Source of the DNA: Boletus sp. NGJ
Lineage: Eukaryota; Basidiomycota; Agaricomycetes; Boletales; Boletaceae
Direction: 5' to 3'
DNA: 64,000 bases
Assembly (NCBI GenBank): GCA_019096195.1
Contig: JAGTXK010000072.1
Span: 186,001-250,000, forward strand
Below the pieces are notes generated by a model, which ran no database searches, was not told where the DNA came from, and saw nothing but the letters and a program-made list of their open reading frames with translations. Shown here piece after piece: positions 1 to 64,000 of this stretch; position 1 is the stretch's first letter, and every line of letters begins with the position of its first letter. The position numbers and the translations under genes were made by a program.

Positions 1-440
1 TACACAGGTCCTGGCTCAACAGATGAGGTAGGGAGTCTTAGTCCATACTATGCCAACCCTACAATGACCAGAGTGGCCAAGGCAATGAGTTGTTAGAGCA
101 GAATACAAATGGATTAGACTGGGGAATCCAGTCATCAAAGTGCTACTTTATGAATGGCGCACAGACCAAGCTGTGCATGTAATAAATTACTATGTATAGT
201 AAGGCAGATATTAAATGGGCTGTGTGAGAAGAGCAGAAATTAAAGAGTTGTGGATTACATGAGGTATGATGTCATCTAATGTCATAGGTTCTAGACCATA
301 TCATGTGATTATTTCCATGGTCACATGCACAGTCATGTGACTTGGTAAGAAAATAGTTTGAGTCGTCTTCATGCTTCCTCCTCACCTTGGGAATTATTCT
401 CATCCACTCACATACTGTATGTTCATTGATTTAAGCCACT
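1..440. other. Unassigned left-edge sequence
   Basis: I see no open reading frame, splice pattern or repeat here that I can assign. It is AT-rich like the mobile-element DNA to its right, and it may belong to the same old DNA-transposon copy as the coding remnant that follows. Nothing host-like is visible. Confidence 0.3.
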
Positions 441-850
441 GACGCTGAACTGGTAACACATGTGCAGATATACCACATTGCACAGTGCCCTCAATTTCCA
501 AAGAGGACAGTGCAGTCCCTCGTTCAGTTTCTGAGTGTGATAGGATTTGTAGATGTATTACAAGCATTCATTATAGACCTTACCCCTGGACAACAAACAA
601 CCTTTCAACCTATTATCCACAATCATATTGACTGTTTCAGCAATATTTAGATTCCCCTTCAGGCACTCATCCATCCATCTGGCAATGAGATGGCAAGAAT
701 TTGCTGTCATCTAGAATATGCAAATGGCCCTTGCAAACCTTCTATGCCTGCACACTATGACACTGTCCTGGTGCAAGCGGATGTGGCAGCTCACAAGACA
801 GGTGGGCTCATGGTGAGTTAATTGTTTGTGAAAAGTTTGAAAATATTTAA
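441..850 (+). pseudogene. Probable Plavaka-like DNA transposase C-terminal remnant
   Basis: A plus-strand frame with one internal stop (after ...DCFSNI, near 648) runs through the start QIYHIAQCPQFPKRTVQSL, the stretch LQAFIIDLTPGQ and, near 760, HYDTVLVQAD. From memory, this order (a short 'sequential hydrophobic, FxxxLTPG, ...HDRFDxF, ...YDTVLV' series) resembles the C-terminal part of the large transposases of basidiomycete Plavaka (CACTA-like) elements. No terminal inverted repeat or catalytic segment is present. The copy appears to be cut off by the Gypsy element that starts about 857. The family call is from recall only. The decayed coding nature is clearer than the name. Confidence 0.35.
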
Positions 851-3800
851 TATCATAACAGACCCACCCAGGTGACCAGATTTTCCAGGTCGTCTCTGCT
901 CTTGAAACGCGACCCCATTGGCAGATCCTATCCCTCTGCCGGCATTTCAACCAGTTCCCATCAGAGTGGGTTCCCCAGATTCACTCTTTTCCAATTGAAG
1001 TGGAAGATCTAGTCCAGATCCCAACCCAGGAAATCCCTGGCCAGATGAAGACTCAGACAATGAAGAAGACATGGTTGAAATCAAAGCTGCCTTGTCTGAG
1101 GAGTTCTCCAGCGAGACCAACGATGCCAAGAGATGGCTCATGGCAATGGAAGGGTACTTCCATTTAGGAGGCCCAGATAAATTCTCAGAGAAAGCCAAGC
1201 AGCTTATTCTACTGAACAGAATGTCCAAGAGAAGAGGAAAAGCATTTGCAGAAGCCTGGTTGACCAGGCTACTCGATGACACCATACTGGTTGCAGACAA
1301 ATTCTATAATGAAATCAAGAAAGCCTTCGCCTTCGCCTTCACCCCCCACAACACCAGCAACCTACCCATGGCAGAACTCAGATTCCTCTAACAAGACAAA
1401 AGGGATTCAAAGGGATTCAACAAGTTCATTTCCCAGTTCTTCTTGCTGGTAGTCTGCTCTGAGTTACAAGAATTCTGTTCCATCCTGTAATTCTTCCTCA
1501 GAGGAATCAATCTGAATATTGCCTGGCAACTATTCAACAGCGAGATCTTCCAAAAGGCTAAGAAAATGGAAGAGGTCTATGAAGTAGCTGCCAACATCCA
1601 TGGGGCATGACAATGGATCGAAGGATTACAGAAAGGACCCTTCACGTCCTTTGGAAGAGGAAGAGGAAATCACCACGATCCAAATGCCATGGATGTAGAC
1701 CGAATCACCCTGTTTTCTATTGAATGCACTAAGTGGATGAGAGAGCACAGATGCTTCATCTGCAACAAAATTGGGTGCAGTACCAGGAAACATCCTGAGT
1801 ATAGGCTGATTAGGAGAAAGGAGTATAGAAAACCTCAAGAAATGCACACCTGGGTTGTCACCACTAGAGAAACACCACAAGACCCCCTTGACACGTATCT
1901 GGCAGAGATCTCCAAGAACAATGGACAAGACAAAGTTCTCAGAATGCTCCAAACAGCCTTTGACATGGGGCTTGACAAGTGAGACCTCACTCTGGAATGA
2001 GCGGAGGAAGATGCCACAATAGAATGGGAAGAGAACATTAATGCTCTTGCTCTCAGACCCACTATGCAAATCTCCACTATTTCTCCCAATGATGAAACAT
2101 CTTTTTAGGTGGAGGAGAAGTACCAATATCACCCTCCTCCTATATGATTGCCCCTGTATTTATGTCTGAATTGAAGAGTAATTCTATTCCCATTCCTCTC
2201 TCGATCTGGAAACAGGATGGCAAAATCGTTGGAACAAATGCCCTAATTGACAGTGGAGCAACTAGATGCTTCATTTCCCAACAAGCAGTGGAAAAGATAA
2301 GATTACCCACATGGAAGCTGGACACCCCAGTCCAAGCTTGGAATGTCGATGGAATCCAAAATCAGTCAGGGACCATCAAGGAGAAGACCAACATTGTGTT
2401 GGACTATGGAGGCATATGAGAATGGCAGGACCTCTATGTCCTCAATTGTGGCAAAGACAAAGTCATTTTAGGACTTCCATGACTTAGGGCAGTGAACCCT
2501 GATATCAACTGGATGGAAGGATGGGTAACCATAGTGCCATCTTTCTACCAATGAACTGAAGGAGATCCACCAGGAACACTGGAACAGTGATATCTGCTAT
2601 GGTATCTGGAACACGATGAGAAAAAGTACATACAAGACAGACTCTGCGAGACTTTTCGTCGTTGGACGCCCTTACAATGGGCCAAGTTTTTCAATGCGCA
2701 TGGGGATGTACCAGAGTTCATTATCAAGAGAATGACTCTGTCTACTGAGATCGCCCAACAGGTGCCAAAGGCCAAGATTGCATTACCAAATGCATTCAAA
2801 GAATATGCGGACATCTTCACGGAGAAGACTATCATCAAGCTACCTCCCTCCTAACCCTATGATCATGCCATCAAGCTTAAAGACTTGTTTGTCCCAAAAC
2901 GAGCCAAGGCATATCCTCTAAATCCACTGGAACAACAGGCATGCAAGGAATTCATCAGTGAACATCTCAAAATGGGGAAGATATCTCCATCAAAATCTCC
3001 CCAAGCAGCCCCTTTCTTCTTCATACAGAAGAAAGATGGAAAGCTCCACCCCTGCCAAGACTATCAATACCTGAACAGCCACACAATCAAGAATGCCTAT
3101 CCTCTCCTCTTAATTTCTGATCTACTAGATAAATTAAGGAGGTTGTCGATCTTTACCAAATTTGACGTACAATGGGGCTACAACAATGTGCTAATCAAAC
3201 CAGAAGATTGATGGAAGGCAGCTTTCCTCACCCCATTTGGACTCTTTGAACCAAATGTGATGTTCTTTGGAATGTGCAATTCCCTAGCAACGTTCCAGGC
3301 CTTTATGGATGATCTCTTCAGAGATTATATTGTCGAGGGATGGTTGGTGATTTATATGGACGATCTGTTGATACACTCTTCAGATCAGATAACCCACAAC
3401 AAAAGGACACAGAAGGTCCTAGAATGCTTCTGACAGCATGAAATGTACCTCAAACTGAAGAAGTGCACCTTCTCAGCTGAAGAAGTCAAATATCTCAGAA
3501 TGATTGTAGAGAAGGACAGTGTCCAAATGGACCCAGTCAAGCTCAATGCCATCAAACAATGGACCCCCCCAGTGAATGTAAAGGATGTCCAGTCTTTCAT
3601 CAGGTTCTGCAACTTTTACTAGAAATTTATCCCCTTATTCTCTGATATTGCATGTCCACTGTTGGACCTCACAAAACAACAGATGCAATGGTCATGGGGA
3701 GCATCTCAAGGAAAGTCATTTAGAACCCTCCAAGCTGCATTCACAAAGAAACCCATCCTCACCTTCCCCAATACCTCAAAACTCTTTATCTTCATGACTG

Positions 3801-5334
3801 ACACTTCCCTCACTGTGTCCAGAGCAGCACTCATGTAGAACAATGACAATGGAGACATGCAACCATGTGGTTATCTCTCCCAGGCTTTCTCTCCCACTGA
3901 AAGAAATTATGACATATATAAGAGGGAATTATTGGCTGTCATACGAGGCTTGAAAGAATGGCAGCAATACCTTTGAGGATCACCCCACCCTGTGACGGTA
4001 TTAATCAATCACAAAAATCTGACATTCTTCAAAGAACCTAGACAATTATCCTGACGACAAGCATGGTGGCTTTTGTTCCTCCAAGACTATGACATGGTCT
4101 ACCACACTCTATCCAGAATAAAAATGGCCCCCACTGATGCCCTCTTCTGTTGAGATGAAGTGGATACTTCCAAAGACAATGAGGACCTTCAACTCCTTCC
4201 ATCTGAGGCCTTTGATCATCAAGTGTGGATGATCAACCTAGCATTGGCCAAGAAAATTAGAGAATCCTCCCCATCAGATCCCCTAGTTCTCTCTGCCCTA
4301 GAATGCATGGAGAAGGAAGAACCCCTCTTCAAACAATCAAATGTGGAAGATTGGACCTTTGACAATGGCAATCTATACTTTAAAAAATGAATGTATATTC
4401 CTGGACCAGCCCAGCAGGAATTAGTGTCCTCTGTCCATTCCTCTTTCGAAGGCGGACATAGAGGACACCTCTAAACCTCCGCCCTTCTGGCCAAAGACTA
4501 CTAGTGGCCTGGGCTCACTACATTCATCCACAAATATGTCGCCAGCTGTGCTATCTGTCAAAGTAACAAGGTCCAGACACACCCAACAGTTCCCCCGGTC
4601 AATCCATTAGCCTTCAAAAAACACCATCCGTTTCAAAATCTTTTGGTGGATTTAATCACCAACCTGCTCCTGATGGGGGGCTTCAATTCAGTCATGGTCG
4701 TGGTCAACCATGGTCTTAGTAAGGGGGTAATTCTTGCCCCTTGTACAAAAATGGTGGACGTGGCTGGTATAGCCCATCTTTTCTTTGGAAAGGTCTTCCT
4801 ATGGTATGGTTTACACAACAAACTGGTCTCAGATGGTGGCCCACAATTTGCATCTGCCTTTGCTTGGGAGCTTGCATGACTCTTGAGCTATGACATCACC
4901 CTCTCCACAGCCTATCACCCACAAACAGATGGCGAAATAGAATGGTATAATCAAGAACTAGAAACCTACCTACAGATATTCTGCAACGGCCAACCACAGA
5001 GGTGGTTGGAACTACTACCAATGGCAGAGTTTGCTCATAACCCTGCAGCTCATTCAGTCACCAGAAAGTCACCCTTCTCTCTGATCCTCGGATATAAACC
5101 AAGAGCATATCCCCCTATCAGGAAAACTTTCCTACCAGCCCTAGAGGAAAGACTCTCATTCCTAGAGGAAGCAAGATAAGAAGCAGAAGCAGTCCACAAA
5201 CTTGCACAAATACAAATGAAGGAGAGAGTTCACTCTTGCTTCAAACCATGGAAGCTTGGAGACAAGGTATGGCTAGATGCCAAGAACCTAAAACTCCAAG
5301 TCCCATCCCAGAAACTGTTCCCAAAATGTACCAG

Positions 5335-5998
5335 TGTTACGACTACCCTGGGTAAGGATAGGCGTTAACTTGGATAGTCGAGTAGCGACGGGCTACCGGG
5401 GGTCAAAGGAGGTAGCTTAACAAGCTACGAGACGGAGAGTCCCTTGGTGGATCAAGGGGTTCAACAATGAAGAGTCTTCCTTGTCGTAGGGTCAAGAGTT
5501 CAACAACGAAGGGTCTTTCTCGTCGTAGGGTCAAGGGTTCGACGACAAAGGGTCTATCTTGTCGTAGGGTCAAGGGTTCGATGACAAAGGGTCTTCCTTG
5601 TCGTAGTCGAGGGTTCACTCAGGGAGTGAAATCGAGACGTGGAAGAAGTGTTCACTCAAAGTAGAACAATGACTTGTAGAGGTCCGGAGGAACGATGATG
5701 AAAGTTCACCAAGTAGGTGTAAATTGCAGGATCAACTACAAGGGCAGGGTTTATATACATACTGAAGTGTGGGAAAAGGATGAGTAAGCTGCAGCACCGG
5801 AGAGATCCTATGGAGTGGGAAATAGAAGGGATCTTCTGTATGAAGTCAGTGTAGAAGTACAAGTGGTGTAGGGGGTGCAAGGATGAGCCTTGGCTACATG
5901 GAGCCCCACAGTGTAGCAAATGGTCCAAGGGAGGTTAGGAGGACGAGGTAAGAGCGAGGATGACTAGCAGGAAGAAAGAAAAGAAGAGAATCGTAACA
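5335..5998 (-). repeat. 3' LTR of nested Gypsy copy 2
   Basis: 664 bp, TGTTAC...GTAACA on the plus strand. It contains four copies of a 39-bp unit (about 5,465-5,620) where the partner LTR has three, which accounts for the length difference. A TATATAAA box in element orientation lies about 5,748-5,758. It is about 3-4 percent different from its partner outside the 39-bp array. Confidence 0.92.
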
Positions 5999-6036
5999 TT
6001 ACCCCCCTGTTATACGCGAAGTACCACTGAGCAACC

Positions 6037-7197
6037 TTAGTCCAAACCACAGTAGGACCCACAAGGGGATCTGGTCATGTTACTCATAGCGGCGCTGTCA
6101 AAGACGTCCGGTTCATCATAAGGGTCTGTTGGTGCGGTAGGACGGTTGTGGTGTGTAACCTCCGTGGTAAGACGATGGAGGAAGGAGCAGTGACGAGTGA
6201 GATGAGCACCGCGGATGGGTGGTGGAGGAGGTACACATTGAATTGAATGAGGTGAGGAGGACGTTTGGCCAGACGATGACGACGAGGTGGATGGGGTCTG
6301 CGGGTTCAGATGATGCTGTAGGGGACAGCGTGCTTGTGTGTGACCGGGTTTCCAACGCAAGCATTGGGGGCATTGATAGACGGGGCAGCGGACGCGTAAA
6401 TGACCTAGACGGTGACATTGATAGCAGGCCTCGGAGTAACGAGGGTGAGAGGGTCCTAAGGGGACCGCTCCATCATGACCTGTCCAGTAAGCTTCTTCAC
6501 GGTGGACGACCGCGAGTTCCTCGTCACCTAGAGGGGACGACGAGGCTGATGGTGTGGAGGGTGCGGGAAGCATTGCTGTGATGGGACGGTTGGCTAAGTC
6601 CCTCATGTATCTGTCAAGGTCATCTAGGAGCTCGACGGCTCTGAGCTGATGGAGGGCGTTAAGGAGCGCTGCTTTGAGTTCACTGGAAATGCCCCAGAGG
6701 CGAAGCTGGGTTAAGGAGAGGTGGGTGTTGGCAGTGTTGCGGTTGGTGATGGACTTGAGGTTGGCCGCTTGTAGGTATGCTTTGTAGAGGGAGTATAGGG
6801 GGGAGGCGTAGTCCAAGTGGGCCCTGAGTCCTAGTGCCATTTGTGGGTCCTCAAGGTTCTCTGTGAGGTGGGTGACCTTGGCTAGGTCCGGGAAGTCATT
6901 GCATAGGCGTGTGGTGTAGATGGGGATGTCTACTGACATGATCGGTGTGGGGGTAGAGGCTAGCAAGACCAGTGTCGGTGAGTAAGGAAGGCAATGTTTG
7001 CCGCGGGGAGAAGGTAACAGAAGAGAATTAGGACAAGAGTAGTCGTCAAGAGGGGAGCTAGAACACGAGAGTGACGAAGGAGAGGAGAGAGTAGGAGATA
7101 TAGTACGGCTACCAGGTATCATAGAAAGAACAAATGAGGAGGTGGACATGGCGGCATTGGGGAAGGTCATTGTGTTAGTGACGAGGGGAATGGTCAT
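6037..7197 (-). CDS. Extra 3' ORF of the nested Gypsy element, double zinc knuckle
   Basis: An open frame of 386 codons lies downstream of the chromodomain and before the polypurine tract, outside the standard gag-pol set. The N-terminal third is Ser/Pro-rich. A middle part of about 110 residues is Leu/Ala-rich and probably helical. The C-terminal part is Pro/Ser-rich and holds two knuckles in tandem: CYQCHRLGHLRVRC (CX2CX4HX4C) and CPQCLRWKPGHTQARC (CX2CX6HX4C). The start codon overlaps the stop of the chromodomain frame as ATGA, which suggests coupled termination and reinitiation. Zinc knuckles bind single-stranded nucleic acid in Gag nucleocapsids, so a second Gag-like or RNA-chaperone role is a reasonable inference. 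I do not recognise the protein as a named family. Confidence 0.75.
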   Translation of the reverse strand: MTIPLVTNTMTFPNAAMSTSSFVLSMIPGSRTISPTLSSPSSLSCSSSPLDDYSCPNSLLLPSPRGKHCLPYSPTLVLLASTPTPIMSVDIPIYTTRLCNDFPDLAKVTHLTENLEDPQMALGLRAHLDYASPLYSLYKAYLQAANLKSITNRNTANTHLSLTQLRLWGISSELKAALLNALHQLRAVELLDDLDRYMRDLANRPITAMLPAPSTPSASSSPLGDEELAVVHREEAYWTGHDGAVPLGPSHPRYSEACYQCHRLGHLRVRCPVYQCPQCLRWKPGHTQARCPLQHHLNPQTPSTSSSSSGQTSSSPHSIQCVPPPPPIRGAHLTRHCSFLHRLTTEVTHHNRPTAPTDPYDEPDVFDSAAMSNMTRSPCGSYCGLD

Positions 7198-10100
7198 GGT
7201 ACGAGTTTGAGCAAGGTGATGGAGGGGAATATCCTGGGGTGATGTTTCTTATAGTCAAGCAGAGTGGAGTTGGCATGTTTCAAATCCCATTCGGGGACCC
7301 ATGAGTCTTCTTCTGTGGAGTACCCTTTCCATCGGATCAGGAAGGAACAGCAAGACGGGGAGCCGCAATGTTGTAGGACTTTGTTGATTTCATATTCCTC
7401 TTCACCGGCTATCAAGTCAGGTGGTGGTTTTATGAAATGTTTGCTGTAAGTGGCATTCTCGTGACATGGAGAGAGGAGCGAGGCATGGAAGACCGGGTGG
7501 ATCTTCTATGTGGTTGGGAGGCGGAGTTTGTAGACGATGGGAGATAGGACATGCATGATGGTAAATGGACCTTCTCGCTTCGGTGCGAACTTCAGGTCAG
7601 CAATGGAGCGTTTCAGATTTCTTGCTTCTAGCCAGACCTTGTCGCCTTTCTTGAATGGGGTGAAGTGACAGTGGATGCGAGAGGCCATGACCTGTTGTGC
7701 AAGTTCATGCACTGCTAGGGCTTCATCCTTGATGGCAGAGAGTTTCTGGATGTGTTCCTTCAGAGCGGGAATTGTGGAGTCAGGGACAACCGATGGGAGG
7801 GCACGGAGTTCATATCCCATGAGGAGGAAGAATGGGGATTGCCCGGTGACGGAGTGGGGTCGGTGGTTGTGGGTGAATTCGGTGTGGGAGATCTTCTCAG
7901 CCCAAGTAGTGGGTTCATTGCCGCAGAAGATCCGGAGGTAGGTTTCGATCTCCTGATTGACCCGTTCCGTTTCTCCATCGGATTGGGGGTGGTAAGCAGT
8001 GGAGAGGGAAAGGTCATATTTCAGGAGTTTTCCAAGTTCTTTGGCAAAGGCTGAGGCGAATTGGGGTCCTTGGTCGGAGATAATCTTGTTGTAGAGGCCA
8101 AAGCGGAGGTATACTTTGTGGAAGAAAAGGGTTGCGATCCCTTCCGCAGTCACTGATTTCTTCATAGGGCAAAGGATTACCCCCTTTGTAAGCCCATGGT
8201 TGACCACGACCAACAGGGAATCAAAGCCAGAAGATGGGGGCAAGTCGGTGATGAGGTCACAGGATACCTGGCGGAAGGGAAGTGAGGTGGTGGAGCAGAT
8301 GGGGTTCAAGGGGGGGATGGTGGGGTGAGTGTTCGCCTTGTTCTGCTGGCATGAAGGGCAGCCAGACACGTAAGCACGGACATAGGAGGCAAGGCCAGGC
8401 CACCAGAAGTCGGCAGAGACGAGCTGTTGGGTTTTCTGGTAGCCGGGGTGGCCGGCTGACTCATGGTCGTGGCAGCATTGGAGAACCGAGCGTCGGAGGG
8501 AATCGTCTGGGGGAACGTAAATGCGGTTGCAATAGAATAGAAGGCTGTCTAAGTACAACCAATCAGAGAGGCGGGTGCGGAGGTATCCGTTGCTTGGAGG
8601 TGTTGGAGGACGAGGGGGTTGGACAGGGAGGACCGCTGGATGAGGGAGGCTAATGAGGTGTCAATTAGATTGACAAACATGGAAGGGGGGAGGAGGGTGA
8701 CACCCTCGTTGTCGGCATCAGTCGACGGGATGAGGTTGGGATGACGAGAAAGGGCATCTGGGCCAGCGAGGAGGCGGCCGGGGACATGGATGATTTTGAG
8801 ATCAAAATCGGCGAGGTCAAGGAGCCAGTGGGCTTGCCGGCGATTGAGGTTCTGAGGGGACTTAAAGTACAATAGGTTCTTGTGATCGGTAAAAACCTGT
8901 ATGGGGAAGGGGGAGCCATATAGGTAGTGGCGCCATAATTTCAGTGCGTGGATGACGGCAAGGAGTTCGCGGTCATAAATGTCATAGTTCCACTCAGCGG
9001 GGGAGAAGGACTGCAAGAGGTACAAACAGAGGTGCCAGTCACCGTTGGTGTCAGTTTGTAGAAGGATGGCGCCTGTGGCGTACTTCAAGGTGTCCATGGC
9101 AATGGTGAAGGGGGCGGAGAAGTCCAGCAGATGGAGGACTGGTTTTGCCAGGAAGAGACATTTAAGGTGGTCGAACGTGTCCTGGCATTCGTTCAACCAA
9201 GCCCAGGGTCGGTTGAGCTTCGTGAGGTCAATGAGGGGGCAGGCGATTGTGGAGCAGTCTGGGATGAATCGATGGTGGAAGTTGGCGAAGCCAAGGAATG
9301 ATCGAACTCCGGTAACTTTGGTGGGGGCAGGCCACTTGGCAATCCTGTCAAGCTTGACGGGGTCCATAGCCAACTGGTTGGGGCGGACAATCATCCCAAG
9401 GTATTCCACCTCATCGGTAATGAAGGTACACTTCTCGAGCTTGAGGTGGAGGTCAAGCTCGGTCATGTGCTGGAGGACGTGTTTGGTTCATTCGGTGTGC
9501 AGGGTATCGTCTGGGGAGAAGATGAGGAGGTTGTCCATATAAATGATGAGCCATCCTTCAGCGATCATGTCTTTGAAGGAATCATTCATGAATCATTGGA
9601 AAGTCGTGGGGGAGTTGCACAGGCCAAAGAACATGATGGTGGGTTCATAGAGGCCTCGGTGCGTGATGAAAGCGGCTTTCCACTGGTGACCATCTTTGAT
9701 GTGTACATTGTTATACCCCCAGCGGACGTCGAACTTAGTGAAGGTTGTCACCCCCTTGAGCTTGTCAATGAGATTAGAGACTAAGGGGAGAGGGTAGGCG
9801 TCGTGAACAGTGTGTTCGTTGATGTATCGGTAGTCTTGGCATGGGCGGAGGTCACCGTTCTTTTTCTTGACAAAGAAGAAAGGGGAAGCTTGGGGAGAGG
9901 TCGACGGGCGGATTTTTCCTGTTTTAAGGTGTTCGTCAAGAAAGTCTTCAGTCACTTTCTGCTCATGGGGGGAGAGAGGGTATACCTTCCCGATCTTTGG
10001 GACAAAAGTTTCCTTGATGTTGATTTCATGGTCATATGGGTGTGATGGGGGAACATGGTCAGTGGCCTCCTTTGAGAAGACGGAGGCGTAGTCAGCATAT

Positions 10101-12082
10101 GCTGCAAGGAGGGTTGGCTTCAGTTTTGCCTTCTCGGCAGCTTCTGTGAGTTCGGTGGCGACCATGATTTTGGTGACGACGGAGGAGGCGATGTATTTGT
10201 ATGCTCCTCGGATGATCTGGTGCAAGACACGGTTCCAGTTCGCATTTCATAGGTACTCTCACTCTTCAGTTTCCTTCTGGAGGAAGCTGCGGAGGTGGTG
10301 ACAGGTCTGAAGGTTTATGTTGATGTGGCCTGGTCGGGACGAGGGTTCATCTGCTTCCATGGGGGTGGGTTTGGTTCTCATGTGGTATAGGTCGGCGGAC
10401 TGGTCAAGGGTTTCATCAAGGGTGAGGGTGTTAGCCGCCTAGTCGATGGTTGGGTTACAAGAGTGGAGCCAAGGTTGGCCCAGGATGATGTTTTCTTGTC
10501 CGCAGGAGATGACATGGAGGGTCATCCTCATAAAGACGCCCTTGATGTTAACGAAGAGGTCACAGGTGAATTTGATGTCTCCGTTCTTGTTGAACGAGGT
10601 GTCTGCGTTTCGAACACAGATGGGGGTGTGGAGTCATGTGGTCAGGAGTTTATGTTTTCGCATGAACTGATAGTCAATGCAGGAGATTTCTGCACCACTG
10701 TCCATGAGGGCACTGATATTGACGGCTTTCTTAGCATGTGCAGGGATGAGGAGTTGAATAGAGATACAAATGCCTTTCAATTTCAACTCTACTGTTACAG
10801 CGGCACAACTAAGAGAAGGGGAAACATGCGTTGAAGGTGTTCCCCATTTCAAAAAACCCAAAGAGACTTGTCCGACAGTCTCTCCGTCAGAGTCTCCCTC
10901 TTCTTGTTCGACAACCCTGACTTTCTTGGCAGGGGAAGTCTTCACCTTCTTGGTGGGAGAGGTGAAGGTGGTATATGCGGTGGTGATGTGACCCGGTTGG
11001 TGACAGCGGAAGCAAAGCTTTTGGTCGAAGCAATGTTTCTGTTCTTCAGGGGTCAACTTGGGGATGGAGATGGCATCGACGTCCATGGTGTCAGGGTCTC
11101 GGGGTTTGGAGGAGATGGGCAAGGAGAAGGAGTGGTAGGTGTGTGCGGACAGTTTGTTACTCCTTTTGGTGATTTCGTCGGCTCTTTCCCATTGTGTTTG
11201 GAAATGGATGGCATGGGAGTACCACTCTTCGATGGTGGTGGGTACTGTGTCCATGGACATGATCCGTCACATAAGCCCAGATGGGATTCCGGCGGAGTAG
11301 TACCCGATGAGGACATTCGGGTCAACAATCTTAGCGAGGGAAGTGTTGTTCTGGAATTCCGACGTGTATTGTGTGAGGGGAGGAGAGTACGAGTTGTCTC
11401 ACTTCTTAACCATTCACTTGGTGGACAGCCAGGCAATGGCATTACCAGTGGTATCTTGGTGTTTGAATGCCTTTTCAAAGGCGGTGATGAAGTCGGCGAA
11501 TGACCCGAGCGTGATGGTGACACCATTGATGGCGTTCTGTTGATAGGTGGTAGCCCAGGTGAGGGCTGGTCCTTTGTTCATATAGGACAGGGCGAAGGTG
11601 ATTTGTTTGGCATCGGTGTCGTAGACTTTGGCGTTGACATGGAGGTAGAACTGAACGGTGTTCAACCAAGGTACCGAGGTGTCAAAGGAGCCATCATAGG
11701 CTTCAGGGGTACCGATATGGAGTTCGGTGGGTCGAGCTGCCGAAGACATGGGTGACGGGGGAGGGGGTGGTGCAGAGAATGAGGGTACTGCCGTCAACGG
11801 TGTTGGAGACAGTGGTATGGGGGTCCTTGGTAGACATAGGTGACCTGAGAGTTGGTGAGATAAGTCAAGGGCCGTGTCTTGTTGTTGTTGGGACGGGAGG
11901 TCAAGGTTGAGGTCAGTATCTGATGATCCCTCTTCGTGGTCAGAAGAGTTGTCGTCAGTGGGTGGTGTCTCGGCACATGCACGAGGGTCCCACCACACAG
12001 GGTTCAGGGTAGGACGTTGGCAAGCAATGGTGGGTGGAGGACTATAACAGTGATAGCCTCAGGTTAGAGAATTTACACCTTT

Positions 12083-12707
12083 TGTTACGACTACCCTGGG
12101 TAAGGATAGGCATTAACTTGGATAGTCGAGTAGCGACGGGCTACTGGGGGTCAAAGGAGGTAGCTTAACAAGCTACGAGACGGAGAGTCCCTTGGTGGAT
12201 CAAGGGGTTCAACGACGAAGAGTCTTCCTTGTCGTAGGGTCAAGGGTTCGACGACAAAGGGTCTACCTCGTCATAGGGTCAAGGGTTTGACGACAAAGGG
12301 TCTTCCTTGTCGTAGTCAAGGGTTCACTCAGGGAGTGAAATCGAGACATGGAAGAAGTGTTCACTCAAAGTAGAACAACGACTTGTAGAGGTCTGGAGGA
12401 ACGATGATGAAAGTTCACCAAGTAGGTGTAAATTGCAGGATCAACTACAAGGGCAGGGTTTATATACATACTGAAGCGTGGGAAAAGGATGAGTAAGCCA
12501 CAGCACTGGAGAGATCCTATGGAGTGGGAAATAGAAGGGATCTTCTGTATAAAGTCAGTGTAGAAGTACAAGTGGTGTAAGGGGTGCAAGGATGAGCCTT
12601 GGCTACATAGAGCCCCACAGTGTAGCGAATGGTCCAAGGGAGGTTAGGAGGACGAGGTAAGAGTGAGGACAACTAGCAAAAAGAAAGAAAAGAAGAGAAT
12701 CATAACA
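12083..12707 (-). repeat. 5' LTR of nested Gypsy copy 2
   Basis: 625 bp, same borders as its partner. All the differences I could find between the two LTRs are transitions, many at CpG sites. On the internal side (below 12,083) I do not see a TGG-starting tRNA primer-binding site, so the priming mode is unclear. Confidence 0.92.
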
Positions 12708-14416
12708 ACCAGACCATTTGAAATTACTCAAGTGGTATCCTCCATGGCGTTCCAACTCAAACTACCAAAACAGTGGAAGATCCACAATGTGTTCCATGCA
12801 TTCCTACTTTCCCTGTATCGGAAAACTATGGAACATGGCCCAAATTTCACTCAACTGCCACTGGAACTTATCAGAACAGAAGAGGAGTACAAAGTGGACA
12901 GCATCATAAACCATTGGAGAAAACCGGGAAGAAGGTAGTACTTGACCCATTGGAAAGGATATTCCACTGCAGAACAAACTTGGGAGCCAGAAGCCAACTT
13001 GGAAAATGCCAAGAAAATACTTAGTGTAAAACCCAACTGAAACTCTGAGAAGAGATCAATGCCCCAGAACAACACCTCCCTGTTCATACTCCTAGCCCAC
13101 GTATCTGCTGCCCTTACCCAAGCTCGTCTTCAGAAACAATATCCTGACCTTGACATTCCCAAACACATTGACCAGCATTCCTGCTTCTGCCAATTAACTA
13201 CTGCCCATACCACACCAACTGGTAGATAGCAATCGCCCCTCTTTCTGAATGCCTTAACTGACTCTCCCCCATCCACCATTGAAACCTCTATGCATCAGTG
13301 CTCGATGACCCCATTACAATCAGAACCCTCCAATCCATTCCTTTCTTCACCTACAATGATTCCCTCATCCAACTTGTTGCTCTCTATAGATTCTACTCCA
13401 CACTTTGATCTGTTCTTGCCAGGATCACTGGGAGCTCAACAAGTTCCCATGTCTTCAATTCCCAGCAGACTGCTGAAGAAGAGAGGGCAACGGAAAGTGT
13501 TATCAAAATTCACGAACTTATTCTCAACCTCCTTTTCATCGAGGGATTCAACTATTTCCTCGCCCTTTTACCTGTCAACACCTGTGATTGCCTCCTCCAT
13601 GCCACCCTCCTCTCCCTCTCAGAGGAGGAAAGTCACCTTTTCTTTGCCCCCTCATCAACCACCACGCCCTCCTACCCCATTCCATCTCAACGAATCCCTT
13701 CTGTTGCAGAGCAACCCCTGGAGAACATCAACGGAATCAGAGGCATTAACAGAGTTGATAGAAACTCTCCAGAGATATGGAGAGCCCAGTCCTCCAATGA
13801 CACCATTGTCACCTCCCCTTCCTCTACAATCTCCAACCCCTCCTTCTGAGGAACCACCACAGTACTAGTCCTCCCAGTTCCTTCCCCAGCCCTTTCCTGT
13901 CAGACCAGAACTCTCCATCAGCAAGGAGCCCTGGTGTTCTCAGCCAGTCTCCCCTCTCACCCCAACAACAGAGGTCTTTTCAACACACTGGAGAACACTA
14001 TAACGAGAAGCCCTCCTCCTTCCTCCATTTCCATTCCTGGAGCTGCTACATGCACCTCTCCTACCAACCATTCTGACTCAATGGCTGGTAATTCCCATCA
14101 TGTGTCCAGTGCCCAACCAGCTCATCACCATCAAACTCCCATCTCTGGCCTCCACTATTTCAAATGCAGACATCAAGGTTACCTTTGGCCTGCCTGTCCC
14201 CACTACTGATGCCCCTACTGTTGGGTGGTTGCCCCCAACCATCCACAGTATGCTTGCCCACAAAGGAATTGCACCTACTGTGGAGAACGAGGACATGGTT
14301 ACCAGACCTGTCCAAGCCAGGGAGTCTTCAATGACTCCTGGGACCTTACCAACTACAAGGAGAACGAGGGAGACAGAAGTTCTTGAGATGGAACTTCAAG
14401 ACTACAAAGAGGATAA

Positions 14417-15313
14417 TGTTACAGTTATGGAAGGGGGTACCTCTTTTTCTCTTCCCTCACCCCCTCTCAGACTCTGGAATGACCTCTTCTTTGACACCTC
14501 TGACTACCCGGGATTCCCCCATGACACCCACACAAGCATCGCTCCATCCGGAATCCTCTTTCTAAGTGGTACACCACTACAGCTGTGGCATAGCCTACCT
14601 TATTTCACTTCATATGCATTTCACCTCTAATCTGATCATAGACATTGCCTCCTTGGCTGTGTTCTCTCGCACACAGCCCAGTATTCTAATTTCCTCATTT
14701 GACTGATGACATGATCCCTTATGGTAATATTCTAGTATTACCATATATAATATGAAGCCTGCCCTGAATAGGGAAGGCCTATATATATGGGTGTCTGCCC
14801 TTCATGTAAACTCTAACCTAGATCTACACAACTTTCCATGTAATCTACCAAGGTCTTGGTTCCACCTCACTTCAGACATCTTCTCCCACTCTAGAAGTGA
14901 TCAGCATAGTGCTCGTGATCGTCCTCCTTATCACTTCGCACTTGTGTGGCCTTGTTGCCATTCATTCACATCCCTAGCCAATGGCAACACCAACACAGAC
15001 AGAGGTCTGCCCATATAAGCCCAGGACTCTGCCACCGGTACCCATATAAGTCCAGGACTCTATCACTGGCCACCATATAAGATAGGTCTACACCTCCACC
15101 AGACTGTGCCACCATCTTCAAAGTCCAAGACTCTGCCATTGGTTGTAGAGTAGGCTCCAACCCCAAGGAAGGCTCTATGTTAAAGCTAGCTGTTGATCTC
15201 CAGTCCTAGGAATTTGGGCCTAGGGAGGAATTATCACCTCAAGTCCAGCTAGTCCAGTAATCAACCAGGTGGTTGATTACTCAGGAACGTGTTACTTGTT
15301 ACTTGGCATAACA
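14417..15313 (+). repeat. 3' LTR of Gypsy copy 1
   Basis: The LTR begins TGTTAC directly after a purine-rich tract (ACAAAGAGGATAA) and ends in CATAACA, giving TG...CA borders over 897 bp. A TATATATA stretch near 14,780 could be its promoter. The same LTR family is seen at 37,853-38,717, truncated at 47,639 onward, and reversed at 31,041-31,727, which confirms the borders. Confidence 0.85.
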
Positions 15314-16222
15314 ATGGCCATAGTCTGTCATAGTATTCTCATAGTGTCTCATAGTATTCTCATAGTACTTTCATAGTGGTCATAGTGATGCCATAGTATA
15401 CATAGTGCTTTCATAGCAGCTTAGCAATTCTAATTCTAATTCTAATTCTAATTCTAATCCAATTTCAAGCCAATTCTAATTTCAAATTCAATTAAATATT
15501 AATTCTAATTCTAATTCTAATCCCAGTCCCAATCCCAATCCCAATCCCAATCCCAATCCCAATCCCAATCCCAATCCTAATCCTAATGATTTACAAAGTG
15601 AAGTGTTGACTTCATGTAATGAGTAGAGAAGGATAAAATCAAGAAACAAGAGGGTGTGGGAATGTTTTTGAAGTCTGGCTTGTTTATATAAGAATGGTGG
15701 CACAAACATTGGCAAACAATGTCCGCTTTTTTAACACTGAGTGTGGGAAAATGGACTTGGATATTTTTTGAATGTAGGTCTATACTTTTGGTACACTTTG
15801 TGACTACACTTTTACTACACTTTGGTGCGCATTTTTGGTACACTTTTGGTACACTTTGTTTGCTACACTGTACTACACTCTGCTACACTTTTGTTTGCTT
15901 TTTTTTACTACACTCTGTTTGCTACACTGTACTACATTCTTTCCTATACTTTTTGTACAACATTTGACTACACATTTGACTACACTTTTTGACTACACTT
16001 TTTGTATGCTTTTGATTTAGGATTAGGATTAGGATTAGGATTAGGATTAGCTTAAAATTACTACTATGACTATGACTACTATGAATATACTATGGATACT
16101 ATGAATACACTTTCAATACTATGATACTATGAACACTATGAGTTATCTATGAAACTACTATGACTACTATGAAACTACTATGGCACTATGAGCACTATGA
16201 TGAAATCCTGTATTTACTGATG
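15314..16222 (-). repeat. CATAGT-armed non-coding repeat, copy A (truncated)
   Basis: The left arm carries many CATAGT motifs. It is followed by degenerate hexamer runs (AATTCT, CCCAAT; about 15,430-15,590), a unique core with many GTACAC/GTAGT words, a run of GGATTA (about 16,018-16,050) and a right arm with ACTATG motifs that ends TTTACTGAT. Compared with copy B (39,114-40,260) it is reversed and lacks the outer part of one arm. That arm abuts the Gypsy LTR exactly at 15,313/15,314. No credible coding frame: the long Gly-Leu frame is only the hexamer run translated. Confidence 0.75.
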
Positions 16223-16687
16223 TCAAAAGTCTACACCTCCGAGATAAAATCCGAGAAGGGTGGATAAGACTTGACTATTGTCCTACAGACACAATGGTAG
16301 CAGATATATTGACAAAGGCTCTACCGAGAGCCAGACATCGTCAACTCGGACTCGGACTCGGCCTACATTAGGCTTGAGGGGGAGTGTTGAGCTTAAGTAA
16401 GCTATACACCAAATATGGGGTACAAGCTACATCTGGCCGAGCATATAGTATGACGGTAAGGGGCACAACACCAGAATATTGAGGGCATGTCCCCTCATAT
16501 TGGAGATGAGTAAATAGCTTAGAAAATCAATAGAATACACCAATATAAGTACAAAGGCTACCAGAGGGGACTAATGGGAATTCTGCGCCTTTCGTTCCCT
16601 CACATCCCAATTGTCCCGTATGTGCGTGTACCCTTACTCCAGGGTTTGTCTGTCGGGTCCGAATGATAAGCAGCACATCTGCAAACA
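16223..16687 (+). mobile_element. Ty1/Copia 3' remnant with LTR
   Basis: A plus-strand frame at 16,225-16,370 reads like the end of a Copia RNase H (the stretch DTMVADILTKALPRARH is diagnostic). It is followed by a purine tract (GGCTTGAGGGGGAG) and an LTR that begins TGTTGAG at 16,385 and probably ends CA at 16,687 (about 303 bp, a usual Copia size). The rest of the element is absent, so this is a broken fossil. Confidence 0.75.
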
Positions 16688-16726
16688 GTGCAAAGGCAAT
16701 GTATAACGTTCTTACTTGCCACTGGC

Positions 16727-16838
16727 AGTGACGGCTACCACAGCATCTCCAAAGACAGCGGGTAACGAACGTTCTCGCTCCACGACTACCACAGCATCCC
16801 AAAAGACAGTGTGTAACGTTTTCGCTTTGCGACCCAGG
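16727..16838. repeat. Two-unit imperfect tandem repeat
   Basis: Two adjacent units of roughly 55 bp share the words CTACCACAGCATC and AAAGACAG followed by GTAACG. It sits between the Copia LTR and the first P450 remnant. No function is evident. Confidence 0.5.
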
Positions 16839-16892
16839 GCCGACCCTATGAATGGAGGACGGCTATGTTGGCAACGCCCATTTTGTCTCGGT

Positions 16893-18737
16893 ATGGCGTC
16901 TTTGTTCTTTACTGCCTGCTTGTTTCCGCTGTCGCTGGTGCTGTGACGTGATGGGTTGCAAAGAGGCTCTTCGTATCGCATCCTCTGGACAAGATTCGAG
17001 GCCCAAGATCCGAGCGATGGATATAAGGCCTTCATTGACAAGCTATCCTAACTTGAGGTGGAGGCGCGAGAGCTATTCGTGTCAGATCCTCTGGAATTGC
17101 AATCGACAACGTATCTGGATGGTAATTGTCCCTCGAGGTTGTTGCGTGAATTGTCTCAATGTGCAGAAGTTCACTGAGTCTTACTTTATACAACATGAAT
17201 TCAGTCCTTTTTGGAAAGGGTCTTCCGAACACCACAGGTACAGAAACTAACGAATCTTTCGCCCTGCTAACAATGGCTCGTCAACAAGAGAGGTTCATCA
17301 CAAGCACCGTAAGGAGCTAAGCCCGGTGTTTTCAAAGTCGCACATACCATCTTTATTCCAGACAAATCCTAGAGAGGCTGATATGCTACCTTGGGCGTGT
17401 TGGACAAGCTGGCCTTGGCATGTTTGCGACTCCAATTCGCCTAGCACCACTTTGACACATCAACTGATAGGATACAATTTCGACAAATTCACAGACGATC
17501 AGCCATCGGATCAGCCTGACGAATATGCGTCGGCTGTGAAGAATTTGCTCTACATCCAGTTCAATCTCGAGTTCGTTTCCAATATCAACCCAGTACCCAG
17601 ATGTTCCAGAATCCAGTGGCCAGAGCGTTGGCCCCGTTATTTCCTCTACCGATCCGTCGTTTTTTGGCACGCACGATCCCATCCATGTCCCTACAATAAT
17701 TGTTCTACCTTGTCCGCGTGATGGACGAAAGCTCGAAGAAACTGCTTTCATTGAGAAAAGCCACATTACTTGATCAACACACAGAACAGATGAAGCTCGA
17801 GAAAGATATTATGACTGTATTGCATTCGGACCAGTCAACACTACTTCTCTCCCGATTGCTCCATGTGCTAGTGCAGAATCCAAGCATGCAAGATCGGATG
17901 CACAAGGAACATTGCCTTGCTCGTGAACAAAGCGCAACGGAAAAATTAGAATTCAAAACATTGACCAATTTGACTTAGTTGCCTTCATCCGCGAGGTGTT
18001 ACGCCTGTAAGTCGTATTGATTCTCTCAAACAGGAGTGTGCTCAAGCACAATCAGGTATGCCTCAGTGCCTGCTCTATTGAGATGGTAAGGCTCCCGCGT
18101 TTGACTTCATGGGCGGTTAACCCTTATCTCCATTCAGTGCCATCAAAGACACCGTTCTGCCCTTGGAAAGTCTAATTATAGGACGAGACGGCCATAAGAC
18201 CTACCTATTGATACCCAACATGTCCGCTCAAATCTGGGGTGAGGATGTACTGGAATTCAAACCGGAGCGCTGGCTATCTCCGTTGCCTGGTACGGTGGTG
18301 AACTCGAGCTTGCCTGGCATTTATTCCCACATGTAGGCGTTTCAGATCCTATCCTACGCGAGTCATCTAACGTCATGCCCTGTTTCGTGAAGGATGACTT
18401 TTTGGGGTCGGAGCTCTGCATGTCTGTATGTGTGACTCTATTTGCTCTCCGTTTTGCCATGCTAATCTCTCATGATAGGGGAAACATCCGCAGCTCATCT
18501 CTGATCAACTGGTTTAGGTTCCAATTTGGTTTGCTGGAACTTAGTGCGTTCCTTTCATCTTGTGCTGCGCTAACGTCATGACACTTCTATTCAGAGGTGG
18601 TGATCTTACTTCTCCTGAGTGCCTTCGAATTCACGTTGGCAGATAGGGAGATAGTATGGCGTTCGTCTGGTCTCCAGTTTCCGAGCGTCGCAGAGACGGG
18701 GTCACTCGCCTTGCCTCTGAATGTTGAGGCGCTGTGA
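16893..18737 (+). pseudogene. Cytochrome P450 (copy 1), probably decayed
   Basis: Short plus-strand exon pieces match a membrane-type fungal P450. A hydrophobic start MASLFFTACLFPLSL could be an anchor. Then come ARELFVSDPLELQS, HHKHRKELSPVFKVAH (C-helix region), GYNFDKFTDD, LLLSRLLHVLVQNPS, WGEDVLEFKPERWL (the PERF region is intact), GIYSHM and the C-terminus LALPLNVEAL before TGA at 18,735. Introns of about 50 nt fit at 18,332-18,387 and near 18,544-18,592. The Cys-ligand loop reads FLGSELCMF where the family has FxGGxRxCxG, so the arginine and both key glycines are lost. Stops also interrupt the N-terminal half. It belongs to a different P450 family from its neighbour. Such enzymes would oxidise small molecules at the ER membrane. 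I think this copy is inactive. Confidence 0.7.
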
Positions 18738-18907
18738 ACCGTCGATACAACCTTTTGTGGAGAAACGTATTTGTGGAGCATCGGTCGAGAAGTTCCTGTT
18801 GATTCATATGTGCATACATGATGTAGCTTGATCGAGAGTGTAACAGATATTCGAGTAGCCAGATGTAAGAAGGGCACCGGAGTTTTCATAGCACAGGTAC
18901 ACGAAAC
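18738..18907. other. Convergent intergenic spacer between two P450 genes
   Basis: About 170 bp separate the tail of the plus-strand P450 from the tail of the minus-strand P450. I see no gene or clear terminator. Confidence 0.5.
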
Positions 18908-21145
18908 TTAGCCCCAACGTATGGGTTCATGGAGGAGTGCTTCTCTACCACGAGAACGAATGGTGATGTTGTGCTGGAATACTTTCGGGCGTCTGTACAA
19001 GAGTGTCGATGTCAGTACTCTACCCACGCCCAGACACAACTTCGCTTACGCCGTGAAACTGCCTTCGTATCTCGGGTCGGATGCATTGTTCTCCTTTACT
19101 TGCTCAGATCCCTTGCCAGAGATTGTCAGCGTAGCAACGATTTGTACGACGCAAGCCCACAGCATGTTATCTGCGTACACTCGTCCTGGGCAAACGCTGA
19201 AAAGAGAGGTATTTTGCAGATGTCAGTGAAATGCATATTTTACACTGGTTACTACTCGCCGTCTTCCGAAGCCAAAGTTTCCATACAGAAAACCACTACT
19301 GATGCGAGATTCTGGAGATACCTCTCCGTCTGGGAGTAGATGTCTCTCCGGCTCGAATGATTCTGGATCTTTGCATGCGCGGGATACCGCCCTAGGTGTG
19401 CATCATATAGAGGGATCAATGTGACGATGGAGCCCAAACGTACCACGTATTGAATCTGACGAGTGATCCTACAACCGGGAGCATTAGCAGAGTTGATATG
19501 TGGCATCGCACGTAGGTCGACCTTTTGGGATGTAGTAGTCTTCGAATATGTCATCCTCGGTCGTATAGTGTGCGACACCTCTCCAGCGTTCAATCCTGAT
19601 TGAATCCAGAAAAGTGGCCATCGACTCACCTGCGGGTGAGGTTGGGTGCCATCGGAAGCATTCGCTGATAATGGCCTCGATATACGGGAGTGTCGGTCGG
19701 TCTTCGAATGCCGGGAGCCTGTCCGGACCCACCACACGGTCAAGCTCTTCTTGAGCCCTTTTCTGCTTTTCGGGGAACATGAACATTGTCAACAAAAACG
19801 TCTGTAGTGTAGCGGCGATCTAACACGACAGTTCATTAGTAGAACGGTATGCACAGTGGCGTTTAGTCACATTATCAATCGCAGCTGGCGGTACCACAGT
19901 CAGCCCACAAACGTATTGAACTGCAGGGACCTACAGATGTAAATGGTCGCAGCAACGTTCTTCAATGTAAGCTCTGATGCGCGTGCCTTGGATTCTTCCT
20001 GACTCCTCAGCACAGTGTCCATAGCAGAACGTTTTTCAGATGCGGATCCCTTAATGCTCGGATGAGTTTGAAACACCATCGCAACGGGGTCAAGAGCGCA
20101 CCAGATTCTGCTTCAAGGTCTCATATGGTATATCTTTCACCATCGAGACCAATTTCTGGCCGGATGACATGCCAAGCATAAATCCTGGAATGTAGTCGAC
20201 TGCAAGATACGCAGAAATGGATCGATAGTCCAACACCCACCACACTAGAGACGGAGAACCTACAAATCGGAAATTTGTGGATCAAGGAAGCCATCTCCGG
20301 TGACATTCGCCCAACAAGCGAGGACGACGCATGTTCCAGAGTAGCGTTGATGACGACGTCATCATGCTGAGCCTTGTAGCCGTATGTGAATTCCAGGGCT
20401 ATAGCCGCGGCAAACCTGTGTATCCGGTGAGTACGTTCTGGAAGTAAGTAAACGAATCTCACTGTTTCAACGAATCTCCTAAATTCTCTGGGATAATCTT
20501 ATCAAGAAGGAGAACCAATGACTTTGCTTTGTCCATGAAAAGTTCTTTATGATCCTCGATCACCTCAGGGTGCATCGCTTGATGAAGGAGGACTCTGTAT
20601 ACCAATCAAAACTCGATGGTGTACTAATGGTGATTCTGATGACCTGTGTTGACGCCATTCGGAGCCATATGGGATCATTGCCGTATGGAAGTCGACCCCG
20701 AACCTACAACGTGCTAAATTTCCCGTGCCGCCCGAAGAATGGAAAGAACGCACCGCTTGAATAAATGAAAATGAAATCGGGAGGCGTAAACGGCTGAACG
20801 GGATCCCTCCGTTAGACCCTTCAATTTTGTCTCATTGCTGAGGACGACGACATGATCGCCGAGGATACGTGTGTGAACAATATCGCCTATGCATATGTGA
20901 ACAAGAAACGAACGATAATCACCAGGGATCTACTCACCATACGTCTTTGCCCATTTCGTGTAGGCCAGATAAGGTGATGCAAAGTCAAAGCTGATTGCGC
21001 TCCCAATAAACGGTATGGTTCGAGTCCACGGGCCCGGAGGATAAAGCTTGTGGTGTGCTTTGCGCTTGCATAACCATATAGAAAACACAGCAGTGAGTGC
21101 TACACCACCAAAAACTTGAAAACCCAGGTTCACGAGTCGTATCAT
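18908..21145 (-). CDS. Cytochrome P450 monooxygenase (copy 2), about ten exons
   Basis: The protein starts MIRLVNLGFQVFGG (membrane anchor), followed by the hinge YPPGPWTRTIPFIGSA and WAKTYG. Later exons give MIPYGSEWRQHR (C-helix WxxxR), FAAAIALEFTYGYKA, ECFRWHP (ExxR), YYIPKG, DPESFEPERHLLPDG (PERx) and the heme loop FGFGRRVCPGRVYAD, which keeps every consensus residue. Introns of about 50 nt join these in frame. The one inside the heme loop uses a GC donor (GCGAGT...CAG, about 19,250). Two doubts remain: about one base seems to be missing near 20,100, between KQNL and DPVAMVFQ, and the I-helix AGxDT motif around 19,900 cannot be read cleanly. It resembles OrdA-like P450s common in Agaricomycetes. 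It probably oxidises a product of the local cluster. It may be functional or a very recent pseudogene. Confidence 0.8.
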
Positions 21146-21658
21146 GATGGCTCTCCGAGTCCGCGTTCACTGCAAATGTGTTACTACTGGCCAACCGTCA
21201 AAGTACTGGATAGGCTGTAAAACGAGAACCCATACTAATTCGGTTCCACGAATGCTGGCTCAGACTCGGAAATCGTGACCAATCTCAGCATGTGCAGTCT
21301 ATTGAAGCTGCGGCGCTTGAAATGGCTTGCAGACAACCCGGGAAGCCGGTTGATGTTGATTTTGTACGTGTGACTGCGTTGGTTTTGCAAGCAACGGCCT
21401 CAGTACTGCCAGGCTCGTGTTTCAAGTATTGGGGTACTTCCTGGAATCAGAATATTTAGTTCGAGTTTACTTACCAACGCACCGCAACAAATACAGCGGT
21501 GTTCAATATAAACTGTGTCCGACCAAAGGTACCTGCCGCTTGAGCATCGAGATTTCGATTCTCTGAAAGGGAGGGAAAGGCGATGCACATATTCTTATGG
21601 TGAGCTGCTTCCGCTCTCCGGACTCGTAAACTTCAGGGTTCTAAATCACATCCTCCCC
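21146..21658. promoter_or_regulatory. Divergent spacer between P450 copy 2 and the ABM-like gene
   Basis: About 510 bp lie between the start codons of two divergent genes, so both promoters should be here. I see no further gene, and no motif I would name. Confidence 0.45.
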
Positions 21659-22337
21659 ATGTGTTTATCTACCGTCCACATTCTGACATTCACTTCCCAA
21701 CATATCAACGACAACGTCAAAGATCTGAGGATTGTTCTCAACCAAGACACCTTGGGCATTTGGATGGGTGAATGTCTCGAAGACCCTGGACTCACCCTGG
21801 TCGTCATCGGTAGGAGCGCAGACGTGACCTTGACATGATTGACTCAACCTCCGAGTCTTAGCTGGATCTCCGGATAGATTGGACTCCCAATCATTCTTTG
21901 GATTCACTCCGAAGCAGCATCGGCGCACTGAAGTGTCTGTCTCTTCTTTGCTCGAATGCCTGAATGCGCCGGTAACCGAGGTCGCGTCCATGTTCCTCAA
22001 AGCTGATTGTGATGACATCCAAGCTGCTTCCCTCATCGATGCAGCGATGCAGACTGTACTGGACGCGGATGACTGTACTGCCACTGTGTGGAAGACGATT
22101 GCGAAGGAAACAACATTTTTCGTGGGATGGAACTTTCTAGAAGTAAGACCCCGTTTGTCTCTTGGAGTATTTTGCCAACATTCCAATTCGACCCGTCAGG
22201 CACACGAGAAATACCATCAGAAGATTTTCGCAAACCCACCAGAATGCATCAAGCAGCTGCCGAACATTGTCGATACCGGTGTGGTCTTGCATGTCGCGTT
22301 TAGACCGATTCAGAGCGTGATGAACAAGAAGCCATAA
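21659..22337 (+). CDS. ABM-type dimeric alpha/beta-barrel protein, two tandem halves
   Basis: Three exons join cleanly. Introns are 21,810-21,861 (GTAGGA...TTAG) and 22,143-22,199 (GTAAGA...TCAG), and the stop is TAA. The first half begins MCLSTVHILTFTSQ and contains GIWMGECLEDPGLTLVV. The second begins near APVTEVASMFLK and contains TATVWKTIAKETTFFVGW, then across the second intron FLE/AHEKYHQ, and ends VVLHVAFRPIQSV. The pattern is a beta strand, a helix, a charged 'GxxxEDP' or 'KTIAKE' turn, a beta strand ending in GW, then 'AHEKY'. This matches the antibiotic biosynthesis monooxygenase (ABM) ferredoxin-like fold, duplicated. Members are cofactor-free oxygenases, cyclases or degradation enzymes. 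The first half is short and divergent, so it may be only structural. The setting among P450, SDR and esterase genes supports a metabolic role. Confidence 0.65.
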
Positions 22338-22607
22338 CGTACAACAGGATCACACTGCCATTAACACAGGTCTACGTGAGCATCTGAGGATTGCGCAGGG
22401 AAAATGGGTAGTAGTGTCGGAAGTGCAGACAGTCTGAACATCCAGGACATCACTAGCAACCATATTATGACGATTGCGAACAATCACGACCAGGACTTGG
22501 GTTGATTGCGACGAGTGACTTCTCGGATATCTTGCCATCAGTGTTGCTATACAAGCAAGCATATCTATCGCTATACATGGACTGTTCTCTGGTCAAACGG
22601 TATTCGA

Positions 22608-24861
22608 CTAGAGAAGAGGATCTAGTTCAGAATTATCATCAAGGGTTAGATCACCGCCTTGCTGGTCCGTTTCCGGTACGGTCGATGCACGGTCTGGCGG
22701 GCGAACAAGTGCCAATACGAGGAACGCTGTCACGGCATATCCCACAGACAGCCACAGTATTGCAGATGGCATGAAAGACACCGTGAGAGCATACAGTGTT
22801 CCATAAATGGCGGGCCCGATGATACGGCCACTGGTTCACGGCGTCAGGGTTTTTGATACAAGGTGAAACGAGACGGACCCACCCTAAAACGTACACAACA
22901 CCCAACGCACCGAATAGACGCCCGCTGTCATCCTCACCTGATAAGCCAGCATGACAGATCGTCGCCACACTCTGTATGGCGGGTAAGAATGCGTGTCCAA
23001 AGGTGCTGATGACGGAGCAAATGGTGAAAATGAGCCCTGTGGGGGCGATGCCCATCAAAGCATATCCGACAGCGAAAGCTATGCCGGATGTTCTGGCGAG
23101 ATGAAGGTCGAATAGTGTGCTCTGCCTTGTTTCCTCCGCGTGCCACGTACTAGCAAGTACACGCTTGCATATACTGATGATGGCTTACCAGCTCATAAGT
23201 CCCTCTCAACGGTTGCTTCAGACAGAGTGACTCACCTGGGAGAATTACCATGAGGAAAATAACGGTCGACAGTCCTGATGCACTAATGAAGTAGCCAAGC
23301 TGGTCGAAAGATTAGCAAGCGAGCGGTAATTGCAACAACAGTGAAAAGCCATACATCAAGAGACGACCATCTAAAGGTATACAAAGCATATTGGTAGACG
23401 CTATTCACGGATCCCTGTGTTTTCTATGAGCTAGATATGTGGCAAATCATCCGGCAGGTTTCACCATTATAGCGTTCACCAGCCCCGCCGACATAGCCAA
23501 CCAAGTCAGATTCCAGTCCTTCTGCCGCGAGTTTGGTATGAATTTTGGTGTCAGAACGTTTAATGGGAACGAATCCCAGAATGACTTGATAAGGACCATG
23601 ATCTGCCGTCGGAATGGACCAACGTTGGCGTCGGCAATCGATGCGAGCTCGTCGGCATATCGGTCACGCCCATGAATTAACCTGGCATTGGCGATGGATT
23701 CTGGCATTGCGAACCACGCGAGAAGAGCATATGCAAGGTGCATCACAGTTGCAGCATAGAAGGCTGCCATGACACTGCCTGTTTGATGATTGAGGAAACC
23801 CCCAAGGACTGGGCCGATTGCCCCGCCGGCATAGAAAATGCCGATTAACAAAGAGAAATTTCGAGCACTGGAGGCCAGGTAAATCAATCTTTCACGTCAC
23901 TTCGCCAAGGGTAGCTACCTACAGATCAGGTGGTTCCGAGACATCACGCGTGTACGATGTCTCTGCAGCCATGACAGATGAAGGAGCTGAATGACGGTTT
24001 GGTCACGAAAAAGATACCATAACGTGGTAGCTTACCTCCCATGATTCCTTCCATTACAGAAGAAATAACCAGAAACCAGTATTTTCCAGGAAGTATATCG
24101 GAGAAGAGAAAGACGACAAACGTCAAGAAGTCAGACAAGAGTGGCCCGAATATGATTATTCCCATGGTACGCGTGCGACCATAGCGATCCAAAAACTGAC
24201 CACCAAAAGTCCACATAAAGGGGGATAAGACGGAAACGAGCACGTACCCCACCCCACCAGCCGGTCGTGAGGCATGACAAGATGCCGCCAATGATCGCGA
24301 TGACTGCAAGTTGTACACTTAGTGAAGAGGTCATATTCGCGACCGGACGACATACCCGCACTAAGCTTCGCAATCTCTGCCTGGGCATGTGGATCACTTG
24401 CACAGCCTCCTGATGGTACGAATGAGGGCGCATCGGCCATGTACAAACCAGTCAGGTACGCTTGCTCATGGAGTGGGGAATGTGCCTGAACGGGAGACCA
24501 TACGTTGCTAATAATGACACTTAAAGCGTTGGTAGCGACGAGTGGTAAGGTGAGGAGGGGTCCAAGCGACGTCTCGGCATGTGTATGGGTGTAACTTCTG
24601 CAAACGAGTTCTGTGTATACTTCAACACGGGGTCCAGCAGTGACAGCAACGGCGATAGAAGAGAGAGATTTCATACACAATATCCTGCAGACCATAAATT
24701 GGGGCGGATACATGGCCGCATACTGGGACATACCAGTTAAGGCTAGGACGCTCGAACCATGGCTGCCTGACATGTCTGGGGTGTCTGTCCAGTTCTTCAT
24801 CGACACGATGACGACATTGGGAGTGCTGACTGGACTCCTCGTCGCCATGGCCAGCGGCCAT
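22608..24861 (-). CDS. MFS transporter, TetA/Hcp1-like group
   Basis: About nine exons on the minus strand. It starts MAAGHGDEESSQHSQ with a polar N-terminus, then ERPSLNW and, after an intron, SIAVAVTAGPRVEVYTELVC (helix 1 region). Next come IIGGILSCLTTGWWGG, QFLDRYGRTRTMGI (motif A, DRYGRT), PGKYWFLVISSVMEG, NFSLLIGIFYAGGAIGPVLG (the motif C-like helix), IAPTGLIFTICSVIS and RIIGPAIYGTLYAL. The C-terminus is polar and ends SELDPLL before TAG at 22,610-22,608. The order fits a 12-helix major facilitator of the group often annotated as tetracycline-resistance or proton-folate-like in basidiomycetes. It sits in the plasma membrane or vacuole and would export or import a small organic molecule. 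It is divergent from the hydrolase gene with only about 140 bp between starts, which suggests shared control. Confidence 0.8.
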
Positions 24862-25004
24862 GATGGTATACGATAGTTGGTGGAGGTGCGGGTTTGGCTT
24901 TCTCCAGATTCACCACCAACTTGAATTCGGGGTTATGTAGGAACTGCTATCCGATAGCACCTCACGGTTGTCATTACATAATGCCGTTAGCCTGTCTATA
25001 ACTT
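24862..25004. promoter_or_regulatory. Short bidirectional promoter, MFS and hydrolase genes
   Basis: 143 bp separate the proposed start codons of two divergent genes. No canonical TATA box stands out. If the hydrolase uses a later start, the shared region is longer. Confidence 0.5.
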
Positions 25005-26209
25005 ATGATTATCCTCTCTGAACAGGGTGTAACGTCTTCGCATCATGATACAGGACGTCTCGTGAGTGGTTCACGTGTATATATTGTAAAGCACCATTGC
25101 TCACCCAGACCGCTATATTATAGTGGTCTGAGCGCATTGGACTCGAAGCAGCCCCTAACTATCAGCTACGCCAATATCGCTGATGTCGACATCAAGCTCG
25201 ATGTATACATTCCACTCGGTGTACACGGTCCAATACCTGCCGTCTTGTTCTTCCACGGCGGCGGTTGTTTCAGCGGCACCAGACGAAACGAGGGCATCAG
25301 CTACTATCCTTGGATAGAGCGTTCGTACCAGTATTAGGCATTCCCGGCTCCGGTGTGCTGATGTCGTTACCGTCAGGTAATGCCCTTGGACGTGGCTATT
25401 TGTTCATTGCCGCGGATTACAGGTTACTCCATCCATTCACAGGATTGGATCAACTCGAGGATGCCCTCCGCCTCTTCCATTTTCTCGATCACGAGTTCAA
25501 TGAGATATTGGAACAGGCTGGCGCTACCATGACACTCGACGTCGACAAGATCGCCGTCATCGGCGAGTCGGGTGGAGGGTACATCGCCCGCCAGGCCGCG
25601 CTACATGCAGTGCCCCGCCCAGCAGCGCTCGTATCCTACTATGGCATGGGCGGAGACATGCTTTCCGACTTTTGGCTTAGTGCTCGCGAACCACAAACCA
25701 TCCCACGAGAAAGAGTCGTGTCCTTCCTAGAAACAGAGCCCACAAGGGAGACAGGATTGCCCATTTTCGTCCAGGATGGCTTTTACACTGATGCACTGCG
25801 GCGAGCAGACGCTTTTGGCTGGATTTCGCAGAACGGCATCTTTTTAGACTATATAACGGGTATCCACGGGTTGTCAGAGCAACTCAGGACTCTTCCAAGC
25901 GATCAGCGGGCAAGCATGATTCCCAAAAGTGTTCAGAAAGCTTTCCCGGAATTATCCGTAGATGCTTCACTGCTGCATCCCCCAGTTCTCTTCGTGCACA
26001 GCAAGAACGACTTAATTGTTCCGTTGTCTGAAAGCCTCAAGACGAACCGTCAACTGGAAGAAGTAGGTGTCAGGACGGAGCTTTTCTTCCTAGATGGGGC
26101 AAAGCATGGCCAGGTTAACTCGGATGGATCGGCGGTGATAGGGATGGAAGAGGCGGAGGAAGCGGTGTTCCGGTTCATAGATAGTGTATTCAAACCGGAC
26201 AAAGTCTAG
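25005..26209 (+). CDS. Alpha/beta hydrolase (HSL-like esterase/lipase)
   Basis: Two exons are joined by an intron at 25,321-25,376, giving ...YYPWIE/R-NALGRGYLFIAADYRLL. The oxyanion motif HGGG is in VLFFHGGGCFSG, the nucleophile elbow is GESGGGY, the acid is likely the Asp of HSKNDLIVP, and the catalytic His is in GAKHGQVN. This is the order of the hormone-sensitive-lipase-like (alpha/beta hydrolase fold-3) family. The product is about 400 residues with no clear signal peptide, so it is probably cytosolic. It would hydrolyse an ester or lactone. The start is uncertain: ATG at 25,005 opens the frame, but the first 40 residues are not family-like and a start or exon nearer 25,120 is possible. 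Its stop (26,207-26,209) lies only about 45 bp from the end of the convergent SDR. Confidence 0.85.
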
Positions 26210-26252
26210 GTGCCCAACAATCAACGCAGCTACGTAAATGGCATATGACCCC

Positions 26253-27471
26253 TTAAAATATGCCTCCATCACAAGCGACCTGTATGCATCTATCAGCGGA
26301 AGCATGATCAATTGAGAGTGGCATTACTGTTTGTCCTGTGGTATCGATCATTTAGCAGGCGAGCCCAGAGGTGAGACTTTTTCATACCCGTGATAAACCG
26401 CCCCTTGTCGGACACAAGGAACGAAACCAATGCGGCGACATCCGTCGGTTGACCTATCGTTCCCAACGCGCAACCGTGCTAAAGTTCGGATTTGTGATTC
26501 GTGGAGCACACAATGGTCAGGAGCTCTGGATACTCACGACAACGTTCATGTCGGATCCTTTCATCAGCTCAGCATACTGAGCAGCAGTTTCATGCACTGC
26601 AGGGGGGTATGTTGATGATCAGAACTCTCTCGAGAACACTAGCACATCTCGACTCACACAGAGGTGTGTCTATGGATCCAGGGGCGTACGAGTTCACGGT
26701 AATCCCGTATCTACCCACCTCCAACGCTGAGTAGCAAGTCGTTAGTCCGTCGTTGATAAATGTCGATGACTCACCAAGACTCTGTGTGAGACCTTTGATA
26801 GCAAACTTGCTCGCAGAGTATGCAGAGAAAAGAGCAGCACCTGTAAATTTCCAGAGTCAAAACTCAGCTGGGTTGCACATCCATCTGTGTCTAGGCTCCT
26901 GTGTTACTTGCCTCTGTAGCTGGCTATGGATGATGCTGTTACGATTCTGCCGCCACGACCTTGTGCGATCATAACGCGAGCAGCAGCCCTCATGCACGCG
27001 TGCGTTCCGCGTACATTCAGGCTAAACATCCGCTCCAAATCATCAGCATTGGCTGCGTGATTTTGTGAGACTTCGAAGCTCTCCGCTGCACAAGTCGGGT
27101 GATATTCTCACTGTCGATGAAGGGTTTGGCAAAACAAGTGCCTGCGTTTGCTATCAGCTGGGACTACAAGTCAAAAACCGCAATCAATATTGGACGAGCC
27201 AAGATGATGTACGAACCACGTCAAGACTGCCTAGGCCATGTACAGTCTCGTCAACCATGCGCTGCACGTCGGTTTCCCGAGTGATATCTCCAGTGGTGAT
27301 TATGGACTTGATTTCTGGATTGCGATCAGCCAAGTCTTGTTTCAGGTGATTGAGCAGGCAGATGCTCGACGGCAAGTCATTCAAAGCCACATTGTATCCA
27401 TCCTTTGCCAGTTGTAAAGCAACTGCTCTCCCAATTCCTCGGGCACAGCCAGTCACTATCGCGGCTTGCAT
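26253..27471 (-). CDS. Short-chain dehydrogenase/reductase (classical SDR)
   Basis: About eight exons. Start MQAAIVTGCARGIGRAVALQ carries the TGxxxGIG dinucleotide motif. Then come LNDLPSS, GDITRETDV, IANAGTCFAKPF (NAG motif), MFSLNVRGTHACMRAA, RIVTASSIASYR (catalytic Ser), LFSAYSASKFAIKGLTQSL (YxxxK), GRYGITVNSYAPGSIDTPL, GTIGQPTDVAALVSFLVSD and the end GQT/VACDGGIF before TAA at 26,255-26,253. All active-site residues are present and every junction has a plausible GT-AG intron. The layout resembles acetoin/diacetyl-reductase-type SDRs. It is a cytosolic NAD(P)-dependent oxidoreductase and probably acts on a carbonyl or alcohol in the same pathway as its neighbours. Confidence 0.88.
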
Positions 27472-27959
27472 GATCGTCGGGTGCAAATAGTAGTGGGTGA
27501 CACTCATCATTACATAACAATTTCATCACATTCGACAATCTTTGGACTTTGCCATCACGACAACCACCCTAGCCTGATATCTGCTTTTGTGATAAGTTGA
27601 ACGTGATCCATGTCACACAACAATGGGCACCTGAGCAAGGCCATATAAGTGCTTGTAAGACCTTCTTACTATGATAACCAAATAATAACAGGCAGATAAC
27701 ATTGACACAAAGTGTATAATATGGTGAGGCTTTGATACAACACTTGTTCACCAACCTCAATCTTGATAACATTAGACAATATGATGGGTGAATTGCAAGG
27801 GCTTAGAAGCCCTTCTAAGGTGTTGACATTATTTCAGGAGTGCATCTCCTGCATGTCTTGCAGGCATGTGCACAATGCTTATTTTAGTCGGCAATATAAA
27901 TAAATTTTACCACTATAGTTTGAATCCTCTGAGAACATGTAAGCTAGTCAGATGTAAAG
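27472..27959. other. Gene-free AT-rich stretch
   Basis: This holds the promoter side of the SDR and then AT-rich DNA with small inverted repeats (for example TGCATCTCCTGCATGTCTTGCAGGCATG near 27,841, shown here only by place). I see no gene. Confidence 0.4.
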
Positions 27960-29345
27960 TAGGTCATGCTGGGAATGAGTGTCAGAGTCATTGTCATCAG
28001 AGTCGCTCCTGCTGTCATCGCTGGCATCACTAGCCTCATCCTTGTCTCCATCCTCGACCTTGACCTTATCCTGTTCATTAACTTCCTTGTTGTTCAGGAC
28101 CACTCCACTCAAAGAATCAAGCTCTCCTGCCTCTACGCAATTGAGGTATCAGAACAACCTGAAATATAATTACATACCTAGAGTGACATAACAGAAATAG
28201 GACACCAATGAGGGAGATCTGTAAGTGAAGAGTTAGAAAGACCCAGGGACACGACCAGTCACTGATGTGGGTCATAGAAATCATGAGAGCTGCTGGCCGT
28301 ATTGCATCGTGAAGTAAAGGCAGAGGGCCCTAAATTCCACACATGAAAGACATTATTCAATTCATACAGCAAAAACAAATACAATAGTTGGAAGGGGGGA
28401 GTGGGGACAGCAGCCAGAAAGGGAACTAACACTATTCATGGTATTCAAGGGGAAAGTGATGGGGGAGTAGAGGGGGACAGCTGAAATGATCAAAGAAAGT
28501 CTGTACATAGAATTGGCAAGCCTGACTCATGATCTCAAAGGCCTGTGCTTGCTTGGATTGTTCATTAAAAGAAGAAATACATGCAAATAATGGGTGGGCA
28601 CCAGGCCAGGTGGAGAGAAGCATACAGAAACTGCACAGGACACGGACATTGTCAGCAAAGGAGTCTGTCAGCCTGAGATCCCCACACTTGGATGGCAAAG
28701 GCTCAGATCACAACACCAGATCTGAACTGCTAGAGAAGATGGCATGTATGAAGCTGCAATGTTTGGTGTGATGTTCTGTCCACAAATGAGGGTGAAGGGC
28801 TTGGTCAATGGCGCACAGCTCGTAGTGCCAGCCAATCTCGTAAATCTCCCACAAGATCACTCTGATGAGGTGGGGTGGAGGATTGGTAAGGGATGCGATT
28901 GGAATATACTTGCTGCACCATTCCACAGTTTCTGAGGGTGCAAAAGTGGAGCCCTGCACCATGGCCACTATGATGTCACTGAAGATCTCTAGCACAGTCA
29001 TCTTGCAATCCTTGGCAGTTTTGTTACCCATACTGCTTTCAGATGCAGCAGCGAGTTTGTCCTTGGATGGCGCTTTATGGAGTGCCTCCCTCCACAGCTG
29101 GGGGACAGGAAATTGAGCAGGAGGGTCGTGGTCAAGGTGACTGATCCAGAGTGGGCGAATTGCCAACCAGTTTATCATGAATAGTTGGTGGCGTTCGGAA
29201 GTCTGTCCTGAGATGAGCATGGCCAGTTCTGGGATGTGATAGGCCTAGTCCACAATGCCCTTCTTCACCCTGGACAGGTCTTTATCCATGCACTTCATGG
29301 CATTCTCCCAAGCTGTGAAAGGCTCTGGCATGTCAGGCACGCATA
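27960..29345 (-). pseudogene. Uncharacterised repeat-associated protein, broken
   Basis: A minus-strand coding remnant. It starts near PDMPEPFTAWENAMKCM (about 29,340) and is interrupted by a stop near 29,248. It then has a long open part with SGQTSERHQLF, NWLAIRPLWISHLDHDPP, FAPSETVEWCSKYIPIASL, VILWEIYEIGWHYELCAIDQ and FYVQTFFDHF (to about 28,432), and finally an Asp/Ser-rich acidic tail (about 28,150-27,963) probably joined by an intron. From memory, similar proteins occur in many copies in agaricomycete genomes next to transposons, but I cannot name the family or its function. It does not look like a reverse transcriptase or a DDE transposase. Confidence 0.5.
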
Positions 29346-29433
29346 ACTCTTCCCATTTGTTGTGGCCCCTGGTGTTGCCACCTCCATGGTATGTCAGTTA
29401 TCACATGATGTATGATGCATCACAGATCACTTA

Positions 29434-31038
29434 CAGTGGCTCAAAAAAGTGTCCCAATGTTTGACTATTTTGCAAAGACTTGACATTTGCAAAAGAACCA
29501 AAAGGTATTAGCCCTAACTCCTTGCTGGGCCATTGATAGCCCTAATCCTTGTCCCTGAAGATGCGCCCTTAGTCATGTGAGTTGGTTGTCATGGTACTGA
29601 GTTATAGCCATATTAAAAGGATATGTCATTGGGACACTGATTTGACCCTGATATTATCAACTATCATTTAGTAAATAACATAAGGTTCTGATGGATGCTG
29701 TGCTTCAACCCTGTCTGATTATGTCACTTACATAACTCCAAATGGTATAAAGAGCAGAGATACCATTCAGCCAACCCTACTTCATTATGAAATCCACTCC
29801 CTCCTCTGCTAGAGCCAATATTCTTTCTCTCTCTGAATCTGGCCTTTCTACTAGGCAAATATCATTCCAAACTGGTCTGGGGAAGTCTACTGTGGCCAGG
29901 GTTATCAAGGAGATCCACCCAGGCAAGGAAAACATCAAATTAGGATGTCCTTCTGAACTCTCTCCTACTGATAAAAGGAGAATTGTCTCTAGTATTACCT
30001 CTGGCAAAGTTGAAAATGCTGTCCAGGCTACCCATCTCATCAATTCTGCTCTCTCTTCTCCTGTCTCTGCTCAAACTGTTAGGAATGTTCTCAAGTCTGC
30101 ATCTCTCAAGGCTGTAGTCAAGAAAAAGAAGCCACTCTCTTGTCTGTGAAGCATAGGCAACATAGGCTAGCCTTTGCTCTCAAGCACCAACACTGGACTG
30201 TGGAGGACTGGACTAGGGTTATATGGTCAGATGAAACCAAGGTCAACAGGATTGGGTCAGATGGAAGGAAGTATGTATGGAAATTGGCAGGAAAGTCTTT
30301 GCAAGACAAGGAAGTTCAGGGAACAGTAAAGTTTGGAGGAGGTTCCTTGATGGTTTGGGGATGCATGAGTTGGAGTGGAGTGGGGATTCTTGCAGAGGTT
30401 GAAGGGAGGATGAATGCTGAGCAGTATGTCTCCATTTTGGGGGATAATCTGCTTCCTTCCATGGAAAATTCTGGAATTCCTGAAGGAGAGCATTATCTTT
30501 CAACAAGATAATGACCCCAAGCACACCTCTAAAAGAGCCAAGGAGTGGCTGGAATCTCAAGGGATCAAGCTTCTTGACTGGCCAGCACAATCTCCAGACC
30601 TTAATCCCATTGAACATCTCTGGCAAATCCTCAAAAAAAAACTCAATAGCTATACAACACCACCAAAAGGAGTATGGGAGCCTTGGGAGAGAATTGGAGT
30701 GGAGTGGGGGAAGATAGAGGTTGAGGAGTGTCAAGGATTGATAGAGAGTACGCCTAGAAGACTAGAGGCAGTGATAAAAGCAAAGGGAGGGCATACAAAG
30801 TACTAAATTGAAGAATAGAAATGTTGCTCAAAAAAGTGTCCCAATGACATGTCACTTTAATATGGCTATATCTCAGTGCCATGACAACCACACTCACATG
30901 ACTAAGGGCTCATCTTCAGGGCAAGGCTTAGGGCTATCAATGGCCCAGCAAGGGTTAGGGCTAATACCTTTTGGTTCTTTTGCAAATGTCAAGTCTTTGC
31001 AAAATAGCCAAACATTGGGACACTTTTTTGAGCCACTG
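29434..31038 (+). mobile_element. Tc1-like DNA transposon A with full ends
   Basis: A 1,605-bp element flanked by TA (29,432-29,433 and 31,039-31,040). Ends are CAGTGGCTCAAAAAAGTGTC and its reverse complement, and the inverted repeats run about 205 bp with few mismatches. An inner inverted copy of the terminal motif lies at 29,627-29,638 and at 30,826-30,846. The single gene encodes a Tc1/mariner transposase. One flank is the unknown repeat-associated gene and the other a reversed Gypsy LTR, so the two junctions were probably already adjacent when it jumped. Confidence 0.93.
29787..30806 (+). pseudogene. Tc1-type DD34E transposase, two frameshifts
   Basis: The N-terminal part holds a helix-turn-helix domain (LSESGLSTRQISFQTGLGKS) and a second paired-like domain. 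The catalytic core shows the first Asp in VIWSDETKVNRIG, the second in IIFQQDNDPKHTS and the Glu in SPDLNPIEHLW, with 34 residues between the last two (DD34E). The C-terminus ends AVIKAKGGHTKY. The reading frame changes near 30,130 (after a run of AAG codons) and again near 30,475 (before ESIIFQQ), so no full-length product is made. The intact ends mean it could still be moved by a related transposase. Confidence 0.9.
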
Positions 31039-31040
31039 TA

Positions 31041-31727
31041 TGTATGAGGGCCGGTGGCAGAGTCCTGGATTTACTGTGCTGCCAGTGGTGGAGTCCTGGG
31101 CTTAGATGGGCAGACCTCTGTCTGTGTTGGAGTTGCCGTTGGCTAGGTATGCGACCAAATGGTAATGAGGCCGCACAAGTGCAAAGTGATGAGAAGGACG
31201 ATCACAAGCACTGTGGTGATCACCTCCAGAGCAAGGGCACAGGCTTCTGAGGTGAAGTGGAACCGAGAGTGGGGTAGATTACATAGGAAAGTTGTGTAGA
31301 TCTAGGTTAGAGTTTACATGAAGGGCAGATGCCCATATATATAGGCCTTCCCCATTCAGGGCAGGCTTCATGTGTCGTATATGGTAATACTGGAATATTA
31401 CCATAAGGAGATCATATCATCAGTCAAATGAAGAAAAAAAGTGGAATACTGGGCTGTGTGCGAGAGAACACAGCCAAGGAGGCAATGTCTATGATCAGAT
31501 CAGAGGTGAAATGCATGTGAAGGTGAAATAAGAGTAGGCTATGCCACAGCCATAGTGGTGCATCGCCTAGAAGGGGGATTCCGGATGGGGCGATGCTTGC
31601 GTGGGTGTCATGCGGGGAATCCCAGGGGAATTCTGGGTAGTTGGAGGCATCAAAGAAGAGGTCATCCCAGAGTCCCAGAGGAGGTGATGGAAGAGAAAAA
31701 GATGTACCCCCTTCCATAACCATAACA
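31041..31727 (-). repeat. Reversed partial Gypsy LTR
   Basis: Reverse complement of the copy-1-type LTR, from its TGTTATGG start (at 31,727) to a point about 690 bp in, where it meets the Tc1-like element. It lies in the opposite orientation to the Gypsy coding region that follows at 31,728, so it is not a normal 5' LTR of that copy. Confidence 0.85.
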
Positions 31728-33715
31728 CCTAGCTCTTACAAAGGCAGGACCAAGAAGAAGAAGCCACATCAACACAGGCTTCTACTCTTACCTCCAAAAC
31801 ATCTTCAACAAGAAGGATCCTAGAATCATCCTCCCATTACAATGATCCTCCTTCTCATGCATTTCCAGATCCACCCAGATGACCAGATTTTCCAGGTGGT
31901 CTCTGCTCTTAAACTGCGACCCCATCAGCAGATCCTATCCCACTGCCCACATTCCAACCAGTTCCCATCAGAGTAGATTCCCCAGATCCATTTGACCCCA
32001 ATCAAAGTGGAAGATCTAGTCCAGATCCCAACCCAGGAAATCCCCAACCAGATGAAAACTCAGATGATGAAGACATGGTTGAAATCAAAGCTGTGCTGCC
32101 AGAGGAGTTCTCTGGTGAGACCAACAATGCCAAGAGATGGCTCATGGCAATGGAAGGATATTTCCATCTCGGAGGCCCAGATAAATTCTCAGAGGAAGCC
32201 AAAAGGCTCATCCTGCTGAACAGAATATTCAAGGGAAGAGGAAAAGCATTTGCAGAAGCCTGGTTAACCAGGTTACTTGACAATACCATGCCAGATGCAG
32301 ACAAATCCTATGATGAAATCAAGAAAGCCTTCACCCTCACCTTTACCCCCCACAACACTGGCAACCTACAGTAGCCATGGTAGAACTTGGATCCCTTTGA
32401 CAAGACAAAAGGGATCTGAAGGGATTCAACAAGTTCATCCCCCAATTCTCCCTACTAGTGGTCTGCTCCAAGTTACAAGAGTTCCACTCCATCTTGGAAT
32501 TCTTCCTTAGAGGGATTGACTCAAACATTGCCAGGCAGCTAGTCAATAGTGAAACCTTTCAAAAAGCCAAGAAAATGGAAGAAGTCTATGAAGTAGCCAC
32601 GAATATCCATGGGGCATGGCAATGGATCGAAGGACTACAGAAAGGACCCTTCACATCCTTCGGAAAAGGAGGAAGAGAAAACCACCACAATTCCAATGCC
32701 ATGGATGTGGATCAAATCACCCTGTCTCCTATTGAACATGCCAAATGAATCAGAGAGCAGAGATGCTTCATCTGCAATAACGTTGGATGCAGTACCAGAA
32801 ACCATTCTGGGTACAAACCAAGGAGAAGGGAGGGATATAGGAAACCTCAAGAAACACACACCCAAGTCATCACCACCAGAGAAATGCCACAAGATCCCCT
32901 CAACAAATATCTGGTAGAGATCTCCAAGAACAATGGACAAGACAAAGTTCTCAGGATGCTCAAAACAGCCTTTGACATAGGGCTCAATAAGCACGGCCTT
33001 GCTCTAGGATGAGCAGAGAAAGATGCCACAATGGAATGGGAAGAGAATGTGAACACTCTTGCCCTGGAACCCGCTACACAAACCCCCACTGTTACTCCCA
33101 CTAAAGTGTCTTTTTAGGTGGAGGAGGTGAACCAAAGTCACCCTCCTTCTATATGATTGCTCCTATATTTATATCCGGATTGAGAAGTAATTCTATTCAC
33201 ATTCCTCTCTCAATCTGGAAATAGGATGGCAAAATCATTGGAACAAATGCTTTAATCAATAGCGGAGCAACTGGATGTTTCATCTCTTGACAGGTGGTTG
33301 AGAAGATGAGACTACCCACATGGAAACTGCCCTGGTCCAAGCTTGGAATGTTGACGGAACCCAAAACAAATCAGATACCATTAAAGAGAAGACCAACATT
33401 GTGTTGAATTACGGAGGAATACGAGAAAGGTGGAATCTCTATGTTCTTAACTGCAGCAAAGATGAAGTCATCCTAGGACTTCCATGGCTCAGGGTGGTGA
33501 ACCCTGAAATCAACTGGACGGAAGGACAGATAACCATAGTGCTGTCTTCCTACCAATGGACCCAAGGAGATCCACCGGGAACCCTAGAACAACAATATCT
33601 ACTATGATATCTGGAACATGACAAAGAAGAGTATGTACAGGACGGACTCTATGAAACCCTCAGACACTGGATGCCCCTACAACAGGCCAAATTCTTCAAT
33701 GCACATGGGGATGTA

Positions 33716-33908
33716 TTGGGCCAAGGGAACCAGGCTTTTGGTACTTGCTGAAACTACTTCAGTGATTTTCAAGGGTTTTCTGATCCGCAGCTGTCTTTCC
33801 CAAACAACCTCAGGCACCTTGTCAGCTGTCACTTCTTGGCTCTTGTCAATAGCTGCTTTGGTGATATCTTCAAGAAGAGGCTGGAGAGCATTGGCAGAGC
33901 TTGTGGCC
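33716..33908 (-). other. Short foreign insert 1 in Gypsy copy 3
   Basis: About 190 bp that have no counterpart in Gypsy copy 1, between CATGGGGATGTA and AGTTTGTTATCAAAAG. On the minus strand it reads openly (ALQPLLEDITKAAIDKSQEV and KPLKITEVVSASTKSLVPL), so it may be a captured piece of a gene or of another element. Source unknown. Confidence 0.6.
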
Positions 33909-34111
33909 ATGGAGTTTGTTATCAAAAGAACAACTCTATCCACCGAGATCACCCAATAAGCACCAAAGACAAAGACTGCATTACCAGATGCATTTAAGAA
34001 ATATGAAGATGTCTTTATGAAAAAGACTATCACCAACTTACCCCCCTCCCAATCTTACAATCATGCAATCGAATTAAAGGATTTGTTTCTTCTGAAACAA
34101 GCAAAAGCATA

Positions 34112-34320
34112 CTGGTTTTTGAAAAACTCCTCAATGATGCACCTGCGACTCATCAGAGAAGAGAGATTATAAGGAACAAATAAGGAACATACTCAGCAGA
34201 GATTTTGGGACAGCATGTGACCAATGCTATCGTGATGTGTTGTCTCTTGTTGTCAAAATTGTCAAGATCAAATTTATTGTTGAGGGATATAAAACTGTAG
34301 ACAAGGTTGGCAGCATATCC
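34112..34320. other. Short foreign insert 2 in Gypsy copy 3, GCATA repeat at its ends
   Basis: About 207 bp are absent from the matching site in Gypsy copy 1. The inserted part is bordered by GCATA on both sides (the site GCATATCC is interrupted), which looks like a 5-bp target duplication. No inverted repeats are obvious at its ends. Source unknown. Confidence 0.6.
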
Positions 34321-37300
34321 TTTAAACCTGCTGGAACAATAGGCATGCAAGAAATTCATCAATGAACATCTCAAAACTGGGAAGATATCCCCATCAAAAT
34401 CCCCTCAAGCAGCCCCCTTCTTCTTTATACAGAAGAAAGAAGGGAAGTTCCACCCTTGTCAAGACTACCGATATCTTAATAGTCATATGATTAAAAATGC
34501 CTATCCTCTCCTCTTAATTTTTGATCTACTGGATAAATTAAGGGGGTCATTGATCCTTACCAAGTTCAATGTATGATGGAGCTATAACAACATATTGATC
34601 AAGCCTGAAGATCAATGGAAGGCAGCTTTCCTCACCCCATTCAGGCTCTTCAAACCAAACATAATATTCTTTGGAATGTGCAATTCTCCAGCAACGTTCC
34701 AAGCTTTTATGGACAATCTCTTCAGAGATTACATTGCAGAGGGATGGTTGGTGATCTACATGGATGATCTGTTGATACATTCTTTGGATCAGGCAACCCA
34801 CAATGAAAGGATATGGAAGGTCCTAGAACGCTTCTGGCAGCATGAAATGTACCTCAAACTGGAGAAGTGTACCTTCTCAGCCAAAGAGGTTGAGTATCTT
34901 GGAATGATTGTAGGAAAGGATAGTGTCCAAATGGACCTGGTCAAACTCAATGCAATTAAGCAATGGACTCCCTGGTGAATGTAAAGGACATCTGATCCTT
35001 CATTGGGTTCTGCAACTTCCATAGGAAATTCATCCCCTCCTTCTTCAACATTGTGCATCTGCTGTTAGACCTCACAAAACAGAAGACACCATGGTCATGG
35101 GGAGAACCCCAAGAAAAGTCATTCAGAACCCTCCAATCAGCATTCACAAGGAAACCCATCCTTACCTTCCCCGATATGTCCAAACCCTTCACCCTTATGA
35201 CCGACACCTCCTTCACCACATCCGGAGCAGTGCTCATGCAGACCAACGACAATGGAGACATGCAACCCTGTGGTTATCTCTCCCAGACTTTCTCTCCCGC
35301 AGAGAGAAATTACGATATGACATATATGACAGAGAACTATTGGCTGTCATACGAGGCCTAAAGGAATGGCGGCAATACCTCCTTGGATCGCCCCACCCCA
35401 TGACAGTGCTAACTGATCACAAGAATCTCACCTTCTTCAAAGAACCTCAGCAGTTATTCCAATGACAAGCATCATGGCTCCTGTTCCTACAAGACTACAA
35501 CATGGTCTACCACGCCTTGCCAGGAACGAAAATGGCCCCTGCTGACACCCTATCGTGTCGAGATGAAATTGATACTTCCAAAGATAATGATAGACGTCCA
35601 ACTTCTTCCATCTGAAGTCCTTCGATCATCAAGTCCGAATGATCGACCTGGCATTAGCTGAGAAAATTAAGGGATCCTCCTCATCTGACCCCTTAATTCT
35701 CTCCACCCTGGAACAAATGGAGAAAGACAAACCCCTCTTTGGAAGATGCAACATGTGGAGGACTGGACCTTTGACAACAGCAACTTATACTTCAAGAATT
35801 GAATGTATATTCTGGGACCAGCCCAACAGGAGCTGGTATCCTCTGTCCATTCCTCCTTTGAAGGAGGGACATGGAGGACACCTTCGCAACACCACTGCTC
35901 TCCTGGCCAAAGATTACTGGTGGCCCAGACTCACTACATTCATCTGAAAATACGTCGCCAGCTGTGCCGTCTGCTCAAAGTAATAAGGTCCAAACTCATG
36001 CCACCAGTACCGCCGACCACCCCACTAGCCTTTTGAAGGACACTGCATCCATTCCAAAACCTTTCAGTGGATCTCATCACCGACCTCCCCCTGGTGAACA
36101 GATTTGATTCTGTCATGGTCGTGGTTGACCATGGCCTTAGTAAGGGGGTAATTCTCGCCCCTTGCATGAAAACGGTGGATGCCACAGGCATAGCCCACCT
36201 GTTTTTTGAAAATGTGTTTAAACGATATGGATTACATGACAAAATCGTATCTGATCTGAGGACCTCAATTTGCATCCGCCTTCGCAAGGGAACTTGCAAG
36301 ATTGCTGAATTATGACATAGCCCTCTCAACAGCTCACCACCCACAGACTGATGGGGAAACCGAACGATACAACCAAGAACTGGAAACCTACCTATGGATC
36401 TTCTGTGATCGGTCAACCCCAGAAATGGCTGGAACTCCTTCCTTTCGCAGAGTTCACTCACAACTCTGCCAAACACTCTATAACAGGAAGATTCCCATTC
36501 TCCTTGATTCTCAGATATGAACCCAGATCATATCCCCCACTAGGAAAAACCTTCCTCCCAGCCTTGAAACAATGCCTCTCCAAATTAGAGAACACCTGAT
36601 TGGAAGTGGAAGCCGCACACAAGCTAGTGCAACAACAAATGAAAGAGAGAACCCTCTCCCATTTTATACCATGGAAACTTGGAGACAAAGTCTGGCTGGA
36701 AGCTAAGAACCTGAAACTACAGGTTCCCTTCCGGAAACTCTCCCTAAAACAGACAGGATCATTTGAAATCATACAAGTGGTATCATTCATCTCCTACCAA
36801 CTAAAACTCCCACCCCAATGGAAGATCCACAATGTATTCCACGCCTCTTTATTGTCCCCCTATAAGGAAACTCCGGAGCACGGACCAAATTACCCTCAGC
36901 CAGCCTAGAACTTGACAAGTGAGACTCCCTCACAGGGGGCCCTCACCGCCACCATTGAACTCCTCTACCTCCAGGACCTCCTCCTTGACCTCCTCTACAT
37001 TGAGGGAATTAATTTCACTATATTCCTACTTCCAATCTCCCTTGCCTCTCAAAATCTCCAACTCACTCTCCATGTTATCCAATAAACAAAGAGAAGTCTT
37101 CTTTGCCCCCACAGACCCATTCCAAAGCAACCCATGTAGTCATAGGGCTGGAACTCCATTCTCTTTCCCCATTCAATCAGGAAATTCAAACATCAACAGA
37201 AACCGTGAGAAGACTCCAGAAACAACTGGATCAGCAACAGGAGATTCGGAGTGAACCCTCATTGACTCTCCTATCAACACTCCAAATGCCTCCCAATGAA

Positions 37301-37852
37301 GCACCCCCACCATACCAGAACCAGCCATTTTGGAACCATGGCAACTATGCTGAACCAGAACCATCCTCTTCTCCTCAGGACTCTCCCGTCCTTATAGGAC
37401 CTGTATTCTCCCTCCACTTGGAATAGCTACAATGAGGAGCCCTCTCTCTCCCACCCTTCCCCGTGCTGAACCCACAAGGGACACCCCTCTCACCAGCCAT
37501 ACTGGCACAGTGAATGGTCATCCCGATCCCATGGAATTCACCAACTGCCCCCCTCTCAACGGTTTTCTCCGCTGACCTCAGTGTTTCGAATGCAGAAGTA
37601 TATTGCACCAATGACCCAACTGCCCCCAATACACCTGTCCATTCTGTCATGTGGTTGCCCCCAGACATGCGCAATGTCATTTCCCCAGGTGACAATGCAC
37701 TCGCTGCGGAATTATGGGATACAGGGCCTCTATTTGTCCCCCAGGAACCCAAGACCACCTACTCGACTCCTTTTGGGATCTCTCCAACTATCTCATCAAT
37801 GATGGAGATAACAGTTCCTGAGATGGAACTTCAGGACTACGAGGAGGGATAA

Positions 37853-38717
37853 TGTTATGGATAACAAAAGGGGTGCATCTTTTTCCCTCCCTTTCATACT
37901 CCCTCCATTCCCAGTCATCAATGACTTATGGGAAGACCTCTTGTTCAACTCCTCAGAGACAACATGGGAAAGCTTCCTCATGGGAGAACACCTGGCACTC
38001 AGCACTTCCCTCAATGACACTGCCTTCTAGAGCAGTGAATGGCCATCTACAAGATCCCAGATCTCTTCAATGGCTATCCTCTCCATCCTGTGTCTCTTTT
38101 ATTTCCTGTTTTACTCTTGACCTATGCTCCATATCAGATACTGTCTCCTCAGCTATGCTCTCTCATACATAGCCTGTATCCCATCACTCCCAGCCTCATT
38201 CCTAATTCAGTTCTCTTTTCTATTTATGGTAACTCCACTTATGCCTGCCCTAAAGGGGGAAAGCCCTATATATAGTTAGCCAATCCCCCTGTATCTCCCA
38301 ACCTTGATCTATATACACCATATCCCATGTAAATCTACCCAACTCTCAGTTCCACATTACTTCAGATGTCTGCACCCACTCTGGAAGTAATAACACTAGT
38401 GCTTGTGATACTCCTCATATTCACTTCGCACTTGTGCGGTATCCTTGGTGTCTCTTCATGCACTTAACCAGCGGCAACACCAACACAGACAGAGTTCTGC
38501 ACTAATAGGACTGCGCCACTATCATCAAAGTCCAAGACTCCGCCATTGGTCATAGGGAAGTCTCTAACTCCAGGGGAGACTCTATGTAAAGCTAGCTGTC
38601 AGTCCCCATACCTAGGGAACTTGGGCCTAGGGAGCCATTTGCTCAAGTCCAGCTAGTCTGGTAATCAACTAGGAGGTTAATTACTCAGGAACATGTCACA
38701 AGTTACTCGGCATAACA
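37853..38717 (+). repeat. 3' LTR of Gypsy copy 3
   Basis: 865 bp from TGTTATGG, just after the purine tract GAGGAGGGATAA, to GGCATAACA. It aligns along its length with the LTR at 14,417-15,313, with many substitutions and small indels. Confidence 0.85.
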
Positions 38718-39113
38718 TGCAACAACAATACAAGTTACACAATGTATTCTGGGCTACCCACTAATATGCTGCATCTGACCCATCGTACTCAGGGATACTG
38801 CTACTCTGGCTCTCTTGGGAAGCCAACCTTTTGCTCTAGCTGCTCATATTTATACTCTCCTGCTATAGCATCTGTGATGCAGAGGCAAAAGTAATAGGTC
38901 TCAACATTTGTGCAATAGGTGATCCATATGCTCTGTATGCAGGACCTCTACTCACAATGAGTACAAGGACCACAAATCATTTTGGTTTGAAGATTTTGAC
39001 AACCACAGTCAACTCACATCTGGCCTCAAGTTGACACTCAAGCCCATTGCAAGGCTATCCTAGCAAGATAATGGTCAGAGTCCCTGTCTTGACTTCAATT
39101 CCCTCAACCTGAC
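38718..39113. other. Unassigned stretch
   Basis: About 400 bp between a Gypsy LTR and the CATAGT repeat. Short open pieces exist, but I find no family motif. Probably old element DNA. Confidence 0.3.
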
Positions 39114-40260
39114 ATCAGTAAATACAGGATTTCATCATAGTGCTCATAGTGCCATAGTAGTTTCATAGATAACTCATAGTATTCATAGTATCATAGTATT
39201 GAAAGTGTATTCATAGTATCCATAGTATATTCATAGTGTGCATAGTATCATAGTATCATAGTACCATAGCAATTCATAGTGTTCATAGTGTTCATAGTGT
39301 CATAGTATTGAAAGTGTATTCATAGTATTCATAGTATATTCATAGTGTTCATAGTATCATAGTGTCATAATACCATAGCATTTCATAGCATTCATAGTAC
39401 ATCCATAGTAGTCATAGTCATAGTAGTAATTCTAAGCTAATCCTAATCCTAATCCTAAATCAAAAGTATACAAAAAGTGTAGTCAAAAGTGTAGCAGAGT
39501 GTAGTACAGTGTAGCAAACAAAGTGTACCAAAAGTGTACCAAAAATGCGCACCAAAGTGTAGTAAAAGTGTAGTCACAATGTGTATCAAAAGTGTAGACC
39601 TACACTCAAAAAAAAAAGATCCAAGTCCATTTTCCCACACTCAGTGTGAAAAAAGCGGACATTGTTTGCCAATGTTTGTGCCACCATTCTTATATAAACA
39701 AGCCAGACTTCAAAAACTTTCCCACACTCTCTTGTTTCTTAAGTTTATCCTTCTCTACTCATTATATAAAGTCAACACTTTACTTTGTAAATCATTAGGA
39801 TTGAGATTGGGATTGGGATTGGAACTGGGATTAGGATTAGGATTAGGATTTGGATTTGGATTTGGATTAGGATTAAAAAATAGGATTAGAATTAGAATTA
39901 GAATTAGTAGAATTAATATTTGATTGAATTTGAAATTAGAATTGGCTTGAAATTGGATTAGAATTAAAATGAGAATTAGAATTGCTAAGCCACTTATACT
40001 ATGGCATCACTATGACCACACTATGAGACACTATGAGAATACTATAAGATACTATGGAAATACTATGACCACTGTGAAAGTACTATGAGAATACTATGAG
40101 ACACTGAGAATACTATGACAGACTATGGTCACACTATGAACAGACTATGAGACACTGTCATAGTACTATCAAACCACTATCCAGTTGGACCCTCACTATA
40201 AGCACTATGTTACTGTCCAATACTGTCCAGCACTGGACAGTTAGTCCTGTTTTTACTGAT
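39114..40260 (+). repeat. CATAGT-armed non-coding repeat, copy B (most complete)
   Basis: 1,147 bp. The left end is ATCAGTAAATACAGGA and the right end is TCCTGTTTTTACTGAT, an imperfect terminal inverted repeat. The left arm is packed with CATAGT and the right arm with the reverse complement ACTATG, so the subterminal motifs face each other. The core has AAGTGTA words, then degenerate hexamers (GGGATT, GGATTA, AGAATT at about 39,795-39,910). No plausible gene. The structure suits a non-autonomous DNA transposon with subterminal repeats. Confidence 0.75.
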
Positions 40261-43200
40261 GGAGGGCTAAGGCCTATTTGTTAAACCCTGCAGAACAGGA
40301 AGCCTGCAAGGAATTCATCCAAGAACACCTCAAAACTGGGAAGATCTCGCCATCAAAATCTCCCCAAGCCACCCCCTTTTTCTTTGTACAGAAGAAGGAT
40401 GGAAAACTCCGACCTTGCCAAGACTACTGATATTTGAATGAGCACACCATCAAAAATGCCTATCCCCTCCCCTTAATTTCTGACCTCATGGATAAATTAA
40501 AAGGGTCATTGAGCTTTTCCAAGTTCAATGTATGATGGGGATATAATAACATGCTTATAAAACCAGAAGATCATTGGAAGGCTGCTTTCCTCACCCCCTT
40601 TGGGCTATTCAAACTAAATGTAATGTTCTTTGAAATGTGCAATTCCCCTGCTATCTTTCAGGCCTCCATGAATGACCTCTTTAAAAACTGCATCACCAAA
40701 GGATGGCTGATAACTTACATGAATGATCTGTTGATCCACTCTTCAGATCAGAATGTCCATGACAAAAGAACTCAGAAGGTCCTGGAATGCTTTCAACAGT
40801 ATGAAATGTACCTCAAGTTAGAGAAGTGTACCTTCTTGACAGAAGAGGTTGAATATTTAGAAATGATTGTGGACAAGCACAGGGTAAGAATGGACCCCAC
40901 CAAACTAAAGGCCATCCAGAAATGGAAGGCACCACCCTATGTAAAGGACATATAGTCCTTTCTTGGGTTTTGCAACTTCTACTGGAAGTTCATTCCCTCC
41001 TTTTCTGACATTGCTCACCCCTTGCTTGACTTAACCAAAAGCAAGGAACCATGGCAATGGGAGGAACTTCAACAGAGGGCCTTCCTGGCTCTGAAAGACA
41101 CCTTTACCTAGAAACTGATCCTAGTCTTTCCAAACACCACCAAGCCCTTCATCCTAATGACAGATGCCTTCCTCACTGCTTCTGGAGTGGTACTCATGCA
41201 GAAGAATACGAACAGGGATTTACAGCCATGTAGCTATCTCTCCTAGACTTTCTCTCCAGCAGAGAGAAATTATGACATATATAACAGGGAACTACTGGCT
41301 GTCATATGGGGGTTGGAGGAATGGTGACAATATCTTCTTGGGTCACCCCATCCCATGACAGTGTTGACTGATCACAAAAACCTCATCTACTTCAAGGAAT
41401 CAAGAAAACTGTCAAAAAGACAGGCCAGGTGGCTCTTATTCCTTTAAGATTTTGACATGGAATACCAGGCCCTCCCAGGCATGAAAATGGCATCAACTGA
41501 CACACTATCTTGCCATAATGAGATAGATACATCCAAGAATAATGAAGACATCCAGATTCTTCCATTGAATGTCTTCGATCACCAAGTTAGACAGATTGAT
41601 CTTACTCTTGCAAAGAAGATCAAAGAGTCTTCCCCATTTGATCCCCTAGTGATCAAGGCACTAGACAACATGGCAGAAGCCATATCACTCTTCACCAGAT
41701 CCTTAGCCACTGACTGAACCTACACCAATGGCCAACTCTACTTCAAGGAACACTTATATATCTCCGAACCAGCCTGAAAAGATCTAGTCACCTTGCTCCA
41801 CAACTTCCCTGGAGGAGGCCATGGTGGACACCTCCACACCTTGGCTCTCCTCACTAAGGAATATTAGTGATCTGATCTCTCTACATTCATCCAGAAATTT
41901 GTTTCCGGTTTTGCCATTTGCCAAGCCAACAAGATCCAAACTCATCCTATGGTTCCCCCAGTCAATCCATTAGCCTTTGAAGAATGCTGCCCATTCCAAA
42001 ATCTTTCAGTGGATTTAATCACTGACCTACCCCTGGTGGGGGGATTTGATTCTGTCATGGTCATGGTTGACCATGGCTTTAGTAAGGGGGTAATTCTTGC
42101 CCCTTGCATAAAAATGGTGGACATGACTGGTATAGCCTGTCTTTTCTTTGAAAAGGTTTTCCTATGATATGGTTTACATGACAAACTGGTCTCAGATCAG
42201 AGTCCCCAATTTGCATCCGCCTTCACTCAAGAGCTCGCTCAATTCTTGAACTACAACGTCGCCCTCTCCATGGTCTATCACTCACAAACAGATGGCAAAA
42301 CAGAATGATACAATCAGGAACTAGAAACCTATATATGGATATTCTGCGATGGCCAACCACTTCTGTGGTTGGAATTACTGCCCATAACTCCATGGCCCAC
42401 TCAGTAATGGGAAGATCGCCCTTCTCTTTGATTCTAGGATATGAATCCAGAGCATACCCCTCTATTGGGAAAACTTTCCTACTAGCACTAGAAGAAAGAC
42501 TTTTGTTCCTAGAAGAAGTAAGGCAAGAAGCTAAAGCCATCCATAAACTCGCACAGGTTAGAATGAAGGAGAGGATCCACTCCCACTTCAAACCATGAAA
42601 GCTCAGAGATAAGATATGGCTGGATGCCAAGAACTTGAAACTCCAAGTTTCATCCTGAAAGCTGTCCCCAAAACACACTAGACCATTTGAAATTGTTTAA
42701 GTGGTATCCTCTGTAGCATTCTGACTCAAGTTACCGAAACAGTGGAAGATCCATGATGTGTTCCACACCTCCCTATTTCCCCATATAGGGAGACAACAGA
42801 ACATGGTCCCAATTTCACCCAACATTCCTGCTTCTGCAGGATAGATTACTGCCCATACCACACCCCTTGGTAGATGACAATCATCCCCCTCTTCAAATGT
42901 CTCAACTGACTCTCCCCCATCCACCGACACAATCTATATACATCCATACTTGATGACCCCATTGTGGTTTAGATGCTCCAATCCATCCCCTTCTTCACCT
43001 GTGACAATTCTCTCATCCAGCTTGTCGCTCTTTACAGATTCTATTCCACTCTTTGATCCCTTCTCTCCAGGACCTCCAGAAACTCAACAAGTCTCCATGT
43101 CTTCAATGCCAGCAGACTGCTGAGGAAGAAATGGCAATGGAAAGCATCATCGAGATTTGTGAACTTGTTCTCAATCTCCTCTTCATTGAGGGATTCAACT

Positions 43201-43617
43201 ATTCCCTTGCCCTTCTACCCATCATTATCCATGATCACATCCTTCACACCACCCTCCTCTCCCTCTCAGAAGAAGAAAGTCACCTTTTCTTTGCCCCCTC
43301 ATCGACCACCATGACCCCCTACCCCATTCCCCCTTGACAAGTCTCTTCCATTGCAGAGTGACCCTTGGAGGATGTCAACAGAGCCCAAGGTATTACAGAG
43401 TGTTGCATAAGAAACTGCAGTGGCTGATTTGCATCTGACATATTTGGCTTTGTTTTTTTATCCAGAAATATCCAAATTAGTATGCAAATGTCATATTAAA
43501 AATAATAAAACTTCTGAGCTGCATGTGACCAAGACTTGATCATTGAAATATTGACTGCTCCACTTACAATGGCACCTCACCTTGACCTACAGCTTCAAAA
43601 CTGAATCGTTGTCTGGC

Positions 43618-44632
43618 ACTATGAAGGCAGAAAGTCTGCTTGGGAGATAGCAGAGCTGGCTGACTGCTCTGAGTGCACCGTGTATGATATTCTTAGACTA
43701 CACTGGAACTTTGGACAAGTCATGGAACCATTCCAGCATGGTTGGAGATGCCCTCGAGTTCTGCAGCATGGCGACATCACATATATTTCATCTATTCTTG
43801 ATGCAAATCCCACTCTCTATCTTGGCAAGATCCAACAGCAGCTACTAGATGTCCAGAACATTGAAGTATCTATCACAACCCTATCTCGTGCAATTCATCA
43901 CCTCTAACTTACCCACAAGAAGCTTTGCAAGACAGCAGCCAAGAGAAATGAGCTGCTTTGCACAATTTGGCAAGCTGAATATGGGGACATTTTGATGGAA
44001 TGCTTTATTTGGATTGATGAGTCAAGTGTAGATGATCATATGAACCAGTGGACAAATGGATGGTCCCAACTCAGACAAGTTTGTGTGCGATGTGACACAT
44101 TCATTTGTGGGCAGCAATTCTCCATCTTGCCAGCATTGTCTATTGATGGAATAATTGCACTGGATATCTTCAAAGGGTCTGTCAATAAGGAGAAATTTGT
44201 CACATTCTTAAGACATCAGCTTGTATGTTATCATTTTTGTTATCATATCTTTGCTAATTGTTCTGGTAGGTTCCAAAGTTGACTCCCTATCCAGGTCCCT
44301 GCAGTGTTGTTGTAATGGACAATTGCTCAATCCATCATGATGATGAAGTCCATCAGATAATTGAGATTGAATGTGGTGAGTGTCATCTAGTATCATAAAT
44401 TTCAGTCATCTCATTGCCTCTCCTTCCAGGTGCAAAGTTGATATATTTGCCTTCTTACTCCCCAGACTTCAATCCTATTAAGCAGGCATTTTCCTCAATC
44501 AAAGGATGGTTGAGGTGTCATGAACGTGAGGCACTGACGCCTGAGGTTAGGCCTTGGTTAATTCATCAGGCTGTTATGTCAGTGTTATCTGAAGATGCGA
44601 AGAGCTGGATCTTTAATTGTGGGTACTCATAA
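43618..44632 (+). pseudogene. Mariner-like DDE_3 transposase with catalytic Glu changed to Lys
   Basis: Exons are joined by introns at 44,223-44,269 and 44,376-44,429 (GT-AG). The N-terminal helix-turn-helix region includes SAWEIAELADCSECTVYDIL. The core shows the first Asp in WIDESSVDDHMNQW, a strand with ALSIDGIIALDIFKGSVNK, the second Asp in VVMDNCSIHHDDE, and SPDFNPIKQAFSSIKGWL where relatives have NPIE: codon AAG for GAG, 35 residues after the second Asp. There is also a stop at about 43,905 (after IHHL). This is the spliced type of Tc1/mariner transposase common in Agaricomycetes. Without the third acidic residue it should not cut DNA. Confidence 0.88.
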
Positions 44633-44713
44633 TGCAAACATTAATCAATTTCAGTAGTGTAACAGCAAACATGAATAGCTAGGAACTGGTACTGCCAAAG
44701 AATGTATCTCAAT

Positions 44714-46517
44714 CTAGTTCAATTGATGCCTTTTACACTTGAGGCGCTCAGACCAATTCTTTGTAAAGGCTTGATATTTATGAGCTTGACCCTCAACAGT
44801 GCCTAAAACCTCATTCAAATGGGAAATTGGCATATCAGTGATAACATCAGGAGTGAGTTCAAGACTAGTTAAATTATCCTCTGCTTGTCGTAAATCAACT
44901 CCCTTTGCCTTGAAAAAATCTTCAAGACAAGCATGAATCTTCCCATCAGCTGGCAGAGCAGGCGACAATGGAGATTCATGGCGTAATTTCTCATGAGGCT
45001 TTGTTGGAGTCATTGGACTGGTAGTGGAGTTGACAACCTTGGGAACAAGAGTTATAAGGAGTGGAATAATGGCAGTAAGGAGCAAGGCTGCATCAGAGGA
45101 AGTAGCTGATGATGTGTGACTATGGGGTCCAAGACAGCCATGAGGCTTGACATGGTTATCAAGCCAACCATCACAAACACCATCAAAATTGACTGTATTG
45201 GGTGGTTCATGCTTTGTAGCATCAGCCGCAGCCTAAACTATGTTTAATAAATAGCAAAACAAGAAAATATTGGATCTCACTATAGCAGCTGCCCAGAGCT
45301 TCAGTTTCCTATGGTTGAGACCAAGGTGCTCACCACAGGTGTTGATGAAACAATATCCAGGTTCACTGTGCTCACCTGCATGTTTTTCACATGACCATCA
45401 CTGCTTCAGCTATTGGATAATTGAGCCATGAAGTTGGGCCTCATCACTGAAGAGATTGACAGAGGGGACCTAATCATCATTTTAAGTAGTGACAATAGAA
45501 TAAATGTGCTAATTGGAACTTACTTGAGTGCCATATTCATCCTGTTCTTGAGATGCTTCAGCCTGTGTGTGTGAGAGTGGCTATGGAACCATCAATAAAA
45601 AATATCTGCATGCATAAAACAACTTACTCTCTTTTGAATGCAAAATCCATCCATGGTATCAATATCAAACTCAACATTGACCACACAAGAATCCTGTTTC
45701 TTCTTCAGAATGCTGGTCTTCACAACATTAAAATCACGGTCAGTAGTGATTGTTGTAGTGCCCGTCTTTTCGCCACTTTAATGAATTCAGATTTATGACT
45801 GAATAAAATTTGAGAATTTGTTACCTTGAGCCAGTCCACCACAGCTTGAACTTGGGACCAGAATGTACACCTGGACTAAATTGCTCACTTAGGTCATGGA
45901 CATCCAGCCATGCCTTGATAAAGTTGGTGTGCCCAAGATCAGTTAGCTGGATATGGTCCGATTTGACTGCACTGCTTCTTCAGTGCCATCTTTCTACGGC
46001 CATTGGCAATGGTCTTCTCAGGAAGCATTTGAATCAAGCAAACTGAGACAAGATTACCTACATCATCCAGTGGGGGGAAAGGTGGTCAGTATGAGATAGG
46101 TAAGGTACAAAAGAACTTACCAGCACTCTCAGCTTGAGGCTGGGGGCCTGCTCGACTACCAGTCATTGTAGATGACTAACCACTGTCACTAGTAAGTGAT
46201 GCACATTGTGGCTGTGCATTGGCCAATCGACCAGCTGCTTGGGAGGGTGCAGCATTTTCCTCGTGGAAATAATAAAAACGAGACAGATTTAACCCCCCCC
46301 CCCCCCCATCTGTAAGATATCAGCCTCCAAGTCAGGAATATAAATACTGTGAAATCCTACCAATCCTGGCTGGCCCAGGGTTGTTTGACTGTCCTTCAGA
46401 TGGACAAGGATTGCTTGTGGTTGATGATGGACCAGAGCTATCCCTATCAGGAACAAGGCTGTGGAGGAAGTGCAACAGACTCAATGGAATAGATTCTGCA
46501 AGTGGTGTTAAAAACAT
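44714..46517 (-). pseudogene. Second gene of the mariner-like element, function unknown
   Basis: Minus-strand exon pieces with short GT-AG introns. From the N-terminus: MFLTPLAESIPLSLLHFLH plus a Ser/Pro-rich part; DHIQLTDLGHTNFIKAWLDV and GVHSGPKFKLWWTGS; TITTDRDFNVVKTSIL with DTMDGFCIQKR; FSDEAQLHGSIIQ; KHAGEHSEPGYCFINTCGEHLGLN (Cys/His-rich); an intron near 45,235-45,283; ADATKHEPPNTVNFDGVCDG; and a C-terminal helical domain with FFKAKGVDLRQAEDNLTSLELTPDVI, ending CKRHQLN. The last part looks like a SAM-type helical domain and the HxxEH...GYC part could bind zinc. A few stops suggest decay. From memory, comparable proteins occur in agaricomycete genomes, but I cannot give a function. A DNA-binding or accessory role in transposition is inference. 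Confidence 0.6.
46293..46307. repeat. Poly-C run
   Basis: An uninterrupted run of about 15 C bases inside the second gene of the mariner-like element, probably within an intron. A likely sequencing and replication slip site. Confidence 0.7.
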
Positions 46518-47638
46518 CTGAACGAGTGTAAAAAGTTGGGTTGGATTGGTCTCACCTTCAAGATAGTACTAGGGCATTTTTATGGCCTTTGAAAACAAGA
46601 CCTGGCAGGGACAATTCATCCTTACCTCACCACATTGCATCTATGAGATCTAGTCATCTCGAGACCACTGCACCAGTGTTGCTAGTCCAAAGAGAGTCAG
46701 CCTCGAGGCAATACTTGAGCTGCAGACATACATAAAACTCCATACTTCATCAGATTGCTGACAAAAAGCTCTTTGTTAGGTAGTTGCTGGTAGACAGCTC
46801 AACAAACACTGCTGATAAGACAATTGGAAATGACCGTGCTGGGTATGGTGTGACATAAGGGTGTGACACATGCATCTATCATTATTTTCTAGGTATTTTC
46901 TGCATACACAAACAAAGCCAAATACAATGGATGAAAGTTGGTCACTGCAGTTTCTTATGCAACACTCTGTAATGGAGTTGATAGAACTCTTCAGAGACAT
47001 GGAGAGCTGGATCCTCCGATGACACCATTGTTGCCTCTCCTTCCTCCATGACCTCCAACCCCTCTACAGGAGGGACCCTCACAGTACCAATCCTCACAAT
47101 ACCTCCCCCAGCTCTTTCCAGTTGGCCCAGGATTCTCCACTGGCAAGGGGCCATGATGTTCTCAGCCAGCCTCCCCTCTTGTCCCAACATCAGAGGTCTT
47201 CTCCATACACTAGGGGACTCTACAATGAGGAGCCCTCCTCCTTCCTCCATTTCCATTCCTGGACCCATCACAAACACCTCTCATACCAACCATTTCAACT
47301 CAATGGCTGGTGATTTCCATCCCCTGCCCAGCACCCACCTAGTCCATCACCATCAAACTCCTCTCTCCAGCCTCCACTGCTTCGAATGTGGACATCAAGG
47401 TCACCTTCAGCCAGCCTGTCCCCACCACCAGTGCCCCTACTATCAGGTGGTTGCCCCCAACCATCCACAGTATGCTTGCCCAAGAAGAACTTGTGCCTAC
47501 TGTGGCGGATGAGGACATGATTACCAGACCTGTCCTAGCCAGGGAGTCTTCAATGACTCATGGGACCTCACCAACTACAAGATCAATGAGGGAGATAGAA
47601 GTTCTTGAGATGGAACTTCAAGACTACAAGGAGGGTGA

Positions 47639-48073
47639 TGTTATGATTATAGAAGGGGGTATATCTTTTTCCCTTCCCTCACCCCCTCCTGGACTCTGGG
47701 ATGACCTTCTCTTTGACTCCCCTGATGTAGGATTCCCCTGGGATTCCCCTACAATGCCCATGCAAACATCACCTCACCCAAACCTCTTCTAAATGATGCA
47801 TCACTATGGCTGTGACACAGCCCTTTATTTCATCTTAGTCTATTTCACCTTTTGATCTGATCATAGACATTGCCTCCTTGGCTGTGTTCTCTCATACACA
47901 GCCCAGTATTCCAAATCTTCATTTGTCTGATGCCTCAGATCTTCTTTTATAGTAATATTCAATCTGTGATCTTATATTACTATATATGATAGGAAGCCTG
48001 CCCTAGATTGGGAAGGTCTATATATATAGGTACTTGCCCTTCATGTAACTCTAACTTTGATCTACACAATCCA
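47639..48073 (+). repeat. Truncated 3' LTR of Gypsy copy 4
   Basis: Begins TGTTATGATTATAG after GAGGG and matches the first half of the LTR at 14,417-15,313, including the TATATATA box near 48,015. It ends abruptly near 48,073. Confidence 0.75.
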
Positions 48074-48713
48074 ACCTGGTGTACATCATCTGCTTCTCCA
48101 CTGACTTCTGTTTCTTGAAGTCAAAGCTAAAAAACATTGCTTCTCATCTCACTAGTAATCACTGTGATTACTCGCCTCTTGGTTTGCTTTGCCACCTGTT
48201 GCAGTTGAAGGCAAAGCCATACTCCCTGTTATCGGACCAGAGTTATAAGAGGCATCTATCCTATAGGTGTAGGGTAGGTAGTAGAAACCTTGCAGAGCAT
48301 ATGTTGTGGATGGTTGCTGCTCTGAGATACATTGGGAGCTGGATATCTTTGTTGCTCATGTATCAGGCTTAGGTGGTTATCCTAACACCCATAAAGCCTG
48401 CTACATTACTTGCCAGCCGACCAAACCCTTGCCTACTTAGAGGAAGGGAGAGTAGCAGGTCCTTGTGAAACCCAGATTGCCTTTGGTTCACCAGGTCACA
48501 TATCCCATTGTTATGAGGTCATAACACCACATGCATTCTCAACCGAGCATGGCCCCACTCTATACACTGCTTTGCTGGTGCTGGAAGCACTTTATAAAGT
48601 GTGGTCTGCATATGTAAGCAAGAAAAAATACAGCTTCTTTAGTGATGCTCTCACAGCAGAACTGAGGAAGATATTAAATTACTACAACTGTACTTTGACA
48701 TCGAATGCATATA

Positions 48714-50314
48714 TAGTGATTTCCAAAATTGAGTCAATGTTTGGAGTATTAGCTATATAACTCAGGAACATAAATAACTAGAGCTAAAGTATAAGTGGGT
48801 GCCTAAATGTGCCTGCCTCTGGCTATCTGTTAAAAAAGACTTATGTAATTTGAATAAGTATCCATGGAGATATAGTCAATTCAAATTGGCAAGTCATTGA
48901 CTCGATTATGTCACCATATATCAAATCTATAGAATCAGCCAATTCTAGTACTTTGTATGACCTCCTTTGGCCTTGATCACTGCTTGGATCCTCCTAGGCA
49001 TGCTTTCAATCAAATTCTGACACACCTCTGGATCTATGTTGTTCCATACTTCTACCACTCTATCCCAAATCTCCCATACTCCTTTAGCATGTCTTGAATA
49101 CTTGGCAAGCTCCTTTTTGATGTGATGCCAAAGGTATTCAATAGGATTAAGATCTGGAGATTGTGGAGGCCAATCCAGGAGATTGATGTCATTGTCCTCC
49201 ATCCATGTTTTGGCTGTTTTGGAGGTATGTTTGGGGTTATTGTCCTGTTGAAAAATCACATCCTCTAGAGAAATTCCAGATTCCTCCAAGCTGGGAAGCA
49301 AGTTGTCCTTTAAAATATTGATTGGCATCCATCCTTCCCTCAACCTCTGCAATGTGCCCAACACCTTCCCAACCCATACACCCCCATACCATGATATTTC
49401 CTCCTTCAAACTTCACTGTTCCCTAAACCTCTCAGTTAATAAGGCCCTTGCCTGCCTGTTTTCATACCCATTCCTTTCTATCTGACCCTATCCTGTTATT
49501 TTGGTCTTGTCTGACCAAATAACTCTCTTCCAGTCCTCAATAGTCCATTCCTGATACTTTAGAGCAAAGGCTAAATGCTTCTTCTTATTTCTTACAGCAA
49601 GAAGTGGCTTTTTTTTCTTTGTTACAGTCTTGAATGAATGTTTTTTGAGGACTCTTCTCACTGTTTGTGAGGAGACTGAACTAGGAATGATGGAATTGAT
49701 ATGATGGGTAGCCTGGACAGCATTGGTAGCTCTGCCTATGGTGAGTTGAGTGATAATAGCATGCTAAGAAGTGGCTGAAAGCTTGGAGGGACAGCCAGAA
49801 AGAGGTATAGATCTATTGAGAAGAAGATCCCTGAGTATCCTGGAGACAGTGGACTGGCTGACACCTAGTTTGGAGGCAATATGATGAGTAGAATGACCAT
49901 TAGAGGCCAGAGAATGGATGTTTTCTTTTTGAAAAGAGGGAGTAGAATGCATAGTGAATTTGAAAGGCATAAGAGATTAAACCAGCCTTTAAACAGTGTC
50001 AGTTGAAGTGATTACTAAGATATAATAACTATGGTAACCATCTATCATACTTCCATCAAGGGTTACATATGACAGCTATCCACCTCTGATAGATCTGACA
50101 GGTAGTTACATAATTGAGTCAATGATATATTGAATTAAATTGATGATATCTCCATGAATACATACTCAACTTACATAACTATTTTTTGACAGATAGCCAG
50201 GGGCAGGCACATTTAGGTACCCACTTATACTTTGGCTCTATTTGTTCATGTTCCTGAGTTACATAGCTAATACTCTAAAATCTCAAAACATTGACTCAAT
50301 TTTGGAAGTCACTC
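48714..50314 (-). mobile_element. Tc1-like DNA transposon B with full ends
   Basis: A 1,601-bp element flanked by TA (48,712-48,713 and 50,315-50,316). Ends are (T/G)AGTGAYTTCCAAAATTGAG and the inverted repeats run about 210 bp. Inner inverted copies of the terminal motif occur at about 48,895-48,914 and 50,108-50,124. It reads on the minus strand and lies inside the hAT transposase. Confidence 0.92.
48945..49970 (-). pseudogene. Tc1-type DD34E transposase, broken
   Basis: The N-terminus MPFKFTMHSTPSFQKENI is followed by a helix-turn-helix (STHHIASKLGVSQSTVSRIL). The C-terminal half is open from 49,409 to 48,945 and holds VIFQQDNNPKHTSKTAK (second Asp) and SPDLNPIEYLWHH (Glu), 34 residues apart, ending KAKGGHTKY. 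The middle of the gene, including the first Asp (WSDKTKI region near 49,510), is interrupted by frame changes and stops. It is a distinct subfamily from element A but shares its domain plan. Confidence 0.88.
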
Positions 50315-51378
50315 TATCATTGCTATGAATGAGTCTCAGCCCATTTTTTACTATGTGTCTCACAGGCTGTTATAGTACTTGATCCACATCAAAAGCTCAA
50401 CTACATCCACACAAATTGGGGTGAAGCCCTCTATACTGACGCAATCCACCACACAGAAACCATTGTATGTTATTATCAACTAAATATAATAGGATAACTG
50501 GAGTTAACACATAGAAGTACAAGGAACACTACCATGCTATGTATGCCAACACTAGTAGTAGGAAGATGCTGCACACTATGAGTCAGATGCATCCCATCAC
50601 AATTCAAAACCCAAAGGTCTGAGTGCTCTTGAATGAGCTAATGAATAAAGATGATAACAGTGACAATGATAGAGACTTGGTGGCTACAAGCAAGAACAGG
50701 TAATGGGAAGACCCTTCAAGGTTATGGCTGCATGGCTTCCATAAATACCTCAACACACAAGAAACCCTCAGTGACCTGACAATCATCCAATGGTGGGGCA
50801 TCAATTCCATGTGGTATCCTATTTGGGGGTTGCTTGCATGTAACTTCCTATTTATCATGTCAAGCTCCGTTTCATCTGAGTGTGTGTTCTCATCTACTGG
50901 CATTACCATTAGCAAGCAGTGCAATAGTCTTAAGGCTGACATTGTCAAAGCACTTTAATTCCATAAATGCACATCAAGATCCAATCTATTCTTTCAACAA
51001 GATCCATTTGTGTTGGTGGAGACTACTCAAGAAGAGGCCAAATCAGATGAAATTGATGAAGATATATGTGATGAGGACTGGGATAATTGAGACTCCAGGC
51101 CTGCCATAATAGCTACATAGTAATTAATGCCCAGGTATCATATTAGTACATCTAATAATGTTGTCAATAAAGTGTGTTATGCTTAATGTGGCTTCCAGGC
51201 CAGGCTGTGCCATTGTTTGGAGCTTATGAGAGCTCAGGACCTGGCTTATAATTTCTCCAGGCCCAAGCTCTCCTAAACCAGACCAGCACAGCACTAGTAT
51301 TGCCAACCCTACTTTCAGAACTCTTTCATCAACAGATGCTGTGAGAGGGGAAATTAGTTGGGCATTGTAAAATTTATT

Positions 51379-52009
51379 TGTATTGAATTTACCTTTTGCT
51401 TAACAAACCCATCAAAGACATCACTAGCCATAGTACCATCAATATTGGCCCCTTTTGTATTATTCCAATGAACTCCTAACTTTTCATGCCAGATACAGAT
51501 TATTGTATATATACTCTTTAGCTATAATCTACATTAAGGCTGGATTAGGTCTCCAAATGATCTGACCAGCTTACCTGCCCCCATTTGTACCAAATACTCG
51601 TCACATCTTTGGGCTTACCACTTATCAGAAGGGGCTTGATATGTGAGGCTGCTGCATTGAATGTCATATCCTTGAAATTTGCCCCATCTCCATGTTCAGA
51701 GCAATGCTCCACAAGAAAATCCACCAGAGCATCTATCTCCTAATTGGGCCACCTCAAGTTTGCCTTGCCTGCCAATTGCATATCTTGAGATATATTATAT
51801 ACAGTTTGATGTGCAATACTGATTAGAGATTGGATTTGATCACAAGCAAATTGACAATGCTTATTGGCACAGTCAACATAGGAATTGGAGAGGGATTGAA
51901 TCATCCATAGGGTATTGGGGCAAAAAAAGGTTTGTGATGTTTTGGTCTTCACACCAATTCCAGAAGATGATGCCACACTTTGAGCCACTAACAAAATAAA
52001 AGCAATCAA
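51379..52009 (-). pseudogene. Myb/SANT-like DNA-binding protein remnant
   Basis: The minus strand carries a Ser-rich start region, then LRWPN followed (after one stop) by EIDALVDFLVEHCSEHGDG, NFKDMTFNAAASHIKPLL and DVTSIWYKWGQ, an intron-like gap, then ICIWHEKLGVHWNNTKGAN and SDVFDGFVKQK. This Trp-spaced pattern is that of the Myb/SANT-like domain proteins found in high copy in Agaricomycetes, often linked to PIF/Harbinger-type or other transposons. Likely an element-encoded DNA-binding protein, not a host regulator. No downstream part is visible. Confidence 0.6.
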
Positions 52010-52133
52010 TAAAAGTTTCTAAACTGGCATGCCCCAAACAAGCTCTAAGGCAGATATGTGCTCTCGGATTATATATGAAGCTGGATGTATGGCTATTATA
52101 TAAGCAGAAGTCTAAGTATGCTGGTTGAACTCA

Positions 52134-52829
52134 AATGTTGTACAAAAAGTGTACGAAAGAGTGTAGTATAGTGTAGCAAACAAAGTGTACCAAAAATGTA
52201 CCAAAAATGCGCACCAAAGTGTACTAAAAGTGTAGTCACAAAGTGTACCAAAAGTGTACACCTACATCTGAAAAAATTTTAAGTCCATTTTCCCACACTC
52301 AGTGTTAAAAATGCGGACATTGTTTGCAAATATTTGTGCCACCATTCTTATATAAACAAGCCACACTTCAAAAACTTTCCCACACCCTCTTGTTTCTCAA
52401 TTTATTCTTCTCTACTCATTACATGAAGTCAATACTTCACTTTGTAAATCATCAGGATTAGAATTAGGATTGGGATTGGGATTGGGATTGGGACTGGTAT
52501 TAGGATTAGGATTGGGACTGGGATTAGAAGTAGAATTAGAATTAGAATTAGAATTAGAATTAATAGAATTAATATTTGATTGAATTTGAAATCAGAATTG
52601 GCTTGAAATTGGATTAGGATTAGGATTAGGATTAGGATTGCTAAGCCACTATGGAAGCACTATGTACTATGAGAATACTATGACAGACTATGGCCACACT
52701 ATAAATAGACTATGAGACACTGTTATAGTACTATCAAACCACTATCCAGTTGGACCCTCACTATGAGCACTATGTTACTGTCCAGTATTGTCCAGCACTG
52801 GACAGTTAGTCCTGTTTTTACTGATAATC
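52134..52829 (+). repeat. CATAGT-armed non-coding repeat, copy C (left part missing)
   Basis: Matches the right two-thirds of copy B: AAGTGTAC words, the unique core (about 52,270-52,450), hexamer runs (about 52,455-52,640), ACTATG motifs and the end CCTGTTTTTACTGAT. The CATAGT arm is absent. The right end is the last clear mobile-element sequence before the host gene block. Confidence 0.75.
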
Positions 52830-53177
52830 ACCTTATCTGAAGCTTTCAAATTCAGTGATGTAGTCTCACATCCTGGAGGGCTTGTTGGTGGAGAGATTTT
52901 AGACTTGCTTGACATGGACAACAAGATCCATCATTGGTTGGATAATGTGTGAATAAATCTAGATGTATGAGACTACAGTATTACTATTACAAGGACAATG
53001 CACAACTCTGACCCGGATGTTATGTGCCAGAGCAAGAGGCAATGGTGAACCATCATTTTCCCATTTTCACCACCATAGGCTCAACTTCCATTGTTATGCG
53101 GTGGTATTTGTCGAACCAAGTGCAAGTTATAATCCATGTTAACGTCGACATCCCCGAGATGCGCTATCCCAACGTCT
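52830..53177. other. Transition from repeat to host DNA
   Basis: About 350 bp with no gene I can support. It includes the 3' flank of the F-box gene. CpG content rises sharply from about 53,130. Confidence 0.45.
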
Positions 53178-54879
53178 TCAAAGAAGCAGAATGGCACCCA
53201 CACGCGAGCCCAGCGCGATACGCCCCGTCCACTCGGACACCGCGCATTTCGTGATGTCATCTTGAAACAAGGCAGTAAAGACCAAGCATACACATACCGA
53301 CAATACACGTACCTCGAAGATCATACGACGAGATGACATGGACGACTTTGCCATCCATTGTCTGCGCCTCGTCCGGCATATCCCCGCTCGGGACCGAATC
53401 CTCTCCCGGGACCAGGTGTGCTTCCTTGGTGCGCAACCGACTCGGATGTGTCGTAAACGCCACCACCCTCCGATCGATGCTCCCCCGCTGCCTATCCACC
53501 CACACCCCACGCAACCCCACCGACCCCAACGACCACGTGGAGACAAACATCCGTCTGACCATCTCGTCCAACGTATACCTGGTGTCGGTAGCCGGGATCA
53601 GCGGCAGCGGTTCGGACACCCGGATAGTGCCCTTGGCGAGAACTTTGACATGCATCGAAGGCACGGGTGTGGTGCTTACGCGAATCCGATAGTGGAACAT
53701 GCCTTGGTAGAAATCATTGGTGAGCATGAAGATGGTGTATACTTGGCCGGACGGGTAGCGCGACACTCGTACGTGGGAGAGAGAAACAGCTCGGAAGCAG
53801 ACCGTGCCGAATCGGTGCCGAAGGATGGGCAACGGATTGGCCGTTGAGGTATCCATAGGGACGGGGTATGCTTCCACCGAGCGAACCCTGAAACACAGAA
53901 TATACGGGCCACACAATCGCAAGGACGTGATCCCATTCCACTGAGGTATGACGTGTGAGGACGTGATCTACGACCGAACGACACGATACTCACCCCGTCA
54001 TCGAGGTCATCCCATAGAATATTTATAATTGATCGTCTGTTACCATTGCGCCAGTGCAGGACGTGGATCGAGGTTGGAGGGAAGTGGAATAGAGCACGAC
54101 CTGAGTACGGATCCATGTCTTTAAGCAGTTCTGTGTCAAGCAACGGAAACTCTGCTTCCGGATGCAAACGCCCCTGATGGGAATCATTTACACCCAACGG
54201 AGGGAGGGGAATGGAATAAATGGCAGCACTGTACACGATTAGGCGTCAATCTGCAAACATTCAAAACGACAAACCTTTTATGATCCACATGGACACGGGC
54301 AATGACGATGTAGAGTGTAGAACAGTAGTCGGCGTAACCGATGAAGTTTGACAAGGTAAAGTGCGCCCAAGGGGGGGACGCCACCGCCAAGGATGACGAT
54401 GCGAGCTTTGACGTGTCCCAGATGATGACCGCGGTAGTATCCACAGAAAGAAGGAACCGATCTGAGACAAAGGTGAGCACGCGCCACGCACACGTTGAAG
54501 TGTTCGTCGACGAGTAGGGCTGTTTCACGATGTGGTGTGCGCTACGTTCTCTGAGTTCCAGAAACGAGGCTTCGACCTTGTACGCTGCAAGGAGCATGCG
54601 TTCAGCCTGTGGGGACGACATGGCCATGAACTCTGTTCGAGAGCAGGGTAAAGCCTGCGTTGCGCGCATGCGGGTAAACATCGACGACCAAAGACAACGT
54701 TCCTGTGTGAGCACGAGGAAATAGTTGCATGTCTGGTAAAAGTCGGGTCAGTCGACGATATCAGGCGTACATGGGGAGAGGTTCGTTGCCATTCTAAGTG
54801 CCAAGACGTCGGTGATGTCAAGAAGAAGGATGATCTCAAGGTACAGTTCTACGGGGAGCGCAAAGGCATGGGGCCGCAT
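53178..54879 (-). CDS. F-box protein with a C-terminal repeat-propeller-like region
   Basis: The minus-strand start ATG at 54,879 gives MRPHAFALPVELYLEIILLL, then DITDVLALRM, an F-box with the usual LPxEL...ILxxLD...L pattern. After short introns come TCNYFLVLTQERCLWSSMF, a helical part, SDRFLLSVDTTAVIIWDTSK (a WD-like strand set, 'RxLL...xxIWD') and a long region ending with SSYDLR/DDITKCAVSEWTGRIAL and TGA at 53,180-53,178. This matches the large basidiomycete F-box family in which the F-box binds Skp1 in an SCF ubiquitin ligase and the C-terminal part reads out as irregular beta-propeller blades. The target is unknown. No break was noticed. Confidence 0.72.
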
Positions 54880-55331
54880 GTCTTCGTCTGGCTGCTTGAA
54901 GCGAGAGATGGGAGTGGAGTGACTCTATAGAGAGCGCTTCAGGTCCATCGTTGGAACAGTCGCACTCTGCCAATTGGTTGCGAGACAAGACTTGGTTGCG
55001 TGGTAGCACTGGCTTAGGTGGCCCATCGTATCGCTGAGACTGAGAGGGGGAAGGCATCTCTTCCCTCTCGCCTGTGTCTGTTTTTCACCCACCCTCCACA
55101 TAACGGTCGCCCTCACGATTGGCTGCCGACACTATGCTCTCCCACGGTTTCCGTCTACGAGCGATTCTTCTCACCCGCCCTATCACCAGCTCGAATCCCC
55201 GCGGCTTCGTACTTATATTTCATGGGAAAACGTTCAGCGTACTATCATACTGTGCAATGTACGCGAGCTATATGGTAGGGTGCTAATGTAGTCATGGTGC
55301 GTATATGCCATTATGGACAAGGGTACTTGGT
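54880..55331. other. Intergenic region, F-box promoter side
   Basis: About 450 bp between the F-box start and the end of the RTC4-like gene. I see no gene. It should hold the F-box promoter and the RTC4-like 3' end. Confidence 0.45.
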
Positions 55332-58300
55332 TTAAGTTGAGTCAGACGAGTCCGAGTCCGAGTCGGTGAACAGCCAGGCGTCAGATCTACCCTTCCTTCG
55401 AACTGATCTCTGAGATCTCTGGCTCGCATGCGACATGTCCGAATCCGACTCGTTGGGCGTGACCGTCCTCAGGCTCCGGGACCAGCCATCGTCGCTGCGA
55501 TCACTGAAAAGACATCAGATAGGAGCCAAGTCAAACGGGAGCGCGCTTCTCACCTGACACCAGTCTTGTTTCTCGCAATCTGCAGCGGTATTATGTGTCC
55601 ATTCGAGCTACCGATAGCAGTCTCAGTGGTGGCCGTGTCTGTCGTCCGTTGTCTGGCGGGTCGAGGGGTGCTTTCGTGTTCGCCGTCATTGTGGAGCGAA
55701 GCAAACCCACTGAACGGTTTCTTCCGCTCGCGTGATGCAGTAATCTCCGTGCTGACACGTGTGTCGGGATCTGCGCTCGCCCTGCTCTTCCTGATGCTCG
55801 CCTTGTGTTTCGAGTCACCGACTCGGACGGGCTTCACGGAGTCATTTAGCCGCGCCGTCGCCCTGACTGCCTTGCCCCGCACCCCGTTCCTTGCGGTACA
55901 CGCGGACGGCCTGCTCGTCAAGCTGTCCACAGACATCGCATCCGATTCCGAGTCACCCGCAACAGCCCACTGCCTCGTCCTGCGCGTCGCACTCGCCCCA
56001 GAGACCTCCGAGGCATCCTCTGCTTCAACCTTGCCCTCCGCACGTGCCTTGGTCTCCTTCGCTTGCTGCGCCCGCTCCAGTGCCTTCTCTCGCCGACTCT
56101 CCCGCGCCTTGGCGCGTTGTGCAGCTTGCTCTTCTTCCATCATCTCTTTCTCGACTTTTTCTTCCTCTGCAAGTTCTTTTCGTCGGGCTCGCGCTCGTTC
56201 CATGACGATTTTGTCCGCGACGTCCATCCCATCGTCGGCACCATTGCGTTTGTTCTCGCCTGTGTCTGGGAACATGGCGACGCCGTATTGTGCGCTTTCA
56301 CGCAAGGTCACGATCGCATCGTCGATGTCAGCGCAAAGATCCTGCGCAATGAGTCGAACAGCTGCCTCGGGTACAAGAATGCGCTGAATGAATTCAGCGG
56401 GTGCAAGCGGCGCAATGAGAGACGCATCAAATGTCGACGGTGGAAAGAGATCAAAAAGGGTCTGATGTATGATCACCGAGCCTTGCTCGCCATAGCTGCC
56501 AACGGTCATTGGCGTCTCCGTTAGGTCGCGAATAAAGGGAGCGACGTACTATCCTGGCTGCGTCTTTTCAAAGCTTGCGAATTGGCCTTTGACGCCGACC
56601 ACTGTTCGACTGCCCTGCTTCTTCACCTCTTTCTTCACTTCTCTCCAGAAAAAGCTTTTTATCCTTGGTCCTCTAAGTCCATCGTCGGTATCGAGGCCCT
56701 CGGTATCGCTGATATCGTCCTTGTCCAAGATAATGGCTTCCAATTCTTTCTTCATCTTCTTGACTCTCATTGGAACCTTTGCAAAGTCGATCGCCTTCGG
56801 CCAGCCTCTCTCGGTTGCGATCGGGAGCTGGTGTGATTCAAAGCGATGCCGTTGACAAACGGATATGTAGATCGTCAATGGCGCTTTTAAACCACCCCGA
56901 TTTCTCGGTCGCGGATCTGAAACCGACTTTTTGCGCGCTATTGTAAGCAAGTGCTGGAGAAATGGAGTGGGATGGGAGGGCAATTCCTCGTCACAATAGG
57001 GACACATCTCTGAGGGATCTCGAGCGTAACCCAACTCAGCTTTATGCAAGGGTTCGTGTGAGAACAAAAATGTGGGTCACCCAGAACATTGGCGGCTTAC
57101 TGGAATCGTCTTCCATAGGCTCGTGCAGATGGTCGAACGTGTCCAACACCCTGAAGCGATTTGGAACGATGACTGAGTAAGCAGGGCTTCGAAGGTGAGA
57201 TCAAAAAGACGCACCTTGAACGCGAGTCCTTGTGCTTTTTCGCAGTACGTCCTTGTTCGGCATCGCTATCATCGGATGAAGCACGCTTCTGGGATATGAG
57301 ACTGCGCGTGCTGGGCGACTTTGACCGCCGGTCGATACCCGCAAGCATCTGAGAACTCAAGGGGAACGGTTTAGGACCACCGCGCTTGCCCGGGGCGTCT
57401 GTCAAGTCGACGTAGTTCTCGTCGGGGTGTTTTTCACGCGTCTTACCTTTTTCATTTGAGGAAGAGAGAGGTGACAAGTTAGGGAATGTGATTCCACGCG
57501 AGACAGGTTTCGTCTTCAATGGAGAAGGAAGGGGGATCGGTTTGGGAGTTTGCACGAACGTTGCGGTACGTGATATAACAGCTTTCTTGGTCTTGGTGGA
57601 GGAGGCATCGCCGCTCCATGCACCGTCGGAGACATTTTCTTTTGCTTGCAGTGACATGGGGAATTCTTGTGGTTCTCTATGTAACGATGAAGCAGGGAGT
57701 GGTTTCTTGACAATTACTTTGCTGTTCGCATTTGCAGGTAGTTCGGGTGTCTTGCTACGTAGCGGCAACTCGCGGTTCCGCGCCACGGGACGTGGTGTGG
57801 CTTCAGGGCTACTTTCGCGTCGACGAGGGGCAGATTTAATGACGACGCGTGGCTTTGGGCGTGGTTTGGCGGGTGATCGTGTGGTGTCCTTGGCTATTGA
57901 AGAGGACGGTTTGGAAGTGGAAGAGTCCTTGGCCTCGGTAAACCGACGGGCTGCAGAACGTGTCGCGCTGGGACTCCTACGACGCGTCGAGGACGGACCA
58001 CCTGGCGGAAGGTCGTCGATAATCTCAATAACGTCTTCTGATATCGGCTTGAACAAATCCTGAGAGTCGGTAAGGGATGATGATGGTGGTGCTATCTCTG
58101 AGACAGCGTCTCCAGCAGGTGTACTCTTCTTGTTCTTCTTGAACCGAATCCTCTTCAAGGCATCGGACGACGATGGCTTATAGTCCGGGTGTGCAGGGAG
58201 AACACGACCGTTGACGCGTATCGTTTCCTCCTCATCTGAAGGAATAGTTCCTCTTGCGGTGCGCTTCGCGGGCGAGGTCGCGTCGCGTCCCATAGAGTTC

Positions 58301-58578
58301 TGGGAGGACAGCAAGAGCTCGTCGTCGCTCTCGCTTTCCGTGATGCTGCAGGGTGTCCTCCGCGGTTTGGATACGAGCGTTTCTGGAGGCTTTGACTTGC
58401 TCTTGGATGATTTCCCGTAGGTGACCACCGGCTTTGGAGGGCCAAAGGACGAGCCCAAGGCCTGGAAACCAATGCCTTGACCGGACTTGACGGCCACTGG
58501 ACGCTGGGACATGCGATGAGATGGGTCTGAGAAGATGTCCTTGGTAGTGGTCTTGGTGTCGTTATAGAGCCGTTCCAT
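55332..58578 (-). CDS. RTC4: RTC4-like protein with a long disordered N-terminus
   Basis: Five main exons. Exon 1 (58,578-57,215) encodes about 455 Ser/Pro/Arg/Lys-rich residues, largely disordered, with acidic SDDE-type patches. Short exon 2 reads VLDTFDHLHEPMEDD. Exon 3 begins TELGYARDPSEMCPYCDEELP and contains VCQRHRFE, GWPKAIDF and GQFASFEKTQPG. It joins Y/YGEQGSVIIHQTL and LAPAEFIQRILVPEAAVRLI in exon 4, which are the RTC4 domain signature. A Lys/Glu coiled coil and a Ser-rich tail follow, ending DSDSDSSDST before TAA. I chose ATG 58,578 (MERLYNDTKTTTKDI) because upstream codons look like 5' UTR. In yeast RTC4 was found in a telomere-capping screen and its mechanism is not known. This protein, near 1,000 residues, is over twice the yeast length. 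Confidence 0.8.
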
Positions 58579-58924
58579 GGCTGTGGAGACGAGCGCGGCG
58601 GGGGCGACGTGCAGTCGGTGCTTCGGATTGGCGCGGCGTTGTTGTGGTGTGTTTAATTCCAAGGGTGTTGCCACACAGAGCCAAACAAACGGGCCGGGAA
58701 TCGGGCCACGGCACGCCGGAGCGGATGGCACGCAGGACCATATTGACGACGACTTTGAATATTTGCCGATCTTGGACACGAATTGGATTCGCAGTGATCG
58801 GAATTTGGATGAATGAAGACGGAAGATTAAAAGCGCGGGTTCCAACACGCCGGGTCAAAATTGACCATGCTCGCTCTCTCCCCACTATAAATAAGCTCTC
58901 CCGTCCCCCTCGTTGTGCTCGGCG
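58579..58924. promoter_or_regulatory. Bidirectional promoter, RTC4-like and MFS genes
   Basis: 346 bp between divergent start codons. TATAAATA at 58,886-58,893 lies 39 bp before the MFS ATG on the plus strand, close enough that the 5' UTR would be very short. Confidence 0.55.
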
Positions 58925-61203
58925 ATGTCTCTCAGAACTCCCTCCCAGCCGTCCACAATACACGACCCAGACGCGTCCCTCCTGGTATGCCTTCGTCTTG
59001 CTCCTCCCCGTCGCTCACCTCCCCCCCCCCCACACCAGGTCGAGTTCGAGGACGGGGATCACCGCAATCCAGTAAACTTCCCCACTGTAAAAAAATGGGG
59101 CATCACATTTACCGCCTGTGGCTTCACTGGCATCACCGGTCAGTCTCTCTCCGTCTCGGTCGCCGCTCACACCCATTGCCTTTCCAAGCCGCCGCCATCT
59201 CGTCCTACACCATGGGCGTGCCAACAATGGTAGAAGACCTCCACTGCTCCACCTTTGCAGCCACCGTCGGTTTAAGCCTGTACCCATTCGGATTCGCTCT
59301 CGTCCCGCTCTTCACCTCTGCCTTGTCAGAAGAGTTCGGACGCTTCCGCCTGTACATCGCGACAACGTTCCTCTTTATGCTTACACATGTCATGATTGCC
59401 CTGCAAGTCGCTCCCCCACACACGATCCTCAGTGGCTGCGCTGACTACCCCGAATAGAGCTCCGAACATACAAACGGTGATCGTCGCTCGCTTCCTCGGC
59501 GGCTCGTTCGGATCGACAGGTGCAACTCTTGTCGGAGGCACCATCGCCGATATATGGCAGCCCGATGAGTAATTATCCCATGGTTACCACCGTCGAGCGT
59601 CGCTCACGCTCCCAGGCGTGGTTTTCCCATGGCCGTCTTTGCGAGCGCGGCGGTGGGTTCCACCGGTCTCGGTCCCTTGCTCGCAGGTTGGGTTGAATCC
59701 AACAACCACCTAGGCTGGAGGTGGATTCAGTGGATTTCTGCAATGTAAGTCGACCAGGTGCTGCTGGGTCGACGGTCACGCAATCATTCCGTGTAGCGTC
59801 AGCGGCATCTATTTTTTCAGCGTTCTGCTGTTCTTGACAGAGACGCGTACCGATATCATTCTCACCCGCATCGCGCGCAAGACGAGAAAAGTGAAGCAAG
59901 ATGACCGCTATCACGCAAGAGTCGAAATAGACAAGCCTAGCCTACTTACGTTGATCAAGATATCGAGCACTCGTCCGCTCAGTGGGTATTGTATCCTAGA
60001 CGCTCGACGTACTCTGATGCCCAGCCAAAGACTTGCTCTTGACCGAACCTATTGTGCTTAGTTTTAGTGTAGGGGCTCTTTTTCGTTCCCTCCTCTTGGT
60101 TGATCATGAGGTTCAAAGCTTTGGGTCGGTTTCACGTGGGGAGTCTTGTTTTGTTTCATCGAGTGAGTGAGTATATGCGCTTCATGTTCGTTTCTGACAG
60201 TGCGCAGCTCAATTTCTGGAGAAATGCAGTCTATCTACGACTTCACCATCGGCGAGAGAGGGTCAACTTACACCTGTATCACGTCCGTATCATTCCACCC
60301 CTTCCATGCCTGTCCGCTGACCCGTTCGTGCAGCATTGGAAGTGTCCTCGGATGGTTCGCCAACATGTACCAGGAAGTGCTGTACAGGTGTGTTCCTGTT
60401 GTCTTGCGTTCCGGACGTGGGAGCTGAGACGACAACAAGGAAATACGTTGCGAGGAAAGGTCCAGAGGCACGACTCTGCCTCGCCCTTGTCGCCGCCATC
60501 TTGCTCCCGACCGGTATGCTCATCTACGCATGGACTACGAGGTCGTACATTCACTGGATCGTACCTCTCATCGGTTTGGTAGTGAGTTTCCCGAGTCGCC
60601 TTCCATAGCAAGGTGATTCGAGCGTCGTGTTGGCATTTGCGTCGACAGGTCTTCATGGTCGGCGCATTCATCATTTACCAGGTCGTCTTCATCTACCTTG
60701 CTGACTGGTACGTCTTCCTGTCGTTCCTTCGTGACGGATGGCGAATCCACCTTTTGTCTCTGTCAAGCTACGGGCCATACGCGTCGTCCGCGTTAGCAGG
60801 TCAAAGTATGTGTCGTACGTATCCGCTCCACGGAAATTTGCGCGCCATCTGACGTTCGGCTTCGCTTTGGGTTTGATCTTGGATGAATTCTTGACAGGGA
60901 ACCTTCTCGGAGCGGTATTCCCGCTTTTTACGCAGCAAATGTACGACAGTCTTACGTACAAGTGGGCAAACACCCTCTTCGCACTGATTTCGGTGGCCAT
61001 GATCCCTATTCCTTTTGTCAGTCCTCTTTTCCGTTGTGGGGTGATGCGCCACTCCTACAGCGCGTATTGACTCCAATATGCATTGACAGATACTCTTCTT
61101 CCACGGCGCTGCGATCCGAAACCGAAGCAAAGTCTCGCGCAAGATACTCGCGTTGGTAGAAGAGAAACGCGTGTTTGATGAAGAAAAGGCGGACCGGGAA
61201 TGA
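58925..61203 (+). CDS. MFS multidrug/polyamine-type transporter (DHA1)
   Basis: About twelve exons with short introns. It starts MSLRTPSQPSTIHDPDASLL, then across an intron VEFEDGDHRNPVNF (the acidic 'DPxNPxNW'-like lead-in of DHA1 proteins). Then MGVPTMVEDLHCSTFAATVG, SLYPFGFALVPL, SEEFGRFRLYI (motif A), VARFLGGSFGSTGATLVGGT, DIWQPDE, GFPMAVFASAAVGSTGLGPL (the RG..M/motif C region), GWRWIQWISAI, LLLTEPIVLSFS, ALVAAILLPTGMLIYAWTT, LFTQQMYDSLTYKWANTLF and a polar end VFDEEKADRE before TGA. This fits a 12-helix plasma-membrane drug:H+ antiporter of the FLU1/TPO1-like group. It is probably intact. Confidence 0.8.
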
Positions 61204-61619
61204 GCCCGACCCATCCACCTTTTCTCGCGCGTCTAATTCCGTGGATCCTATCCTATCATCAATATTATCCAGGCCAACTCGGCTTCGCATCATGCATCAC
61301 TCCCTACACATGTCGATTGAAAATATCGCCGTCGGATCAATCGTACTTTCCACGCAGATAAATTAACTGTCCGCTATCGAGTCTTCTTTGTTGTTGTTTT
61401 TTTTTTTTTTCCACTGGCACCACGGACGTCTACATATTGCTTGCGTTCTTAATTGGCTTTTTGCTTGGGAGGATCGTCCAAGTGTCGAGCAGGTAGTTTC
61501 GGCGTCACGGTCTTGTTTGGCTAGAAGACTTATAGACATGTACTAGTAACTTAGAGTATTCAAAGACGAGAAAAAGGACCATTCATTTCTCCATGATGTA
61601 CATGACGAAAGAAAAGGCA
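61204..61619. other. Convergent 3' spacer with a poly-T run
   Basis: About 415 bp between two convergent genes. It has a T-run (about 61,397-61,410), which may lie in a 3' UTR. No gene is seen. Confidence 0.5.
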
Positions 61620-62776
61620 CTATACCCGGACCCCACCACGACCGTCGACAGCCGAACCGTTCACCCTCGTCAGCGCCAGCGTGTCCCCCCAATGACGTAT
61701 TTCGGGATGCTGCAAGTGCGGCAGGCTACTGTCAAAGAAGCCCCGTAGATCGCGTCCGTGCGCTTTCTCGTACTCGCGGGCTGTGCATGGCGAGGGTGAG
61801 GATGAGTGGGAGAGGGGGGGGGGGGTTAGAAGGGACGGGACGTACCTTGGAGTGCCATCTCGAGTCTATCCAAATCTAAAGGAGGCAATAAGGAAAAGGT
61901 CAGTATGAGGGGGAGCCACTGCGCGCGAGTCCTACGTGCCTTTGACGAACTTGGCCTCGGGGGTCACGCCTTCTTCGTATTCCTGTGAGCCATGGAACGG
62001 TGATTCGATATTGGTGTCAGTAAATCCATGCGGCGTTTATCCACAGGAAACGAAACGGGAAACGGGGACGAACCTTCCATAACGCCTCGATGCGTAGCGC
62101 GGCCGGACTTGCATGCAACATGTCGTGTACAAAGTTGTACATCGCCTCCTGTCGGTGCGAGTTGAGTTCGAGTCCGGGAATGCGGACCGCGGTCTTACCG
62201 CTTCGAGCCTTCGTTTCTCTCCCTTGGGGATCCGTTCGCGGGGGGTGATGTCCCCGACTCGCATCCACGTGAGACTCTGACCTGTCCAAGCATGGAAAGG
62301 GCCGTTCACCTTGCGCCTCTGCGAGATCATGCACGACGCACATCATCACGCACCTATCCCAATCTTGTGAGCGAGCGTAGACAGAGAAAGAAAGAAAAGG
62401 ACTGACTTGGATACGTCGAGCGTCGCGTCGGACGTACACATGGCCAATACCGCCATGCGGTACATGTGGTCCGAGATACTGTGATCAAAGAAATGAGCGT
62501 GAATGCGGCGCGCGCAGACTGATCTGAACGTACCTCTCTGGGTTCGGGACCTGTGGAGGACGTTAGTGGTGTTCGGGCCTGTCTCTCGGCTTACATTGTG
62601 ATCGATCCAGCCTGTGCGCTTTTGTGTCTGGATGCGCGGGTGAGTGTGTATGTACGAATCGCGATGACTGTGGGCACCTTGAGTCTCTCGAGGACGTGGA
62701 AAAACGCGAGTCTGTCCGTGTCCGGGTCGCCCGTTGGCTGGTACAGCGGGGGAAAGGCCCGCTTCGTGGTCGACAT
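61620..62776 (-). CDS. HD-domain 5'-deoxynucleotidase (HDDC2/YGK1-like)
   Basis: About nine short exons. Start MSTTKRAFPPLYQPTGDPDT is followed by LAFFHVLERLK, TQKRTGWIDHNVPNPE, SISDHMYRMAVLAMC (first His), CVVHDLAEAQ (HD pair), VGDITPRERIPKGEKRR, EAMYNFVHDML, EYEEGVTPEAKFVK/DLDRLEMALQ (final Asp) and REYEKAHGRDLRGFFDSSL, ending GRGGVRV. All four metal-binding H...HD...D residues are in place. The family removes the phosphate from dNMPs in the cytosol. The intron before DLDRLEM appears to have a GC donor (GCACGT). An in-frame ATG at 62,860 could add 28 residues, but I prefer the shorter start because the added part is not conserved in my recollection. Confidence 0.87.
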
Positions 62777-62870
62777 GGCCAAGTTTCGATCTCCGAGGGC
62801 CGATTCCGATAGATAAGATAAGAGGTATCCAATTGGGCAGTCGACCAACGTAATAGACAACGAGCAGGTG
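62777..62870. promoter_or_regulatory. Short spacer between tandem minus-strand genes
   Basis: Only about 94 bp separate the stop of the Sds3-like gene from the proposed start of the deoxynucleotidase, so the latter's promoter must lie here or in the upstream gene. Confidence 0.4.
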
Positions 62871-63994
62871 CTACGATACTTTTGTGGACGATACAGCGGC
62901 CGCCCTGCGTCTCTTGGTGCCCCGTCTTATCTCAATCAAATCAGCTTCTATCTCGGTGTCTTTGGATGGGCCGAGGAATGCGAGGCTCTTTCCCAACCCT
63001 CCAACGCCCACGATGCCTTGATGGGTACCACCGCCTTTGTTGCGTCTCCGATTGCCGTTGTTTGGGCCATTTCCGGAGCCAGATGCAACGTGGCCGTTTG
63101 GGAGGGTGACGGAGGTGAGCGGGAAGGGGAATGGAGAGGGAATCTCGTCGACCGAGAGGGAGTGTGGGTTGGTGAGTGGCCCAGAAGTGATTGGGGTCAT
63201 GATACCGTTTCCGAGACCAAAGGGCCCATGGCCGAGTGGAGTGGGGGGTGGAGAAGTGCCGAGTTTGTTGCGTAGTTTGCGGGTGATGTGGGCCCGGGTT
63301 TGTGAGTCTAGAGAGACGTCTGAATAGATTTGTGAGGAGGATGGGTGGGGGGGACGAAAACGTGAAAACGGACCGTTTACGGCACCCTCGCCTTCTTTTT
63401 CTTCCCTGGCTCTGCGCCTCCGCTCTTCGATGCCCTCGAGAAGACGCTCGCGGACGCGAACGCGTCCCTTTTGCCATTCATCCTCGACTCTCTCGCGTTC
63501 CTCCTCGTAGGCGGTCTCTATCGCAGCGAGGCCGTGCTTTTCTTCGTACGCGAGCTGGGCGAGGAGTGCAGAGCGCTCGAGGGAGAGGGGATACATGCGG
63601 AGATTGTAGAGCGGGTGTGTCTCGGGGCGAGATGCGAGCTGAATGGCGGCGCTGAGGAGGGCAGAGATGTTTTCTGCAAAGTGTCTGCCTCTGGGAGGGC
63701 ATGTGAGTGCGACGAGGGGGGAAGAAAGGCAACGGTGGACGGACTCGTCTCTGCGATCGGACATTTCCTTGCCCAGTTTTCCCGACATGTCTTTGCGTTT
63801 CTTGTCTCTCTTTGGGTCATCTGGGGGGGACGGGTTGTGAGTGGGACGGGCGGGAGCGAGGGGGACGTGGCGGGCGGACCGTGTGTCCTCGTGCTGGGGC
63901 CAGCGACGGGGTGGTGGTGGACGTGGACGACGTCTGGGCGGGCGTTGTGGGTGGAGGCGTACGGGAGGGCGAACACGCCGGGCTGAGGGGGCAT
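62871..63994 (-). CDS. SDS3: Sds3-like subunit of the Sin3/Rpd3 deacetylase complex, near window edge
   Basis: It starts (if complete) MPPQPGVFALPYAS at 63,994, six bases from the window end, so upstream exons may be missing. An intron with donor GTCCGC near 63,900 joins STRTH to DDPKRDKKRKDMSGKLG, and a second (GTCCGTCC...TTGCAG) joins SDRRDE to NISALLSAAIQL. The Sds3 core follows: MYPLSLERSALLAQLAYEE, KHGLAAIETAYEEERERVE, DEWQKGRVRVRERLLEGIEE and a run of Arg/Lys/Glu, typical of the coiled coil that binds Sin3. Behind it are a Pro/Gly/Asn-rich linker and a short basic end RRGTKRRRAAAVSSTKVS. Nuclear; it helps assemble the histone deacetylase complex. No break was seen. Confidence 0.75.
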
Positions 63995-64000
63995 CGCACT

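Follow-up and report, generated by a model that had tools for sequence, protein, structure and literature searches.

The window analysed here, a 64,000-nucleotide stretch of a Boletus sp. NGJ contig, carries on its minus strand a Ty3/Gypsy chromovirus bounded by two LTRs that are 89.8% identical over 664 columns, including 39 gap letters, and flanked at both edges by the same target-site duplication (Table 1). This class assignment is based on LTRs that begin with TG and end with CA, a short target duplication, a polypurine tract, and the chromovirus domain order between the LTRs, namely gag, protease, reverse transcriptase, RNase H, integrase, and chromodomain, assigned through Pfam with gag below the curated cut-offs and the protease motif recognized by eye. 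Stops and frameshifts disrupt both gag and pol in this copy, and the copy itself may be dead. Downstream of pol, a 386-codon frame, here called ORF3, remains open from an ATG at 7197-7195 to a TAA. The first-pass annotation had delimited this frame exactly, and its placement after the chromodomain ORF and before the polypurine tract CAGGGGGGTAA is borne out, the strand being minus; it recognized ORF3 and missed both the broken state of gag and pol and the overlapping frame inside ORF3.

Table 1. Features of the chromovirus and its surroundings in the window
Feature	Position	Strand	Basis
3' LTR (element sense)	5335-5998	-	LTR comparison
5' LTR (element sense)	12083-12707	-	LTR comparison
Polypurine tract, adjoining the LTR	5999-6009	-	sequence
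Target-site duplication ACCAG	5330-5334	.	sequence
Target-site duplication ACCAG	12708-12712	.	sequence
ORF3, tandem zinc-knuckle protein, 386-codon frame, open in the window copy	6037-7197	-	
ATGA, in which the ORF3 start codon and the pol stop TGA overlap	7194-7197	-	sequence; identical in 21/21 copies
Pol-frame overlapping ORF, ATG 7157-7155, TAG 6962-6960	6960-7157	-	hydrophobic product of 65 residues where uninterrupted
Conserved ORF3 domain, residues 76-215, no Pfam match	6553-6972	-	dN/dS; helices from a low-confidence model only
Knuckle 1, CX2CX4HX4C	6385-6426	-	
Knuckle 2, CX2CX6HX4C	6325-6372	-	
Chromodomain end of pol	7194-7505	-	Pfam Chromo E 4e-8
Pol integrase region, ending in an in-frame TAG in the window copy	7506-8660	-	Integrase_H2C2 4e-22
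RNase H part of pol	8549-9487	-	RT_RNaseH 1e-31
Reverse transcriptase part of pol	9593-10246	-	RVT_1 6e-11
Gag end carrying a damaged Gag knuckle, plus a protease-like segment	10634-11266	-	by eye; zf-CCHC_2 only E 0.19
Gag, capsid part	11414-12058	-	DUF4939, Ty3_capsid, Retrotrans_gag, all below curated cut-offs
Decayed ORF3 region of an older chromovirus (family B)	13059-14395	+	knuckles at about 14153-14330 by eye

The element was inserted into an older plus-strand chromovirus, designated family B, parts of which lie at 859-5334 and from 12708 onwards, and further family B-related stretches occupy about 31.9-37.9 kb and 40.3-48.1 kb of the window. Between two family B parts, plus-strand frames at 43605-44632 resemble, by eye and by motif, a Tc1/mariner-type transposase. 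At 55550-56548 lies an RTC4-like gene, of a type spread among fungi, which fits the fungal origin assigned to the element in the first pass.

Searching the genome, a single assembly of 32.8 Mb in 141 contigs, with ORF3 returned 85 matches. A set of 21 copies was assembled from the window copy and the 20 next-best places (L009-L028), each taken as a 9.9 kb stretch, and all 21 present the order chromodomain-ORF3-LTR, L025 carrying an insert of about 1 kb near the end of ORF3. Among 14 divergent loci chosen from lower-ranked places, at roughly 35-55% identity, a chromodomain match lies upstream of ORF3 in 12, this comparison covering the chromodomain side. Within this one genome, homologues of the extra knuckle ORF thus occupy the proposed position between chromodomain and LTR, and a second chromovirus family holds a relative.

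Selection on ORF3 was estimated by a simple counting method without transition correction. The whole frame shows a median dN/dS of 0.22 over 209 pairs, while codons 61-300 give 0.13 against 1.14 and 1.42 in off-frame controls, falling to 0.08 once CpG-touching codons are removed, and residues 131-215 give 0.11. In addition, ORF3 carries 0.15 stops per 100 codons, the lowest value among seven gene pieces (0.24-0.75 in the others). By these comparisons, ORF3 is a conserved third gene of a Ty3/Gypsy chromovirus, located downstream of pol, and its middle domain and double knuckle are under purifying selection. The window ORF3 found no match in NCBIfam, no relatives were confirmed in IMG/VR or GTDB genomes, a search of the PDB by sequence returned weak matches only, Gag and Lin-28 knuckles among them, and Rfam gave no match at gathering scores. 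An alignment-free structure prediction for residues 75-300 proved useless (mean pLDDT 36.5, pTM 0.20).

The two tandem CCHC knuckles described in the first pass, one canonical and one with two extra residues, have their patterns confirmed and are conserved across copies. Knuckle 1 spans residues 258-271 (CYQCHRLGHLRVRC, CX2CX4HX4C) and knuckle 2 residues 276-291 (CPQCLRWKPGHTQARC, CX2CX6HX4C). Over the eight zinc-ligand sites and 21 rows, five sites are invariant, two differ in a single row, L018 in both cases, and the final cysteine shows three changes and one gap, such that each ligand is kept in 17-21 of the 21 rows and the knuckle cysteines are conserved as far as this one genome extends. 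The Pfam family zf-CCHC (PF00098) scores the window ORF3 at 13.9 bits, below its curated cut-off of 20.8, and matches two of 14 ORF3 members, with a best E of 3e-4.

The pol stop TGA shares bases with the ORF3 ATG as ATGA in all 21 copies, preceded by ACC or, in L028, by ACT. Across the 14 divergent loci, the ATGA overlap recurs in four, the pol stop lies 1-19 nt ahead of the ATG in six and 34 nt ahead in one, one has no near ATG, and two are not assessable, some of these distances being uncertain because the frames are broken. In family B, the pol stop precedes the next ATG by 9 nt in both L043 and L044. Overlapping or adjacent stop and start codons are characteristic of coupled termination-reinitiation, and by analogy the junction of pol and ORF3 has that layout. 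No unusual RNA folding was detected near the junction in nine pseudoknot-free folds from five copies (z -1.7 to 1.4). Read-through of the UGA, which would extend pol, was also considered and set aside: pol-frame constraint is absent from codons 1-12, where several copies also carry a further stop.

Selection in the ORF3 frame is not visible over codons 1-60, where median dN/dS, with wide ranges, is 1.08 in the ORF3 frame, 0.36 in the pol frame, and 0.88 in the third frame. Differences counted by ORF3 codon position in 20 rows, L027 being left out owing to a frameshift there, amount to 0.212/0.122/0.104 over codons 13-78, with the third position slowest, and to 0.138/0.068/0.319 over codons 131-215. 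Of 91 20-codon blocks drawn from the gag, pol, and ORF3 pieces, only five have a third position that is not the fastest, and four of these are ORF3 codons 1-80; the fifth, chromodomain codons 41-60, is marginal (0.20/0.09/0.17). The distribution of variable columns by codon position differs between codons 13-78 and 79-300 (p 5e-6) and, with three divergent sub-clades pooled (11 loci, codons 31-75 versus 121-240), again differs (p 8e-10), both values calling for caution because related copies do not contribute fully independent columns. Sub-clade D1 shows the effect most weakly.

The pol frame in this region opens with an ATG at ORF3 bases 41-43 and closes with a TAG at 236-238. Neither codon varies in any of the 20 rows, and in L019, where the frame is open, the product has 65 residues. 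In each of the 20 copies, the mean hydropathy of this peptide exceeds that from 400 of 400 synonymous ORF3 recodings, and its best 19-residue stretch surpasses all 400 in 19 copies and 398 in L015. All 11 divergent loci compared have a hydrophobic stretch in the pol frame with an upstream Met, with stops between the two in four. The 65-residue peptide has no Pfam match at E 0.1 and one weak PDB match (E 0.39). Coding constraint in a second frame, as overlapping genes display, is present, and at the sequence level these patterns show that the pol frame within ORF3 codons 13-78 is a second coding frame, whose start and stop do not vary and whose hydrophobic product is under selection. The pol-frame ATG lies in a weak context (C at position -3 in 19 of the 20 rows, C at +4), and an ORF3-frame ATG precedes it in some copies, including that of the window. 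Conservation of the peptide alone would give 0.33 ORF3-frame stops per copy over codons 13-79, with a chance of none of 0.71 for each copy; the 20 related copies contain none, and this absence weakly supports translation of ORF3 across these codons. As a separate observation, a 174-codon alternative frame of equal length overlaps gag in six of the 21 copies (window 11053-11577, minus strand), and the third codon positions of gag do not show the ORF3-type pattern.

Among the 20 rows of the main clade, 11 have the pol-frame ORF interrupted once or twice by a stop, including the window copy with its TGA at 7121-7119; we tentatively ascribe these stops to CpG decay. TGA predominates among stops across the gene pieces (94 of 114 in the listed types; 123 in all), which fits CpG decay in part, and 40 of the TGA stops fall at sites where the window has Arg. 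The CpG content is 0.46-0.93 of expectation in six copies and 1.10 in the gene-rich end of the window. The CpG depletion and many TGA stops of the window element and L009-L013 suggest a methylation-linked decay of copies.

Family B shares about 66-69% identity with the window element in aligned pol DNA stretches, and its 3' region encodes the knuckle patterns CX2CX4HX4C and CX2CX6HX4C, plus a third knuckle in L044. A profile comparison between ORF3 and family B aligns 45 columns at 44% identity (probability 96%, E 1e-9) and includes the odd six-residue spacing, so that, judged from profiles, the double knuckle with its CX2CX6HX4C member recurs in a second, distant chromovirus family. In L043, one of the open family B copies that point to recent movement (see below), the third knuckle is broken by a one-base difference from L044, which counts against a need for it.

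Used as a genome query, the family B piece gave 120 matches. Neighbourhoods were compared for the 150 chromodomain matches that were scored out of 428 candidates, using 99 of 120 places for family B and 81 of 85 for the window ORF3. Among those scored, 28 are followed within 1.8 kb by a family B match, usually some 880 bases downstream, none has one upstream, and most have neither ORF3 nearby. Only one of the 150 has a window-ORF3 match within 1.5 kb downstream, since chromodomains of the window element's family are scarcely among those scored. The open frames around eight family B chromodomains run to 1229-1264 codons, that around a ninth to 496, and eight family B ORF3 matches have identical scores and zero stops. 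Together, the open pol and ORF3 frames and the identical scores suggest recent transposition of family B in this genome.

Besides, family B presents a second long open frame overlapping its knuckle ORF (381 codons at L043:763-1908; window 13230-13868, plus strand), which looks constrained at L043:1491-1670 from codon-position differences. A conserved 55-codon ORF begins 9 nt past the pol stop (L043:591-758, window 13059-13229) and ends in an in-frame TAG followed directly by ATG in L043 and L044 and by ATA in the window copy, and one frame stays coding-like on either side of this TAG. A proposed similarity between a small family B ORF and ORF3 residues 89-108 was dropped at a probability of 1.7%.

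The first pass had proposed a second Gag-like protein. ORF3 would then be a second Gag, a duplicated or captured nucleocapsid protein with a capsid fold, and the tandem knuckles, the helices in the middle of ORF3 (from a poor model), and the Gag and Lin-28 knuckles among the few PDB matches would agree with it. However, DUF4939, Ty3_capsid, and Retrotrans_gag match eight of eight Gag members at E up to 1, whereas no capsid family is among those matched by the 14 ORF3 members, and a profile alignment between ORF3 and Gag extends over just 25 columns, around a single knuckle (probability 39%). Gag itself sits at the 5' end of the element with a knuckle of its own, and we regard the proposal as unlikely. 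Even less can be said for an Env-like gene, in which the 3' module would encode an envelope-type membrane protein: its location after pol is appropriate, and the pol-frame ORF has hydrophobic segments (best 19-residue mean 2.2-2.7 in 20 copies), but the window ORF3 protein reaches only 1.32 by the same measure and has no membrane segment, so it is not itself Env-like, and a hydrophobic ORF of just 65 residues leaves scant room for an ectodomain, making this reading very improbable.

A different expression route would join the pol-frame hydrophobic stretch to ORF3 by a -1 frameshift near codon 76, yielding a membrane-anchored knuckle protein. The constraint does pass from the pol frame to the ORF3 frame at codons 75-79, with no visible ORF3-frame selection upstream, and the openness of the ORF3 frame speaks only weakly for its translation there, so that a fusion keeps some plausibility; yet no X XXY YYZ heptamer occurs in the pol phase over codons 11-86 in 20 copies, and the invariant TAG and the conserved ATGA of ORF3 would be unneeded, for which reasons we doubt it. 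Alternatively, the slow third positions of codons 13-78 could reflect an RNA signal for packaging, priming, or reinitiation and not a second protein. Strong nucleotide conservation adjoining the junction would suit such a signal, but the pattern has a codon period in which the fast position has moved by one, hydrophobicity of the pol-frame peptide exceeds that of recodings, and folding near the junction is not unusual, leaving it quite unlikely. That ORF3 is a decayed or chance open frame without function is scarcely credible: the broken gag and pol of the window copy and the stops in ORF3 of many copies point that way, against which stand the contrast between in-frame and off-frame dN/dS (0.13 vs 1.1-1.4) and the retention of the zinc ligands.

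We lean towards two overlapping 3' accessory genes in a fungal chromovirus lineage, with ORF3 reached by termination-reinitiation. On the full-length RNA, ribosomes ending pol at the UGA would resume at the overlapping AUG and make a little ORF3 protein, while others would initiate at the pol-frame AUG 40 bases further along and make the membrane-type peptide of 65 residues; the 3' end of the element would thus hold a pair of overlapping accessory genes. The ORF3 protein may bind element RNA or cDNA through its knuckles, acting as a nucleocapsid-like chaperone or a post-transcriptional regulator, with the middle domain perhaps engaged in self- or partner-binding, and the hydrophobic peptide would sit in a membrane. 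We infer expression, RNA binding, and membrane insertion of these products from sequence features. A wider proposal, to which we give slightly less than even credence, is that of a retrovirus-like 3' module composed of a reinitiated tandem-knuckle nucleic-acid-binding protein and a small membrane protein overprinted on its disordered start, a second family having a homologous knuckle gene and its own long overlapping frame.

For LTR retrotransposons, gag and pol are commonly regarded as sufficient. In HTLV-type retroviruses, 3' accessory genes encode small hydrophobic products, and the small overlapping frames downstream of pol resemble them in layout alone. Victoriviruses and SART1 use termination-reinitiation at overlapping stop-start codons with the aid of structured RNA (PMC5972666). 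The window element shares with them the overlap of stop and start codons between two cistrons on one RNA; unlike them, it is an LTR retrotransposon, its junction lies between pol and a third gene, a structured element was not found, and reinitiation is predicted from sequence.

In fungi, Novikova et al. (2010) drew an "additional ORF of unknown function" in full-length Gypsy elements (PMC2864245), and ORF3 can be likened to it by description alone, since the accessible text gives no element, place, domains, start codon, or overlap. Likewise, the accessible account of BcGypsy1 from Botrytis cinerea reports an additional ORF, brtn (PMC8365987), comparable to ORF3 only as an additional ORF of a fungal Gypsy element. 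In plants and rotifers, the additional ORFs known from LTR retrotransposons are described as env-like, antisense transposase-28 type, or enzyme-derived; sense-strand ORFs between pol and the 3' LTR, some with membrane segments, resemble the present arrangement, and rotifer Juno has an extra Zn knuckle, but inside pol after dUTPase, while the available parts of these accounts mention neither a knuckle ORF after the chromodomain nor an overlapping hydrophobic ORF (PMC7264820, PMC11963269, PMC5408684, PMC5718144). Searches of the open-licence PMC literature gave no description of either feature, and those of PMC3248453 and PMC10627285 do not mention ORF3 or the overlap.

If the proposed reading is true, overlapping accessory genes can be maintained by a fungal element much as they are by complex retroviruses, with a third gene placed at a stop-start overlap and a second gene hidden inside it. 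A membrane-type product in an element thought to be intracellular would raise the question of whether membranes take part in its assembly or transfer.
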